From the NCBI GenBank assembly GCA_001828855.1, contig MHZT01000030.1, positions 144,320 through 208,319 on the forward strand: a stretch of 64,000 bases of DNA, read 5' to 3'. The notes beneath the pieces are model-generated. The model had not been told where the DNA came from. It saw nothing but the letters and a program-made list of their open reading frames with translations, and did no database searches. Origin of the DNA: Rhodobacterales bacterium RIFCSPHIGHO2_02_FULL_62_130 (GTDB lineage Bacteria; Pseudomonadota; Alphaproteobacteria; Rhodobacterales; Rhodobacteraceae). The position numbers and the translations under genes were made by a program. Shown one piece after another: positions 1 through 64,000 of the stretch (the first letter of the stretch is position 1; the number at the start of each line of letters is the position of its first letter).

Positions 1-648
1 CACAAAGGAGACGCCGCCTTTTTCAAGCTGTTCGATCCGCTGCATCACGACCGGCTTTTCCAGTTTGAAACCGGGGATACCATAGGTCAGCAAGCCGCCG
101 GCGCGGTCATAACGGTCATAAACCGTGACCTGCACACCCTGACGGCGCAGCACATCGGCGGCGGCCAGACCGCCGGGGCCAGCGCCGATGATCCCGACGG
201 ATTCGGTGCGCTCGGTATGCGGGCGGATCGGTTTGACCCAGCCCTGTTCCCATGCGGTGTCGGTGATGTATTTTTCAACCGAACCGATGGTGACGGTGCC
301 GTGGCCGGATTGTTCGATGACGCAGTTGCCTTCGCACAGGCGGTCCTGCGGGCAGATGCGGCCGCAAATCTCGGGGAAGGTGTTGGTGGCCTGGCTGATC
401 TCGTAGGCTTCTTCCAGACGGCCTTCGGCGGTCAGGCGCAGCCAGTCGGGGATGTTGTTGTGCAACGGGCAATGTGACTGGCAATAAGGCACGCCGCATT
501 GGCTGCAGCGGCTGGCCTGCTCGGCTGCCTTTTCGGCGGCAAACTCGCGGTAGATTTCATCGAAATCGGTGGCGCGTTCATCGGCGCTCCGCTTGGAGGG
601 CATTTCTTTGCCCAGCGTCACGAATTTCAGCATCTTTTGCCCAGCCAT
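1..648 (-). CDS. gltD: Glutamate synthase (NADPH) small subunit, 3' part cut by window edge
   Basis: The 216 visible codons encode the N-terminal part of GltD, the electron-input subunit of GOGAT that passes electrons from NADPH to the large subunit for glutamate synthesis. Two cysteine clusters typical of the iron-sulfur region are visible (C48, C51, C56, C60 and C95, C99, C105, C109), followed by the FAD-binding GAGPAG at about residues 155-160. The ATG at 648 has a GGAGGG ribosome site 7 bases upstream. The gene continues past base 1, so its C-terminal NADPH domain is not seen. The leader upstream contains an array of GGTCA-N7-TGACC-like repeats (712-802), which may control it. gltB is not in the window. 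Confidence 0.93.
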   Translation of the reverse strand, partial: MAGQKMLKFVTLGKEMPSKRSADERATDFDEIYREFAAEKAAEQASRCSQCGVPYCQSHCPLHNNIPDWLRLTAEGRLEEAYEISQATNTFPEICGRICPQDRLCEGNCVIEQSGHGTVTIGSVEKYITDTAWEQGWVKPIRPHTERTESVGIIGAGPGGLAAADVLRRQGVQVTVYDRYDRAGGLLTYGIPGFKLEKPVVMQRIEQLEKGGVSFV

Positions 649-711
649 AGTGGCGCCCTCCGGTCGAAATTATCGGCTGGGCTTTGATACTTTGGGGGGC
701 TTTGGAATAAA

Positions 712-802
712 AGTCAGCAAGACTGACCTATTGTCGGGTTTTTTGCGCGATGGGTCATCAAAACTGACCATTTCTTGTGAATTTAGGTCAGTATATGATA
801 CC
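712..802. promoter_or_regulatory. Array of three 17-bp operator-like repeats upstream of gltD
   Basis: Three repeats of the form RGTCA-N7-TGACC lie between uppP and gltD. They are AGTCAGCAAGACTGACC at 712-728, GGTCATCAAAACTGACC at 753-769, and a weaker GGTCAGTATATGATACC at 786-802. The first two match at 14 of 17 positions, including most of the spacer. They start 41 bp apart, and the third begins 33 bp further on. All lie 64-154 bases ahead of the gltD start, so a regulator of gltD is the simplest reading. I do not recognise the regulator. Confidence 0.5.
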
Positions 803-809
803 TATAAGC

Positions 810-1610
810 TTAAAGCCCCGCCCAAAGTGCCGCAAGGGCAAGCGTTCCGATGATGATTCGCCACCATCCGAACACCGCATAGCCGTTGCGGCTGACGAAA
901 TTCAGCAGCCAGCGCACCACCAGAACCGCGCTGAGGAAGGCGACGACAAAGCCCACGGAAATGTCGGCCCATGCAGAGAAGTCCAGATCGTGTCGCGTCT
1001 TGTAGATGTCGTAGGCCACGGCCCCCGCCATGGTGGGCAGCGACAGAAAGAACGAAAATTCAGCCGCCGCGCGTTTCGATATGCCCAGCATCAGCGCGCC
1101 GACGATGGTGGACCCAGACCGCGACACGCCGGGAACCATGGCAAGGCATTGGATAAAGCCGATCGCCAGCGCCTTGCGAAAGGGGATGGCGGTAGCATCA
1201 TCATGCAGGGGGGCTGGCGCGATGCGTTCTGCAAATAGCAGGATCACGCCGCCAAGGATCAGCATCACAGCAATCAGCATCGGGGTTTCGAACAGCACCG
1301 ATTTGATAAAGCCATGCGCCAGCACGCCGATCACCACGGCGGGTACAAAGGCCAGCGCCACCGACACGATGAACCGCAGCGCCGCCGGATCGCGGTGCGC
1401 GGTGCCGAACACGGTGACAAGCTTGCCGAAATAGACGCTCAGAATCGCCAGAACCGCGCCAAGCTGGATCACCACCTCGAACGTTTTGCCCGCGCTTTGG
1501 AAGCCAAGGAAATGGCCCACCAACAGAAGATGCCCCGTGGAAGAGACGGGAATAAATTCGGTCAGCCCCTCGATCAGACCGAGAAGTCCGGCGATCAGGG
1601 TGTTTTCCAT
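810..1610 (-). CDS. uppP: Undecaprenyl-diphosphatase UppP (BacA family)
   Basis: A 266-residue polytopic inner-membrane protein that dephosphorylates undecaprenyl pyrophosphate, recycling the lipid carrier for peptidoglycan and surface polysaccharides. The N-terminus carries the family motif [14 protein letters not shown] at about residues 14-27, and PGVSRSGST lies in the second conserved region near residue 160. Hydrophobic segments cover nearly the whole chain, and the length is normal for the family. It starts at ATG 1610, four bases beyond the stop of the NDUFA9-like gene on the same strand, so the two are probably co-transcribed. Activity can confer bacitracin resistance in this family. 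Confidence 0.96.
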
Positions 1611-1614
1611 AAAG

Positions 1615-2598
1615 TCAGGCTTTCTTGAGGTTCTTTGCAGAATCCTTGATCGCCGCGTATTGGCCCGAGGGGCGATAGCGCCACAGATATTCGGGGATCA
1701 CCGAGTCATAGCTCGTGGCCTCAATCCCCAGATCGGCCAGGGTTTTCGCGCCCGCAGACACAACGTTATCTGACCGCAAAGACAGCACCTGATCGCGGGT
1801 CAGTAGGCTGTTCCTGATCAGACCACCGGTTGCGAAGGCCACGAAATCCAGCACGTTGCCGATGGCGTTGGCTGCGAAGAACGGCACATTCAGGACCAAG
1901 CGGCGGCGCTGGATCACGGTCAGCATCTTTTTCATCAGGCCCTTGAAGCTTTCGACTTCGGGACCGCCGAGTTCGTAGATGCCGGTGGCCTGACCCGTGA
2001 TGCCCTTGACCGCGGCCTGCGCGACGTCGTCGACATAGACCGGCTGGAATTTGGTGGCGCCGCCGACAACCGGCAGCACCGCGCCAAAGCGGGCCATGCC
2101 GGCGAAACGGTTGAAGAACCCGTCTTCATTGCCGAAAATCACCGAAGGCCGCAGGATCATCGCGGTGGGGAAGGCGGCCAGCACGGCCGCCTCGCCCGCG
2201 CCCTTGGACTGGGCGTAAAGGCTGGCGCCATTTACATCCGCGCCGATGGCCGAGATGTGGACCAGATTTGCCACGCCTTCTTCGGCAGCGATGCGCGCAA
2301 TGCGGCCCGCGCCTTCGGCCTGCACGGCGGTGAAGTTGTTCTTGCCGCCACGGTCAAAGGTGCCGACGCAGTTCACCACCGCATCCGCGCCTTGCATCAC
2401 CGCGCGCACCGAAGCGTCATCGCGGATGTTGCAGAACACCGGTTCCACCTGACCGACAAAGCCATAAGGTTTGACAAACAGCGCCTCGTTCGGGCGGCGG
2501 ACGGCGACGCGGACGCGCCAGCCCTCTTTGGCCATGCGGCGGGCGATATAACGGCCGACGAAACCCGAACCGCCATAGATCGTGACAAGTTTGCTCAT
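1615..2598 (-). CDS. Complex I NDUFA9-like NAD(P)-binding protein (atypical SDR)
   Basis: A 327-residue Rossmann protein of the atypical short-chain dehydrogenase group related to the NDUFA9 accessory subunit of respiratory complex I. The nucleotide-binding glycine motif GGSGFVG lies at about residues 9-15. Later come VNCVG, an ISAIGAD stretch, and the [18 protein letters not shown] segment characteristic of NDUFA9-like proteins. I chose ATG 2598, which has an AGGGG ribosome site 8 bases upstream; a longer reading from 2655 lacks such a site. Its exact role in bacteria (complex I assembly, quinone binding or other) is not shown by the sequence. It appears to form an operon with uppP. Confidence 0.85.
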
Positions 2599-2710
2599 GA
2601 AGGAACCCCTTTGGCCAACTTTGGCTTTGTCGCCTGAATAATCGTCATGGGTCAAAGCGGCAAGGCCAATCCGCCGCGACGAATTTTCCGAAAAAGTGCG
2701 GCTCGCCCCG

Positions 2711-2739
2711 TTGACACCCCCCGCTGGCTTGGCTACATC
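2711..2739 (+). promoter_or_regulatory. Sigma-70-type promoter of tRNA-Leu
   Basis: TTGACA at 2711-2716, a 17-base spacer and TACATC at 2734-2739 give a good housekeeping promoter. It ends 15 bases before the tRNA. Confidence 0.65.
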
Positions 2740-2754
2740 GCCCCCACGACATCT

Positions 2755-2839
2755 GCCCAGATGGCGGAATTGGTAGACGCGCTGGTTTCAGGTACCAGTG
2801 TTGCAAGACGTGGAGGTTCGAGTCCTCTTCTGGGCACCA
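2755..2839 (+). tRNA. tRNA-Leu (anticodon CAG)
   Basis: An 85-base class II tRNA. The acceptor arms GCCCAGA and TCTGGGC pair perfectly, and a D-loop GGTAGAC is present. The anticodon stem CTGGT/ACCAG encloses loop TTCAGGT, giving anticodon CAG for codon CTG. There is a long variable arm and a T-loop GTTCGAGTC. The 3' CCA is encoded. A strong promoter precedes it and a terminator follows. Confidence 0.95.
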
Positions 2840-2850
2840 ATACTTCAAAT

Positions 2851-2873
2851 GACCGCCTTCGGGCGGTCTTTTG
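2851..2873 (+). terminator. Intrinsic terminator after tRNA-Leu
   Basis: GACCGCC, a short TTC loop and GGGCGGTC are followed by a run of T. It sits 12 bases after the tRNA CCA. Confidence 0.8.
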
Positions 2874-2953
2874 CTTTTCCGGGCCTTGCTGCGTTGACCC
2901 TTGCCCCCTGCGGGTCTAATTCGGGTGCATCCCTTGATGAACGGAATGAAGCC

Positions 2954-3568
2954 TTGGCGATCCACCTGCACAAGAATGACCTGCCCGACGGGCTGAACCT
3001 TGGTTCCGTTGTTGCGATTGACACCGAAACCATGGGGTTGAACCCGATGCGGGACCGGCTGTGCGTGGTGCAGCTTTCGGATGGCAAGGGCGACGCGCAT
3101 CTGGTGCAGATTGCCAAGGGCCAGAAAACCGCGCCCAATCTGGAACGGTTGCTGACCGATCCGGCGGTGTTGAAGCTGTTCCACTTTGGCCGCTTTGATA
3201 TTGCCGCGCTGAAACAGGCGTTTGGCGTGCTGACTGCGCCGGTGTGGTGCACCAAGATCGCGTCGAAGCTGATCCGCACCTATACTGACCGCCACGGGCT
3301 GAAGTACCTGCTGATGGAATACGCGGCGGCAGATGTATCGAAGGCGCAGCAGACCAGTGACTGGGGGTCCGTCAATCTGACCGAGGCGCAAAAGGACTAT
3401 GCCGCGTCCGACGTGCTGTATCTGCACAAGCTGAAAGCTGCACTTGAGGCTATTCTGATCCGCGAAGACCGGCTTGATCTGGCGCAGCGGTGTTTCGATT
3501 TCCTGCCCACCCGCGCCGAGCTTGATCTGCTGGGCTGGGAGGAGCCGAATGACCTCTTCCACCACTGA
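2954..3568 (+). CDS. rnd: Short ribonuclease D-like 3'-5' exonuclease
   Basis: A DEDD-type 3'-5' exonuclease of 204 residues, half the length of E. coli RNase D because it lacks the HRDC domains; short versions are usual in this bacterial group. The metal-binding residues are visible in VVAIDTETMGL (D23, E25), FHFGRFDIA, and the closing YAASDVLYL (D-x3-Y). The reading frame extends back into the tRNA, so an internal start is needed. I chose TTG 2954, giving MAIHLHKNDLPDG, which matches the family start, although the ribosome site is weak. It overlaps kdsD by 20 bases. Likely role: trimming of tRNA or other structured RNA 3' ends. Confidence 0.88.
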   Translation: MAIHLHKNDLPDGLNLGSVVAIDTETMGLNPMRDRLCVVQLSDGKGDAHLVQIAKGQKTAPNLERLLTDPAVLKLFHFGRFDIAALKQAFGVLTAPVWCTKIASKLIRTYTDRHGLKYLLMEYAAADVSKAQQTSDWGSVNLTEAQKDYAASDVLYLHKLKAALEAILIREDRLDLAQRCFDFLPTRAELDLLGWEEPNDLFHH

Positions 3569-4526
3569 CTTCCAGACCGCCGGATTTCTGACGACCGCGC
3601 GCCGCGTCATCGCGCGTGAGGCAGAGGCTTTGGCAATGCTGGGTCAGGTTCTGGATGGCAGCTTTTCCGACGCGGTGGGGATGATCCTTGCGGCGAAGGG
3701 CCGTGTGATCGTGTCGGGGATGGGGAAATCGGGCCATATTGCCCGCAAGATTGCCGCCACGCTGGCCAGCACCGGCACGCCCGCGCATTTCGTGCATCCC
3801 GCCGAGGCATCGCATGGCGATCTCGGGATGATTACCAAGGGCGACGTGGCGCTTGTGCTGTCAAACTCGGGCGAGACGCCGGAGCTGGCGGATATTGTCG
3901 CCCATACGCGGCGCTTCGGGATTCCGCTGATCGGGATGGCCAGCAAGGCCGACAGCACGCTGATGCGGCAGTCCGAGGTGGCTATCCTGCTGCCCGATGC
4001 GCCCGAGGCTTGCGAAACCGGCATCGTGCCGACCACATCCACCACGATGATGCTGGCGCTGGGCGATGCTCTGGCGATTGCGCTGATGGAGCATCGCGCC
4101 TTTACCCCCGATCATTTCCGGCTGTTCCATCCGGGGGGCAAGCTGGGCGCGAAACTGCTGAAGGTGCGCGATCTGATGCATGATGCAGTGCCATTGATAG
4201 ATGCCGCCCGTCCGATGTCCGAAGCGTTGCTGACCATCTCGGCCAAGGGGTTTGGTGTGGTGGGGGTGACGCGGGGCGGGGCGCTGTGCGGGATCATCAC
4301 CGATGGGGATTTGCGGCGGCATATGGATGGGCTGCTGGCGCTGACAGCGGGGCAGGTGATGACGCCCGCGCCGCGCAGCATCGGGCCGGAGGCGCTGGCG
4401 GAACAGGCGATGGCGCTGATGAATGACCACAAGATCACCTGTCTGTTTGTCGTCAGCCCTGCCGACCCCGTGCGTCCTTTGGGGATCGTGCATATCCACG
4501 ACTGTTTGCGGGCGGGTGTGGTGTGA
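3549..4526 (+). CDS. kdsD: Arabinose-5-phosphate isomerase KdsD (KpsF/GutQ family)
   Basis: A 325-residue enzyme that interconverts ribulose 5-phosphate and arabinose 5-phosphate, the first step toward the Kdo sugar of lipopolysaccharide and some capsules. It has an N-terminal SIS sugar-isomerase domain (SGMGKSGHIARK near residue 57, then SNSGETPEL) and two C-terminal CBS domains from about residue 205. ATG 3549 is preceded by a strong GGAGG and overlaps the end of rnd. It begins a tight series with lptC, lptA and lptB, with ATGA-type overlaps, so Kdo supply and LPS transport are co-expressed. kdsB lies at 15.3 kb in the polysaccharide cluster. Confidence 0.94.
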   Translation: MTSSTTDFQTAGFLTTARRVIAREAEALAMLGQVLDGSFSDAVGMILAAKGRVIVSGMGKSGHIARKIAATLASTGTPAHFVHPAEASHGDLGMITKGDVALVLSNSGETPELADIVAHTRRFGIPLIGMASKADSTLMRQSEVAILLPDAPEACETGIVPTTSTTMMLALGDALAIALMEHRAFTPDHFRLFHPGGKLGAKLLKVRDLMHDAVPLIDAARPMSEALLTISAKGFGVVGVTRGGALCGIITDGDLRRHMDGLLALTAGQVMTPAPRSIGPEALAEQAMALMNDHKITCLFVVSPADPVRPLGIVHIHDCLRAGVV

Positions 4527-5140
4527 TGGCGCGACCGCTGGGCGATAACCTGCACTCGCGGCTGGTGGCGATCCTGAAAGTCGCGTTGCCGCTGCTGGCG
4601 CTGGCGATCCTGTCATCGCTGTTCCTGTTCTCGCGCGGGATCAATCCCGAGGATGCGATTCCCTATGCCGATGTCGATATCGCCGACCGTCTGCGCGAAC
4701 CGCGTATGACGGGCGCGGGTTATTCCGGGATGACCGAGGATGGCGCGTCTTTAAGCCTGAGTGCCGCCGAGGCGGTGCCGGGGGTGGATGGCAAGGCCAC
4801 GGCGCGGGGTGTGATCGGCACACTGGAAACGCCGGATGGCGCGAAAACTCAGCTTGCTGCAGTCTCGGTGCGGCTGGAGCAGACGACGGGCATGCTGGAG
4901 TTGTCGGATGGGGTAGAGCTGACCACCAGCGCGGGGCTGGTGGTGCAGGCGCAGGGCTTTGGCGTGGCCACCGACCGCACACTGGTTGAAAGCCGTGGGT
5001 CCGTGAGTGCCAGCGGCCCGATCGGGCAATTGACGGCAGGTGCCGTGCGCCTCAGCCGCAGCGAAACGCCCGAAGGTGCGGCGAATTATGTTCTGGTTTT
5101 CAATAATGGTGTCAGGCTGCTATACCAGCCTCAGCAGTGA
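4526..5140 (+). CDS. lptC: LPS export protein LptC
   Basis: A 204-residue bitopic inner-membrane protein that receives lipopolysaccharide from the LptBFG transporter and hands it to LptA. One hydrophobic segment spans about residues 13-33 (LKVALPLLALAILSSLFLFS). A periplasmic beta-rich domain follows with the family's SAxxGxxxxxG-type features (MTGAGYSGMTEDGASLSLSA). The start ATG overlaps the kdsD stop by one base (TGATG). Identity rests on the membrane topology and on the position between kdsD and lptA, because LptC sequences diverge strongly. Confidence 0.88.
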   Translation: MARPLGDNLHSRLVAILKVALPLLALAILSSLFLFSRGINPEDAIPYADVDIADRLREPRMTGAGYSGMTEDGASLSLSAAEAVPGVDGKATARGVIGTLETPDGAKTQLAAVSVRLEQTTGMLELSDGVELTTSAGLVVQAQGFGVATDRTLVESRGSVSASGPIGQLTAGAVRLSRSETPEGAANYVLVFNNGVRLLYQPQQ

Positions 5141-5153
5141 CAGGAACTTCCTG

Positions 5154-5654
5154 ATGGCGATACGACGCACGGCCCTTTCCACCCTTCTTGCCTTGGCAAC
5201 CCTGTTCGCACAGGTGGCGCATGGCCAAGGCACCAATGTTGCCTTCAATGGCATCAAGGGCGACAATAAATTGCCGGTCGAGGTGAACGCCGACAATCTG
5301 ACCGTCAACCAGTCCGACGGCAGCGCGGTGTTTTCCGGTAATGTCATCGTCATTCAGGGCGATTTGCGGCTGACGGCGGGCGAAATTACCGTCGTTTATG
5401 CCAAAGAAGGCAAAGGCATCGAAAAGCTGATCGCCAGCGGCGAGGTGCTTTTGGTTAACGCTACTGATGCCGCCGAAGCGCAAGAGGCCGTCTATACCAT
5501 CGAAGCGGGCGAAGTGGTGCTGACCGGCGGTGTGCTGTTGACCCAAGGTCAGACCACAATCTCGGGCGAAAAGCTGATCATCGACATCACCGCAGGCACC
5601 GGACGGATGGAGGGGCGTGTGACCACCACCTTTACGCCGGCGGACAACAACTGA
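5154..5654 (+). CDS. lptA: LPS transport periplasmic protein LptA (OstA-like)
   Basis: A 166-residue periplasmic protein that forms the beta-jellyroll bridge carrying lipopolysaccharide from LptC to LptD. It has a Sec signal peptide at about residues 1-23 ([20 protein letters not shown], cleavage after AHG). The OstA-like fold follows, starting [33 protein letters not shown], broken here only for description. ATG 5154 was chosen because it gives the complete signal peptide and has AGGAA upstream; a longer frame from 5040 overlaps lptC without support. Its stop overlaps the lptB start by one base. Confidence 0.93.
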
Positions 5655-6412
5655 TGGCACAGCCCGAATTGACCGTGACCGAGGGTGGCAGCGGCCTGCA
5701 AATCCGCAACCTTCGCAAAAGCTACAAACGCCGCCCGGTGATCCGCGATGTGAGCATTGATCTGATGCGGGGCGAAGTGGTGGCGCTGCTTGGCCCCAAC
5801 GGCTGCGGCAAAACCACCTGCTTTTATTCCATCGCGGGGCTGGTGACGCCCGAAGGTGGACAGGTTCTGATTGACGGGCGGGATGTGACGGGATTGCCGA
5901 TGTATCGCCGCGCGCGGCTGGGCATCGGCTATCTGCCGCAAGAAGTCTCGATCTTTCGCGGGCTGTCGGTTGAAGACAATATCATGGCCGTTCTGGAAAT
6001 CCGCGTTGATGATCGCCACAAGCGGCGCGAGCGGCTGGAAGAACTGCTGTCCGAATTTTCGATCACCCACCTGCGCCGTGCATCTGCGCTGGCCCTTTCG
6101 GGTGGCGAGCGTCGTCGCGTTGAAATCGCGCGCTGTCTGGCGGCTGATCCGAAGTATCTGCTGCTGGACGAACCCTTTGCTGGGGTGGACCCGATTGCCG
6201 TCGGGGAAATCCGCCACCTTGTCCACGATCTGAAAGCGCGCGGAATCGGTGTTCTGATCACCGACCACAACGTGCGCGAGACGCTGGAAATCGTCGATCG
6301 TGCCTATATCCTGCATGATGGTGTGGTGCTGAAAACCGGCACGACGGACGAAATCGTGCGCGATGAAATGGTCCGCCGGGTTTATCTGGGCGAGAATTTC
6401 CGCATCATCTAG
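5654..6412 (+). CDS. lptB: LPS export ABC transporter ATPase LptB
   Basis: The 252-residue cytoplasmic ATPase of the LptBFGC complex that extracts lipopolysaccharide from the inner membrane. All ABC motifs are present: Walker [10 protein letters not shown] at 47-55, Q-loop near 95, signature LSGGER at 148-153, Walker B LLLDEP at 169-174 and the switch histidine at 205. The start overlaps the lptA stop. The membrane partners LptF and LptG are not in the window. In many Proteobacteria rpoN follows lptB; here a 224-base gap and hpf follow. Confidence 0.96.
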
Positions 6413-6636
6413 CCGATCTTTTCGCCCAAGCCTTCAGCACTGTTGACAAGGCCCCCAAGGCATCCCCAAATATAAAGGATGCGGGAACATATCGCCTTGC
6501 CCACCCCGACCGAAGCGGCCAGCCACTGGCCCCGCGACGGGGGGCGATTTGCCTCGCTAACTCTCTCTAAACCAAGACAAGTCAACCTTTCCGTGTGTCA
6601 CGGAGGGCGGTGGCTTTACGCGCAAAAGGAGGCATC

Positions 6637-7212
6637 ATGCGCTATCAGATCAGCGGAAAACAGATCGACATCGGCGAGGCTTTGCAGACCCATGTGAAGG
6701 CCGAATTAGGCGAGGTGGTCGAGAAATACGCCCAACGCCCGACCGAGGCCGTCATCGTCTTTTCGAAATCAGCGCATGAATTTGTGTGTGAAGCGGTGGT
6801 GCATCTTTCCACCGGCCTGACTGCCCAAGCCAAGGGCCACGCGACCGAGATTTATGCGGCCTTCGAGTCGTGCCGTGAAAAGATGGACAAGCAGTTGCGT
6901 CGCTATAAGCGCCGTATCCGTAACCACCATCAGAACCGTCCTGCCCCTGTTGAATTCGGCGCGGGGTCGGCCTATATCCTCGCTCCAACCGAAGAACCGG
7001 AAGACGATATCAACGAACCGCTGCAGCCGATCATCATCGCGGAAATGGAGGCCAAGATTCCCTCCATAACCGTGGGTGAAGCCGTGATGCAGTTGGAACT
7101 GTCGGGCCAGAACTTTCTGGTCTTCCGGAACGAAGGACACGCGGGCGTTAACGTCGTTTACCGTCGCACCGACGGGAATATCGGCTGGATCGATCCGCGC
7201 AACAGCAAGTAG
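6637..7212 (+). CDS. hpf: Ribosome hibernation promoting factor, long form
   Basis: A 191-residue protein that binds the small ribosomal subunit in starved or stationary cells and promotes 100S dimers. The N-terminal S30AE fold (about residues 1-100, beginning MRYQISGKQIDIGEALQTHV) is joined by a linker to the C-terminal dimerisation domain (about 130-190, with NFLVFRNEGHAGVNVVYRR). ATG 6637 has an ideal AAAGGAGG ribosome site, which decides this start over a frame extension to 6595. The 224-base upstream gap contains a TTGACA at 6443 and an AT-rich AAATATAAA near 6468-6476, but the spacing is long, so the promoter is uncertain. ptsN follows at a distance of 39 bases. Confidence 0.95.
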   Translation: MRYQISGKQIDIGEALQTHVKAELGEVVEKYAQRPTEAVIVFSKSAHEFVCEAVVHLSTGLTAQAKGHATEIYAAFESCREKMDKQLRRYKRRIRNHHQNRPAPVEFGAGSAYILAPTEEPEDDINEPLQPIIIAEMEAKIPSITVGEAVMQLELSGQNFLVFRNEGHAGVNVVYRRTDGNIGWIDPRNSK

Positions 7213-7251
7213 CGTCAGCCTGAGAAGGGCGCGCAGGAACGAGATGGCCTG

Positions 7252-7716
7252 ATGGATCTGTCGAAATTGCTTGTTCCGGGGGCCGTCCGGATTATGGGTC
7301 AGATGACCGGCAAAAAGCGCCTCTTCCAGGAACTGGGAGAGGTTGCCTCGCAGGCCTATGGGCTGAATGCAGCCACCGCGATTGACGGACTGCAGGAACG
7401 TGAAAGCCTTGGGCCAACAGGGGTGGGCAACGGCATTGCTCTGCCCCATGCGCGGCTGGAAGGGCTGGAAAAGATTATCGGCGTGTTCATCCGGCTGGAA
7501 AAACCGCTGGAATATGAAAGCGTTGACCGGCAGCCGGTCGATCTGATCTTCGGGCTGTTCGCGCCCAAGGATTCCGGTGTGGACCATCTGAAGGCGCTGG
7601 CGCTGGTGTCGCGGACCATGCGCGATCAGGGCATCTGCGCGAAACTGCGCGCCAATGCTGATCCGACCAAGCTTTATGCGATCCTGACCGAAATTCGCAA
7701 CCCGCAGGCGGCCTAA
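7252..7716 (+). CDS. ptsN: PTS IIA-like nitrogen regulatory protein PtsN
   Basis: A 154-residue EIIA-Ntr protein, the phosphoryl acceptor at the end of the nitrogen phosphotransferase chain (EI-Ntr, NPr), regulating potassium, nitrogen and envelope functions by protein contact. The phosphorylated histidine is H66, in GVGNGIALPHARLEG. Length and fold pattern match the family. The lptB-hpf-ptsN order matches the classic rpoN neighbourhood, but rpoN itself is missing. The stop overlaps the stop of the convergent sulfotransferase gene by 4 bases, leaving no room for an intrinsic terminator. Confidence 0.95.
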   Translation: MDLSKLLVPGAVRIMGQMTGKKRLFQELGEVASQAYGLNAATAIDGLQERESLGPTGVGNGIALPHARLEGLEKIIGVFIRLEKPLEYESVDRQPVDLIFGLFAPKDSGVDHLKALALVSRTMRDQGICAKLRANADPTKLYAILTEIRNPQAA

Positions 7717-9113
7717 GCCTTCCAGCGGCCAAAGCCGAAGGCGGCGTAATCGCGCCAATAGGCCTCTTCTGCGGCCTTTTCCAGATCTTCGCCCCAGATG
7801 TCAGCCAAGGCGACGGGGTGCTTTTCGGGGTTCGCAGGCAGGGGCGGGCAGGGCAGGCCGATTTCGGCAGTCAGAAACGCCAGCCCTTCGGCAAGGCGGT
7901 CTTCGCGAAAGGCGTGGTCGGGGCTTTGCAGATGGGCAAAACCCTGCAGAATCGTGCCTTGGGTGGCGAATTGCGGCATCACGCGGATTTCGGTGCGCCC
8001 GTTCAGATTGTGTTTCAGGAAATCCAGAAACACCACAAAGCCTTCGCGAAAGGCTTCGGGAGACTCGAACCCCTTGCCCTTGCCGGGCAGTTGAAAGCGG
8101 TGGACGCGCTTCAGATAGGGGCGTAGTTCGGCGATATATTCCCGCGCGATATAGTCGCTGAATGCGGCATGGGCGCGGGCCAAGGGGTGGCGCAGCACGG
8201 TGAAAGACCGAAAGCCGTGGTGAGAATCTTTCCACGCTTTCAGGGTCTTGCGGTCAAAGCCCGTGACCGTTTCGCCAAAGGATGACAACCACTTGCGAAG
8301 CTGTGCCTCGGGCGCGGATTTCACCGGCTGAAACAAAAGCGGCGCGCCAACCGAAGCGATATATTGCGGCACCGAGGCGTTGCGGCGGGGCTCAAAATTC
8401 GGAGTCTGCTGAATATTGAACCAATCAACGGTGGCAAGCCCGGCCTCCATCTCGGCGGGGTTTTGCACCTTGTCGCGTATGGCTTCGGGGTTTTGCTTTT
8501 TGAAGCGGAAATCAAGGCTGGCAAGACGGGCGTCAACGCCAAGGAAGGCGGCAAGACCGTTCAACACCTCAAGATCCAGAATGTCATCGTAATCGATGTA
8601 ATAGGCGGTCTGTCCGGTGACTTGCAGGCGATGCTGGATGGTTTTCTGGAACGCCTGCAGCTTGGTCAGGCGTTCTTCGAATTCGGCCAGATCAAAGCGG
8701 GGACGCACGGTTTTCAGGTGTTTGGTGTTGGCCAACCACCACTGATCGCTTTCGACCGCGATTTTCCAGCTGATATAGCTTTCAAGCTGGTTGCGGGTCA
8801 GGATGATCTTGGCGCACGCGGGGTCGTTCATCACCAGATCGAACACGCGCGGGTCATGGTCGGAGAAATAGCGAAAGCCCGAAAGTCCGTGGGTCTGTTC
8901 GCGCATCACCCGCAGGAAACGCGCGGGATTCGCCTCGCGCGCGGCCATGTCGACGCCCAGCATTTCCTGCTTGCCCTCGCCGCCGATGAAGAAGGGGTTA
9001 AACGCCTCACCCAGACAAGAAACGCCGTCCAGCGCGTTCAGGTTGGCTTCAAGGAAGTTCGATCCTGTCCGCATTTCGGCCAGAACCACAAAGGAATGAA
9101 AGCGAGACGCCAA
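7713..9113 (-). CDS. Two-part sulfotransferase (NodH/Stf0-like)
   Basis: A 466-residue protein with two sulfotransferase-like halves. The N-terminal half starts FVVLAEMRTGSNFLEANL, a good 5'-phosphosulfate-binding loop for PAPS near residues 10-22. A 3'-phosphate contact region ILTRNQLESYISWK follows near 115-130. The C-terminal half has a second 3'-phosphate motif, FTVLRHPLARAHAAFSDY, near residues 315-332. I see no matching PAPS loop in front of it, so the second half may be degenerate or may bind acceptor. The gene ends the reverse-strand polysaccharide cluster and sits two bases after the glycosyltransferase gene. I infer that it sulfates the polysaccharide made by its neighbours; cysQ in the same cluster would recycle the PAP by-product. 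Confidence 0.78.
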   Translation of the reverse strand: MASRFHSFVVLAEMRTGSNFLEANLNALDGVSCLGEAFNPFFIGGEGKQEMLGVDMAAREANPARFLRVMREQTHGLSGFRYFSDHDPRVFDLVMNDPACAKIILTRNQLESYISWKIAVESDQWWLANTKHLKTVRPRFDLAEFEERLTKLQAFQKTIQHRLQVTGQTAYYIDYDDILDLEVLNGLAAFLGVDARLASLDFRFKKQNPEAIRDKVQNPAEMEAGLATVDWFNIQQTPNFEPRRNASVPQYIASVGAPLLFQPVKSAPEAQLRKWLSSFGETVTGFDRKTLKAWKDSHHGFRSFTVLRHPLARAHAAFSDYIAREYIAELRPYLKRVHRFQLPGKGKGFESPEAFREGFVVFLDFLKHNLNGRTEIRVMPQFATQGTILQGFAHLQSPDHAFREDRLAEGLAFLTAEIGLPCPPLPANPEKHPVALADIWGEDLEKAAEEAYWRDYAAFGFGRWKA

Positions 9114-9114
9114 A

Positions 9115-10812
9115 TTACTTCACCAGATAGGGGCGGCCACGCCGCGAGGAATTGGGTTTGACACCGTCACCCGTGGGAAAATCGCCCATCAGCACAGGTT
9201 GCATACCCTGATTTCGCAGGTTTTGCAGGAATTGACCAAATCCGGCCAGATCGGCAAGGCGCGGAGCCTCGGTCAGGCGGCGCATCGAGCGGGGACTGAT
9301 TTCGTCGACGATGGTTTGCAGCGGTTCCATCGGGTTTTCGATGAATTCCGCCAGAGTCCATATCCGCACCCGTGCCTTAACCCAAGGCAGGCGCAGCGCA
9401 TGCAGGAAATCAGCCTCGATCTTTTGCAGGCGGGCGGCATCTTTGCGGATATCGGAAAAGTTGGCGTTGGAATGGAACAGTGGAATCGCCCAAGCGCCTG
9501 ATATCACAGATATTTGTGCGTTCGGATCGCCCGCCATGAACCAGTTCAGCGCCTGATTGTCGTTCGGCCCGTGCTGGAAGCATTGACGCTCGCCGCGCGT
9601 GTTCCAGATCAGGTTGGTCAGAAAGCTCATGGGGTTATAGTCGCGCATGGCGGCAGAGTCTGACATCGAGCCGTTGTAAACCCGTTCGCCACCCGCAAAA
9701 TGCACGCGGTCAGGGGCAAAGATATGGCCATGCACGCGGGTGCCGCTTGCCTTGCTGAGCCATGTTTCGAAATTCTCGAATACATCGGAAAAGCCTTCGA
9801 ACACCGAAAAGGGTGCGGCAGTGCGCCCGTTTTCCCAGTTTTCGTTCGGATGGCGCGACTGCATGTAAAGGCCGGGGCGGCCCTTGGTGCGGCGCTCGAC
9901 GGCTTTGGCAAACAGCCGGTCGATCTTGCCGGGGTTCGGTTCGGCGGCGGCCTGACCACCTGCGTCATCGGACAGGAAGGCCTTGTAAAGCTTGCCCGCG
10001 TGGGGCCAGATCTTGCGCGCCACAAAGCAATCGGACCGCCGCAGCAGTTGCAGGTGATCGTCGTAAAAGATGTGCGGTTTGCCCTGAAAATCAAACTTCG
10101 ACAGGGTCAGAGAGCGGCTTTCGACATTGGCCGACACCTGCCGCACCATAGTCTGAAAATAGCTTTCATCTGGAATCCAGACGCGGCGGAAATAGCGGTC
10201 GATTTCCGCGCGGTCGGGGTTTTCAAGGATCGCGGACAGGGTTTGCCGCGTCAGGCACCACCATTGGCTGCCCAGATGCGGGATAATTCCGGCAGGGATT
10301 CGTCGCCGAAAGCCAAAACGGCGTTGCAGTTTTACGTAGCCATCAAAAAGCCGCCGCCGTTTGCGCCAGCTAAAGGGAAAGCGGAGGGTAAAGCGTTCCA
10401 CATCCAGCCCGCCGATCGTCCAGCCGACATCTTCGGTCGTGACGGATTCGATGAAATCGGTGCGCGGGCGTTCGTTCAGATAGGCTACCATTTCATCCAC
10501 GGGGCGCAGCGGCAGGCACGAGCCGGAGGCAAGGTAGACATGGCGCACGTTGGGAAAATCGCGCAGCAGGATGGTGGAGGCCTCTTGGGTGGCGGCGACG
10601 ATGCCCCATGTTCCCCATTCGCAGGCATGACGGCCCGAAAAGCGGATATTCGGCAAATCGGCCAGTGATCTGACCAGACCGTCAAAGGGACGGCGTTTGA
10701 CGCGCTTATCAACGTGGATCACCACGGGGCAACCCCGCGTGGCCCAATGGCGCGCAACCTCGGCGGCACGGTCAAGGGCGGTGTGACACAGCATGACAAT
10801 GCCGACGCTCAT
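9115..10812 (-). CDS. Beta-1,6-N-acetylglucosaminyltransferase-like protein with unknown C-terminal domain
   Basis: A 565-residue protein. The first 270 or so residues resemble the core-2/I-branching glycosyltransferase family (GT14), with GIVMLCHTALDRAAEVARHW at the start, VVIHVDKR, VYLASGSCLPLRP and the HLGSQWWCLTRQTL segment that positions the acceptor in this family. Residues from about 330 to the end form a separate domain (GHIFAPDRVHFAGGERVYNG, CFQHGPNDNQALNWF, then a helical tail), which I believe corresponds to a domain of unknown function common in Rhodobacteraceae. The ATG overlaps the stop of the GT2-type gene upstream. Expected role: adding a branching or terminal sugar to a surface glycan. 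The donor sugar cannot be read from the sequence. Confidence 0.75.
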   Translation of the reverse strand: MSVGIVMLCHTALDRAAEVARHWATRGCPVVIHVDKRVKRRPFDGLVRSLADLPNIRFSGRHACEWGTWGIVAATQEASTILLRDFPNVRHVYLASGSCLPLRPVDEMVAYLNERPRTDFIESVTTEDVGWTIGGLDVERFTLRFPFSWRKRRRLFDGYVKLQRRFGFRRRIPAGIIPHLGSQWWCLTRQTLSAILENPDRAEIDRYFRRVWIPDESYFQTMVRQVSANVESRSLTLSKFDFQGKPHIFYDDHLQLLRRSDCFVARKIWPHAGKLYKAFLSDDAGGQAAAEPNPGKIDRLFAKAVERRTKGRPGLYMQSRHPNENWENGRTAAPFSVFEGFSDVFENFETWLSKASGTRVHGHIFAPDRVHFAGGERVYNGSMSDSAAMRDYNPMSFLTNLIWNTRGERQCFQHGPNDNQALNWFMAGDPNAQISVISGAWAIPLFHSNANFSDIRKDAARLQKIEADFLHALRLPWVKARVRIWTLAEFIENPMEPLQTIVDEISPRSMRRLTEAPRLADLAGFGQFLQNLRNQGMQPVLMGDFPTGDGVKPNSSRRGRPYLVK

Positions 10813-11819
10813 GCCCAGTTGCCTTTCGACATCAGACCCAGAATCTCAAGCTGGCGCCAGTTGATATATTTCTCGCTCCACTTGCACCACAGATCGGGCT
10901 GGGTGCTGACGGCGGCGCGGTAAGCGCGGTATTCGTGGCTGTTGGCGTAGTGTTGGCGCCGTTCCATTTCCTCTTCGGCTTTGACCGCGAAAGTATCAAG
11001 GAACTTGGCGTGCAGCAGACAGCCCGAGGCCTTTTCCCCGCCCCATTCATCGTAGACCAGATTCAGCCCGCGCGGCAGCAGCATGTGAGTCGAGCTGACA
11101 TAGGCGTATTCACGGTCCCATTTCACCAGCGGGATCTTGTTCAGTGCGGGCGCACGTTCGGGCAGATCGTCAAAGAACATCCGCGCGCGGGGGCCGCCCT
11201 GAATCCACAGGTTGCCATAGCGCTGATTGCGGCTGATCGTGTAATTGCCGCTGTCGAAATAGGGGGCGATTTCGAACGGGTCCTGACCTTCGTGATAGGG
11301 CTGAATGTCGAACGGGCCTTTGGGATACATATCCAGCAGCATCGCCGAAAACGACTTGATCGACGAGGCATCCAGCCAGTCGGTCAGCGCGCGCAGCGGG
11401 CGGGTGTCGCAGAATGGATAGACAAAGAATTCGTCAGGATCGACCACAAGCGCCCAATGCCCGTGCGCGTATTTCATTTGCAGATAGTTCAGCCAATCCA
11501 CCCCGAAGCGCGCGCGTTTATAACTGTGCGCCGTGGTCCATAGCGACACGTCGGGCTGCATTTCCAGATATTCGCGGCTGCCATCAGTGCTGTCATTGTC
11601 CACGATCAAGAAATGATTCACGCCCAGATCGCGGTAATATTCCAGAAAATAGGGCAGGCGAATTTTCTCGTTCCGCAGGGTGGAGAACAGCAGGATGCCT
11701 TCGGGGCGGATAAGGCTGGTGCGATCCACGACAGAAGCCAGATCCCGGCGTTTGCGGAACGCCCGGATACGCCACCGCTTACGGGCAAGGCGCAAGATGT
11801 ATCGTGAAAAGACGCTCAC
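10809..11819 (-). CDS. Glycosyltransferase family 2-type protein
   Basis: A 336-residue cytoplasmic enzyme of the 'glycosyl transferase family 2' subgroup whose members open with a core such as LLFSTLRNEKIRLPYFLEYYRDLG. The motif DNDSTDGS and the metal-binding VVDPDEF are both visible. I set the start at GTG 11819, which has AAGGGG 6 bases upstream. The open frame continues to 11981, but that part overlaps the next gene and reads as non-protein. The gene overlaps the beta-1,6-transferase gene by 4 bases at its end. The acceptor and product are unknown; the context says a surface polysaccharide. Confidence 0.8.
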   Translation of the reverse strand: MSVFSRYILRLARKRWRIRAFRKRRDLASVVDRTSLIRPEGILLFSTLRNEKIRLPYFLEYYRDLGVNHFLIVDNDSTDGSREYLEMQPDVSLWTTAHSYKRARFGVDWLNYLQMKYAHGHWALVVDPDEFFVYPFCDTRPLRALTDWLDASSIKSFSAMLLDMYPKGPFDIQPYHEGQDPFEIAPYFDSGNYTISRNQRYGNLWIQGGPRARMFFDDLPERAPALNKIPLVKWDREYAYVSSTHMLLPRGLNLVYDEWGGEKASGCLLHAKFLDTFAVKAEEEMERRQHYANSHEYRAYRAAVSTQPDLWCKWSEKYINWRQLEILGLMSKGNWA

Positions 11820-11863
11820 CCCTACCCCTTCGACCTGCCGTTGTTCTGTCCAGAGCCAAAATA

Positions 11864-13051
11864 TCAGGCAAGGTTTAAGACGGCCTTGAAGTGATCCGCC
11901 CAAGTTGGCGGGTCGATCCGCCTTTTTTGCCCGTGTTTCGCTTTGGGTGTCTTCGCCAGTGCCGTGATTGTTTCCAACCAAGAATAAACGTCTGAGGGAT
12001 CAAGGTAAACTGCGTAGTCGGCGAGAAGCTCGTGGATCACGGGCAAATCGGATGAAATCACCGGTATTCCAAGGGCTGCGGCCTCAATCGGGGGAATGCC
12101 AAAGCCCTCGGCATGGCTGGGAAACAGAAAAGCCGTCGCACCGGCGAGCAAGGCCGCCACCGCGCCATCGGTCAGCCCGTGCAGTTCCGTGATGCCTGCA
12201 TCGGGTCGCAGACTGTCAAGCCGCGCGAAAACAGCGTGGTTTTCCCAGCCACGGCTGCCCAGAATATAAAGCATCGGCTTGGGTGCGGGCAGCTTTTCCC
12301 AGACATCCAGCAGAAGGGCGTGGTTCTTGCGCGGCTCGATGGTGCCAAGGGTAACGAAATAGGGAGCGTGCGGTGGTTCGCTGTCATCAGGCTGCGGGAT
12401 CGGCACGCCAAGCTTGGCGACAAGGCCCGTTGGGCAGCGGCCAAGGCGGGCAAGATGGGCATCGGTCTTGGCGCGGGCGTCTTGGGTGGTGTGGATCACC
12501 AGATCGGCGTGGTGGGACACGGCAGCCAGTTTGCGTTGGAAATCCATTGCCGTTCCTGCGCGGCAATACTGCGGAAGGTCCAGTGGGATCGTGTCGTGGA
12601 TCAGCACGGTAATCCGCAGACCGGCCTTGTGGACGGCACTTAGGGATCGGTCGGTCAGGTTGGCATGACCAGTATTCAGATAACTGCTGCCGACTGGCAG
12701 GTGGCGGCGCAACAGGCGTTGCAGCAGGGGATGCGGCGCGCGGGCGATGGCAAGGCGGCGCAACGTGGCTTCGGCCCGCGCGCGGATTGGGTCCTTCCCG
12801 TGCGACAGCAGACCCAACAGATCGGGTTGCCTCAAGGGAGTCTCTCCACGCACCAATGCGGGCAGTTGGTCAAGCCCTACACGGTTCAAGAGAAGAAAGC
12901 CAAGGTTGGTGCGGATCAGCCCGAACAGGGGCTGATCCAGTGTCAGAAGATGAGACAGATAGGCATATTCAACCCGGTCAACGCCGGTCAGCGGCCCCTT
13001 TCCCAAGCGCGACACCAGTCGCGTCAGGTCAAGAAGCCGCGCCGGAACCAC
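11864..13051 (-). CDS. Glycosyltransferase family 1/4 (GT-B fold)
   Basis: A 395-residue GT-B enzyme. The C-terminal nucleotide-sugar domain has GTIEPRKNHALLLDVWEKL near residue 235 and the hallmark FPSHAEGFGIPPIEAAALG near 320, containing the conserved E-x7-E pair. The N-terminal acceptor domain is less conserved (LLDLTRLVSRLGKGPLTGVDRVE, the opening seen in related capsule enzymes). It starts at GTG 13051, three bases after the galU stop, with an AAGGCGG about 12 bases upstream inside galU. It is part of the reverse-strand polysaccharide operon. Confidence 0.85.
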   Translation of the reverse strand: MVPARLLDLTRLVSRLGKGPLTGVDRVEYAYLSHLLTLDQPLFGLIRTNLGFLLLNRVGLDQLPALVRGETPLRQPDLLGLLSHGKDPIRARAEATLRRLAIARAPHPLLQRLLRRHLPVGSSYLNTGHANLTDRSLSAVHKAGLRITVLIHDTIPLDLPQYCRAGTAMDFQRKLAAVSHHADLVIHTTQDARAKTDAHLARLGRCPTGLVAKLGVPIPQPDDSEPPHAPYFVTLGTIEPRKNHALLLDVWEKLPAPKPMLYILGSRGWENHAVFARLDSLRPDAGITELHGLTDGAVAALLAGATAFLFPSHAEGFGIPPIEAAALGIPVISSDLPVIHELLADYAVYLDPSDVYSWLETITALAKTPKAKHGQKRRIDPPTWADHFKAVLNLA

Positions 13052-13054
13052 CTG

Positions 13055-13948
13055 TTACTGTGCCGCCTTTTGCAGCGCGAGCATGTCGTTCAGATAGGCC
13101 GAGAATTCGTCGCGCAGATCGGGGCGGGCCAGACCAAAGGCCACGGTGGCCTGCAAGAATCCGGCCTTGGAACCGCAATCATAGCGCTGCCCGCGGAAGC
13201 GATAGCCATAGACGTTGCCTGCTTTGGTTTCTTCGGCAATCGCATCGGTCAACTGAATCTCGCCGCCCGCGCCCTGCTTCATCTTGTTCAGGTTGGTCAG
13301 CACTTTGGGCGACAGGATATAGCGCCCGATCACCGCAAGATTCGACGGAGCCTCGCCTGCCTTGGGTTTTTCAACCATGCCCTTTGCTTTGACGATGGCG
13401 CCCATGTCTTCGCCAATATCCAGCACACCATAGGACGAGGCGCGGTCGGGCGATACTTCCATTGCGGCGACCATGTTGCCGCCGGTTTGCTCATACGCTT
13501 CCATCATCTGCTGAAGGCAGGGCTTTTCGGCGGCGATCACGTCATCGGGCAGCAGCACGGCGAAGGGTTCGTTGCCGATCAGACGGCGGGCGCACCAGAC
13601 AGCATGGCCCAGACCCATCGGGCGATTCTGCCGCAGATAGGCGATGGCCCCCGAATCCATGTTGGTTTCCTTGAGGATTTCCAACAGGTCATCCTTGCCT
13701 GCCTTACGCAGGGTATTCTCAAGCTCGGGCGAGTGATCAAAGTAATCCTCAAGCGCGGATTTCCCGCGCGAGGTAACAAAGATGAATTCCTTGATGCCGG
13801 CCGCGCGGGCCTCATCAATGGCGTATTGGATCAGCGGGCGGTCAACCAGCGTCATGATCTCTTTCGGGATCGACTTGGTGGCAGGCAGGAAACGGGTTCC
13901 CATGCCAGCAACGGGAAACACGGCCTTGGTGACCTTTTTGGGTTTCAT
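13055..13948 (-). CDS. galU: UTP-glucose-1-phosphate uridylyltransferase
   Basis: A 297-residue enzyme that makes UDP-glucose from UTP and glucose 1-phosphate, the activated sugar for exopolysaccharide and LPS assembly. The nucleotidyltransferase signature GMGTRFLPATKSIPKEIM lies near residues 15-32, and LPDDVI near 130 marks the metal-binding region. ATG 13948 follows a GGAAAG ribosome site; an in-frame GTG three codons earlier is less likely. A 167-base gap separates it from the upstream GT2 gene, so galU may have its own promoter. It is followed closely by the glycosyltransferase genes. Confidence 0.95.
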   Translation of the reverse strand: MKPKKVTKAVFPVAGMGTRFLPATKSIPKEIMTLVDRPLIQYAIDEARAAGIKEFIFVTSRGKSALEDYFDHSPELENTLRKAGKDDLLEILKETNMDSGAIAYLRQNRPMGLGHAVWCARRLIGNEPFAVLLPDDVIAAEKPCLQQMMEAYEQTGGNMVAAMEVSPDRASSYGVLDIGEDMGAIVKAKGMVEKPKAGEAPSNLAVIGRYILSPKVLTNLNKMKQGAGGEIQLTDAIAEETKAGNVYGYRFRGQRYDCGSKAGFLQATVAFGLARPDLRDEFSAYLNDMLALQKAAQ

Positions 13949-14115
13949 TCTTTCCACTCTGAGCTTGGGTCCAGCTATCTTTTGGACGTAGGCAAGAACC
14001 TAATCTTCAATTCTTAACAGATCAATCTGTCAGACCTTAACGGAAGGGGCTTGTTACCGATCTTTTGCCAGATTTCAATCGGCAGAAACCTGTATTTGTT
14101 CGAATTTCACGCACG

Positions 14116-15339
14116 TCAGCGCCGGTTTTGCTGTGTTGGGCGGATGTTTGCCAAGCGGGCGGTTTCGGCGGCGACGCGCGCGGCAAAGCTGATCAGGCGA
14201 AAGCGCGGGGTGTTTCGGTCAGATCTGCCGAAAAGCCCGCCTTGTTGCAGCCAAAAGCCCTTGGGGTGAAAGGCCATCCGATGTGCGCGCAAACTCGGGG
14301 ACAGGCAGATCACCGTGACAATTTGTCCTGCCGCTACGGCGGCGCTGGCCTGTCGCAAAAGCCGGTTTTTTTGCCAGATGCGGCCTGACAGCACCACGCC
14401 GCCACGCGGGCCGGTATTGGGCAGCGCAGAGAAGGCGCAGGTTACAGGGGAAAGCGGCGGAAGTTTGGGCAGCGCGCGCGCCATCCCGTCTTGCCATCCC
14501 GATTGCAGGGTGGCCAGCAAAGCGTCAGCCTCGGCCTGCGTGATCCTGTGGGCATCACGGTGGATGGTGATACGGGCGGATTGATGGGCGAGCAAGCGTT
14601 GCCATTCGGCGTTCAGACCGGCATCGGGCGCGTGGCGGCGCAGAAAAACGGCAGTTGAGGCGGCGATCTCGTGCAGGCTGGTCGGCACGCGGTCGGCGCG
14701 GCGGCGGACGCTGGCAGCAAAGCCGTGGTGAACTTGGGCCGCAGGATCAATCGCGGTCAGGCCATGTTGGGCTAGGCGCAGGTTGACATCCGCCTCATCC
14801 AGATAAAAGCGATAGGCCGGATCAAAGCCACCGATGGACAGCAGGGCATCACGGCGGAAGGCGCAGTTGGTGCCTTGGGTTTTCACCGCGCGCTGCGGTG
14901 TGCCGGAACGCAGCGTCTGTCCGGTGATGACGAGCGGGTGGTCTTGCCCAAGGTTGTCCACTTCGGAGGCTTGCCACTGAAAGGAAATGCCATTGCGGCC
15001 AATGACATATCCGGTTGATGCAACGACCTGCGGGTTGTTGAAAGGGGCGGTCAGGCGGGTCAGCCAAGTCGGTTCCGCCACGGCGTCGTCGTCGATAAAG
15101 GCCACCACGGCGGCGGCTGCCAAAGACAGGCCAAAGTTGCGCGCGGCACTAATATTGGGCTGGTCATAGCGGATCAGTTTAATGGGCAGATGCTGCACCG
15201 TGTCTGCCGATTGCGGGTCGGTGACGACGATCACTTCGAACGCTGGGTGGTCCTGTTGGGTCAGCCCTGTCAGGCAGCGCATCAGGGCCGCCGCGCGGTG
15301 GCGGCTGACGATGATGACGCTGATGGGCTGGGTGGTCAT
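14116..15339 (-). CDS. Glycosyltransferase family 2 with C-terminal extension
   Basis: A 407-residue enzyme with a GT-A fold over the first 240 or so residues: ISVIIVSRHRAAALMRCL at the start, the DPQSADT-type loop, and VAFIDDDAVAEPTW carrying the DxD metal motif near residue 82. AYRFYLDEADVNLRL near 170 holds the catalytic-base region (the usual ED pair). The final 150 residues are not recognised. The start ATG overlaps the kdsB stop by 4 bases, so it is translationally coupled to kdsB and cysQ. Substrate unknown. Confidence 0.85.
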   Translation of the reverse strand: MTTQPISVIIVSRHRAAALMRCLTGLTQQDHPAFEVIVVTDPQSADTVQHLPIKLIRYDQPNISAARNFGLSLAAAAVVAFIDDDAVAEPTWLTRLTAPFNNPQVVASTGYVIGRNGISFQWQASEVDNLGQDHPLVITGQTLRSGTPQRAVKTQGTNCAFRRDALLSIGGFDPAYRFYLDEADVNLRLAQHGLTAIDPAAQVHHGFAASVRRRADRVPTSLHEIAASTAVFLRRHAPDAGLNAEWQRLLAHQSARITIHRDAHRITQAEADALLATLQSGWQDGMARALPKLPPLSPVTCAFSALPNTGPRGGVVLSGRIWQKNRLLRQASAAVAAGQIVTVICLSPSLRAHRMAFHPKGFWLQQGGLFGRSDRNTPRFRLISFAARVAAETARLANIRPTQQNRR

Positions 15340-16124
15340 CCCATGTCTGCCAGCATGGTTTCGATCACGGCAACGTCGCTGGGGTTGTTCAACTCCCAGA
15401 ACTGACGCCCCTTGGCTTGCACTTCAACGCACAGAACCTGCCGCCCGTTTTCGAGAAAGCGCAGTTGCTCCAGCCCTTCCAGCGTTTCCAGCGGGCCGAT
15501 GGGCCATGCGGGATAGGCTGCAAGGGCGGCGGGACGATAGGCGTAGACGCCGACATGGTGGAAGACGGGGGTTTCGTCGGTGTCGGCATAGGTCTGGCCG
15601 GTAAAGGGGAGCACCTCTTTCGAGAAATACAGCCCCCGCCCGCCCGCACCGAAAACCGCAGTGGTTCCACCCACGCGGCCCGCGCGGCGGTCGGCCAGCA
15701 GGCTGTTGAGTGCGCGGCCATCGCAGCGCAGAACTGGGGTGGCTATATCGGCGTCGGGGTTGGCGGCCATTCCAGCCAGCAGGTTTTCGATAAACCATGG
15801 CGGGGTCAGCGGGGCATCGCCTTGCAGGTTCACGATGATATCGTAACCGGGCAGGTTTGCCGCCACCTCGGCGCAGCGTTCGGTGCCATTGCGGCAGGTG
15901 GATGAGGTCATCACCACCTGCGCGCCAAAGGCTGCGGCATGCTCGCGGATGCGGGCGTCATCGGTGGCGATCACCACACGATCCACCCCGCGCACGGCCA
16001 TCGCAGCCTCATAGCTGCGGCGGATCAGGGTCTTGTCGCCATCCGGCCCGCGCAGGGAAACCAGCGGCTTTCCCGGATAGCGGCTGCTGGCATAGCGCGC
16101 GGGAATGGCGATCAGGGTCTTCAT
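15336..16124 (-). CDS. kdsB: CMP-Kdo synthetase (3-deoxy-manno-octulosonate cytidylyltransferase)
   Basis: A 262-residue cytidylyltransferase that activates Kdo with CTP for LPS inner core and Kdo-containing capsules. The family start IAIPARYASSRYPGKPL at residues 5-21, then VVIATDD, the NLQGDAPLTPP segment and HHVGVYAYR are all visible. It is coupled by 4-base overlaps to cysQ upstream and the GT2 gene downstream. Since kdsD is in the lpt cluster at 3.5 kb, the Kdo pathway is split, and the presence here of kdsB with glycosyltransferases suggests a Kdo-containing or Kdo-linked surface glycan. Confidence 0.94.
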   Translation of the reverse strand: MKTLIAIPARYASSRYPGKPLVSLRGPDGDKTLIRRSYEAAMAVRGVDRVVIATDDARIREHAAAFGAQVVMTSSTCRNGTERCAEVAANLPGYDIIVNLQGDAPLTPPWFIENLLAGMAANPDADIATPVLRCDGRALNSLLADRRAGRVGGTTAVFGAGGRGLYFSKEVLPFTGQTYADTDETPVFHHVGVYAYRPAALAAYPAWPIGPLETLEGLEQLRFLENGRQVLCVEVQAKGRQFWELNNPSDVAVIETMLADMG

Positions 16125-16915
16125 TTTTGCAGCGTCACACCGGGGGCATAGGCGATGAAGAAGGGGTTGTCCCAGCCCACCTTGCCATAGGCCAAAGTGG
16201 TATGGTCATCAAAGCGCACCACATGCCCGCCTGCACCACGCAGAACGGCGTCTCCGGCGGCTGTATCCCATTCCATCGTGCGGCCAAGGCGGGGATAAAG
16301 ATCGGCCTCGCCGGTGGCCAGCAGGCAGAACTTCAGGCTGGACCCTGCCGAGGTCATATCCCGCACGGCGTATTTGCCGATGTAATCATCGGTGGCCGCA
16401 TCGCGGTGGGATTTCGACGCTACCACCATCAGCGCGGCATTGTCGGGCGTGGACACTGACAATTTGGTGACAGGGCCAGCGGCATCCTTGGCGAAATCGC
16501 CGGTTTCCTCAACGGTGCTGCCATCAGCTTGGGTGTAGAACAACCGGCCCTTGGCGGGCGCATAGACCACGCCGCGCAGGGGAACCCCGTTTTCGACATA
16601 GGCGATGTTCACCGTAAAATCGCCGCGCCGCTGCACGAATTCCTTGGTGCCATCCAGAGGATCGACGATCAGAAAAGTGCTGGCGGTCAGGCTGTGGCTG
16701 TCGGCCTGTTCCTCGGTGATCAGGGTCACATCGGGAAAGGCCGCACGCAGACCGGCCGAGATGATGGCATCGGCGGCTTCGTCGGCCTCGGTGACGGGGC
16801 TGGCGTCAGATTTTGACTTCACCTCGAAATCGGGGCCATTGTAGACCTCCATGATGCGATCCCCTGCCTCAAGCGCCAAGCGGCGGATCAGGGGGATAAG
16901 TGTGTCGAAATTCAT
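16121..16915 (-). CDS. cysQ: 3'(2'),5'-bisphosphate nucleotidase CysQ
   Basis: A 264-residue phosphatase of the inositol monophosphatase superfamily that hydrolyses PAP, the by-product of PAPS-dependent sulfation and sulfate assimilation. The metal-binding glutamate pair is in ITEEQ near residue 65. The DPLDGTKEF motif lies at about 83-91, followed by RRGDFTVNIAYVENGVP. It is the first gene of the reverse-strand polysaccharide operon, which ends in a sulfotransferase; both genes in one operon suggests PAP removal for polysaccharide sulfation. The 137-base divergent gap to the export permease should hold promoters for both. Confidence 0.92.
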   Translation of the reverse strand: MNFDTLIPLIRRLALEAGDRIMEVYNGPDFEVKSKSDASPVTEADEAADAIISAGLRAAFPDVTLITEEQADSHSLTASTFLIVDPLDGTKEFVQRRGDFTVNIAYVENGVPLRGVVYAPAKGRLFYTQADGSTVEETGDFAKDAAGPVTKLSVSTPDNAALMVVASKSHRDAATDDYIGKYAVRDMTSAGSSLKFCLLATGEADLYPRLGRTMEWDTAAGDAVLRGAGGHVVRFDDHTTLAYGKVGWDNPFFIAYAPGVTLQK

Positions 16916-17052
16916 GGCGTCTCCTGCCCGCGCGCAGCCGTTTGCGCCGCGTTATTGATTAGTAAGCTGTTTGATCTTATCATCCGGCTTAAAGGGAACG
17001 GCAAGATTTCCCGGCGCATAATGGCCGTAGACCGTCCATGAGGTAGCAGAGA

Positions 17053-17874
17053 ATGTTTCGGCCCGATGCCAAAGTGACCCGCGCGGGCAGTGGCTTTGCC
17101 ATGCTGGAGCTGATCTTCCATGCGGCGGTGCGGAATATACGCAAGACCCATGGCAACGCTGTGGTCGGGTTGCTGATGGCGATGCTGCAATCGGTGATCA
17201 TGGTCGTGGTGATGGTGTTCATGTTCACGCTGTTGGGCATGCGTGGCTCGGCGGTGCGCGGCGATTTCGTGCTGTATATCATGACGGGCGTTTTCAACTA
17301 TGCCACCCACGCCAAAACGCTAAGTGCGGTTGCGCGGTCGGATGGGCCGACCTCGGCCATGATGAAGCATTCGCCGATGAATACCATCGTGTCGATTGCG
17401 GCTGCGGCGCTGGGGACGCTTTATCTGCAAACCCTGTCCGTTCTGGTTATCCTGTTCGTCTATCATGTGCTGTGGACCCCGATCACGATTTACGAACCCG
17501 TCGGCGTGGCGGCGATGTTCTTGCTGTCATGGGCCTCGGGGATCGGGGTGGGGATGATTCTAAAGGCCGCAACGCCTTGGCAGCCAGAGCTGTTCGGAAT
17601 CATCACAACGATCTACGCCCGCGCGAATATGATCTTTTCGGGCAAGATGACGCTGGCCAATTCCACGCCAAGCTACATTCTGGCGATGTATACATGGAAC
17701 CCGTTGTTCCACTGCATCGACCAGACGCGCGGATTCATGTTTCAGAACTATCACCCGCATTACAGCAATATCACCTATCCGGTTGTGGTGACGGCGGTTT
17801 TGATTGTTCTGGGGCTTATGGGTGAGAATTTCACCCGTAAACATGCCTCGGCAAGCTGGGGGGCGGGCCGCTAG
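17053..17874 (+). CDS. ABC-2 type polysaccharide export permease (KpsM-like)
   Basis: A 273-residue inner-membrane protein with about six hydrophobic spans (for example LLMAMLQSVIMVVVMVFMF and VVVTAVLIVLGLM). It resembles the permease of capsule and O-antigen ABC exporters (KpsM/Wzm). A GAGG ribosome site precedes ATG 17053. No ATP-binding partner or outer-membrane exporter is adjacent. It diverges from cysQ, so it probably exports the product of the cluster to its left, but that is inference. dnaK follows after 203 bases. Confidence 0.8.
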   Translation: MFRPDAKVTRAGSGFAMLELIFHAAVRNIRKTHGNAVVGLLMAMLQSVIMVVVMVFMFTLLGMRGSAVRGDFVLYIMTGVFNYATHAKTLSAVARSDGPTSAMMKHSPMNTIVSIAAAALGTLYLQTLSVLVILFVYHVLWTPITIYEPVGVAAMFLLSWASGIGVGMILKAATPWQPELFGIITTIYARANMIFSGKMTLANSTPSYILAMYTWNPLFHCIDQTRGFMFQNYHPHYSNITYPVVVTAVLIVLGLMGENFTRKHASASWGAGR

Positions 17875-17940
17875 ACTGCAGCGTGACGCGGTGGCACGTA
17901 AGATTCCACCGTCTCATCCAAATTTCCCGCAAGGGCAGTG

Positions 17941-17970
17941 CTTGCAGGCCACAAGCCCCCTCCTTATATA
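17941..17970 (+). promoter_or_regulatory. RpoH-type heat-shock promoter of dnaK
   Basis: CTTGCAG at 17941-17947 and CCTTATATA at 17962-17970, separated by 14 bases, resemble the heat-shock sigma-32 pattern (CTTGAA, then CCCATnT). It lies 107 bases before the dnaK ATG. No CIRCE inverted repeat is visible. Confidence 0.6.
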
Positions 17971-18077
17971 CGCCCAGAAGCCGGAACAGGCGTTGTCTGT
18001 CCGGGTCTCACTAGGGATCGGGATGGAATGCCTTTACGGGTTCCGCCCATATCATCGCCGCAAGAAAGGGACCACCT

Positions 18078-19985
<1,908 letters not shown>

Positions 19986-20001
19986 GCCGCCAGGAACCAA
20001 A

Positions 20002-20031
20002 GCAGGGCGGCCCACAACAGGGCCGCCCTGC
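20002..20031 (+). terminator. Hairpin between dnaK and dnaJ without T-tract
   Basis: A perfect 12-bp stem GCAGGGCGGCCC / GGGCCGCCCTGC encloses loop ACAACA in the 71-base dnaK-dnaJ gap. No run of T follows, so it is more likely a partial terminator or an mRNA processing or stability element than a full stop. Confidence 0.55.
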
Positions 20032-20056
20032 TGCGTTCCCGTAAAGGGATTTTGCG

Positions 20057-21202
20057 ATGGCAAAGCGCGATTATTACGATCTGTTGGGGGCCTCGAAAGG
20101 GGCGTCGGCAGAGGAATTGAAGAAAGCCTACCGCACCAAGGCCAAGGAGTTGCACCCCGACCGCAACTCTGACAACCCCAACGCCGAGGCCCAGTTCAAA
20201 GAGATCAACGAAGCCTATGACGTGCTGAAGGATGCCGACAAAAAGGCAGCCTATGACCGCTATGGCCATGCCGCCTTTGAAGGTGGCGGCGGAGGTGGTC
20301 AGCGCGGCTATGGCGGCGGGCAAGGCGATTTCTCGTCGGCCTTCTCGGATGTGTTCGAGGACCTGTTCGGGGATTTCATGGGCGGGCGTGGCGGCCAAGG
20401 TGGTCGCGCGCGGGCGCAGCGCGGCTCTGACCTGCGCTATAACCTGCGGGTTTCCCTGGAAGAAGCCTTTGCGGGTGTTCAGAAAACCATCTCGGTGCCG
20501 ACCTCGGTGGCCTGCGATACTTGCCGTGGCACGGGTGCCGAAGGCGGGGCCGAACCCGTGACCTGCCCGACCTGTTCGGGTATGGGCAAGGTGCGCGCGC
20601 AGCAAGGCTTCTTCACGGTTGAACGCACTTGCCCGACCTGCAACGGCATGGGCCAGATCGTGAAAAACCCGTGCAAATCCTGCGCGGGCCATGGTCGGGT
20701 GGAAAAGGAACGCTCGCTGTCGGTGAACATTCCGGCTGGCGTGGAAACCGGCACCCGAATCCGTCTGGCGGGTGAGGGTGAGGCCGGCATGCGCGGCGGC
20801 CCGACAGGCGACCTTTACATCTTTATCGAGGTGAAGGACCACGCGATCTTCCAACGTGACGGCGTGCATCTGTTCTGCCGCGTGCCGATTTCCATCGCCA
20901 CGGCGGCGCTGGGCGGCGAGGTCGAGGTGCCGACGATCGATGGCGGCAAGTCGCGCGTCAAGGTTCCTGCGGGCAGCCAGACCGGCAAGCAGATGCGCCT
21001 GCGCGCCAAGGGGATGCCTGCCCTGCGCGGTGGCGGATCTGGCGATATGCTGATCGAGTTGGCGGTGGAAACGCCGGTCAACCTGACCGCACGGCAAAAG
21101 GAAATCCTGCGCGAATTCTCTGATCTGTCGGAAGAAAATAACCCCGAGGGGTCGTCTTTCTTCTCGAAAGTCAAAGGGTTCTGGGACGGGATGAAGGGGT
21201 AA
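20057..21202 (+). CDS. dnaJ: Chaperone DnaJ (Hsp40)
   Basis: A 381-residue type I J-protein that delivers substrates to DnaK and stimulates its ATPase. It has a J domain at about residues 1-70 with the catalytic HPD (in ELHPDRN), then a glycine-rich linker. Four CxxCxGxG-type zinc motifs run from about 148 to 215 ([32 protein letters not shown]). The C-terminal substrate domain follows. It is the second gene of the dnaK operon; an intrinsic terminator follows at 21226. Confidence 0.98.
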
Positions 21203-21225
21203 AACCTTTCGTTCGGGGTGCAGAG

Positions 21226-21253
21226 GGCCGGATCTATGATCCGGCCTTTTTAT
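21226..21253 (+). terminator. Intrinsic terminator of the dnaKJ operon
   Basis: GGCCGGATC, loop TAT and GATCCGGCC are followed by TTTTTATT, 24 bases after the dnaJ stop. Confidence 0.9.
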
Positions 21254-21297
21254 TGGCGTTAACGGATTGTTCACCGAAACTGTGGCAGCCTTTGCCA

Positions 21298-22065
21298 ATG
21301 GCACAGCATGGTTTCAACGATTCTGCCCCCTCTCTCTTCGCCCCCGACGGGGATGAAGATGAAGCAGCTGGCGCAACGCTAAGTGGCAAGCTGCCGTCCT
21401 ACATCGGCGATCATCGCAAACGCCTGCGCGCACGGTTCATGGAGGGTGGGGCGACGGCGATGCCCGATTATGAACTGCTGGAACTGGTGCTGTTCCGCGC
21501 CATTCCACGGCAAGATGTGAAACCCTTGGCGCGGCTGTTGCTGGACACGTTTGGCGATTTCAACCGCGTGGTCTCGGCCAGCCCTGCGCGGCTGTTGATG
21601 GTCAAAGGCGTGGGCGACGCTGTGGTGTTGGAGTTGAAAGTGATCGAGGCTTCGGCGCAACGCCTGATGCGTGCAAAGGTGATGAACCGACCGCTTTTGT
21701 CCTCATGGGATGCGCTGCTGGATTACTGCCACACGGCGATGTCGCACCGCGAAACCGAGCAGTTCCGCATCCTGTTTCTAGACCGCAAGAATGTTCTGAT
21801 CGCGGACGAAGAACAGGCGAAAGGCACCGTCGATCATGTGCCGGTCTACCCGCGTGAGGTGGTAAAGCGGGCGCTGGAGTTGAATGCCAGTGCCATCATT
21901 CTGGTGCATAATCACCCTTCGGGTGACCCTACACCGTCGGATGCCGATATCTCGATGACGCATCAGGTGCGGGACGCGGCACAGGTGCTGGGGATCACAC
22001 TGCACGATCATCTGATCATCGGAAAATCGCGTGAATTGTCTTTCCGGTCAAACGGTTATCTCTGA
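21298..22065 (+). CDS. radC: RadC/JAB-domain DNA repair family protein
   Basis: A 255-residue member of the RadC (UPF0758) family. The N-terminal helix-hairpin-helix part (ELLELVLFRAIPRQDVKPLA, then VKGVGDAV) precedes an MPN+/JAB metalloprotease-like domain. The metal ligands lie in HNHPSGDPTPSDAD near residue 203, with the preceding E in ADEEQAKGTVDHV. The biochemical function is unsettled; the old link to recombinational repair in E. coli was not confirmed. I chose ATG 21298; the frame extends to a TTG at 21253 inside the dnaKJ terminator, which is unlikely. The 3' end overlaps the convergent methyltransferase gene by 10 bases. Confidence 0.9.
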   Translation: MAQHGFNDSAPSLFAPDGDEDEAAGATLSGKLPSYIGDHRKRLRARFMEGGATAMPDYELLELVLFRAIPRQDVKPLARLLLDTFGDFNRVVSASPARLLMVKGVGDAVVLELKVIEASAQRLMRAKVMNRPLLSSWDALLDYCHTAMSHRETEQFRILFLDRKNVLIADEEQAKGTVDHVPVYPREVVKRALELNASAIILVHNHPSGDPTPSDADISMTHQVRDAAQVLGITLHDHLIIGKSRELSFRSNGYL

Positions 22066-22757
22066 GCCTTGCGCGCTGCCTGACGCTTCTTGCGTTCTTC
22101 TGCCTTGGCAGCTTTTTCCATATCGCCAAGGTTCACCAACTCGGGCGAAGCGGTCAGGCTGACGGCTGCCACATCCACAGGTTTGGTAAAAAACCATGAG
22201 CGGAATTTGTTATATGCCGCGTCTTGCACCTGATCCGTCACCTTCAGCGACAGGCCAAGCTGCGCCACAAGGTGATGCACCGCCCAGACCACGAGCGGCC
22301 ATCTCTGCGCGTCATAATCATCGCCCGCCATCACGCCGCCCGGTTTCAGCTTGGCATACCAGTCGATCAGGGTGCGCCCGCCCTCTTCGCCGGTGTGGGC
22401 ATAACCATCGACGTAGATGAAATCGAAAAAATTGTCGGGGAAAACGTCAAGCGCGTCATCGAATGTCATTCGCAACAGATGATAATTCGACCGCAACCCC
22501 ACAGTCCGCAGCGCCTTTTTGTATTCGGTGATGTCGTGCGTATCGCCATAGACATCGACCCCGAAGAACTGGTGGAACTTGCCCGATTGGACCATGCGCG
22601 CAGAAAAAGAGCCGGCCGCGACGCCCAATTCGATCCCGATATTCTCGTGGCCCGTCAGGCTGTCGATTACATTCCAACGGTGGGTGTCCGGGATGATTTC
22701 AACCGGAACATCGGGGGTCTGGCTTTGGGCCATATCGCGCAGAAGGTCTTTGAACAT
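22056..22757 (-). CDS. Class I SAM-dependent methyltransferase
   Basis: A 233-residue protein with the SAM-binding motif I in NIGIELGVAAGSFSARM (about residues 39-55). The acidic end of the second strand is in FFGVDVYGD, and DFIYVDGYAHTGEEGG near residue 115 fits the Methyltransf_24-type fold used by many glycan or small-molecule O-methyltransferases. The tail is rich in Lys and Ala. ATG 22757 was preferred to the TTG one codon earlier. The substrate is unknown; the neighbours (radC and the OmpA fusion) give no strong hint. Confidence 0.75.
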   Translation of the reverse strand: MFKDLLRDMAQSQTPDVPVEIIPDTHRWNVIDSLTGHENIGIELGVAAGSFSARMVQSGKFHQFFGVDVYGDTHDITEYKKALRTVGLRSNYHLLRMTFDDALDVFPDNFFDFIYVDGYAHTGEEGGRTLIDWYAKLKPGGVMAGDDYDAQRWPLVVWAVHHLVAQLGLSLKVTDQVQDAAYNKFRSWFFTKPVDVAAVSLTASPELVNLGDMEKAAKAEERKKRQAARKAQR

Positions 22758-22802
22758 CAAGTTGCCCGTTCCGGTTTTGAGATCAACCTAAAGTGGCGCT
22801 GG

Positions 22803-24302
22803 CTATTCGGCAACGGGCTTGGGCGCGGTGAAGGCGGGTTTTATCCACAACTCGACGCGACGGTTCAGGCGGCGACCGGCGGCGGTTTCGTCGCAGGCCA
22901 TCGGCAGCGCCTCGCCAAAGGCTTCGACACGGGGCAGGCGGGTTTCGGGAAGGCTGGGGGCGGCGGCGCGCAACGCGGCCAAAACACCTGCGGCGCGAGA
23001 TAGCGACAGATCAAGGTTGGCTTTGGCGGCGCCGGAACCATCTGAAAAGCCAGACAGAATCAGCGCCTGATCCTTGAACTGGCCGGCTTCGAGCAGGCGT
23101 ACAAGATCGGCCAGATTGTTGCGGCTGTGCGCGTCCAATTCGGTCGAGCCATCTTCGAACCGGAAGGTCAGCGACAGACGATCCGCACCGTCCATCAGAT
23201 CTACCAGCCGTTTCAGATCGGCCAGTGTGGTTTCCTCGCCCGCACCTTGAATCGCATTGATCAGTCGCAGGCCGTCGGCGGTCATCGGTTGGCGTTCAGG
23301 CAGACGGTTGACGTAACCCGCGGCTGCGATGGCCGTTTGGGCTTCGGGCAGGGCGATGAATTCAAGGAACTCACGCGCAACCAAGGGCAGGCGGCGGCGG
23401 GGCGTCAGAAAATAGAGCGGCAAGGACAGCGGGTAATCCTCGGCCTTCACCGCCAAGGGGCTGGGCAGAAGCGGAAAGCCGCAGCTATCGGACAGCGGCA
23501 AAGTGCGGGCCGCGCCCGCCGCCGCGCGCCCCGTAACCGCCAAAGCCCACGGGTCGCGGGAAACGGCCAGAGCCAGAGAAGCAAGATCGGGATGCGTGAC
23601 GGTGGCGGCAATCCCGCGCCCAAGGCGGGCGGAAAGGGCGCGCTGCAGATCGCTGTCGGCAGCCAGCGCATGCAGCACCAAGGGCATGTCAGGCCCGCCG
23701 ATCTGGGACCAGTTCGAAATTTCACCCGAAAGAGCGCGGGCAAGATCCGGGGTGCTGATGACAGGCACAGGGTTATCAGGGGCGACAATCGGGATCAGCG
23801 CATCAAGAGCAACTGCACGGCTGCCCAGATCGGGTTCTGTCGCAGCGGCGAGGATCAGCTCGGCCCGCCCGGCCTTGAGAGTGGCGCGGGCATCGTCTGG
23901 CGTGCTGGCCAGAAAGCTGAACTCGGCCAGAGTTTTACCCGTTGTCGGATCGGTCAGGATCACCGGATCGCCCTGCACCAGTGTCAGTCCGCGTGACCGT
24001 GCAAAGGCTGCAATCAAGGGGGGCAGCAGGGCAGCACCGGCATCAGCCACCCCAACAATGCGGATTACCGATTTTGGCGCGGTCAGATCGGGGCAGGCGG
24101 GGCCATCGCAGATCACACCCATGGCATCGACGGTCAGCGGGCCATATTTGCTGTCAATCCGGTAAAATTCGCCGTCATAGCCCTGCAAAGACCCCGACAG
24201 CGCAAGCGCCCCGTCGCGCGAGGTCAGCGTGACGTCTTGGGCCTGCGCCCAACCCGGAACAAGAAGCGCGGCGAAAACCGCCGCGCGCCACGCCATACCC
24301 AT
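22803..24302 (-). CDS. Periplasmic fusion: PstS-like binding domain plus OmpA peptidoglycan-binding domain
   Basis: A 499-residue exported protein. A signal peptide covers about residues 1-21 (AALLVPGWAQA). Residues of about 75-350 look like a phosphate/oxyanion-type periplasmic binding protein (GVADAGAALLPPLIAAF, PVPVISTPDLARALSGEISNWSQIGGPD, LYFLTPRRRLPLVAREFLEFI). Residues of about 380-495 are an OmpA-like peptidoglycan-binding domain (SLTFRFEDGSTELD, ILSGFSDGSGAAKANLDLSLSRA, GRRLNRRVELWI). The fusion implies a solute sensor or scavenger tethered to the cell wall. The next gene upstream encodes a membrane-anchored unknown 18 bases away, so the two probably work together. Confidence 0.78.
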   Translation of the reverse strand: MGMAWRAAVFAALLVPGWAQAQDVTLTSRDGALALSGSLQGYDGEFYRIDSKYGPLTVDAMGVICDGPACPDLTAPKSVIRIVGVADAGAALLPPLIAAFARSRGLTLVQGDPVILTDPTTGKTLAEFSFLASTPDDARATLKAGRAELILAAATEPDLGSRAVALDALIPIVAPDNPVPVISTPDLARALSGEISNWSQIGGPDMPLVLHALAADSDLQRALSARLGRGIAATVTHPDLASLALAVSRDPWALAVTGRAAAGAARTLPLSDSCGFPLLPSPLAVKAEDYPLSLPLYFLTPRRRLPLVAREFLEFIALPEAQTAIAAAGYVNRLPERQPMTADGLRLINAIQGAGEETTLADLKRLVDLMDGADRLSLTFRFEDGSTELDAHSRNNLADLVRLLEAGQFKDQALILSGFSDGSGAAKANLDLSLSRAAGVLAALRAAAPSLPETRLPRVEAFGEALPMACDETAAGRRLNRRVELWIKPAFTAPKPVAE

Positions 24303-24320
24303 AAACCGCCCGCCTGACCC

Positions 24321-25295
24321 TTAGTTTGCAGCGGCGATATTCATGTCCAGCGCCAGATTATTCAACACCAGATAATCACCAACCGCATCACAAGCAGGCA
24401 TTGCCAGCGTCAGATCTGTGACTTCGGTTCGGCCAGCGACCGAGTTCAGCGTTTCAGCCAGAAGTTCGCGGTCGCAGGTGGCGTCGGTGACGGCGGCTTC
24501 GATGGTCAGCTTGGTCTTGGTGGTCGGATTTTCTGCGAAGGTGAACACTTGCGCCAGAAGCGGCATCTCGGTTTCAGCATCGCCCAGCAGGGTCAGGAAG
24601 CCACCTTTGACGGGAATGCCCGCGGTGGGTTGATGGGGGGCATCGGCAAAGATATGGCCGGTCTGGCCATAGCTGGCACCGTCTTCGAAAGCGTGAAGCT
24701 GGAAGGCATCTTTGTCCTGCCATTGCACAGCAAAGCGGTGCAGAGTCGCCAATTCGGGAACTTCGATGACGGCGGTCGCGGTTTTGCCATCCGCGAAGAG
24801 AACTTCGATCTCTCCGGCCTTGTCCAGCGCGGGCAAAGTCGCAAACAAAGCGCCGGTGGCAGTGGTGCGGGCGGTTATGGCCAATCCAGCGTGGCGAAGC
24901 ACAACCCGTTCGTTGATATTGCAGGGCGCGGAAAGGGTTAGGCCGATCAGCGCGGGCGGTTCGACCAGCAGATCAAGCGCGGTGGCGCAGGCATCGGCAA
25001 CCACGGGTGCCGGTTCTGTGGTGGTGGCCGCGATGACCGGAGCGGGCAGTTGTGCCGGAAGCGGAGGGAAGGCAGCTAGGTCAACGGTCAGTCCCACGTC
25101 CGGCTTTGGCTTCGGGGTAGCCGCTATAGCTTCGGCCCCCGCAGCAAGCGGGACGATCTCTTTTGGCTGCGGGGTAGTTTGGGCAAGTGCGCGTTCGGCG
25201 GCCTTGTTTTTCGCCATGGTCTGCACCAGATGACCCGCCGCCAAAGCAACAGCCAGAATGGCTATGCCGCGCGTTGCCGTGCGTTTGATATCCAT
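24321..25295 (-). CDS. Membrane-anchored periplasmic protein of unknown function
   Basis: A 324-residue protein I do not recognise by function. It has a short cytoplasmic N-terminus, one hydrophobic segment at about residues 10-28 (GIAILAVALAAGHLVQTMA), a proline/alanine-rich linker to about residue 100, then a globular region. That region begins CATALDLLVEPPALIGLTLSAPCNIN with paired cysteines and contains repeated beta-strand-like stretches. Two further cysteines sit in CDREL and MPACD near the end, so disulfides are likely. ATG 25295 with GGAG upstream was chosen over an extension to 25379. It lies directly before the binding-protein/OmpA fusion and divergent from rpe. Confidence 0.65.
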   Translation of the reverse strand: MDIKRTATRGIAILAVALAAGHLVQTMAKNKAAERALAQTTPQPKEIVPLAAGAEAIAATPKPKPDVGLTVDLAAFPPLPAQLPAPVIAATTTEPAPVVADACATALDLLVEPPALIGLTLSAPCNINERVVLRHAGLAITARTTATGALFATLPALDKAGEIEVLFADGKTATAVIEVPELATLHRFAVQWQDKDAFQLHAFEDGASYGQTGHIFADAPHQPTAGIPVKGGFLTLLGDAETEMPLLAQVFTFAENPTTKTKLTIEAAVTDATCDRELLAETLNSVAGRTEVTDLTLAMPACDAVGDYLVLNNLALDMNIAAAN

Positions 25296-25517
25296 GATCG
25301 TTTCTCCGCAGGAATTCGACTTGGCCACCCTGCTGTTCAAAGCAGGCGGCGGCATGGCGAAATTATGGAATGTTTCCATCTTGAGAAGAGTTTAGATTGG
25401 AATTGTCATCCAATGCGCCGCGCTTGGGCCATAATTTGCCGCCCAGTGATGGATTGCGTTGGGGGCAAATATCTAGGATGAGAACTGCACGCAATTGCCA
25501 TGGCAAAGGGGCATAAC

Positions 25518-26207
25518 ATGACCTTCTCCCGTTCGATCAAAATCGCGCCGTCGATCCTGTCCGCCGATTTCGCCAATTTCGGCGCGGAATGTCAGGCGAT
25601 TGAGGCGCAGGGCGCGGATTGGGTGCATGTGGATGTGATGGACGGGCATTTTGTGCCGAATATCACCTTCGGCCCCGCGACCTGTGCCGCGATCCGTCCG
25701 CATATCAAGGGCGTGATGGACGTTCACCTGATGATCGCGCCGGTTGATCCCTATATCGAGGCGTTTGCCAAGGCCGGTGCCGACGTGATCTCGGCGCATC
25801 TTGAGGCTGGACCGCATATCCACCGCACGCTTCAGGCGATCCGTGGGGCGGGGGTGAAGGCCGGTCTGGCGATCAACCCCGGCACACCTGTTGAGGCGCT
25901 GGAGTATCTGCTGGATATGGTCGATCTGGTTTGCGTGATGACGGTGAACCCCGGATTTGGCGGGCAGAAGTTCATCCACAGCCAGATTGCCAAGGTGGCC
26001 AAACTGCACGCGATGATTGGCGACAGGCCCATCCATATCGAGATTGACGGCGGTGTGACGGTGGAAACCGCGCCTTTGGTGGCTGCTGCCGGGGCTGATG
26101 TGCTGGTGGCCGGATCGGCGGTGTTCAAGGGCGGGTCGGTGGGCAATCCGGCCCCCTATGGCGCCAATATCCGTGCGATCCGCGAGGCCGCGCAGGCTGC
26201 CCAGTGA
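25518..26207 (+). CDS. rpe: Ribulose-phosphate 3-epimerase
   Basis: A 229-residue TIM-barrel enzyme converting ribulose 5-phosphate to xylulose 5-phosphate in the pentose phosphate and Calvin pathways. The motifs APSILSADFANFG, HVDVMDGHFVPNITFG (metal/catalytic D and H) and VMTVNPGFGGQKF are complete. ATG 25518 follows an AAAGGGGC ribosome site, while an in-frame ATG at 25500 has none. It overlaps the GTG start of gph by 4 bases. No other Calvin-cycle gene is adjacent, so the housekeeping role is assumed. Confidence 0.96.
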   Translation: MTFSRSIKIAPSILSADFANFGAECQAIEAQGADWVHVDVMDGHFVPNITFGPATCAAIRPHIKGVMDVHLMIAPVDPYIEAFAKAGADVISAHLEAGPHIHRTLQAIRGAGVKAGLAINPGTPVEALEYLLDMVDLVCVMTVNPGFGGQKFIHSQIAKVAKLHAMIGDRPIHIEIDGGVTVETAPLVAAAGADVLVAGSAVFKGGSVGNPAPYGANIRAIREAAQAAQ

Positions 26208-26857
26208 AGGCCGCCGTTTTCGATCTGGACGGCACGCTGATCGATTCCGCCGCCGATATTCATGCGGCGGGGAATGCCGTTCTGGCCGTCGAAGGCCTGC
26301 CGCCGGTAACGTTGGAGCAATCGCGCAGCTTTGTTGGCAATGGTGCGGGGGTTTATATCCAGCGGCTGATTGCGGCCTGCGGGCTGGCCCCCGATCCGGT
26401 GCTTGAGGCGCGGATGTATCGGCGGTTTCTGGAGGGGTATGAAACCGCTGTCGGTCTGACGACGCTTTATCCCGGCGTTGAAGCGGCGCTGCGGGATTTG
26501 CAGGCCGATGGTTGGGTGCTGGCGATCTGCACCAACAAACCCGTCGCCCCTGCTCGCGCGGTGCTGGCGCATTTCGGGTTGCTGGACCTGTTCGCCGCGA
26601 TCTATGGCGGTGACAGCCTGCCGCAGCGCAAGCCTGATCCTGCGCCTTTGCTGGCCACGATTGCCGATCTGGGTGATCCGCAAACGCTGTTCGTGGGCGA
26701 TAGCGAGGTGGATGCCGAATGTGCTGTCCGTGCGGGCATCGATTTCGCGCTGTTCACCGAAGGCTATCGCAAGACTCCGGTGGCGCAGATGCCGCATCAG
26801 ATCAGCTTTGCCGATTTCGCGGATTTGCCCGCCAAAGCACGGCTCTGGCGGGCGTAA
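26204..26857 (+). CDS. gph: HAD phosphatase, probable phosphoglycolate phosphatase
   Basis: A 217-residue haloacid-dehalogenase-superfamily phosphatase. HAD motif I is FDLDGTLIDSAADI at residues 6-19, motif II is the ICTNKP segment, motif III has the lysine in LPQRKPDP, and motif IV is FVGDSEVDAECA. Phosphoglycolate phosphatase is the best guess because rpe-gph is a common pair; this superfamily changes substrate easily. GTG 26204 overlaps the rpe stop. It is convergent with gyrB with three bases between the stops, and a small GCGTAA/TTACGC hairpin spans both stop codons. Confidence 0.85.
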   Translation: MKAAVFDLDGTLIDSAADIHAAGNAVLAVEGLPPVTLEQSRSFVGNGAGVYIQRLIAACGLAPDPVLEARMYRRFLEGYETAVGLTTLYPGVEAALRDLQADGWVLAICTNKPVAPARAVLAHFGLLDLFAAIYGGDSLPQRKPDPAPLLATIADLGDPQTLFVGDSEVDAECAVRAGIDFALFTEGYRKTPVAQMPHQISFADFADLPAKARLWRA

Positions 26858-26860
26858 GCG

Positions 26861-29366
<2,506 letters not shown>

Positions 29367-29389
29367 GTCTTGGACACATTATTTAGCGG

Positions 29390-30010
29390 TTACATCACCC
29401 CGATAACGATGCCGACACCGACCAACAAAAGACCCGAAATCAGGGTCACACGGCGGATGCTTTCGGGGCTGGACAGAAGCTGCCGTGCGCGGTCCAGAAA
29501 GACAGCCAGTGCAAGGTTTCCCAGCATCGGCACAAGCCCCGAGATCGCCAGAATCGCGATGATGTCGGGTGTTTGTAGGCGGCTAAGGTCAAAGAAGCCG
29601 GGCAGCACCCCCATGTAAAACAGGATCGCTTTGGGGTTCCCGATTACCACGGCAAGGCCAGTGGCAAATCCCGCTGCCATTCCCGGTTTGGTAAGCCTGC
29701 CGTCTGCCTTTGGTGCGGTGGCGGGGGTTCGCATCAGCAAAATGCCCATGACGATGAAAACCACTGCTGCGACCCATTGCAGAACTTCCAGAAAGCCGCC
29801 GTAGATCGACAAAATCCATGTCAGCCCAAAGATTGCCGCCAGAGGCCAGAATACATCCCCCAACGCCACGCCAACCGCCAAGGGCCAAGCCGAGGCAAAG
29901 CCCCCCGTCAATGCGCGGGCGGTCAGCGCGACCCAAACCGGGCCGGGGATGATCCAAAGCCCAGCCATACCAAGCGCGTAAAGGGCGAGTTCAGTGAAGG
30001 TAACAGTCAT
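29390..30010 (-). CDS. LysE/RhtB family exporter
   Basis: A 206-residue inner-membrane protein with about six hydrophobic segments, of the LysE/RhtB amino-acid exporter superfamily. The N-terminal GLWIIPGPVWVALTARAL matches the conserved PGP region of the family. GLAVVIGNPKAILFYMGVLPGF near residue 125 is the second conserved block (the family NPK segment). The exported solute cannot be deduced. It stands between recF/VOC and gyrB on the same strand, with 45 bases to the VOC gene, so it may be read as part of the recF transcript. Confidence 0.85.
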   Translation of the reverse strand: MTVTFTELALYALGMAGLWIIPGPVWVALTARALTGGFASAWPLAVGVALGDVFWPLAAIFGLTWILSIYGGFLEVLQWVAAVVFIVMGILLMRTPATAPKADGRLTKPGMAAGFATGLAVVIGNPKAILFYMGVLPGFFDLSRLQTPDIIAILAISGLVPMLGNLALAVFLDRARQLLSSPESIRRVTLISGLLLVGVGIVIGVM

Positions 30011-30055
30011 GCAGGCCTCAGGCAGGGTTTTGGGGTCTCGGATTTTTCAGTGGCG

Positions 30056-30484
30056 CTAGATCGGCAAAGTCAGGCTGCCATCTGGCGCAAGCGGCCAGAA
30101 CGGGTTCATCGCCACCTCCCAGACATGGCCATCGGGGTCCGCCCAATAGCCCGAATATCCGCCCCAGAACACCTTTTCGGGGCGCTTCAACGCCGTTGCG
30201 CCTGCCGCCAGTGCCGCGGCAAAGGCCGCGTCCACTTCGGTTTCGGTTGCAAAGTTCTGCGCCAGCGTGATCGCACCTGTGCCAAGCGGCGCCCCCGCGC
30301 GGCCCTGATCAGCAGCCAGATCCGCGCGCCCGAACAGGCCCAAGACCGCGCCATGCATCTGGAAAAACGCAACTGCCGGCTGGCTTTCACGGTGTTCCAC
30401 CCAGCCAAGCCGCCCATAGAACGCCCGCGCATCTGCCAGATTTTCTACGCCCAAGGTTATCAAGGTCACGCGCTGGGGTGTCAT
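30056..30484 (-). CDS. VOC (glyoxalase/dioxygenase superfamily) protein
   Basis: A 142-residue vicinal-oxygen-chelate-fold protein. It begins PQRVTLITLGVENLADARAFYGRLGW, the classic first beta-alpha-beta unit. FWGGYSGYWADPDGHVWEVAMNPFW, broken only for description, carries the second-half metal-ligand region. Members range from glyoxalase I to antibiotic-binding proteins, so the substrate is unknown. The start overlaps the recF stop by 4 bases, which implies translational coupling with recF; a functional link is not evident. Confidence 0.8.
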   Translation of the reverse strand: MTPQRVTLITLGVENLADARAFYGRLGWVEHRESQPAVAFFQMHGAVLGLFGRADLAADQGRAGAPLGTGAITLAQNFATETEVDAAFAAALAAGATALKRPEKVFWGGYSGYWADPDGHVWEVAMNPFWPLAPDGSLTLPI

Positions 30485-31575
30485 CTGTCTATCCGTGATT
30501 GGCCGCCATCGTCGGCGATGACGAATGTTTGGGCGCGATTGCCCAGACTGTCAAACAGCGCGGCCTCGGTTCCTGTCATCAGCGCCTGTGCGCCCAAGGC
30601 GCAAATCTCGTCGTAAAGTGCGGCGCGGCGGGCCGCGTCCAGATGGGCGGCCACCTCGTCCAGCAGCAGGATGGGCGCCGCCCCCAGATCAGCGGCCAAG
30701 GCGCGGGCGTTGGCAAGGATCAGGCTGATCAGCAGCGCCTTTTGCTCACCTGTCGAACACTGGTCCGCCGCCACTCCTTTGGCCGCATAAACTGCCATCA
30801 GATCGGCGCGATGCGGACCTTGCAGCGTGCGCCCCGCCGCCATATCGCGCCTGCGCCCTTCTGCCAACGCCTGCCCCAGATCATCCGGCTCTGCCTGCCC
30901 CTCGGGGCCGGTCAGGGCAAGATCGGCGCTGGGAAACACCGTCTCGGCCCCCTCTTGCGCCAAGGCCAGCCGCGCCAAAGCCGCCCGCCGGTTCGCGGTA
31001 ATGGCCACACCCGCGTTCACCATCTGCGATTCCAGCGCGGCATACCAATGCGGATCACTGACCTGGTCTTTCAGCAGTCGGTTGCGGTCGCGCATTGCCT
31101 TGTCATAGGCCAGAACCGCCTCGGCATGATCAGGGGCGAAAGACAGGGTGATGCGGTCCAGAAACCGCCGCCGCCCTTCTGCGGCCTCGATCCACAGCCT
31201 GTCCATCGCGGGAACCAGCCACAGCACACGCAAAATCCGGCCCAAGGCGGCCTGTGTGGCGGCTTTGCTGTCAATCCGCACCACGCGCGGCGCGCTCCCC
31301 TCGGCCCATGTTTCAACCTGATGATTCGCACCAAGGCCACGCACTTCGGCAGTGATCTTCCAGCCCAAGGCCTCGGGGCGTCGCGCGATCTCATCCGGTC
31401 CCGCACGGCGCAAACCCCGCCCCGGCGACAACAGCGACACCGCCTCAAGGATATTGGTCTTGCCCGCGCCATTGGGGCCAACAATCGCCACAGGCCGCCC
31501 GTCAAAGGCCAGCCGCGCGACACGGTGGCTGCGAAAATGCGACAGGTTCAGCGTGGTTATCGCCAGACCACTCAC
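30481..31575 (-). CDS. recF: DNA replication/repair protein RecF
   Basis: A 364-residue SMC-like ATPase that loads RecA at gaps together with RecO and RecR. Walker A GPNGAGKTN lies at about 33-41. The ABC signature is in STGEQKALLISLILANA near 275, and Walker B in LLLDEVAAHLD near 310. GTG 31575 is chosen because AAGGGA lies 7 bases upstream and the protein then starts MSGLAITTLNLSHFRSH as the family does; the frame further upstream overlaps the hairpin and dnaN. It follows dnaN as in many bacterial dnaA clusters. Confidence 0.95.
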   Translation of the reverse strand: MSGLAITTLNLSHFRSHRVARLAFDGRPVAIVGPNGAGKTNILEAVSLLSPGRGLRRAGPDEIARRPEALGWKITAEVRGLGANHQVETWAEGSAPRVVRIDSKAATQAALGRILRVLWLVPAMDRLWIEAAEGRRRFLDRITLSFAPDHAEAVLAYDKAMRDRNRLLKDQVSDPHWYAALESQMVNAGVAITANRRAALARLALAQEGAETVFPSADLALTGPEGQAEPDDLGQALAEGRRRDMAAGRTLQGPHRADLMAVYAAKGVAADQCSTGEQKALLISLILANARALAADLGAAPILLLDEVAAHLDAARRAALYDEICALGAQALMTGTEAALFDSLGNRAQTFVIADDGGQSRIDR

Positions 31576-31597
31576 GCTATCCCTTTCATCTTGGCTC

Positions 31598-31631
31598 AAA
31601 TACTCTGGGGAGCCGGGGGGCAAGCCCCCCG
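31598..31631 (-). repeat. G/C hairpin plus CCCCAGAGTATTT tail, dispersed element copy 1
   Basis: On the reverse strand, a GGGGGG/CCCCCC hairpin with a four-base loop (31630-31615) is followed by CCCCAGAGTATTT (31610-31598). It sits in the dnaN-recF gap. A close relative is at 52901-52936. The tail has only a short T run, so it could weaken but need not stop transcription into recF. Confidence 0.5.
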
Positions 31632-31639
31632 CCGCCGTC

Positions 31640-32758
31640 TCAGACGCGCATCGGCATGACGACGTAAACAGCCGACATATCATTGCCTTCGCGCATCAGG
31701 GTCGGGTCGCCGGACGAGTTGAACAGGAACACTGCATTCTCGCGGTCCACCTGAGACGCGATTTCCAGCAGGTATTTCGCATTGAAACCGATCTCCAGCC
31801 GCTCATCGCCATAGGCGACTGCCAGTTCTTCCTCGGCGGCCCCGGAATCCGGCGCGTTCACCGACAGGATCAGCCGGTCTTCGTCCAGCGACAGCTTCAC
31901 CGCGCGCGAGCGTTCCGAGGACACGGTTGCGACACGGTCAACCGCCTTTGCAAATTCACTCGCGTCCACTTCCAGACGGCGGGTGTTGCCGGTGGGAATA
32001 ACCCGCGTGTAATCGGGGAAGGTGCCGTCGATGACCTTCGACGTCAGCGTGATCAGGGGCGTCGCAAAGCGCACCTTGGTTTCCGAAACGGAAACGGCAA
32101 TCGTGGCCTCGTCATCGTCCAGCAGTTTCCGCAATTCGTTCACAGTCTTGCGCGGCACGATCACGCCGGGCATCCCCTGCGCTCCATCGGGCAAAGGCGC
32201 GTCGATGCGGGCAAGGCGGTGGCCGTCGGTGGCAACACAACGCAGAACCGGACCGACTTCACCCGTCGAGACATGCAGGTAAACGCCGTTCAGGTAATAA
32301 CGGGTTTCCTCGGTCGAAATTGCGAATTTTGCCTTGTCGAACAACCTGCGCAGCACGGGGGCAGGGGCCGCGAAGTTCGAGGAATATTCCGAGGTTGCCA
32401 TCACCGGAAAGTCTTCTTTCGGCAGCGTAGCAAGGCTGAAGGTTGACCGTCCGGCGGCGATGGTCAGGCGGCCCGTGGCGGCATCTTCGGTCAGGTTCAC
32501 GAGCGACCCGTCGGGCAGCTTGCGGATGATTTCGTGCAGCATGACGGCCGAAACCGTGGTGGCACCGGCACGCTCAACCATGGCGGGGGCGCGGTCGACC
32601 ACCTCGATATCAAGGTCGGTGGCGCGGAAAGACACGGTATTGCCCTCGGCCTCGATCAGCACGTTGGCAAGGATCGGAATGGTGTTGCGACGTTCGACCA
32701 CCGATTGGGCCTGAGCAAGGGCCTTGAGAAGCGTGCCGCGTTCGATGCTGATCTTCAT
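31640..32758 (-). CDS. dnaN: DNA polymerase III beta subunit (sliding clamp)
   Basis: A 372-residue sliding clamp with three repeated clamp domains, giving Pol III its processivity. It begins MKISIERGTLLKALAQAQSVVERRNT (given here as description only) with the family's NTIPILANV segment. It ends AVYVVMPMRV, the usual C-terminus of DnaN. ATG 32758 with GGA at about 8 bases upstream is preferred over ATG 32767, which lies too close to its AGGG. It is placed between dnaA and recF on the same strand. Confidence 0.97.
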   Translation of the reverse strand: MKISIERGTLLKALAQAQSVVERRNTIPILANVLIEAEGNTVSFRATDLDIEVVDRAPAMVERAGATTVSAVMLHEIIRKLPDGSLVNLTEDAATGRLTIAAGRSTFSLATLPKEDFPVMATSEYSSNFAAPAPVLRRLFDKAKFAISTEETRYYLNGVYLHVSTGEVGPVLRCVATDGHRLARIDAPLPDGAQGMPGVIVPRKTVNELRKLLDDDEATIAVSVSETKVRFATPLITLTSKVIDGTFPDYTRVIPTGNTRRLEVDASEFAKAVDRVATVSSERSRAVKLSLDEDRLILSVNAPDSGAAEEELAVAYGDERLEIGFNAKYLLEIASQVDRENAVFLFNSSGDPTLMREGNDMSAVYVVMPMRV

Positions 32759-32881
32759 CTGTTCCATCCCTAAGCCGAACCCCCTGCGGGGACGACAAAA
32801 CTAGCCGTTTTCCACGGCTTCACAAGCATTTTGCGGACTTTGTGGCGGATTGTCGGGGGCGTCAAGCACCCCTGCCGAGTT

Positions 32882-34243
32882 TCAGCCCTGCAACAGGCGT
32901 CGAAGCAACTGCAAGTCGTCAGAAAGCTGCGAATCGCTGGTCATCAGTTCTTCGATTTTCCGCACGCCATGCATGATGGTGGTGTGATCACGCCCGCCAA
33001 ACCGCCGCCCGATTTCGGGCAAGCTGCGCGGGGTCAGTTGTTTGGCCAGATACATCGCCACTTGGCGGGGCCGCGCAATGTTCCGCAGCCGCTTTGGCCC
33101 GATCATGTCGGACAGGCGGATGTTGTAGTGTTCGGCCACCTTGCGCTGGATTTCCTCGATCGTCAGCTTGCGATCCGAGGCGCGCAGGATGTCGGCAAGG
33201 CAATCTTGTGCCAGTTCCAGCGTGATTTCGCGGCCTACAAGGCTGGCAAAGGCGAACAGGCGGGTCAGTGCGCCTTCCAGCACACGGACGTTGGTGGTGA
33301 TGCGGTGGGCAAGGAATTCCAGCACACCGGACGAGATTTCAAGGCCCTTATACTGCTGGCGATAAAACTCGACCTTCTGCTGCAGGATGCCAAGGCGCAG
33401 TTCGTAATCGGTGGGGTGAAGATCGACCACCAGACCGCATTGCAGACGCGATTTGATGCGGTCCTCAAGATCCTTGATCTCGCCCGGCGCGCGGTCTGCC
33501 GAAATAACGATCTGTTTGTTCTGGTCAACCAGCGCGTTGAAGGTGTGGAAGAATTCTTCCTGCGTGCTGTCCTTGCCGGCTATGAACTGCACGTCATCAA
33601 CCATCAGCACATCGACCGAGCGGAAAATCTCTTTGAAATCCATGATCTGCTTGTCGCGCAGGGCTTGGACAAAGCGATACATGAACTGTTCGGCGGACAG
33701 ATACAGCACGCGCAGATGCGGCTGGCGAGCCTGCAATTCATGGGCAATCGCGTGCATCAGGTGGGTTTTGCCAAGGCCGACTCCGCCATACAGAAACAGC
33801 GGGTTGAAGGTGACAGGCCCGCCCTCGGCCACGCGGCGCGCGGCGGCATGGGCCAGTTCGTTCGGCTTGCCTACAACAAAACTGTCAAAGGTAAAGCGGG
33901 CATCAAGGCTGGCACCGGGCAATTCATCATCCTGCACGGCACGGGCGCGTGCGGCGGGTTTGGCGCGGGTAGCAGGTTTCGCAGGTTCGGAGACGGCGGG
34001 ACGGGTTGGCACCAGAAATTCGATCCGCCCGACGGACTGGCCCTCTGCGTTCAGAAAAGACAGGATGTGGTCTGCAAAATTGCGCGAAACCCAATCGCCA
34101 AAAAAGGTGGTCGGCACCTCGAAACGCACGACGCCTTCCGAAAGATCGGCCAAGCGCAGCGGTTCAATCCAAGTCGTATAGTTGTTCTTACCAATCCGCT
34201 TGACCAGCGAATCTTTCACCCTGCCCCAGGCTTCCATCGTCAT
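32882..34243 (-). CDS. dnaA: Chromosomal replication initiator DnaA
   Basis: A 453-residue initiator ATPase. Domain I covers residues 1 to about 80, followed by an Ala/Lys-rich linker. The AAA+ core has Walker A GGVGLGKTH at about 153-161 and Walker B VLMVDDVQFIAGK near 210. The DNA-binding domain IV has the DnaA signature GGRDHTTIMHGVRKIEE near residue 420. ATG 34243 was chosen since the frame upstream (to 34396) reads as non-protein. No perfect DnaA-box cluster is visible next to it, so oriC is not demonstrated here. Confidence 0.97.
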   Translation of the reverse strand: MTMEAWGRVKDSLVKRIGKNNYTTWIEPLRLADLSEGVVRFEVPTTFFGDWVSRNFADHILSFLNAEGQSVGRIEFLVPTRPAVSEPAKPATRAKPAARARAVQDDELPGASLDARFTFDSFVVGKPNELAHAAARRVAEGGPVTFNPLFLYGGVGLGKTHLMHAIAHELQARQPHLRVLYLSAEQFMYRFVQALRDKQIMDFKEIFRSVDVLMVDDVQFIAGKDSTQEEFFHTFNALVDQNKQIVISADRAPGEIKDLEDRIKSRLQCGLVVDLHPTDYELRLGILQQKVEFYRQQYKGLEISSGVLEFLAHRITTNVRVLEGALTRLFAFASLVGREITLELAQDCLADILRASDRKLTIEEIQRKVAEHYNIRLSDMIGPKRLRNIARPRQVAMYLAKQLTPRSLPEIGRRFGGRDHTTIMHGVRKIEELMTSDSQLSDDLQLLRRLLQG

Positions 34244-34784
34244 TCTTCGTTCCGTCCCCAGGCGTCTTGTGATCCGGGCAGCCCCGGCAGCGCCATGTTG
34301 TCTTTCTGCATCCATTGCGGGCTTCACAGCATCGGCGCGACGACAAAGACACACCTGAACGACCGCATTGGATGCGGGCGCAGCAAGGCGTAGCAATGGG
34401 CCGCGGAGGGACGTGACAACAGCGCCAATCTCCGGTGTTACCCCGGATTCGGCGTAGGCCTGTCAGGTGGCACAAAAGAGTCGCCGCCCATCAAGCGATT
34501 GATCACAAACAGATTTCTCAAGTTATTTCTGGCAAAGCTTGGCAGCGCCGCCCAAGAGACTCAGTTTGCGATCATGTCCTGTCCCCCAAGACGAAGTGAA
34601 TCGCACCCCAAAGCTACCAAGCCGCAACAGGCCACCGCAACCGAACTTGTCGCTTGACAGACCTTTGCCAAATCGAATCCCCCAGCCTGTGCAAATCGGC
34701 AACGCAGGGGCCAAAAAGACATTTGAAAATGACAACAGGCGCGCCCGTTTCGGGGCGCGCCTGTTGAAAAGAATCGTCGTCAGA
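34244..34784. other. 541-base gap between dnaA and rpsT
   Basis: Apart from the rpsT terminator at 34733-34766, I see no gene here. The part next to dnaA must contain its promoter, but no clear -35/-10 pair stands out. I searched by eye for TTATCCACA-type DnaA boxes on both strands and found none. One AT-richer patch is present around 34496-34535. Confidence 0.5.
34733..34766 (-). terminator. Intrinsic terminator of rpsT
   Basis: A perfect 14-bp stem CAACAGGCGCGCCC / GGGCGCGCCTGTTG lies 18 bases beyond the rpsT stop. On the reverse strand it is followed by TCATTTTC. It is one of the strongest hairpins in the window. Confidence 0.85.
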
Positions 34785-35060
34785 TCAAGCTGCGGGGGTG
34801 GCCAAGGCCTTCACACGCGATGCAAGGCGCGAGATTTTCCGCGACACGGTGTTCTTGTGCAGAACGCCTTTGGTTACGCCACGTGCCAGTTCGGGCTGAG
34901 CGTTCTTCAGGGCTTCGGCAGCAGCGGCTTGGTTGCCGGTGGCCAAAGCTTCTTCCACTTTACGCAGGAAGGTGCGGATGCGCGAGCGGCGGGCTTTGTT
35001 GATGTCTTGACGAGCTTCAGCTTGGCGAGCGCGCTTTTTGGACTGGGCAGTGTTTGCCAT
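34785..35060 (-). CDS. rpsT: 30S ribosomal protein S20
   Basis: A 91-residue basic, helical protein that binds 16S rRNA in the body of the 30S subunit. The family start [18 protein letters not shown], the KVEEAL segment, and [20 protein letters not shown] near the end are complete. Its position just ahead of dnaA is common in Alphaproteobacteria. A strong terminator follows, so dnaA has a separate promoter. Confidence 0.97.
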
Positions 35061-35221
35061 TGGTGTGGTTCCCTAGGGTCTGGGTCTGTTGCAAAATGTC
35101 GCGCAAAAGCCCCAAGGCCCCATCAAAGATGATGGGAATGATTCTTGCCAAAGCGGGCCCACACGCATGTAAAGCAGGCCTATAGGGTAATTGCGCGGGA
35201 AAGGGAACAGCAATTGCGCGC

Positions 35222-35998
35222 TTAGCGGTCCTTGAATGCGGCGGGGCGTTTTTCAAGGAAAGCGGCCATGCCCTCTTTCTGATCTTCGGTCGCAAACATG
35301 GCGTGGAACATGCGGCGTTCGAACAAAAGCCCTTCGCGCAGGCTGGTTTCCTGCGCGCGGTTGACCGATTCCTTGACCGCCATCACCGCGACCTGGGATT
35401 TCTGACCGATCTTGGCGGCGGTTTTCAGGGCATCCTCGACCAGTTCAGCGGCGGGAACCACGCGGCTGACCAGCCCTGCGCGTTCGGCCTCGGCGGCATC
35501 CATGAAGCGGCCGGTCAGGTGCATCTCCATCGACTTCGACTTGCCGACGAAACGGGTCAGCCGCTGGGTGCCACCCATGCCAGCGACGATCCCCAGATTG
35601 ATCTCGGGCTGACCAAACTTGGCAGTATCGGCGGCAATGATGAAATCGCAGATCATCGCCAATTCGCAGCCGCCCCCAAGGCAAAAGCCTGCAACAGCGG
35701 CGATAACCGGCTTGCGCACGCGCAGGATGGCTTCGGATTCGGGGCCAAAAAGGTCACCCGCAAAGACATCGGTAAAGGATTTCTGCGCCATCTCGCGCAC
35801 ATCGGCCCCAGCGGCAAAGGCCTTTTCCGAGCCGGTCAGCACAATGCAGCGCACCGCAGGGTCGGCATCGGCCCGCGCCATTTCCTGCGCCAGTTCCCCC
35901 ATCAACGTCAGGTTCAGCGCGTTCAGCGCCTCGGGCCGGTTCAGGCGGATAAGGGCGGTGGTGCCGTGCTGTTCCACAAGGATGGTTTGATAGGCCAT
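35222..35998 (-). CDS. Enoyl-CoA hydratase
   Basis: A 258-residue crotonase-fold enzyme adding water to 2-enoyl-CoA in fatty-acid beta-oxidation. The oxyanion-hole region [10 protein letters not shown] lies near residues 60-70. The catalytic glutamate segment has [18 protein letters not shown] near 98-115 and the second Glu in [20 protein letters not shown] near 132-150. Length and motifs match short-chain enoyl-CoA hydratase (EchA/FadB-type single-domain). It sits between mutM and rpsT without an obvious pathway partner. Confidence 0.92.
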
Positions 35999-36023
35999 GA
36001 TGCTCTCCCTTTTCGCCTTGGTA

Positions 36024-36869
36024 TCAAGTCTGGCAGGCAGGGCAATAGAAGGACGACCGCCCCGATTGCACGATGCGCGCGATATGTGACTGGCAACCGG
36101 GTGTCAGGCAGGGTTCGCCCTCGCGTCCGTAAACCTGAAAGGCGTGCTGGAAATAGCCCAACTCTCCATCCGCCTGCCGGTAATCGCGCAAGGATGATCC
36201 GCCAGCCTCAATCGCTTCAGCCAGAACCTGCCGGATGATCGGGACCAAGGCGGCAGGGTCGCGCACCGCGCCTGCCTTGCGGTCAGGGGCGATTCGGGCG
36301 CGGTAAAGCACCTCGCAAACGTAGATATTGCCCAGACCCGCCACCAAGTGCTGATCCAGCAGCGCGGATTTGATCGGGGTGTTCCGGTCTTTCAGCCGCG
36401 CGGCAAGGTAAGACTCGTTGAACGCATTGCCCAAGGGTTCCGGCCCGATCTCGGCCAGCAGGGGATGCTGTTCTGCTGTTGCGGTCGGCAAAAGGTCCAT
36501 CGCGCCAAAGCGGCGGGCATCGTTGAAGGTCACGCGCGCGCCGCCCTCCATATGTAGCACGACATGGTCATGCTTTTGCGGCGCGGGGTGGTCATGGTGG
36601 AAATCTCCAATCACCTGCCCCGAAATCAGCATCCGCCCCGACATGCCTAGATGGATCAGCAGCGTCTCGCCCGAGGACAGATCGGCCAGAATGTACTTGG
36701 ATCGCCGTCGCAGCGCCAAAACCCGCTTGCCGGTCAGCCGATCCGCCATAGCTTCGGGCAAGGGCCAGCGCAGATCGGGGCGGTTCACTTCGGCCAGTTC
36801 GATCGCGCGGCCTTCCATCGCGGGCAAAAGCCCACGGCGGACGGTTTCAACTTCGGGCAGTTCGGGCAT
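36024..36869 (-). CDS. mutM: Formamidopyrimidine-DNA glycosylase (Fpg)
   Basis: A 281-residue base-excision repair enzyme that removes 8-oxoguanine and formamidopyrimidines and nicks the strand. The N-terminal catalytic [13 protein letters not shown] begins directly after Met (P2 is the nucleophile). The LGMSGR segment and the H2TH region ([17 protein letters not shown]) follow. A C-terminal zinc finger is formed by cysteines in PCLTPGC and YCPAC. The open frame runs upstream to 37775 over ubiE, but ATG 36869 is fixed by the invariant PELPE start. It diverges from ubiE by 84 bases. Confidence 0.96.
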
Positions 36870-36953
36870 CGGATACCTATGGACAGTTCGGCGCATTGCA
36901 GCTTTGCCCCGCCTCTCTATAAGGTGGCGCAGAACCAAGGACGGCAAGACCCC

Positions 36954-37700
36954 ATGACCGACGAAAACACCACCCATTTCGGCTTTCAAACCGTGCCTGA
37001 GGCTGAAAAAGCCGGAATGGTGCATGGCGTCTTTACCCGCGTGGCCAGCAAATACGACATCATGAACGATGTGATGTCCGGCGGTGTGCATCGGCTGTGG
37101 AAAGACGCGATGATGGATTGGCTGTCCCCGCGGCCTGATCAGAAGCTGCTGGATGTGGCGGGCGGGACGGGGGATGTGTCCTTCCGGTTCCTGAAGCGCG
37201 CGCCGGGGGCGCACGCGACAGTGCTGGACATGACGGAATCGATGCTGGTGTCGGGCCGTCAGCGGGCCGAGGCCGACAGCATGGCTGACCGTCTGAACTG
37301 GGTGGTGGGCGATGCGATGGCGCTGCCCTTTGCCGACAACACCTTTGACGTCTACACGATCTCCTTTGGCATCCGGAACGTGACCCGCGTGGCCGATGCG
37401 CTGCGCGAGGCTTACCGCGTGCTGCGCCCCGGTGGCCGTCTGATGGTGCTGGAGTTTTCGCGTATTCCCAATGACTTGGCGCAGTGGGCCTATGACAAGT
37501 ACAGCTTCAACGTGATCCCCGTGATGGGGCAGATCGTGGCGGGCGATCGTGACAGCTATCAGTATCTGGTTGAATCCATTCGCAAGTTCCCCGATCAGGA
37601 AACCTTTGCCTCGATGATCCGCACGGCCGGTTTCGATCAGGTGAAATACCGTAATCTGACGATGGGCGTGGCCGCCCTTCATTCGGGCTGGAAGCTGTGA
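36954..37700 (+). CDS. ubiE: Demethylmenaquinone/ubiquinone C-methyltransferase UbiE
   Basis: A 248-residue SAM methyltransferase for the C-methylation step of ubiquinone (and menaquinone) synthesis. [26 protein letters not shown] is the UbiE signature region, given here as description. [16 protein letters not shown] carries the SAM-binding glycine motif, and [21 protein letters not shown] is also typical. ATG 36954 is preceded only by a weak site. Its stop overlaps the GTG start of ubiB, a common ubiquinone pairing. Confidence 0.96.
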
Positions 37701-39229
37701 GGGGTCCGCATAATCTGTGGCGGCTGATCCGCACTGGCGCCACCTTTGAACGCACGGGCGCAATGGCCGTGGCACTTGAGGCGATGGAGGTGCCGCCGCG
37801 CCTGCGCTTTGCCGCGCGGATGCTGGGGTGGCCGTTCAAATTTCTGGGCCTGAAGGGCGATCTGGCGCTGCCACCTGTGACGCGGGCGCTGACCGCGCTT
37901 GGTCCGGCCTACATCAAGTTCGGGCAGATTCTGTCCACTCGTCCCGATGTGGTTGGCGAGGAACTGGCGCAACAGTTGAAATACCTGCAAGACCGCCTGC
38001 CGCCTTTCCCGACCGAAATCGCCAAGGCGATGGTGGCCGAAGAACTGCGCCTTCCCGTGGATGAGGTGTTTTCCTCTTTCTCCGAACCCGTTGCGGCGGC
38101 GTCCATCGCGCAAGTGCATCGCGCGACCTTGGCCGAAACCGGGCAGGATGTGGCCGTGAAGGTGCTGCGTCCGGGGATCGAGCGTGCCTTTCGCAAGGAC
38201 ATCGACGCCTTCTACTTTGCCGCCCGCACGATTGAATTCCTGTCACCTTCATCCCGCCGTCTGCGCCCCATGGATGTGATCGCTCATTTCGAAGGTGTGG
38301 TGATGGGCGAGCTTGATCTGCGGCTGGAATCCTCGGCTGCGTCCGAATTTGCCGATAACACCAAAACGGACGTCGGTTTTCAGGTGCCAGCCCCTGTATG
38401 GGAGCTTTCCGGTCGGTCGGTGATGACGCTGGGCTGGGCCGAAGGAATCAACCTTGCCGACAATGCCGCCATAGACGCGGCGGGGCTGGACCGACGGGCG
38501 TTGGGTGCGCGGGTGCTGCAACTGTTCCTAAGCCACGCCCTGCGCGACGGATTTTTCCACGGCGACATGCATCAAGGCAACCTGAAGGTTTCGGCCAGCG
38601 GCGACATTATTGCCTATGATTTCGGGATCATGGGCCGAATCGACGAATACACCCGCCGCGTCTATGCCGAGATTCTGATGGGCTTTATCGCCAAGGACTA
38701 CCGCCGCGTCGCCGAGGTGCATTTCGAGGCGGGCTATGTTCCCGCCGACCGCGATATCGACGAATTCGCCCGCGCCCTGCGGGCCGTCGGTGAGCCGATT
38801 TTTGGGATGGATGCCACGCGGATTTCGATGGCCCGCCTGTTGTCCTATCTGTTCGAAGTGACCGAGCGGTTCGGCATGGAAACCCGCACGGAACTGATCC
38901 TGCTGCAGCGCACGATGGTGGTGGTCGAAGGCGTTGCGCGCGGCCTGGACCCGCATATCAACATCTGGCAGGTCGCAAAGCCGGTGGTCGAATCCTATGT
39001 CAGCCGAAATGTCGGGCCGCTGGCGCTGTTGCGCGATCTGGCGCAGACCGCGCGGGTTCTGGGGCGGTTTGGCCCCCGCCTGCCGCGTCTGGTCGAAGCC
39101 GCGCTGATCCGTCAGGCCGAGGTGCCACATACAACGGTCACGAAACCGCTGCTGTCGCGCGGTTCTCTGGCGCTACTGGCTGCGGTGCTGTTTGCTGCGG
39201 GCCTGTGGATCGGTGCTGCATTCCTGTAA
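37697..39229 (+). CDS. ubiB: Ubiquinone biosynthesis protein UbiB (ABC1/ADCK kinase-like)
   Basis: A 510-residue atypical kinase-fold protein needed for ubiquinone synthesis, probably acting as an ATPase that extracts lipid precursors from the membrane. The KxGQ motif lies at 74-77 ([13 protein letters not shown]). The Ala-rich nucleotide loop is [11 protein letters not shown], the catalytic segment is [12 protein letters not shown], and the metal-binding DFG is in AYDFGIMG. A hydrophobic C-terminal anchor ends [20 protein letters not shown]. It starts at GTG 37697 and overlaps ubiE. It ends directly against flgD on the other strand. Confidence 0.95.
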
Positions 39230-39883
39230 TCACGGCACGCGCAGGGCGGTGATCTTGGTCGCATCAACCTCGACCCCGCCTTCCAGAACCAAAGTTGTCC
39301 CGTTAGCCCCGCCGCGCGCTTCCAAGATTTGAGCGTAAGATTCCACCTCGCCAACGCCAAGCAATTCTTCTCCGCGATAGTTTTCCAGCGACAGCGTATA
39401 CATGCCGTTCGGCAATCGGTTGCCCAAAGCATCCGCCCCTAGCCATTCATAAGGCGCTGTAGACAAAGGCACATCTTCTCGTGCGACCAGCGCGCCACTG
39501 GAATCCTTGACCACCAGAACCGCCCGATCGGCCTGTGTGGATGGCGCATAGGTCAGCGTTACGGCGCTATCGCCCAAATAGACGGGCGCAGCCGACCGCG
39601 CCTCTTGTCCAACCCATCCTGCCAGCTGCGACATGCCCAGCACCCCGAACTGGCCATTCAGCCCCTCTAGCAACTGGTTGGTTTTCATCTGCTGCTCGAC
39701 GCCGGAAAAGGTGGCCAGTTGCACTGCATAATCCGCCGAATCGACGGGGTTCATCGGGTCTTGATTCTTCATTTGTGTGGTCAGCATCTTCAGAAACGTG
39801 GTGAAATCCGCGTTCAGGGCATTGGCCTTTGGGGTAGTAGCGGCTGTTGTTGTGCCGGGTGAAAGGGTTGCGGCGGTAACCAT
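39230..39883 (-). CDS. flgD: Flagellar hook capping protein FlgD
   Basis: A 217-residue hook-assembly scaffold. The N-terminal FlgD signature FTTFLKMLTTQMKNQDPMNPVDSADYAVQLATFS, described here in parts, places it firmly: LKMLTTQMKNQDP, then the Q..TFSGVEQQ region. The C-terminal half has the FLIG/Tudor-like beta domain (YEWLGADALGNRLPNGMYTL). Transcribed after fliK with 8 bases between, it looks intact. In this window the flagellar set is incomplete, because the neighbouring flgE and fliC are fused at a junction. Confidence 0.93.
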   Translation of the reverse strand: MVTAATLSPGTTTAATTPKANALNADFTTFLKMLTTQMKNQDPMNPVDSADYAVQLATFSGVEQQMKTNQLLEGLNGQFGVLGMSQLAGWVGQEARSAAPVYLGDSAVTLTYAPSTQADRAVLVVKDSSGALVAREDVPLSTAPYEWLGADALGNRLPNGMYTLSLENYRGEELLGVGEVESYAQILEARGGANGTTLVLEGGVEVDATKITALRVP

Positions 39884-39891
39884 GAAGTCTC

Positions 39892-41154
39892 CTACAAGCG
39901 AAGGTTAAGCCCATGCCCGCCCAAATCGGAACGGCTGGGCCAAGGCTGCGTGGGGGAAAAGACAGAGTCGGGCAAGGAAGGCGGGGTTTGTTCGTCCAAA
40001 AGCAGAGGGGTTTGACGGTTTTCACCGCCACCGCTTTGTTGCCATTGGCCAAAACTCAGCGTGGCGTCAGCAAACCCAGCCTGCCTCAAGTCAGCAAGAA
40101 GTTGCTCGACATGCCGTCGGATCAAATCCAGCGTATCGGGTCGTTCGACGGTCAAGATCACTTTCACCTGATCGCCATCGTGGCGAATCATGAAACGTAA
40201 ATGTCCGAGTTCTTGTGGATTCAAGATCACCTCTACAGGACCAGACTCCGGTCGGGTCGTATGTGCAATGATCATGGAAGCTACTGCTTCGGGCGAAGCA
40301 TGCAGAAGCGGTGGCGTTGTTGGCGGGGCAACCTGCGCCAAGTTTGCAGTGCTGGGCGGTATCAGTGTGATCTTGGTCTGGTTCGCTTCAGGCCGTACCG
40401 TCTCAGAAATCAGAAAATCAGCGTCAAAAGGCTCAGGCAGGTTTGAATCTGCCGATCCGGTGGTGTCATCTTTCTGAACCGAGAGGTCGTGGGCAATCTG
40501 GCTAGCCTGCTCCTCTGCGGCTTTGATCGTGGCGACCGTTTCCTGCTCTGTTATTGCACGGGCTAACGTCGCCAATTGCTGCAATGATGGCACTGCCTGC
40601 GAGGTGATCTTGGCGTCTGTCACGGCGACAGCGCTGGCCACAGCGCTTGGTTCTTTCTGTTCAGGCAAGAGTTGCAACATGTCTGTAAGGACATCGGCGC
40701 GAGGTGCCGCCGAAGACAGATTTTGATCTATCGCTGGGACCGCAGTGTCTGCTGTGGGCTGCATGGGCAGGTTTGGCAAGCTTGGCGTCGCGCCAATTTC
40801 CCTCACATCCAGTTCAGGGACGTCTGGCGCGGATGTGTCAATTGCGCTTGTTGTTATCGGCGAGAGTGCCGCGGACTGAGTCTGATCGGTTGATACAGGG
40901 GGCAAAAGATCAGCCGAACTCTCAGTTACAAAAGCATGCTGATCTGCCGTGGGTCTGTTGGCAGGGGGCATTGCCAGTATCATCACCTGCAGCAGATTAG
41001 GCATAATAGTATCAATTGCAGGCTCCGCTTTGGTCTGCGCCTCATCTTCCATCGTGAAGATGTCAGCAAATTCGACATCCGCGACGCCTTGCCCAATCTG
41101 TGGTGCAGCCTCGGTCTGAGAAAGGGGGCGCAGGGTCTGAAACTGGGGAATCAT
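39892..41154 (-). CDS. fliK: Flagellar hook-length control protein FliK
   Basis: A 420-residue protein with a long low-complexity N-terminal portion rich in Ser, Thr, Ala and Gln. The conserved C-terminal Flg_hook domain begins PVEVILNPQELGHLRFMIRHDG and continues VKVILTVERPDTLDLIRRHVEQL (both shown in part as description) around residues 305-355. FliK measures hook length and switches export specificity through FlhB. The N-terminal part looks less GC-rich than the flanking genes, as is common for FliK. It is divergent from flgJ across 108 bases containing a TTAC-N7-TTAC repeat. Confidence 0.85.
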   Translation of the reverse strand: MIPQFQTLRPLSQTEAAPQIGQGVADVEFADIFTMEDEAQTKAEPAIDTIMPNLLQVMILAMPPANRPTADQHAFVTESSADLLPPVSTDQTQSAALSPITTSAIDTSAPDVPELDVREIGATPSLPNLPMQPTADTAVPAIDQNLSSAAPRADVLTDMLQLLPEQKEPSAVASAVAVTDAKITSQAVPSLQQLATLARAITEQETVATIKAAEEQASQIAHDLSVQKDDTTGSADSNLPEPFDADFLISETVRPEANQTKITLIPPSTANLAQVAPPTTPPLLHASPEAVASMIIAHTTRPESGPVEVILNPQELGHLRFMIRHDGDQVKVILTVERPDTLDLIRRHVEQLLADLRQAGFADATLSFGQWQQSGGGENRQTPLLLDEQTPPSLPDSVFSPTQPWPSRSDLGGHGLNLRL

Positions 41155-41262
41155 TGTGGCTCGACTTCTGTCGTTGTCCGGCCACTATTTCCTGCAACTG
41201 GTTACCACCTGTTTACCGCCAGCCGTCAGACTGCAGAAAATTCACCCCGTCCGGAGAATCCG

Positions 41263-41538
41263 ATGCAGATTTCACCAGAGTCAGTTCACGCGCCCGTTCC
41301 GCGCCTCAAGCCCAAGGATGATCCCTTGATGGTGCAGGCCCGTGCGCTGGAGGCGTCTTTCTTGTCCGAGATGCTGTCCTATGCCGGAATGGGGGCCGCC
41401 CAAGAGGCGTTTGGTGGCGGAATCGGGGAAGAGCAGTTTGCCTCATTCCTGCGACAAGAGCAGGCCGAAAGGATGGTTGCCAAGGGCGGCATCGGATTAG
41501 CTGAAAAGATTTTTCGCTCAATGACTGGCGGGGCTTGA
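41263..41538 (+). CDS. FlgJ-like rod-binding protein, N-terminal domain only
   Basis: A 91-residue protein matching the rod-binding domain of FlgJ: AxALEASFLSEML followed by GGIGEEQFASFLRQEQAERMVAKGGIGLAEKIF (in parts). The muramidase domain of gamma-proteobacterial FlgJ is absent, as is usual in Alphaproteobacteria. ATG 41263 with GGAG upstream was picked; the frame further upstream overlaps fliK. It caps rod assembly in the periplasm. It is followed, with one base between, by a FlgN-like gene. Confidence 0.85.
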   Translation: MQISPESVHAPVPRLKPKDDPLMVQARALEASFLSEMLSYAGMGAAQEAFGGGIGEEQFASFLRQEQAERMVAKGGIGLAEKIFRSMTGGA

Positions 41539-41539
41539 A

Positions 41540-41869
41540 ATGGGCAGTGATCACCTGCTGGATAGCTTGCTTGATCAAGCTTTTGCTGCGGTTATGGCAG
41601 CCGATTATGCCGCCTTGGAGGCGATTGACGCGCAAATCGAAAAGGCTCTCGCACAGTTTGGGCCACCGAAGGATCAGGCGCAGCTTTTGCATCTGCAACG
41701 CAAGGCAGAACGCAATGCGATTTGTCTTCAGGCGGCGGGTCGTGGAATCCGGTCTGCCCTGCGACGCCTGCAAGAGGTGCGGCGTGCAGCTACCGGACTG
41801 GCCACATATGACGGCAAAGGGCGGCGGGTTGAGACCGGCGGACATGGCCGCCTAAGTGCAAGATTTTAG
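41540..41869 (+). CDS. Small helical protein, possibly FlgN-like flagellar chaperone
   Basis: A 109-residue predicted helical protein with no membrane segment. The closing part, QRKAERNAICLQAAGRGIR followed by RLQEVRRAATGLATYDGKGRR, resembles the C-terminal end of FlgN, the export chaperone for hook-filament junction proteins. It is shorter than typical FlgN (about 140). It follows flgJ after one base, so co-transcription is certain if flgJ is expressed. The FlgN identity is a guess based on pattern and context. Confidence 0.5.
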   Translation: MGSDHLLDSLLDQAFAAVMAADYAALEAIDAQIEKALAQFGPPKDQAQLLHLQRKAERNAICLQAAGRGIRSALRRLQEVRRAATGLATYDGKGRRVETGGHGRLSARF

Positions 41870-42068
41870 TCAAATGCGTGACAATCGACTCAGTGGCGTT
41901 AGCACTCGCTTAGAACTTCCAGCGGCTTGATGGACAGGCATCCCCGATGGGGTGGCGCGTCGGACCATGTGGACCGGCGCACCGGACAGAAAGACCGTTC
42001 TGCCGTCGTGTCTCACGATGGTGCAACCCGCCGCGCGCAAAGCGCCGGCTGACCGCGAAGGAAACGAT

Positions 42069-42233
42069 ATGTCGTCGATCATGACCAACACCAGCGCAAT
42101 GGTCGCGCTGCAGACCATGAAAAGCATCAACGCCAACATGAACAAAACCCAGTCCGAGATTTCGACGGGGAAATCGGTGGCGAATGCCAAGGACAATTCC
42201 ACGGTCTGGATTACCTTCGCGTTTGACGAATAG
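42069..42233 (+). pseudogene. fliC: Flagellin gene fragment: first 47 codons, then foreign sequence
   Basis: ATG 42069, preceded by AAGGAAAC, opens a flagellin N-terminus (MSSIMTNTSAMVALQT, then INANMNKTQSEISTGKSV and AKDNSTVW). Family resemblance stops after W47 at base 42209. After it the frame reads the complement of flgE and stops at 42233, giving only 54 residues. Flagellins of this group are usually 270 or more residues, so over 80% of the gene is missing. The cut falls inside the conserved D0/D1 helix. It is either a deletion or rearrangement in the genome or a false join in the assembly. Confidence 0.85.
42201..42209. other. fliC/flgE recombination junction with 9-bp microhomology
   Basis: ACGGTCTGG belongs both to fliC codons 45-47 (forward) and to flgE codons for Q-T and part of V (reverse). 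Left of it only fliC is recognisable, right of it only flgE. Such a shared word is what a microhomology-mediated deletion leaves. Confidence 0.75.
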
Positions 42234-43520
42234 GCACGCTGGGTCTGGATCAGTTGGGTCAATTCTGCGGCAACATCCGTCGCCGATTCCTCACGCGAGA
42301 AGCCGACAATGCTGCCCGTGGGTCCATCACTGGCGTCCCAGAGGTAGAATGGTCCCGAGGCCGGCGAGATCTGATAGGTCTGGTTGTTGAGCGCGATCAA
42401 TCCGTTGGGGTTCGGCACATCGATCACCGGAATCTGGTAGATCCGGCGGGTAAAGCCTTGGTCGTAAATTGCCGAGAGGAAGCCTTTTTCATCCACCTCA
42501 ACCGAAGTCAGACTGGCCACAGGAGAGCCGTTCTTGCTGATCGCCACCGGAGCAAAAGTGGCTGAAAGCTGGGTCATGCCGTTCGGCTCACCCGGTTTGC
42601 CGATATCAAGGGCGATGTTCCCGCCGCCCAGAGTCAGCGAAAGCACGCCATCCGACGGGTTGTAGGCCCCCCCCGATACGACCGTGACACTATCCAAAGT
42701 CCCGCCTGCGATCTGGTTCGGATTGAAGGTCAGTGCATATTCTCCCACCACCGCCCCAGCCGAGGCAGTGTCTGTAATCTGCATTGTCCAAGTATTCGAC
42801 GTGCCGGATGCAGGCACTGTTGGCGTGAAGGTGAAATTCAGCGATTCGGACGTGCCAAGGTTGCCGAAATATTCCACCGTCAGGTGAAAAGGGTCGCCCG
42901 TTGCGCCCGCCTGTCCTGCCGTTGCTGGCAGGTTCACACCCAAGTGCATTTCCGATGTGGGATTGCCGATATATTGGTTCGCGTTGATCCGGACAGGCTG
43001 AAGCGCTGCCATCGTGTCGCGCGGATAGGTGTCAAGCGTGCCATCCGGGTTTGCGGGCCATCCCATCAGAACATGCCCTGTTTCCGTTCGCAAAATGCCG
43101 GTTTCATCCGGCCGGAAAGACCCCGTTGTCGCCAGCGCAATCGGATAAGAATTGTCCATACCGTTGATCGCCCCGATCGTTGTCACCGGGATGAAGCCGC
43201 GCCCGTCAATTGCCAGATCGGTGGGGTTTGAGGTGGCAATCAGCGGTCCGCGGTCATCGATCAGCCGCATGTTGGAAACCCGCACGCCGCCCGCCGAATA
43301 GCTGGCGCGGGCATTGCCGTGGGTCACCACCGAGTGGAAATCCGACTGCGCCCGTTTATAGCCAAAGGTGGAAGAGTTGGCGATGTTGTCCGAGATTGTC
43401 GCAAGGCGATTGGCATTGGCATTAAGTCCTGCCACCCCCGCGTTCAGCGAAGAAGAGATCGTCATCGGTTGCACCTTTCTGGAGCTTCGATCTTGATGCC
43501 CCGAACGTGCGACAACCGCG

Positions 43521-43536
43521 TTAAGATCACCCTAAC
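43521..43536. promoter_or_regulatory. CtrA-like site upstream of flgE
   Basis: TTAA-GATCACC-CTAAC matches the CtrA pattern TTAA-N7-TTAAC at all but one base. It lies 56-71 bases ahead of the flgE start in the flgE-motB gap. CtrA commonly controls flagellar genes in Alphaproteobacteria. Confidence 0.4.
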
Positions 43537-43552
43537 GGATAAAATTTGAACT

Positions 43553-44404
43553 TTATCGGTCGCGGCGCAGCAAGATGATCTCCAGCCGATTGTTCCGCAC
43601 GGCAGCCGGGTCGGCAGTTGCGGGCTTGCGGTTCGCGTGGCCGCTGATCCGGGCGATGCGTTCGGTTGGCACACCTGCTGCTTCCAGCAAGGCGCGCATC
43701 GACTGCGCGCGGGCTGCTGACAAATCCCAGCTTGGGTTGTCTTTTACCGTGATCGGATAGGTCCGTACATGCCCGTCCACCGCAAGCTGGTTTTCTGTCA
43801 GCATCAGGATTTCTGCCAGAAGTGCTGCAATTTTTCGTGTTGCCCCTGCAGGTTCCGCCGAGTTTTCACCGAACAGCGGCACGTCTGGCAAATCGAATAC
43901 CTCGATGACCAGCCCTTCGTCGGTGACGCGGGTGACCACATGGCGCATCAATCGCTCCATCGTCATGCTTTCACCGCTGCGCCCCGCCAAGGCCTGTTCC
44001 ACGGCCGCGATCGTTTGGGCCTCGGCAATGCCGTGACCCTCTACGGTGCCACTGTCGCCGCGCGCCTGTGACTCTGCGGTAGGGTGAACATTACTTGCGC
44101 CTGTGCCGTTCTTGGTCAGCGTTTGCTCTGAAAATATCGATTCGCCGCCAAAAGATCCGTTGCCCCCACCGGAGATCCGGTTCACCGGAATCGTCGGATT
44201 GAAGTAGTCCGCAATGCCCTTGCGTTGTTTTTCCGTTGTCGCGTTCAGCAGCCACATCAGCATGAAGAAGGCCATCATGGCCGTCACAAAGTCAGCATAG
44301 GCCACTTTCCACGCACCACCGTGATGACCGCCGCTCTGGATTATTTTCTTCCGCTTGATGATGACTGGCGCGGCATTTGATTGCCCAGCCATCCACACAC
44401 CCAT
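43553..44404 (-). CDS. motB: Flagellar stator protein MotB
   Basis: A 283-residue stator subunit. The N-terminal single span has the proton-carrying aspartate (AYADFVTAMMAFFMLMWLL, D38 if counted from ATG 44404; D34 from the internal ATG 44392). A linker follows, then a C-terminal OmpA-like peptidoglycan-binding domain (ENQLAVDGHVRTYPI, SAARAQSMRALLEAAGV, ISGHANRKP). MotA is not in the window. The gene looks intact and lies directly upstream of the damaged flgE on the same strand. The start is uncertain between the two ATGs. Confidence 0.9.
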   Translation of the reverse strand: MGVWMAGQSNAAPVIIKRKKIIQSGGHHGGAWKVAYADFVTAMMAFFMLMWLLNATTEKQRKGIADYFNPTIPVNRISGGGNGSFGGESIFSEQTLTKNGTGASNVHPTAESQARGDSGTVEGHGIAEAQTIAAVEQALAGRSGESMTMERLMRHVVTRVTDEGLVIEVFDLPDVPLFGENSAEPAGATRKIAALLAEILMLTENQLAVDGHVRTYPITVKDNPSWDLSAARAQSMRALLEAAGVPTERIARISGHANRKPATADPAAVRNNRLEIILLRRDR

Positions 44405-44681
44405 GTTTCACACCCGGGACCAGATATAGCCAAACAGGCTTTACGGCTGCTTAAGGCCTAGAGTTTTAGGCAATTAGCGCATCCTGACCAACGCTTGTGG
44501 GCCGCATCGCCCCACAGCCTGACCCTGCCTGTTCAGAGCGGGCCTGACGTCCGTTCTCGAAGGCAGGTTTCCAAGTATGTTGCGGATATTCGGAAATCAT
44601 TTGCTGTATCTGGCGCGGATCTGGTCCGCGTTTGCCGCTAATCCCCTTTACCTTGCCGCTGTTTCCCGCTTTCCATCACGC

Positions 44682-45332
44682 ATGGCAGGACAGACCGAAA
44701 CCTTGATCACCACGATCCTAAGCTGGATCGACCTTGGCCGGTTGAATCCCGGCGATGTCGTCGATGAATCCGCCTTGGTGGCCGAGTTTGGTGTCTCGCG
44801 CACCCCTGTGCGCGAAGCGGTGTTGCAGCTTGAGGCAATGGGCCTGATCCGCCGCTTGCCGCGCAAGGGGGCCACCGTGTTCCGGCCCTCGCTTGAGGAG
44901 TTTCTGGCTATCCTCGAAGTCCATGCCAAGCTTGAGGGCCAGGCGGCGGGGCTGGCAGCCCGTCGGCTGTCGAAAAGCTGGGCCGAGGCGTTGGAGCAGG
45001 TGGTGGTCGCTTGCGAAACCCATGCCGCCACGCATGGCGACGCTGATCCCGATGGTTATTATCAGTTGAACCTGCGCTTTCACGAATGCGTGGCGCTTGC
45101 GGCTGGAAACAGCTTTCTGACCGAGATGATCAAGACCAACGCACGCAAACTGCTGGCCTATTACCGCGCCCGCTATCGCTATGCGGGGGCGATTGCCACT
45201 TCGGCGCGCGAACACCGCGCGATTGCGACTCTGATCTTTGCCCGCGATTCCGAAGGGGCCGAGGTACTGATGGCCCGCCATGTCCATTTTGACCAGATCA
45301 CCGCGATGGATCTGCTGGCGGCGCTGTCCTGA
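44682..45332 (+). CDS. GntR/FadR-family transcriptional regulator
   Basis: A 216-residue regulator. The N-terminal winged helix-turn-helix shows ESALVAEFGVSRTPVREAVLQLEAMGLI near residues 30-57. An all-helical FCD ligand-binding domain follows (LEVHAKLEGQAAGLAARRL, FHECVALAAGNSFL, AREHRAI, ARHVHFDQI). Members usually sense acidic metabolites. ATG 44682 gives the normal length, but no clear ribosome site precedes it; the frame stays open to 44577. It converges with the corA gene, so its target is not evident from neighbours. Confidence 0.85.
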   Translation: MAGQTETLITTILSWIDLGRLNPGDVVDESALVAEFGVSRTPVREAVLQLEAMGLIRRLPRKGATVFRPSLEEFLAILEVHAKLEGQAAGLAARRLSKSWAEALEQVVVACETHAATHGDADPDGYYQLNLRFHECVALAAGNSFLTEMIKTNARKLLAYYRARYRYAGAIATSAREHRAIATLIFARDSEGAEVLMARHVHFDQITAMDLLAALS

Positions 45333-45334
45333 CA

Positions 45335-46297
45335 CTAGAGCCAGCCCTTCCAGCGGAACACCGCCCACGTTACCACCGCCGAGCCGACCATCACCCCCAA
45401 AGCCATCGGATAGCCCCAGATCTGTGGCAATTCCGGCATGTGAAGAAAGTTCATCCCGTAGATACTGGCGATCAGTGTGGGCGGGCTGAATAGAACGGCC
45501 ACCACCGACACGATCCGCACGGTCGCATTCTGGGACAAGTTGATCGTTCCCAAGGTCGCATCCGATGCCAAGCCCAGCCGGGAGGACAGGAAATCTGCAT
45601 GGACCTCAAGCGCATCAATGTCGCGCAACTGACCTTTCAGCACCGTACCCAGACCCTCGCCCGACAGACGATGCCCCAAAAGCTGATCCACATAATTCAA
45701 CGCCCGTCCCAGCGTCAGAAGTGCCAACCGCACACGGCTTAACCGCTCGCCTTCCGCGCCCAGACTGGCCAGCGCGCCCTTTAAGTCATCGGGGCGATGG
45801 CCGCGCTGCTCTGGCTGATAGATCGTGCGCGCCACCTGATCCAAACCCTTGCCCGCGATCTCCAGATGATCCGCCAGCCGTCCGATCACCTCTTCGACCA
45901 GCCCCAGAAAAATCCGGTCGGGCGTGGTGCAGCCAAGACTGCTTTTGCCCGCACGCGGCGGGTAGGTTTCAAACGGGCGCGGCGTATGGTGACGCACAGT
46001 CACCACATGATCCGCCGTCAGGATAAAACAGACCGGGCTCATCGCCTGCTCGCCAGCGGCTGTCTGGCCGGGCAGAACCATGGTCAGGTAATCGGCGTCG
46101 CCTTCGTGATACAGCCGGTTCGAGACCTCGATTTCTTCCATCTCTTCCAGCGTCGGAACTTCGAACCCCAACGCATTTACCTGCGCCACCTCGTCGGCCG
46201 AACCGTTGAAAAGGTCGATCCACATCGCCCGTTTCAAGTCTGTTCCCGATGGCAGAGGCAAAAGCCGCGCTTCGACATGGTCATAGGCGATCAACAT
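45335..46297 (-). CDS. CorA-family magnesium/divalent cation transporter
   Basis: A 320-residue channel-type transporter. A long cytoplasmic N-terminal domain (WIDLFNGSADEVAQVNALG) and long helices lead to two C-terminal membrane spans. The selectivity-loop signature YGMNF lies at about residues 280-284, followed by MPELPQIWGYPMAL and the basic tail FRWKGWL. ATG 46297 gives a normal start (MLIAYDHVEARLLPLPSG); the upstream extension is not protein-like. Mg2+, Co2+ or Ni2+ could be carried; Mg2+ is the default for the family. Confidence 0.88.
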   Translation of the reverse strand: MLIAYDHVEARLLPLPSGTDLKRAMWIDLFNGSADEVAQVNALGFEVPTLEEMEEIEVSNRLYHEGDADYLTMVLPGQTAAGEQAMSPVCFILTADHVVTVRHHTPRPFETYPPRAGKSSLGCTTPDRIFLGLVEEVIGRLADHLEIAGKGLDQVARTIYQPEQRGHRPDDLKGALASLGAEGERLSRVRLALLTLGRALNYVDQLLGHRLSGEGLGTVLKGQLRDIDALEVHADFLSSRLGLASDATLGTINLSQNATVRIVSVVAVLFSPPTLIASIYGMNFLHMPELPQIWGYPMALGVMVGSAVVTWAVFRWKGWL

Positions 46298-46447
46298 CTG
46301 TGGTCCCCGTGATGCAATTGCTGCCTGCCTAGCCCCAATCTGCTTGCGCGCCAAGCCGGCACTGGTAAGGCTTGGACTGTCTGGCCCTGTATGCGACCAG
46401 AGCTGTTGGCCGTTGCCCGACCGCCGCCCTTGAGCAAAACCTTGGGT

Positions 46448-46475
46448 TAGGTGCGTGCCAGCACGCACCCTACAC
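46448..46475 (+). repeat. 28-bp palindromic repeat, copy 1
   Basis: TAGGTGCGTG, a four-base loop CCAG, then CACGCACCCTACAC. The same sequence with loop AAAT occurs in reverse orientation at 59503-59530; outside the loop the two copies are identical. REP-like dispersed element. Confidence 0.65.
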
Positions 46476-46504
46476 TTGCCCCGCAGGCCTTGTCCGCATT
46501 CCCC

Positions 46505-46532
46505 TTGCGGAAACGGGGGCGTGCGCTTATAT
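46505..46532 (+). promoter_or_regulatory. Promoter candidate for rimP-nusA operon
   Basis: TTGCGG at 46505-46510 and TTATAT at 46527-46532 with 16 bases between. It would give a leader of about 80 bases ending in the terminator-like hairpin before rimP. Confidence 0.4.
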
Positions 46533-46584
46533 GGACCTCAACAGCGGTTTCAGGGTCCATACCTGAAGCTACCGAAAGTCACGG

Positions 46585-46611
46585 CGGGCCTGTCGGCCCG
46601 TTTTTTATTTT
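46585..46611 (+). terminator. Terminator-like hairpin in the rimP leader (possible attenuator)
   Basis: CGGGCC, loop TGTC and GGCCCG are followed by TTTTTTATTTTT, ending a few bases before the rimP ribosome site. No gene upstream on this strand needs a terminator, so control of rimP-nusA read-through is likely. Confidence 0.7.
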
Positions 46612-46623
46612 TGAAGGCATCAC

Positions 46624-47232
46624 ATGTCTGACCTGATCGCCAAAACCGCCATGGACCGCCGCCTTGCGGACATCATAATTCCCGTGATCGAGGGCCTTGG
46701 CTTTGAACTTGTCCGCATTCGCCTGATGGGCGGAGCGACTCGCACGCTTCAAATCATGGCCGATAAGCCCGAAGGCGGGATCGAAGTTGATGATTGTGGC
46801 GAAATCTCGACAGCAGTCTCTGCCGTTCTCGACGTCGAAGACCCGATCGAAGAAAACTATGTGCTTGAAGTCTCTAGCCCCGGCATCGACCGCCCGCTGA
46901 CCCGCCTCAAGGATTTCGAGATGTGGAAAGGCTGGGAAGCCCGCGTTGAAACCACCGAGTTGATCGATGGCCGTCGCCGTTTCAAAGGCACGCTGGCGGG
47001 CATCGAAGGCGACGAAGTGTTGATCGAAATCGAAGAACCGTCGGGCGCTGTGACCATTGGTTTGCAATTCGACTGGCTGTCGGATGCCAAGCTGATTCTG
47101 ACCGATGAGTTGATCACCGAAATGCTGCGGCAGCGCAAAGCCAGCGGCGTGGTGGACGAATCACAGTTCGACGAAATTCAGGAATCCGAGGGCGACGAAG
47201 AAGAAGACGCCCCCGAAGTCACCAAACACTAA
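46624..47232 (+). CDS. rimP: Ribosome maturation factor RimP
   Basis: A 202-residue factor for 30S subunit maturation. The N-terminal alpha/beta domain ([20 protein letters not shown]) and the conserved [22 protein letters not shown], given here in part, are followed by the SH3-like C-terminal domain ([17 protein letters not shown]). An acidic extension of about 30 residues ends the protein. It leads the conserved rimP-nusA-ylxR-infB operon. The start is fixed by ATG 46624 with GAAGG just upstream, immediately beyond a terminator-like hairpin. Confidence 0.95.
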
Positions 47233-47262
47233 GACTGAAACACGAAGACTGGGAGTTGAATT

Positions 47263-48873
47263 ATGGCGATTACCTCTGCCAACCAGCTTGAACTTCTCCA
47301 GACCGCCGAGGCGGTTGCGCGCGAGAAGATGATTGACCCGGATCTTGTGATCCAGGCGATGGAAGACAGCCTCGCCCGTGCGGCGAAGTCGCGCTATGGC
47401 GCGGAAATGGACATCCGTGTGAAGATCGACCGCAAGACCGGTCGCGCCACCTTTGCCCGCATCCGCACCGTGGTCGAAGACGATGCCGTGGAAAACCACC
47501 ACGCGCAACTGACCGTCAAGCAGGCCAAATCCCACCTGAAAGACCCGCAGATCGGGGATGAGATCATCGACGAAGTGCCGCCCGTCGATCTGGGCCGTAT
47601 CGCCGCGCAATCGGCCAAGCAGGTGATTCTGCAAAAGGTCCGCGAAGCTGAACGCGACCGTCAGTATGAAGAATTCCGTGACCGCAAAGGCACGATCATC
47701 AACGGTCAGGTCAAGCGCGAGGAATACGGCAACATCATCGTCGACATTGGCCGTGGTGAAGCGATCCTGCGCCGGAACGAAAAGATTGGCCGCGAATCCT
47801 ATCGCCCGAACGACCGTATCCGCTGCTACATCAAGGATGTCCGCCGCGAGGCCCGTGGCCCGCAGGTCTTCCTGTCGCGCACCGATCCGCAGTTCATGGC
47901 TGAACTGTTCAAGATGGAAGTGCCGGAAATCTATGACGGCATCATCGAGATCAAGGCCGTGGCCCGTGATCCGGGTTCGCGCGCCAAGATCGCCGTGATT
48001 TCCTATGACAACTCGATTGATCCGGTCGGCGCCTGCGTCGGTATGCGCGGCAGCCGTGTGCAGGCCGTTGTGAACGAGCTTCAGGGCGAGAAAATCGACA
48101 TCATTCCGTGGAATCAGGATCAGGCGACCTTCCTTGTGAACGCGCTGCAGCCTGCCGAAGTGTCGAAGGTTGTGATCGACGAAGAAGCAGGCAAGATCGA
48201 GGTCGTGGTGCCGGACGAACAGCTGTCGCTGGCCATTGGCCGTCGCGGCCAGAACGTGCGCCTTGCCAGCCAGCTTACGGCTTTGGATATTGATATTGTT
48301 ACGGAATCTGACGAATCCGCACGCCGACAGGCCGAATTCGCCGAACGCACCAAGCTGTTCATCGACACGCTGGATATCGACGAGATGATGGCGCAGCTTC
48401 TGGTGTCCGAAGGCTTTACCAATCTTGAGGAAGTCGCCTACGTCGATACCGACGAACTGCTGTCGATCGACGGCTTTGACGAAGGCACCGCTGGCGAGTT
48501 GCAAGCCCGCGCGCGGGATTATCTTGAGGCCGCGAATGCCAAGGCACTGGCCAATGCCCGCGCGATGGGGGTCGAGGATTCGCTGGTCGAATTCGATGGC
48601 CTGACGCCGCAAATGCTTGAAGCCCTTGCCAAGGACGGCATCAAGACGCTGGAAGACTTCGCAACCTGCGCCGACTGGGAACTGGCTGGCGGCTGGACCA
48701 CCGAGAATGGCCAGCGCAAAAAAGACGAAGGCGTGCTGGAAAAGTTCGACGTTTCGCTGGAAGAGGCGCAAACTCTGGTTATGACCGCCCGAGTCCTTCT
48801 GGGCTGGGTCGATCCGACGGAATTGCAGTCCGCCGAAGCCGAAGAAACCGACGATGAGGAGGCCGAGGCCTGA
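47263..48873 (+). CDS. nusA: Transcription termination/antitermination factor NusA
   Basis: A 536-residue RNA polymerase-binding factor for pausing, termination and antitermination. The N-terminal domain (residues 1 to about 125) is followed by S1 (GQVKREEYGNIIVDIGRGEAILRR, described in part), KH1 (GVCVGMRGSRVQAV-type, here ACVGMRGSRVQAV) and KH2 (LAIGRRGQNVRLA). Two C-terminal helical acidic repeats then follow (LVSEGFTNLEEVA and the one near LAKDGIKTLEDFA). A perfect 10-bp inverted repeat covers its stop codon (48863-48886). Confidence 0.97.
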   Translation: MAITSANQLELLQTAEAVAREKMIDPDLVIQAMEDSLARAAKSRYGAEMDIRVKIDRKTGRATFARIRTVVEDDAVENHHAQLTVKQAKSHLKDPQIGDEIIDEVPPVDLGRIAAQSAKQVILQKVREAERDRQYEEFRDRKGTIINGQVKREEYGNIIVDIGRGEAILRRNEKIGRESYRPNDRIRCYIKDVRREARGPQVFLSRTDPQFMAELFKMEVPEIYDGIIEIKAVARDPGSRAKIAVISYDNSIDPVGACVGMRGSRVQAVVNELQGEKIDIIPWNQDQATFLVNALQPAEVSKVVIDEEAGKIEVVVPDEQLSLAIGRRGQNVRLASQLTALDIDIVTESDESARRQAEFAERTKLFIDTLDIDEMMAQLLVSEGFTNLEEVAYVDTDELLSIDGFDEGTAGELQARARDYLEAANAKALANARAMGVEDSLVEFDGLTPQMLEALAKDGIKTLEDFATCADWELAGGWTTENGQRKKDEGVLEKFDVSLEEAQTLVMTARVLLGWVDPTELQSAEAEETDDEEAEA

Positions 48874-48886
48874 TCGCAGGCCTCGG
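48863..48886. repeat. Inverted repeat across the nusA stop codon
   Basis: CCGAGGCCTG, loop ATCG, CAGGCCTCGG: a perfect 10-bp stem enclosing the nusA stop and ending 10 bases before the GTG start of the ylxR-type gene. No T run follows, so it is not a terminator; it may affect translation of the next gene. Confidence 0.5.
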
Positions 48887-48896
48887 AGAAGCAGCC

Positions 48897-49532
48897 GTGA
48901 CACGCGGTGGCCGTGAAAAGGATCAGGACGACCCCGAACGCAAATGCATTGCGACCGGGGAGGTTCAGCCAAAGGCGGGTCTGATCCGCTTTTGCGTCGG
49001 GCCGGATGATACGGTGGTGCCGGATATTCTGGGCCGCCTTCCGGGTCGGGGATTCTATGTCGCGGCAGACCGTGCGGCGATTGAAAAGGCAGCGAAAAAG
49101 GGTCTCTTTGCCCGCGCCGCCCGCCAGCCGGTCAAGGTGCCGGACAATCTGGCCGATCTGGTCGAAGAGCTGCTGCTGCGTCGGGTGATTGATCTGATCT
49201 CGTTGGCCCGCAAGGCCTCTGGTGCCGTGATGGGTTACGAAAAGGTCAAAGAATGGCTGATGAAGGACAAGGCGCGTGTTCTTGTTCAGGCATCAGACGG
49301 GTCCGAGCGTGGCAAAACCAAGCTGCGCCCGCCCGATGGTGAGGGCCGATACATCGGCTTTATCACTGCCGGGGAATTGGGTTTGGCATTCGGGCGCGAA
49401 CGTGCGATACACGCCGCGCTTGCGGCTGGCGGACTCACGACGCGTGTTGTAGAGGAAGCGGCAAGGCTGGGTGGTTTGCGTGGGCAAACGGTTCAGCAGG
49501 ATGGCGGCGAGACCGCCTTGAAGGATACGTAG
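48897..49532 (+). CDS. RNA-binding protein: YlxR (DUF448) plus L7Ae-like domains
   Basis: A 211-residue protein. The N-terminal YlxR domain shows [19 protein letters not shown] and [10 protein letters not shown] (about residues 13-55). The C-terminal L7Ae/L30e-like domain shows [21 protein letters not shown] near residue 97 and a [13 protein letters not shown] strand-loop. Fusions of these two RNA-binding folds between nusA and infB are standard in Alphaproteobacteria; the exact RNA target is not established. Start GTG 48897. It ends 5 bases before infB. Confidence 0.88.
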
Positions 49533-49537
49533 GACGC

Positions 49538-52162
49538 ATGAGCGATACAGACGGCAAGAAACCCCTCGGCCTCGGTGGTGGCGCCCCTCGTTCCGGTCAG
49601 GTGAAGCAAAGCTTCTCCCATGGCCGGACGAAAAGCGTGGTGGTCGAGACGAAACGCAAACGCGTGGTGGTGCCGACAACAACGAAACCCGGCACGGCCG
49701 GCGCCCCTGCGGCGTCGGGCGGTGCCTCGCATCTGGGCGATCCCTCCAAGCGCCCGGCTGGTATCTCTGACGCCGAGATGGAGCGCCGTCTCGCCGCTCT
49801 GCGGACCGCAAAGGCGCGTGAAGTCGAAGACGCCGCCCGCCGCGCCGAAGATGAACGCCTGCGCGACGAAGAGCGCGCCCGCAAACGCGAAGAGCTTGAT
49901 GCGAAAGAGCGTGAGGAACGCGAACGCGTTGCCGCCGCCCGTGCAAAGGCCGAAGAAGAAGAACGGCTCAAGGCCGAAGCCGCTGCTGCAGCTATTGCCG
50001 CTGCCGCCTCGCGCAAGTCGGACGTTCTGTCCACTCAACGGCGCCAACCTGCTCCGCCTGCACCCGAACCATCGGCAGCTCCGGCTGCGCGTCCGGCCCG
50101 TGCGGGTGGTAGCAATGCCGCCGCTCCCGCAGCGCCCGCTGCTGGTGCCGATCCGGCCCGCGCGCCCGTTGGTGCCAAGCCCGGCCTTGCCCCGCGCAAG
50201 ACCGACCGCGAACGTGATGACCGTGCGACCGACCGTGATCGCGCGAAAAAGCAGGGTGAAGACGCGCGCCGCACGGGCAAGCTGACCCTGAACGATGCGC
50301 TGGCCGGTGAAGGTGGGCGCACGCGCAGCCTTGCTGCCATGAAGCGCAAGCAGGAAAAGGCCCGTCAAAAGGCCATGGGCTTTAGCAAGCCCGAAAAGCA
50401 GGCCCGCGACGTGCAGTTGCCCGAAACCATTGTTGTGTCGGAACTTGCCAACCGGATGGCCGAACGTGCCGCTGATGTGGTCAAGAGCCTGATGAAGATG
50501 GGCATGATGGTAACGATGAACCAAGCCATCGATGCCGACACCGCCGAGCTGGTGATCGAGGAATTCGGCCACCGCGCTGTGCGCGTGTCGGATGCCGACG
50601 TGGAACAGGCCATCGAATCGGTCAAGGATTCGGACGAAAACCTGATCTCGCGCCCCCCGATCGTCACGATCATGGGTCACGTCGATCACGGCAAAACCTC
50701 GTTGCTGGATGCCATCCGCAAAGCCAACGTCGTGTCTGGCGAAGCGGGCGGGATCACCCAGCATATCGGCGCGTATCAGGTGAAAACCGAGCGTGGTCAG
50801 GTTCTGACCTTCCTCGACACCCCTGGCCACGCGGCGTTTACCTCGATGCGGTCGCGCGGCGCGCAAGTCACGGATATTGTCGTGCTGGTGGTTGCCGCCG
50901 ATGACGCGGTGATGCCGCAGACGGTTGAAGCGATTGCCCATGCCAAAGCCGCCAAGGTGCCTATGATCGTGGCGATCAACAAGATCGACAAATACGGCGC
51001 CGATCCGACCAAGGTTCGCACGGACCTGTTGCAGCATGAAGTCGTCGTCGAAGCGATGTCGGGCGAAGTGCAGGATGTCGAAGTCTCGGCCAAAACCGGT
51101 CAGGGTCTGGATGAACTGCTGGAGGCCATCGCGCTTCAGGCAGAAATTCTTGAACTCCGCGCCAACCCGAATCGTGCCGCATCCGGTGCCGTGATCGAAG
51201 CCAAGCTGGACGTGGGCCGCGGCCCGATCGCCACGGTTTTGGTGCAGAATGGCACCCTGCGGAAAGGTGACATCTTTGTCGTCGGCGAGCAGTGGGGCAA
51301 GGTGCGCGCCCTGATCAACGACAAGGGTGAGCGCGTTGACCAAGCCGGTCCGTCGGTTCCGGTCGAGGTTCTGGGCCTGTCCGGCACGCCGTCTGCAGGT
51401 GACACTCTGAACGTGGTGGAAACCGAAGCCCAAGCGCGCGAGATCGCGGATTACCGCGAGAAAGCCGCCAAGGACAAACGGGCCGCCATCGGCGCTGCAA
51501 CCACGCTGGAACAGCTTATGGCCAAGGCTAAGGCGGACCAGTCGGTTGCCGAACTGCCGGTTCTGGTCAAGGCCGACGTGCAAGGCTCTGCCGAGGCTAT
51601 CGTGCAGGCGCTGGAAAAAGTCGGCAACGACGAAGTCCGCGTGCGTGTGCTGTCCTATGGCGTCGGTGCGATCACCGATACGGATGTCTCGCTGGCCGAA
51701 GCCAGCAAGTGCCCGATCATCGGCTTCAACGTGCGTGCCAATGCCTCGGCCCGCAATTCGGCCCACCAGAAGGGTGTCGAGATCCGCTATTACTCGATCA
51801 TCTACGATTTGGTCGATGACATCAAAGCCGCCGCCTCGGGCCTGCTCAAGGCTGAGATCCGCGAAACCTTTATCGGTTACGCGCAGATCAAAGAGGTGTT
51901 CAAGGTTACGGGTATCGGTCAGGTCGCCGGTTGCCTTGTTACCGAAGGTGTGGCGCGCCGGTCTGCTGGCGTCCGTCTGCTGCGCGACAACGTGGTTATC
52001 CACGAAGGCACGCTCAAGACGCTCAAGCGCTTCAAGGATGAAGTCAAAGAGGTCATCTCGGGTCAGGAATGTGGTATGGCCTTCGAACGTTACGAAGACA
52101 TTCGCGCAGGCGATGTCATCGAGATTTTCGAACGCGAGGAAATCCAGCGCAAGTTGGCTTGA
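49538..52162 (+). CDS. infB: Translation initiation factor IF-2
   Basis: An 874-residue GTPase that places initiator tRNA on the 30S subunit. A long charged coiled-coil N-terminal region runs to about residue 300, rich in Arg, Glu and Ala with low-complexity Ala/Pro. The G domain has G1 GHVDHGKTS at about 379-387, G3 DTPGH and G4 NKID. The G3-type barrel and the C-terminal tRNA-binding domain ([18 protein letters not shown]) complete the protein. It is the last gene of the nusA operon, closed by the terminator at 52177. Confidence 0.97.
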
Positions 52163-52176
52163 TCTGCAGGATAGAA

Positions 52177-52215
52177 AACGAAAAGGGCCGGGGAAACCCG
52201 GCCCTTTTCGTTATT
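52177..52215. terminator. Strong bidirectional terminator after infB
   Basis: GGGCCGGG, a GAAA loop and CCCGGCCC extend outward by AAAA/TTTT, CG/CG and AA/TT pairs into a 16-bp stem. It can stop the infB operon on one strand and the small reverse gene on the other. Confidence 0.9.
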
Positions 52216-52226
52216 TGTGATCTCTG

Positions 52227-52367
52227 TCAGGACTTGCGGACAGAGGCCACCGGAAAACCGGCATAGGTTTTATCGTCAACCTTGACCAAAACCTTACCGT
52301 CATCCAGTTGGCCAACCACCAACCCTTGAATAGATACGCAGCTTCCAATCGCAATAGTGCGAAGCAT
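52227..52367 (-). CDS. Small conserved-looking protein of 46 residues, function unknown
   Basis: ATG 52367 opens MLRTIAIGSCVSIQGLVVGQ, followed by LDDGKVLVKVDDKTYAGFPVAS-type beta-strand alternation and a basic tail, ending at 52227. It has a G-rich site about 9 bases upstream (GGGGGGATT) and the codon pattern of a real gene: third positions are mixed but residues alternate as in a small beta-barrel. A 76-residue frame on the same strand (52211-52441) gives an implausible protein with many W and C. I infer a small SH3/OB-like protein. It shares the infB bidirectional terminator. No function can be assigned. Confidence 0.55.
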   Translation of the reverse strand: MLRTIAIGSCVSIQGLVVGQLDDGKVLVKVDDKTYAGFPVASVRKS

Positions 52368-52479
52368 TTTGCCAATCCCCCCAAACTAGCGCAGTGGGGG
52401 CAGGTTAGCGCGGATTCATCAACAGTCCACCGCAATTTCACGCGGGCCTACGAAAGATACAAACAAAAGTGACGTTACG

Positions 52480-52878
52480 TCACAGCCAGTCGCGCAGGAT
52501 CGGAATCAACGGCAAATCGGCAGGCGGCATCGGGTAATCCCGCAGCTTTTCGGGCCGCACCCAAGCCAGATTTTGCCCCTCGGCCCCATGGGCGATTCCC
52601 TCCCAGCGGCGGCAAGCGAACAACGGCATCAAGAGGTGGAAGTCGTCATAGCTATGGCTGGCAAAAGTTAACGGAGCCAGACAGCTTTTCCATGTGTCGA
52701 TGCCCAATTCTTCCTTCAACTCACGAATCAAGGCAGCCTCGGGTGATTCGTGCGGCTCGAGCTTACCGCCCGGAAACTCCCACAGCCCCGCCAGAGATTT
52801 TCCCTCTGGGCGTTGCGCCAGCAGAACGCGGCCATCGGGATCAATCAGGGCGACGGCAGAGACGAGGATGATTTTCAT
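52480..52878 (-). CDS. mutT: 8-oxo-dGTP diphosphatase MutT (Nudix hydrolase)
   Basis: A 132-residue Nudix enzyme that removes 8-oxo-dGTP from the nucleotide pool. The Nudix box is complete at residues 38-60 (GGKLEPHESPEAALIREL, then KEELGI, matching G-x5-E-x7-REUxEExGU). The opening VSAVALIDPDGRVLLAQRPEGKSLAGLWEFPGG, shown in part, is typical of MutT. It is transcribed after argJ with a G/C-rich repeat between. mutM, the partner in the 8-oxoguanine defence, is at 36 kb. Confidence 0.92.
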   Translation of the reverse strand: MKIILVSAVALIDPDGRVLLAQRPEGKSLAGLWEFPGGKLEPHESPEAALIRELKEELGIDTWKSCLAPLTFASHSYDDFHLLMPLFACRRWEGIAHGAEGQNLAWVRPEKLRDYPMPPADLPLIPILRDWL

Positions 52879-52900
52879 TGGGCGGCTCCAGTGGAAATGG

Positions 52901-52936
52901 CCGGGGGCTGGCCCCCGGACCCCCAGGATATTTTTG
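52901..52936 (+). repeat. G/C hairpin plus CCCCAGGATATTT tail, dispersed element copy 2
   Basis: CCGGGGGC/GCCCCCGG hairpin (52901-52918) followed by CCCCAGGATATTTTT (52921-52935). The tail matches copy 1 (31598-31631) at 11 of 13 bases. Here the T run lies on the strand opposite the flanking genes mutT and argJ. Confidence 0.5.
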
Positions 52937-52959
52937 CATAGAGGATGGCAGGAACCGTT

Positions 52960-54285
52960 CTAGGACCGGTAATCCGCGTTGATTTCGATGTAGCGGTTGG
53001 TCAGATCGCAGGTCCAGACCGAGCGCGCGGAATTGCCAAGGCCAAGGTCTACGCCGATCACCAGTTCGGGCTGCTTCATATAGGCCGCACCGTCTTCTTC
53101 CTTGTAGGTGGGGTTTCGCCAGCCTTTTTCAGCAACCAATATGTCGCCGAATTTGATCGTCAGCCGGTCGCGGTCCGCTTCGGCCCCCGATTTGCCAATA
53201 GCGGCCACGATGCGGCCCCAGTTCGGGTCTTGGCCTGCCACCGCTGTCTTGACCAAGGGCGAGTTGGCAATAGCCAAGGCCACCCGATGTGCGTCGCTGT
53301 TGGAGGCGGCCCCTGTCACCCGCACTTCAACGAATTTCGTTGCGCCTTCGCCGTCACGGATCACCTGATGCGCAAGGTTCATCATCACATCGCGCAGGGC
53401 GGCTTCGAAAGCCTTGGCGACAGGGCCTTTTACCTCGGCCGCGCTGGATTTGCCGGTAGCCGCAACCAGCAGCGTGTCCGAGGTCGAGGTATCACTGTCC
53501 ACTGTGATCGAGTTGAAGCTGGCATCGACATTGCGCGTGACCAGCTTTTGCAGGGTGGTCGCAGGGATTTTCGCGTCGGTAAAGATGTAGACCAGCATCG
53601 TCGCCATATCCGGCGCGATCATGCCAGACCCTTTGGCGATGCCTGCGATCTGGATCACGCCGCCATCGCCCTGCACGGTCGCCACCGCGCCCTTGGGGAA
53701 GGTGTCGGTGGTCATAATGGCTTCTGCAGCCCCATCAATGGCGTCTTCGGTCAGGCCAGCCACCAGATCGGGGATGATCGCGGTGATCTTTTCATAGGGC
53801 AGCGGCTCGCCGATCACGCCGGTCGAGGACGAGAACACACGGCTGGCGGGGATGCCAAGCGCGGCGGCGACGCCACCTGTCACGGCGGCCACTGCTTCAT
53901 CCCCGACCTTGCCGGTAAAGGCGTTGGAGTTGCCCGAGTTCACCACGATCGCGGCCCCTACATCGGCGGGAACCTTGGTGGCCAGCTTTTCCTGGCAGTC
54001 GCGCACGCAGCCAGACCGGGTGGACGACCGCGTAAATGCCCCCGCAATCGCGGTGCCGGGGGCAAGGCGGACCAGCATCACATCCTTGCGGTTCTGGTAT
54101 TTGATACCAGCGCCAACGGCCGCAAATTCGACACCGGCAATACGTGGCATCTTGGGGAAAGACGCGGGGGCAAGGGGCGAGACCGGTTTGGCCGCCTTGG
54201 CAGGTTTGGCGCCCAACTCGGCGCGCAAAAGCTTGAGCTGCTTTTTCAAGGCTTTCGCCTCGGCTTTCCAATCGGTTTTGGCCAT
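52960..54285 (-). CDS. argJ: Bifunctional ornithine acetyltransferase / N-acetylglutamate synthase
   Basis: A 441-residue ArgJ that moves the acetyl group from N-acetylornithine to glutamate in arginine synthesis. The self-cleavage site is in KGSGMIAPDMATMLVY, with Thr229 the new N-terminal nucleophile of the beta chain. Also visible are VVNSGNSNAFTG and FSSSTGVIGEPLP. The first 35 residues are an extra Lys/Ala-rich, probably coiled stretch (DWKAEAKALKKQLKLLRAEL) before the usual VSPLAP start. No alternative start exists at VSPLAP, so the extension appears genuine. The parvulin gene is 20 bases upstream on the same strand. Confidence 0.94.
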   Translation of the reverse strand: MAKTDWKAEAKALKKQLKLLRAELGAKPAKAAKPVSPLAPASFPKMPRIAGVEFAAVGAGIKYQNRKDVMLVRLAPGTAIAGAFTRSSTRSGCVRDCQEKLATKVPADVGAAIVVNSGNSNAFTGKVGDEAVAAVTGGVAAALGIPASRVFSSSTGVIGEPLPYEKITAIIPDLVAGLTEDAIDGAAEAIMTTDTFPKGAVATVQGDGGVIQIAGIAKGSGMIAPDMATMLVYIFTDAKIPATTLQKLVTRNVDASFNSITVDSDTSTSDTLLVAATGKSSAAEVKGPVAKAFEAALRDVMMNLAHQVIRDGEGATKFVEVRVTGAASNSDAHRVALAIANSPLVKTAVAGQDPNWGRIVAAIGKSGAEADRDRLTIKFGDILVAEKGWRNPTYKEEDGAAYMKQPELVIGVDLGLGNSARSVWTCDLTNRYIEINADYRS

Positions 54286-54305
54286 GATCTGCCCTCGCCC
54301 TTTGA

Positions 54306-55154
54306 TTACTTGTCCAGCAGAGTAAGATCGCTCAGAACGGCGGGGTCAATCCCCTCGCCGGGCTTCTCGACCGTCGCCGCGTCGGTCAGCGATTTCACAT
54401 AGGCTTCGACGGCAGCTTGCTCGATCTCGGATGCGAGTTCGTCGCGCAGATCGTCCAAGGTCGGCTGAGCGGCCACGCGGGTTTCGTTCACAAGGATCAA
54501 ATGAAAGCCGAAGTCGGTTTTGATCGGGCCGGCCACCTTGCCGATTTCGGCAGCCACAACGGCTTCTTCAAACGGTTTGACCATCATACCAAGACCGAAC
54601 CAGCCCAGATCCCCGCCATTGGCGCCCGAACCGGTGTCGGTGGAGTTTGCCTTTGCCAGTTCTGCGAAATCCGCACCGCCATCAAGTTGAGTTTTCAACT
54701 CGTTGGCCTTTTCTTCGCTGTCCACCAGAATATGTGCCGCCGAATATTCGGTTTGCGGTGCGGCATCTTTGAACCGCGCGTCATAGGCGGCTTGAAGCGC
54801 GGTATCGGTCACGGCGGTCGACACTACGGCCTCAAGCGCGATGTTCGACAGATAGCCACGACGGTCATTTTCGATCTGGATTGTTTGGGCCTTGGTGATC
54901 TTGTCGGCCAGCGACTGTTCCAGCGCGGTCTGCTGGATCAACTGGTCCAGAATCCCTTTGAAAAGCACCTCATTCGGCAGGGTTTTATACTGTTCGGGCA
55001 GGCTTTCGCGCGCCACAATCATATGGCCCAGCGTGATGTTGGTGCCGTTCACCACGGCCACAACGGTATCTGCAGCAGGCTCTTGCGCCAAAACCGGCAG
55101 CGCCAGACCCATAGACAGGGCCATTCCTGCCAGAAACCGCATCGCTTTTGCCAT
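54306..55154 (-). CDS. Periplasmic parvulin-type peptidyl-prolyl isomerase
   Basis: A 282-residue exported folding factor. The signal peptide covers about residues 1-23 (FLAGMALSMGLALPVLA, cleavage after AQ). A helical N-terminal chaperone part precedes a parvulin (PpiC/rotamase) domain at about 135-230 with YSAAHILVDSEEKANEL and GSGANGGDLGWFGLGMMVKPFEEAV, both in part. ATG 55154 has AGGAGAG upstream. SurA- or PrsA-like roles in outer-membrane protein maturation are likely. Divergent from secA by 185 bases. Confidence 0.9.
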   Translation of the reverse strand: MAKAMRFLAGMALSMGLALPVLAQEPAADTVVAVVNGTNITLGHMIVARESLPEQYKTLPNEVLFKGILDQLIQQTALEQSLADKITKAQTIQIENDRRGYLSNIALEAVVSTAVTDTALQAAYDARFKDAAPQTEYSAAHILVDSEEKANELKTQLDGGADFAELAKANSTDTGSGANGGDLGWFGLGMMVKPFEEAVVAAEIGKVAGPIKTDFGFHLILVNETRVAAQPTLDDLRDELASEIEQAAVEAYVKSLTDAATVEKPGEGIDPAVLSDLTLLDK

Positions 55155-55339
55155 CTCACACTCTCCTGATCGTGCCGCTTCCTTGCGCGACGTTGACTAT
55201 GGCGGGCCTTCCCCTTACATCGCAACGGTCGCGTGCGACGGGGCCGACCGGCCTTCTTGGCCCTTCTAGGGAAGGCTTCGAAGGCGGGCAAGACCGCAGC
55301 CTCACACGATGCTGTTAGAAACGACCAGGCGGAGAAAAC

Positions 55340-58066
55340 ATGCTGGGTCTTGGTACGCTTGCTCGGAAGATGTTCGGCACCCCGAATGACCGTCTGGTCA
55401 AATCGGTGCGCCCGCTGGTCGCCAAAATCAACGCGCTGGAACCGCAGTTCGCGGCGCTGTCCGATGACGACATCAAGGCCAAAACGGCCGAGTTTCAAAA
55501 GCGTGTGCAGGAAGGCGGCGAAAGCCTTGATACCCTGCTGCCCGAAGCCTTTGCCAACTGCCGCGAGGCTGCCAAGCGCGCCTTGGGTCTGCGCGCCTTT
55601 GACACCCAGTTGAAGGGGGGCATCTTTCTGCATCAGGGCAACATCGCCGAGATGAAAACGGGTGAGGGCAAGACCCTTGTCGCCACCTTCCCTGCTTATC
55701 TGAATGCGCTGGCGGGCAAGGGCGTGCATGTCGTCACCGTCAACGACTATCTGGCCAAGCGCGACGCCGAATGGATGAGCAAGGTCTACGGTGCCTTGGG
55801 CCTGACCACCGGCGTGGTTTACCCCTATCAGCCCGACGCCGAAAAGCGCGCCGCCTACAAGGCCGATATCACCTATGCCACCAACAACGAGTTGGGCTTT
55901 GACTATCTGCGCGACAACATGAAGGGCAGCATCGAAGAAATGGCCCAGCGGGACCATTTCTTTGCCATCGTCGATGAAGTCGACTCGATCCTGATCGATG
56001 AGGCGCGGACTCCGCTGATCATTTCCGGCCCGTCGCAGGACCGCTCGGAACTGTATCAGCAGGTCGATAAACTGATCCCGTCGCTGACCGAAGATCACTA
56101 CAAGCTGGACGAAAAGACCCGCAACGTCACCTATACCGAAGACGGCAACGAGTTCATCGAACAGGCGCTGCATGCCGTGGGCATCCTGCCCGCTGACCAA
56201 TCGCTGTATGATCCCGAAAGCACCACTATCGTCCACCACGTCACCCAAGCCCTGCGCGCGCACAAGCTGTTCACCAAGGACCAGCAGTATATCGTCCGGG
56301 ACGGCGAGGTGATGCTGATCGACGAATTCACTGGCCGCATGATGAAGGGCCGCCGCTTGTCGGACGGTCTGCATCAGGCAATCGAGGCCAAGGAAGGCGT
56401 GGCGATTCAGCCAGAAAACGTCACCCTCGCCTCGGTCACTTTCCAGAACTACTTCCGCCTTTATAACAAACTGGCGGGCATGACCGGCACTGCAGCCACT
56501 GAGGCCGACGAATTCATGGAAATCTACAAACTGGGCGTGGTCGAGGTTCCGACCAACCGCCCGGTGCAGCGCAAAGACGAGCATGACGCCGTCTACCGCA
56601 CATCGCGCGAGAAATTCGAAGGCATCGTTAAAACCATCCAAGAGGCTCATGCCACGGGCCAGCCGATCCTTGTCGGCACCACCAGCATCGACAAATCCGA
56701 ATTTCTCTCGGGGCTTCTGACAGCAGCAGGTATTCCGCACAACGTCCTGAACGCGCGCCAGCACGAACAAGAGGCGCAGATTGTCGCCGACGCTGGCAAG
56801 CTGGGCGCAGTGACCATCGCCACCAACATGGCCGGACGCGGCACCGACATCAAACTGGGCGGCAACGTCGAATTCAAGGTGATGGAGGCGATTACTGTCG
56901 ACCCGCACCTGCACCCTGACGAAGTGCGCGCCCGTGTCGAGGCCGACCACAAGGCCGATGAAGAGGCGGTCAAGGCCGCTGGCGGTCTGTTTGTTCTGGC
57001 CACCGAACGCCACGAATCCCGCCGTATCGACAACCAGCTGCGTGGCCGCTCGGGCCGTCAGGGCGACCCTGGCCGCTCGGCGTTCTTCCTGTCGCTGGAA
57101 GACGATCTGATGCGGATTTTTGGCTCGGAGCGTCTGGACAACGTGCTGTCCAAGCTGGGCATGAAAGAGGGCGAGGCGATTGTTCACCCGTGGGTCAACA
57201 AATCGCTGGAACGCGCGCAGGCTAAGGTCGAAGGCCGCAACTTCGACATCCGCAAGCAATTGCTGAAATTCGATGATGTGATGAACGACCAGCGCAAGGC
57301 GATTTTCGGTCAGCGCCGCGAAGTCATGGAAACAGAAGATCTGGCAGAAATCGTGCAGGATATGCGGCATCAGGTCATTGATGATCTGGTCGATGGCCAC
57401 CTGCCGCCCAAGTCCTACGTTGACAAATGGGATGTGCAGGGCCTTCACGCCGCTGTCATCGAAAAGCTGAACATGAACTTGCCGGTTGCCGCTTGGGCCA
57501 CCGAAGAAGGCGTCGACCAAGATGTTGTGCGCGAGCGCTTGGTCGAAGCCTCTGACAAGATGATGGACGAAAAGCTGCAAGCCTTTGGCGAAACCGCGAT
57601 GCGGACCGTTGAGAAGCAACTGCTGCTGCAAACCATCGATGCGAAATGGCGCGAACATCTGCTGCGTCTTGAACACCTGCGCTCGGTCGTGTCCTTCCGT
57701 GGCTATGCCCAGCGTGACCCTCTTTCGGAATACAAGACCGAGGCCTTTACGCTGTTCGAATCCATGCTGAATTCCTTGCGCGTGGAAGTTACGCAAAAGC
57801 TGGCCCAGATCCGGCCGTTGTCGCAAGAAGAACAGCAAGCGATGCTGGCGCAATACCTTGCCCAACAGCAAGCCGCCCAACATCCCGCTCCAGCCCCTGC
57901 CGAACCGGCGCAGGCCGCTGAACCTGCAGCGTCCGAACCTGCCAGCACCCGCCTTGCCGGTTTTGACGAAACCAACCCTGCCACATGGGGCAACCCCAGC
58001 CGCAACGACAATTGTCCGTGTGGCTCTGGCGAGAAATTCAAACACTGTCACGGCAGGATTGTTTGA
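55340..58066 (+). CDS. secA: Preprotein translocase ATPase SecA
   Basis: A 908-residue motor of the Sec translocon. NBD1 has Walker A MKTGEGKT at 105-112 and DEAD-like [15 protein letters not shown] near 215. The preprotein cross-linking domain, NBD2 ([15 protein letters not shown] near 495) and helical wing are present. The C-terminal zinc-binding SEC-C tail ([14 protein letters not shown]) for SecB is complete after an Ala/Pro/Gln-rich linker. The ATG follows GGAGAAAAC. It is monocistronic, with a terminator immediately after. Confidence 0.98.
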
Positions 58067-58071
58067 TAAAT

Positions 58072-58098
58072 AAAAGCCCGGCAATTGCCGGGCTTTTT
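58072..58098 (+). terminator. Intrinsic terminator of secA
   Basis: AAAAGCCCGGCA pairs with TGCCGGGCTTTTT around a tiny AATT-centred palindrome, starting 6 bases after the secA stop. Confidence 0.9.
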
Positions 58099-58113
58099 CA
58101 TTCAAGCAAGATT

Positions 58114-58189
58114 TGGTGACCCCGGATGGATTCGAACCATCGACCTGCCGCTTAGGAGGCGGCCGCTCTATCCCCTGAGCTACGAGGCC
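58114..58189 (-). tRNA. tRNA-Arg (anticodon CCT)
   Basis: A 76-base tRNA on the reverse strand with encoded CCA. Acceptor GGCCTCG pairs with CGGGGTC (two G-U pairs). Anticodon stem GCCGC/GCGGC encloses loop CTCCTAA, giving anticodon CCT for codon AGG. The T arm is GATGG-TTCGAAT-CCATC. It is followed directly by the secA terminator region; no integrated element is attached to it. Confidence 0.95.
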
Positions 58190-58358
58190 GGTTCACTGAC
58201 CATGCGCTCTACATGCGGAAAAATCGGATCGGTTGCAACAGCGCTATAGAGGGGGAATTTAAGGGGGAGTGAATTTTTGGCCCACCACCCCCCCTTAGGG
58301 TCCGTTGCGTCTGGGTTGAGAGCTTGCAGGACGCGCAGGATATCGCCAGCACTTTGGC

Positions 58359-58372
58359 TGTTACCGCTAACA
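58359..58372. promoter_or_regulatory. LacI/GntR-type operator
   Basis: TGTTACCGCTAACA is a near-perfect palindrome with the central CG typical of LacI-family operators and close to the GntR (gluconate) box. It lies 60 bases before the LacI-family start codon. A second partial copy, GGCGCTAACA, lies at 58408-58417. Autoregulation is likely. Confidence 0.55.
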
Positions 58373-58431
58373 TATCGCATTTTGCGGGGTTGGACAAGGG
58401 GTGTTTTGGCGCTAACAAGGGGAAAGACCTT

Positions 58432-59484
58432 ATGCACAGGGCAGTTCTCGCCGTGACAAAGCCGCCAATTCCCGATCCCCGCCGCACTTTGACCCTGCGG
58501 GATGTCTCCGAAGCCTCGGGCGTGTCGGAGATGACTGTCAGTCGCGTGTTGCGAAATCGCGGCGATGTGTCAGAGGCCACGCGCGAAAAGGTGCTGGAGG
58601 CCGCGCGCAGCCTTGGCTATGTGCCGAACAAGATCGCAGGCGCGCTTGCCAGCCAGCGGGTCAACCTTGTCGGCGTGATTATCCCCTCGCTGTCGAACAT
58701 GGTCTTTCCCGAAGTGATGACCGGTATTTCCGAGGTGCTGGAAGATACCGGTCTGCAACCCGTCGTGGGTGTCACCAACTATTCGCCTGACCGCGAAGAA
58801 TCGGTGCTGTATGAGATGCTGTCGTGGCGGCCTTCGGGCGTTATCATCGCAGGGCTGGAACATACCGAAGCCGCGCAGGCCATGTTGGCCCAAGCCGGCA
58901 TCCCGATTGTCGAGATCATGGACATCGACGGCACGCCGGTTGACAGCGCGGTGGGTATTTCCCACCGCCGCGCGGGCCGCAAGATGGCCGAGGCGATCAT
59001 CGCCGCAGGCTATCGCAACATTGCCTTCCTTGGCACCATGATGCCCTATGACCACCGCGCCCGCAAACGCCTTGAGGGCTTTGAAGAGGCACTGGCCAAG
59101 GCTGGCCTTGCGCTGGTGGACCGCGAATTCTACTCGGGCGGCTCGGCTTTGCTGAAGGGCCGCGAGATGACCGAAGCGGTGCTAACCCGCAGCCCGCAGG
59201 TCGATTTCCTGTATTACTCCAATGATATGATCGGCGCGGGTGGGTTGCTGTATTGCCTGCACAAAGGCATCGACGTTCCGGGCCGCATCGGTCTTGCAGG
59301 CTTTAACGGAGTAGAGCTGCTGGACGGGCTACCGCGCAAACTGGCCACGATGGATGCCTGCCGCCTCGAGATTGGCCGTCGCGCCGCTGAGATTATCGCA
59401 GGCAAGCGCCCGAATGGCGTTGTCGGCGGCGAGGTGATTGAGTTGTTTCCCACGCTGCAAAAGGGCGATACCATCCGCGACTGA
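58432..59484 (+). CDS. LacI-family transcriptional regulator (GntR-like)
   Basis: A 350-residue repressor. The N-terminal lac-type helix-turn-helix is LRDVSEASGVSEMTVSRVLRNRG at about residues 22-44, followed by the hinge helix NKIAGALASQR. The periplasmic-binding-protein-like effector domain starts NLVGVIIPSLSNMVF. It resembles the gluconate repressor branch. ATG 58432 with AAGGGGAAA upstream is preferred over an extension to 58324 that would overlap its own operator. No sugar gene is adjacent, so the target genes are probably elsewhere; a palindrome matching its family lies in its own leader. Confidence 0.9.
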   Translation: MHRAVLAVTKPPIPDPRRTLTLRDVSEASGVSEMTVSRVLRNRGDVSEATREKVLEAARSLGYVPNKIAGALASQRVNLVGVIIPSLSNMVFPEVMTGISEVLEDTGLQPVVGVTNYSPDREESVLYEMLSWRPSGVIIAGLEHTEAAQAMLAQAGIPIVEIMDIDGTPVDSAVGISHRRAGRKMAEAIIAAGYRNIAFLGTMMPYDHRARKRLEGFEEALAKAGLALVDREFYSGGSALLKGREMTEAVLTRSPQVDFLYYSNDMIGAGGLLYCLHKGIDVPGRIGLAGFNGVELLDGLPRKLATMDACRLEIGRRAAEIIAGKRPNGVVGGEVIELFPTLQKGDTIRD

Positions 59485-59502
59485 CCGGGGGCAGCCCGGC
59501 CG

Positions 59503-59530
59503 GTGTAGGGTGCGTGATTTCACGCACCTA
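59503..59530 (-). repeat. 28-bp palindromic repeat, copy 2
   Basis: Reverse complement of the repeat at 46448-46475, identical outside the four-base loop (AAAT instead of CCAG). It lies 18 bases after the LacI-family stop and 60 bases before the glutathione peroxidase start. Confidence 0.65.
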
Positions 59531-59590
59531 TCTGTGATGATCCAAATCGTCATTTCCGGCGTATCTTTTGCAAAAGCAAAGGATACATCG

Positions 59591-60130
59591 ATGCAGCTTC
59601 TTTCGCGCCTTGGACTGACACTTGCACTTGCCGTCGCCGCTGTGCCTTTGGCCAAGGCCGAAACCGATGCACCCGCCTTCAGTTTCCCCAACATCGATGG
59701 CGGAACGCTGAACACGGCTGATTGGCGCGGCAAGCCCGTGCTGGTGGTCAATACCGCCTCAATGTGTGGCTATACACCGCAATATACCGAGTTGCAGGCG
59801 CTTTCCGATCAGTATGAAGGCAGGGCAATTGTGCTGGCAGTGCCATCGGATGATTTCAATCAGGAATACGCCACAGATGCCGAGGTGAAAGAATTCTGCG
59901 AGTTGAACTACAGCCTGACCCTGCCGATGGCCACCATTCAGCACGTTGCCGAGGGCGATGTTCATCCACTTTATGCTTGGGTGCGCGACCAGCACGGCTT
60001 TGTTCCGGGTTGGAATTTCAACAAGGTTCTGCTTGGGCCGGATGGTAAATTTGTGCAGGCTTGGGGATCAAACACAAAACCGACATCCGGTGCGATCACC
60101 AAGGTGATGGACACGCTTGTCAACGGTTGA
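59591..60130 (+). CDS. Periplasmic glutathione peroxidase-family protein
   Basis: A 179-residue thiol peroxidase of the glutathione peroxidase family, with a Sec signal peptide over about residues 1-23 (LGLTLALAVAAVPLAKA). The peroxidatic residue is Cys59 in NTASMCGYTPQYTELQAL, not selenocysteine. A second cysteine in VKEFCELNY could serve as the resolving Cys, and the catalytic Trp region is PGWNFNKVLL. Export is unusual for bacterial BtuE-type enzymes and suggests lipid or hydroperoxide defence in the periplasm with thioredoxin-like reductants. ATG 59591 gives the full signal peptide. Confidence 0.87.
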   Translation: MQLLSRLGLTLALAVAAVPLAKAETDAPAFSFPNIDGGTLNTADWRGKPVLVVNTASMCGYTPQYTELQALSDQYEGRAIVLAVPSDDFNQEYATDAEVKEFCELNYSLTLPMATIQHVAEGDVHPLYAWVRDQHGFVPGWNFNKVLLGPDGKFVQAWGSNTKPTSGAITKVMDTLVNG

Positions 60131-60221
60131 TCCCTAGCAAGGTCTGCGGCGCGCCAGTGTCGCGGGCTTTCTATTCCTTTGTCAGTTCTGAAAGACCCGG
60201 AAATCCCTCCAAAACGGCCCG

Positions 60222-61433
60222 TCAGGGCGCGATGCGCGCGGCAATCCGTACGCCATCGCTGATCCGGTTGCCCGGGTAAGCGATGACCTGATCGCCGTCA
60301 TCCAGTCCGGAAAGCACCTCGGCCATCGCTTCGGCAGAATGCCCGATCGTAACCGGTGTCATTACCGCATACCCATTTACCGCCCTAAAAACGGCCCATG
60401 CGCCGTTCTGCCTGAACAGTGCGCTTTGAGGCACCTGACGGCTGGCTGGGCTAGACCAGATAACGATTTGCACGAAGACCCGATAGCCATCGCCCAGACC
60501 GGAACGGGCTTCGGCGGGGGTAGTGAAATCCAGATGCAACCGCACGCGCTGTTCCTCAATGCCAAGGGCCGAAACCCGCGTAAAGCCGGTCGGATCAATT
60601 CGGGCAACCTTGGCATCAAGCCGATTGTCGCCTCCCCAGCGGTCGATGTGGGCCTGCGCGCCCGGCGGCACACGCACCGCATCGCTGGACAACAGATCAG
60701 CCTCGATCTGCAAATCTTGCAGGTCCGCGATGGCCAATAGCACCTCGCCTGCCTGCACCGGACGGGCGTTCAGGTCTGTCACAGCCAAAACCGTACCGGA
60801 CTGCGGCGCGGTGATCCTGATGCAGCAATCCCCCGCTGCCATCTCGGCAGCCGCAGTTTCCGGCCCGAAGAGTTGCGCCTGCATGCGGGCCAGTGTGGCG
60901 CGATGCAGGTCCAGATCGAACCGCGCTGTTTCCAGCGTGGCGGATGCCGCGCTGGCCTTTTGCACGCTGTCTTCCAATATGCGTTGCGCGATTGTTCCGC
61001 GCTCTGCCAGCGCGCGGTTGCGAGCAAGCTGGGCTTCGGCAAGCGAGGCATCTGCCTGCGCTTGGGCCAAAACCACTTCGGCCAAGCGCAGTGCGGCTTC
61101 GGCCTCGGTGACGGCGGCTTCGGCTTGGGCGCGGGCGCGGGCATCAAGGAAGGGTGGCACTGCAGGGCGAATTCGGGCAACCTCGGTTTCACCTTTCACG
61201 ACCTGATCACCTTCGCGCAACTCAGAGCGGGCCAGTGTGCCGGCAATCGGGGTCGAGACCGTCCATGTCTCGCGCACGCGGGTGACCCCTTCGGTGGCAA
61301 CAGTGACTTCCATCGGTGCGGTCTGCACAGCCACCAGATCAACCAAGACTGGTTCAGGCCATAGCACCCAGACCGCCGCCGCACCCACCGCCAGCGCCGT
61401 TCCTGCCGCCATGACCGCCTTTATTGCCCGCAT
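60222..61433 (-). CDS. HlyD/RND-type periplasmic adaptor of an ABC exporter
   Basis: A 403-residue membrane-fusion protein. An N-terminal anchor spans about residues 8-26 (MAAGTALAVGAAAVWVLW). A barrel-sandwich lipoyl half, long alpha-helical hairpin (AQAEAAVTEAEAALRLAEVV and onward) and second lipoyl half follow, and the beta-barrel domain ends in VPQSALFRQNGAWAVF. It starts 4 bases after the permease stop and is the third gene of an ATPase-permease-adaptor operon, resembling DevABC/MacAB-like exporters. The substrate is unknown. Confidence 0.88.
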   Translation of the reverse strand: MRAIKAVMAAGTALAVGAAAVWVLWPEPVLVDLVAVQTAPMEVTVATEGVTRVRETWTVSTPIAGTLARSELREGDQVVKGETEVARIRPAVPPFLDARARAQAEAAVTEAEAALRLAEVVLAQAQADASLAEAQLARNRALAERGTIAQRILEDSVQKASAASATLETARFDLDLHRATLARMQAQLFGPETAAAEMAAGDCCIRITAPQSGTVLAVTDLNARPVQAGEVLLAIADLQDLQIEADLLSSDAVRVPPGAQAHIDRWGGDNRLDAKVARIDPTGFTRVSALGIEEQRVRLHLDFTTPAEARSGLGDGYRVFVQIVIWSSPASRQVPQSALFRQNGAWAVFRAVNGYAVMTPVTIGHSAEAMAEVLSGLDDGDQVIAYPGNRISDGVRIAARIAP

Positions 61434-61437
61434 CGCC

Positions 61438-63802
61438 CTATTCCTTCTGCTTCAGGGCCATTACCAGATCGATCCCGTCCAGTCGCCGCCGCACCCAAAG
61501 CGACGAGACCAGCGCTGCCACGAACACCAGAACCGAGGCCAGCGCATAGCTGTCAGAGGTGATCCGAAACGGCAGGCTGACGATATCTGTCGAAAACCCG
61601 CTATGGACCAAGGCGGCAAAACCATAACCCAACCCCCAGCCTGGCGGAATCGCCAAGACCGTCAGAAACATCATCTCGCCCACCAGAACATAGCCCACCT
61701 CGGCCCGTGAAAATCCCAAAACCCGCAGCGAGGCCAGTTCATGCGCCCGCTCTGCAAGTTGAATACGAGCGGCATTATAAACCACTCCGACAGCGATCAG
61801 CATGCCAAGCGAGGAAAAGATCACCGTCACGATGCGGATTGACTCGGCCATCGTGGCATCGATCTGTTGCTTCACATCCGTCCACAGTGTCAGCCCCGCA
61901 ATCGCAGGTGTGGTTTTCACGCGGGCATAAAGTGCGGGCAGCGCCAGCGGATCGATCAGAAGATGCAACTGGTTGACCTGCGGCGGTTGCCGCAGCAGCC
62001 GAAACAACGCAGGCGCAGACATATGCACCTCTTCGCCAAGGCTTTGGCGGATTATAGCACTGACTTCTACGTCCCAAACCTCGCGCGGTGGGGTCAGCAA
62101 TTCCACCTCCAAGTGTGCGCCCAACCCGACGCCCAACACCTCTGCCAGGCGCTCCGGCAGGATCAACCCTTCGGACGGCAGCGCCGCAACCTGTCCGTTT
62201 GCACCCAAAACACGGGTGAGTTCAGCGTCCTCGTTGCGCCCCTGTAACGTGGTCAAGCGGCTGGCCGCGCCATGCACCAACCGCACTGGCAGGGCAAACC
62301 CACCCTCGGCAACCCGCACACCGGGCAGATGCAAGGCTTCGATCACGGCAATGTCGTTCACCGGGGCCGCCAGCATCAATGTCATATCCTGTCGGTTGGA
62401 CTGCACGAAAACCTCGTCCATCAGCAGATCCATCGCGTCAAAGATATAAAAACACGCCACCAGCACGGCGACCGACGCGGCCACACCAAAGAATGTCACA
62501 GCCGCCCTCCCCGGCCAGCGGGTGACCGAGCGCAGGATCATCATGGTCGTTTGCCGCAGCGCCAGCCAATGCCCCATCCGGTCCACCCAACCGCGCCGAA
62601 AGGCTGGCGGGGTAGGGGGGGGACATCGCAACCGCCGGTGCCAGCCGTGCCGAGGACCACACCGCTCGCAGCGCCCCCAGCACCACCGTCGCCATCCCCA
62701 GAATCGCCGCCAACCCGATCGCACCAAAGCCGGGGTCATAGATCAGAAACGGAAAGCGGAAGAACTGGCGATACATGCCCGTCATCCACTGCCCCGCCCA
62801 CCAGCCCGAGGCCAAGCCCAGCCCGACGCCGAACACCCCGATACCCATGCTCATTTTCAGATAATGCGCGGCAATGTCAGAGGTGGCATAGCCCAAGGCC
62901 TTGAGTAGCCCGATCTGCGACCTCTCCAGCGCGATCAGGCGGCCTAGAACCATATTCACCAGAAAGGCCGAAACGATCAGAAAGACCGGCGGCATAAAAA
63001 CCGCGATGGTCGTCAACTCTTGCAGTTCGCTGTTCAGAAAGACATGGCTGGTCTGGCGATCCCGACCATATGCACCCGTGCCGCCATGCGGGGCCAAAAG
63101 GCGGTCCAGCGCCGCGATAACGGCATCCTCATCGGCATCGCGTGCAAGACTTAATGTCAGATCGTTGAAAGCCCCATCCAGATCGGTGGCGGTGGCCATA
63201 GCCGTCTCGTTCATCCAGATCAGGCCGAAATGCCGGTCGTCAGGCATGATCGATCCCGGCCCGATGGCATAGATGAACTCTGGCGACAGGATCAGCCCCG
63301 ACACCCGTAGCAGGCGGCGCTGGCCTTTCAGGGTGATTGCCAAAGGATCACCCGGAACCAGCCCATTGGCCTCGGCAAAGGGTTCTGACAGCAAGACCTC
63401 ATCTGGCCGCTGCGGATCGGGCATCCGGCCTGATCGCAGCAAAGGCAGGTTGAGCCGGGGGCTTGCAGCATCGGGCAAGGACAGCACGCGGGCGGTCGCG
63501 GGCTCCGTCATGCCTGCAAGATCCAGAACGGCAGGCACCACGATCCGCGCCTCGGCTTGGGCAACACCATCAATCGCCAAGACCTGCTCCAGCAGGCTGC
63601 GTGGCGCACGGGTTACTCCGGCGAAGACATCGGCAAAACGGTGCCGCTCATAAAACGTAGCGCGGGTTTCCGACAGAGATCGCAATGTGCCATTGGCCAT
63701 GACCAACACCATCAATCCACAGCCCAAGACCAGCGCGATTGCAATGGTTTGCGCCCAGATGCGTCGCAGATCGCGCAGCAACTTGGCATCCAGGGCGCGC
63801 AT
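61438..63802 (-). pseudogene. FtsX-type ABC permease split by a +1 frameshift in a G8 tract
   Basis: Two frames together make one MacB/DevC-like permease of about 787 residues. The first part (63802 to about 62616) has an N-terminal span (IALVLGCGLMVLVMANGTL), a periplasmic MacB-PCD-like domain and three spans of FtsX repeat one, ending VWSSARLAPAVAMSPP. The second part continues in the next frame with TPPAFRRGWVDRMG, a further span, the second periplasmic domain and FtsX repeat two, ending VMALKQKE at 61438. The break is a run of eight C on the coding strand (62615-62622 as G); seven would restore one open frame. It could be a sequencing error, a real null mutation or a switchable tract. Confidence 0.85.
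62615..62622. repeat. G8 homopolymer at the permease frameshift
   Basis: Eight consecutive G (C on the coding strand) at the exact point where the permease frames exchange. A loss of one base gives S-P-P-T-P-P and rejoins both halves. Confidence 0.8.
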
Positions 63803-64000
63803 CACCAACTGACCTGCGCGGGGGCGACGGGTGAGGGGTTGCGGAAGTCGCTGGAAATCCTGCCGTCTGCCATCACGATCACCCTGTCGGCAATCGCCTG
63901 AATCGCGGCGTTATGCGTGATCAGCACGGTCGCCGCCCCCAAGGTACGGTTCACCTCGACCAACGCCTCAAGCACGGTGATCCCGGTCTTGCTGTCCAGC
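63802..64000 (-). CDS. ABC transporter ATPase, 3' end only
   Basis: The last 65 codons of an ABC ATPase. The D-loop LDSKTG, then the switch region TVLITHNAAIQAIADRVIVMADGRI with the H-loop histidine (shown in part), and a C-terminal tail ending QVSW. The stop overlaps the permease ATG (TGATG). It is the energy subunit of the exporter formed with the frameshifted permease and the HlyD-type adaptor. Its start and Walker motifs lie beyond the right edge. Confidence 0.88.
   Translation of the reverse strand, partial: LDSKTGITVLEALVEVNRTLGAATVLITHNAAIQAIADRVIVMADGRISSDFRNPSPVAPAQVSW

Follow-up and report, generated by a model that had tools for sequence, protein, structure and literature searches.

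A recurrent fliC/flgE join at the site of an excised fla1 flagellar segment in Rhodobacterales

In a stretch of 64,000 nucleotides from the genome of Rhodobacterales bacterium RIFCSPHIGHO2_02_FULL_62_130 (contig MHZT01000030.1, positions 144,320 to 208,319; hereafter the window), the beginning of a flagellin gene (fliC) and the beginning of a hook protein gene (flgE) face each other and meet, the remainder of both genes being absent. Which event produced such a locus, and is it peculiar to this strain? The initial annotation, made from the window alone, favoured a single microhomology-mediated deletion, with an inversion or a chimeric assembly as alternatives. Here we compared the locus, carried by a draft assembly of 53 contigs (G000), with those of its congeners, of the family and of the GTDB. 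The genes belong to fla1, a flagellar cluster presented in the excerpted text of Tomasch et al. 2025 (PMC12363192) as ancestral, vertically inherited and independently lost in several Rhodobacterales clades.

Two truncated flagellar genes and the position of their join

The first 43-44 codons of fliC meet codon 422 of flgE tail to tail at 42198-42201, between other genes of fla1: motB on one side and, on the other, the gene at the flgN place, flgJ, fliK and flgD, followed by ubiB (Table 1). Both gene starts given by the initial annotation (FliC at 42069 on the plus strand, FlgE at 43465 on the minus strand) were confirmed. Pfam recovered only profile positions 1-44 of Flagellin_N in the fliC piece, and the flagellar rod/hook N-terminus together with Flg_bbr_C up to profile position 37 of 46 in the flgE piece. 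The truncations reported earlier are thus real, but intact relatives shift the break points, fliC ending at 42198/42199 (codon 44) and flgE extending to V422 at 42200. A Pfam search of the product of 41540..41869 gave no FlgN match. The antisense tail of the open frame of the flgE piece, which measures 15-129 aa in 54 other loci, is probably a by-product. An adhesin-like large repetitive protein with secretion-system-like partners (named from translations only) lies between motB and a GntR gene in G004 and G005 (L047:2353-10981; L056), and is absent from the window.

Table 1. Features of the fla1 remnant in the window, in window coordinates (PMC12363192 is cited from an excerpt)
Feature	Coordinates	Strand	Basis
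flgD	39230..39883	-	FlgD and FlgD_ig domains (Pfam)
fliK	39892..41154	-	Flg_hook domain (Pfam)
flgJ-like rod-binding protein	41263..41538	+	Rod-binding domain (Pfam), frame checked
Small gene at the flgN place, adjoining fliC	41540..41869	+	Name from position and gene order in PMC12363192
Open frame of flgE', continuing antisense across fliC', 534 aa	41870..43474	-	Open frame
fliC', start of the fla1 flagellin gene, 43 full codons plus part of codon 44	42069..42199	+	Flagellin_N 1-44; comparison with 24 intact genes
Open frame of fliC', continuing into antisense flgE, 54 aa	42069..42233	+	Frame check
Join, overlap 1-2 bases	42198..42201	.	Position identical in G005, G012 and 54 GTDB contigs
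flgE', hook protein residues 1-422	42200..43465	-	Pfam and alignments
motB of fla1, intact	43553..44404	-	MotB_plug and OmpA domains (Pfam)

The crossing point was located base by base, numbering from the G of GAY AAY (base 1 = 42192). At base 7, G is found in 23 of the 54 junction loci; Asp423 of FlgE being invariant in 46 intact genes, flgE has T at this base, and the G must therefore come from fliC. At base 10, 53 of the 54 loci carry A, as in flgE Val422, and intact fliC carries G in 23 of 24 genes; the sole G at this base is that of G005, which fits either parent because its relatives carry Ala422. Bases 15 and 18 likewise follow flgE. These assignments place the join at bases 7-10 (42198-42201), where the two genes overlap by one or two bases. 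ACGGTCTGG (42201-42209), a word formerly regarded as native to both genes, is flgE sequence: it lies wholly on the flgE side of the join and is absent from intact fliC (0/24), where the codon concerned reads GCN in 23 genes and TCC in one, and never ACN. Both sites have in common a loose right half, CNRCNGTYTGG, touching the join, and their left halves look unrelated. The wobble bases at the join differ between carriers.

Excision of about 25 kb from the fla1 cluster

The search for relatives covered 61 genomes, 44 of them with a match. In three congeners, G004, G001 and G007, the fliC and flgE sites lie on one contig, with order and orientation kept, at 25,254 bp, 25,233 bp and 25,245 bp from each other, respectively, and in the orientation of a deletion. 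An inversion, one of the alternatives of the initial annotation, finds no support, as the relative strand and order of the pieces are unchanged in these three genomes. The segment of G004 between the two sites contains flgK, flgL, flgI, fliP, motA, flhA, fliR, flhB, fliL, flgH, flgA, flgG, flgF, fliQ, fliE and the rest of fliC (gene names read from translations; Pfam was run on six ORFs). The absence from the window of flgK, flgL, flgI and the flagellin partner genes, noted at the outset, was confirmed, and in G004 these genes are located between the two sites (names again from translations).

An 18.7-kb DNA query from G004 revealed the fla1 cluster in 10 of the 15 genus members. In G000, G005 and G012 it retrieved the fliC remnant only, plus, in G000, two short matches to another flagellar set; it gave no match in G010 and G013. 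The search of the rest of the genome for the lost parts, called for by the initial annotation, showed the fla1 segment to be missing from the whole G000 assembly. Furthermore, FlhA of the fla1 type is missing in all 14 junction genomes searched, three of them single-contig, and present in 3/3 intact controls; three junction genomes encode a distant FlhA of 39-41% identity. The deletion is real, since three single-contig genomes share the join. The window is thus the scar of an excision of ~25 kb, comprising most of the fla1 cluster, between fliC codon 44 and flgE V422/D423.

The strain carries a second, different flagellar cluster (C35:98679-140701; L043-L045), with its own flagellin, MotA, MotB, FlgE-, FlgF-, FlgG- and FlgK-type proteins and FlhA, several of them named from translations; this FlhA shares 39% identity with that of the fla1 type. 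Given this second set, motility may persist in the window strain. The genus Cypionkella is described as non-motile in the excerpt of PMC7179689.

Two loci of another kind were also encountered. In G003, fla1 is split on one contig (C27; L251, L252), with the fliC side at 91-100 kb and the flgE side at 208-227 kb, in changed orientation. The draft genome G006 (C152 and C172; L020, L069) contains two closely similar flgE copies, one of them partial.

Distribution, recurrence and age of the join

When the genus was searched by plain DNA similarity with window positions 42069-42520 as query, the fused locus matched along the full 452 bases in G005 (81%) and G012 (79%, a draft genome, 82% complete), hence in 3 of 15 members with G000. 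A degenerate pattern of the join gave 10 exact matches among 394 family genomes. At up to two mismatches, 61 genomes matched (the control pattern, read backwards, matched in 7 of 394), and 16 of them were inspected, namely the window genome and 15 whose exact or near matches were fetched. Among these 15, 11 show the join locus and 4 are chance matches, so that the 12 confirmed carriers among 394 family genomes, window genome included, come from those 16. The 11 fetched loci have the order flgD - fliK - flgJ - fliC'|flgE' - motB, with ubiB past flgD in 10. In GTDB r220 the pattern was found in 54 contigs, from 33 isolates and 21 MAGs or uncultured genomes, and on re-reading all of these contigs showed a flagellin start that faces FlgE. 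They belong to Rhodobacteraceae genera (in the wide sense) or to MAGs, one labelled only Alphaproteobacteria. Sulfitobacter mediterraneus DSM 12244 is among the carriers; the excerpt of PMC13386836 reports plasmid-borne flagella in S. mediterraneus.

Both counts, 54 and 12, were obtained with a pattern demanding exactly the fliC/flgE join, and the bias-free searches are that of the genus and a survey of flgE. The latter, based on a FlgE search independent of the join, found flgE in 314 of the 394 family genomes. Among the matches listed, only the junction genomes G000, G192, G320 and G179 have a FlgE alignment short of residue 433. In 80 further genomes, taken from the remaining matches with known junction genomes and weak matches (E about 1e-60 to 1e-80) left out, FlgE reaches residue 433 or 434 in 79. 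Consequently, no flgE 3' truncation elsewhere than at the join was seen among the matches listed, nor in these 80 genomes bar one that ends at a contig end. The survey finds shorter truncations and is unreliable for the join itself, because the junction tail can align nearly to the end of FlgE (residue 431 of 434 in G320).

The carriers do not form one lineage. Within the genus, a single clade of G000, G005 and G012 was rejected by AU tests on infB (p-AU 2.9e-5) and flgE (7e-4), and a clade of G000 and G005 was rejected on motB (AU p 1.3e-11). G005 is sister to the intact G001 in the flgE and motB trees, and the two genomes share 98% identity in the fliC piece. Over a FlgE tree of 111 rows (102 without same-genome duplicates, 53 with the join), built by a quick method and with intact rows mostly limited to one per genus, 17 state changes are needed, 11 of them forced by well-supported branches; five Limimaricola species with the join cluster in this tree. 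The main groups of intact genus members in the fla1 flhA tree agree with infB. Among the closest four genomes, the FlhA tree pairs G004 with G001 (89/90), and infB pairs G004 with G007. The same join therefore recurs, at the same place, in several non-sister lineages, and several lineages seem to have made the cut independently.

The remnants are little decayed. The flgE piece is open beside the join in 44 of the 46 loci that cover the entire gene, and broken in L175 (G012) and L185. The flgE of G306 appears frame-shifted; in G012 (L175) and G306 (L135), the apparent frame shift of the truncated gene falls at about codons 275-290. The fliC piece keeps its ATG and has no stop in 54 of 54 loci, with pN/pS values of 0.05-0.27 in nine junction groups, versus 0.12 in intact genus members and 0.30 over all 24 intact genes. 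Between G005 and G001, the dN/dS of flgE is 0.061, showing no relaxation in G005. The flgE of Limimaricola is relaxed, with a pN/pS of 0.39 over five species, all five open. Some scars thus look old, namely those of Limimaricola with its relaxed flgE and those with a frame-shifted flgE in G012, G306 and L185. Most excision events would nevertheless appear to be young, because the cut genes are usually unbroken and mostly keep a sense-frame constraint.

A candidate sequence-directed excision and its rivals

The crossing position is fixed to within 1-2 bases in lineages that are no clade. From this we infer, as the probable explanation, a recurrent site-specific excision of fla1 between fixed points of fliC and flgE by a conserved, sequence-directed process, since homology of the two sites fails to account for the repetition, and so does a common allele.

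Regarding homology, the two sites agree at 9 of 12 bases in three intact genomes. When about 196 million pairs lying within 6-8 kb of the sites were compared, 123,953 to 163,570 repeat pairs per genome equalled or surpassed this match. Microhomology cannot account for the recurrence, because at least 123,953 other pairs per intact genome fit equally. The join moreover lies to the left of ACGGTCTGG and not within a repeat common to both parents, and the break points do not differ between events.

In a sequence-directed process, the cut would be set by the sequence, and flgE would contribute what lies right of the join. Two schemes could give this outcome. An enzyme might recognise the CNRCNGTYTGG half in both genes and join them at its left edge, or, at a break hot spot, the flgE strand might switch directionally to fliC as its template. 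An ordinary recombinase site is awkward, because the sites share only the loose CNRCNGTYTGG half and third codon positions vary. No recombinase domain was found by Pfam in six ORFs tested from the G004 segment. The reciprocal join of an excised circle, searched with at most one mismatch, matched once among the 394 genomes, and that match lies within an unrelated ABC-type gene; loss of the circle would leave the same picture. Neither an intact copy beside a junction nor a mixed population was seen. A viral carrier was discarded as a candidate, with no exact match in IMG/VR.

Codon use near the site is alike in junction and intact flgE, apart from a handful of codons that differ between lineages too. 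Differences between the two groups occur at many flgE codons and look like lineage effects, because the strongest ones lie far from the join. Two further features of flgE were observed. A strong hairpin for its G+C is predicted at codons 5-25 (z about -3.8, 30 intact genes), and the windows closest to the join show unusually little structure. In addition, windows starting at codons 405-412 have synonymous diversities among the lowest of the gene (0.71-0.74 versus a mean of 0.90, 46 intact genes), a signal too mild to use.

More tentatively, the excision could be a one-way genetic switch conserved in Rhodobacterales that removes most of fla1, motile lineages continually shedding permanently sessile cells; we regard this extension as possible, though doubtful. 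If true, the genomes with the join would be snapshots of sessile cells, hence their mostly unbroken cut genes.

Among the rival explanations, a single ancient deletion allele could have spread by transformation or by gene transfer agents, short join-bearing fragments deleting the segment through homologous recombination. Gene transfer agents with short fragments are common in Rhodobacterales, and such a spread would account for an identical join in scattered lineages. It is however unlikely, as carriers lack the resemblance around the join that exchange should leave: at equal divergence, two junction genomes resemble each other beside the join no more than two intact genomes, or one of each kind, do, whether in the synonymous identity of the last 10 flgE codons (47 intact and 49 junction genes) or in the last fliC bases (24 intact and 55 junction genes). 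Moreover, G005 goes with G001, its intact sister, to the left of the join as well as to the right, and the wobble bases at the join vary among carriers. Exchanged tracts of less than ~30 bases would escape these tests, because the region is very conserved.

A non-enzymatic hot spot is also improbable. There, after recurrent breakage or stalling at one site, the template would switch directionally to its partner, the similarity between sites being kept by the protein code. Such a switch suits the bases from 9 or 10 rightwards, which all come from flgE, as extension of a 3' flgE strand on fliC would give, and the common half CNRCNGTYTGG touching the join. Against it, no hairpin was found at either site, 123,953 or more pairs per genome match equally well, and a fixed break would itself need explaining.

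The reading of the initial annotation, a single chance microhomology deletion in the window strain, is very improbable. Its deletion half stands, given the geometry of the relatives, with the pieces 25.2 kb apart and the segment gone from the window genome; its single microhomology event does not, as the identical join recurs in lineages forming no clade and lies outside the 9-bp word, which intact fliC lacks. Hardly plausible, too, is one old inherited deletion followed by regain of fla1 in other lineages. The clustering of several junction genomes, such as the five Limimaricola species, and the departure of the FlhA tree from infB inside the closest clade would suit it. Against these stand the rejection of one clade within the genus by the AU tests, the agreement of the main FlhA groups of the genus with infB, the mostly unbroken remnants and the vertical inheritance of fla1 reported in the excerpt of PMC12363192. 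Finally, an assembly artefact or chimera, which the draft state of the window genome (53 contigs) might suggest, can practically be dismissed, the join being identical in three genomes that each consist of a single contig and in 54 contigs that come from different projects and include both isolates and MAGs.

A recurrent, sequence-directed excision of fla1 would resemble known systems only in part. The nifD element and skin are programmed excisions that restore a gene by means of their own recombinase. As in the present case, they remove a large segment precisely, from one fixed position to another, but here the cut breaks two genes and none of the six ORFs tested showed a recombinase domain. 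Flagellar phase variation by the Hin invertase, a reversible inversion with its own recombinase and defined repeats, is likewise a site-specific DNA change altering flagella; the present case differs in being a deletion, without matching repeats and with no reverse product seen. Microhomology-mediated deletion joins distant coding sequences with a 1-2 base overlap, as here, but its break points should scatter between events, and here they do not.

No description of a shared fliC/flgE scar was found in open-access titles or the starts of abstracts. The closest parallel is the sporadic fla1 loss of PMC12363192, which affects the same cluster in the same bacterial order; its excerpted text mentions neither remnants nor a common break point, whereas one join is found here. 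Recurrent gene loss is usually held to be imprecise, in contrast to the precise, recurring join of fla1, and even in a weaker form of our proposal this join provides a fixed marker for when and how often motility was lost.
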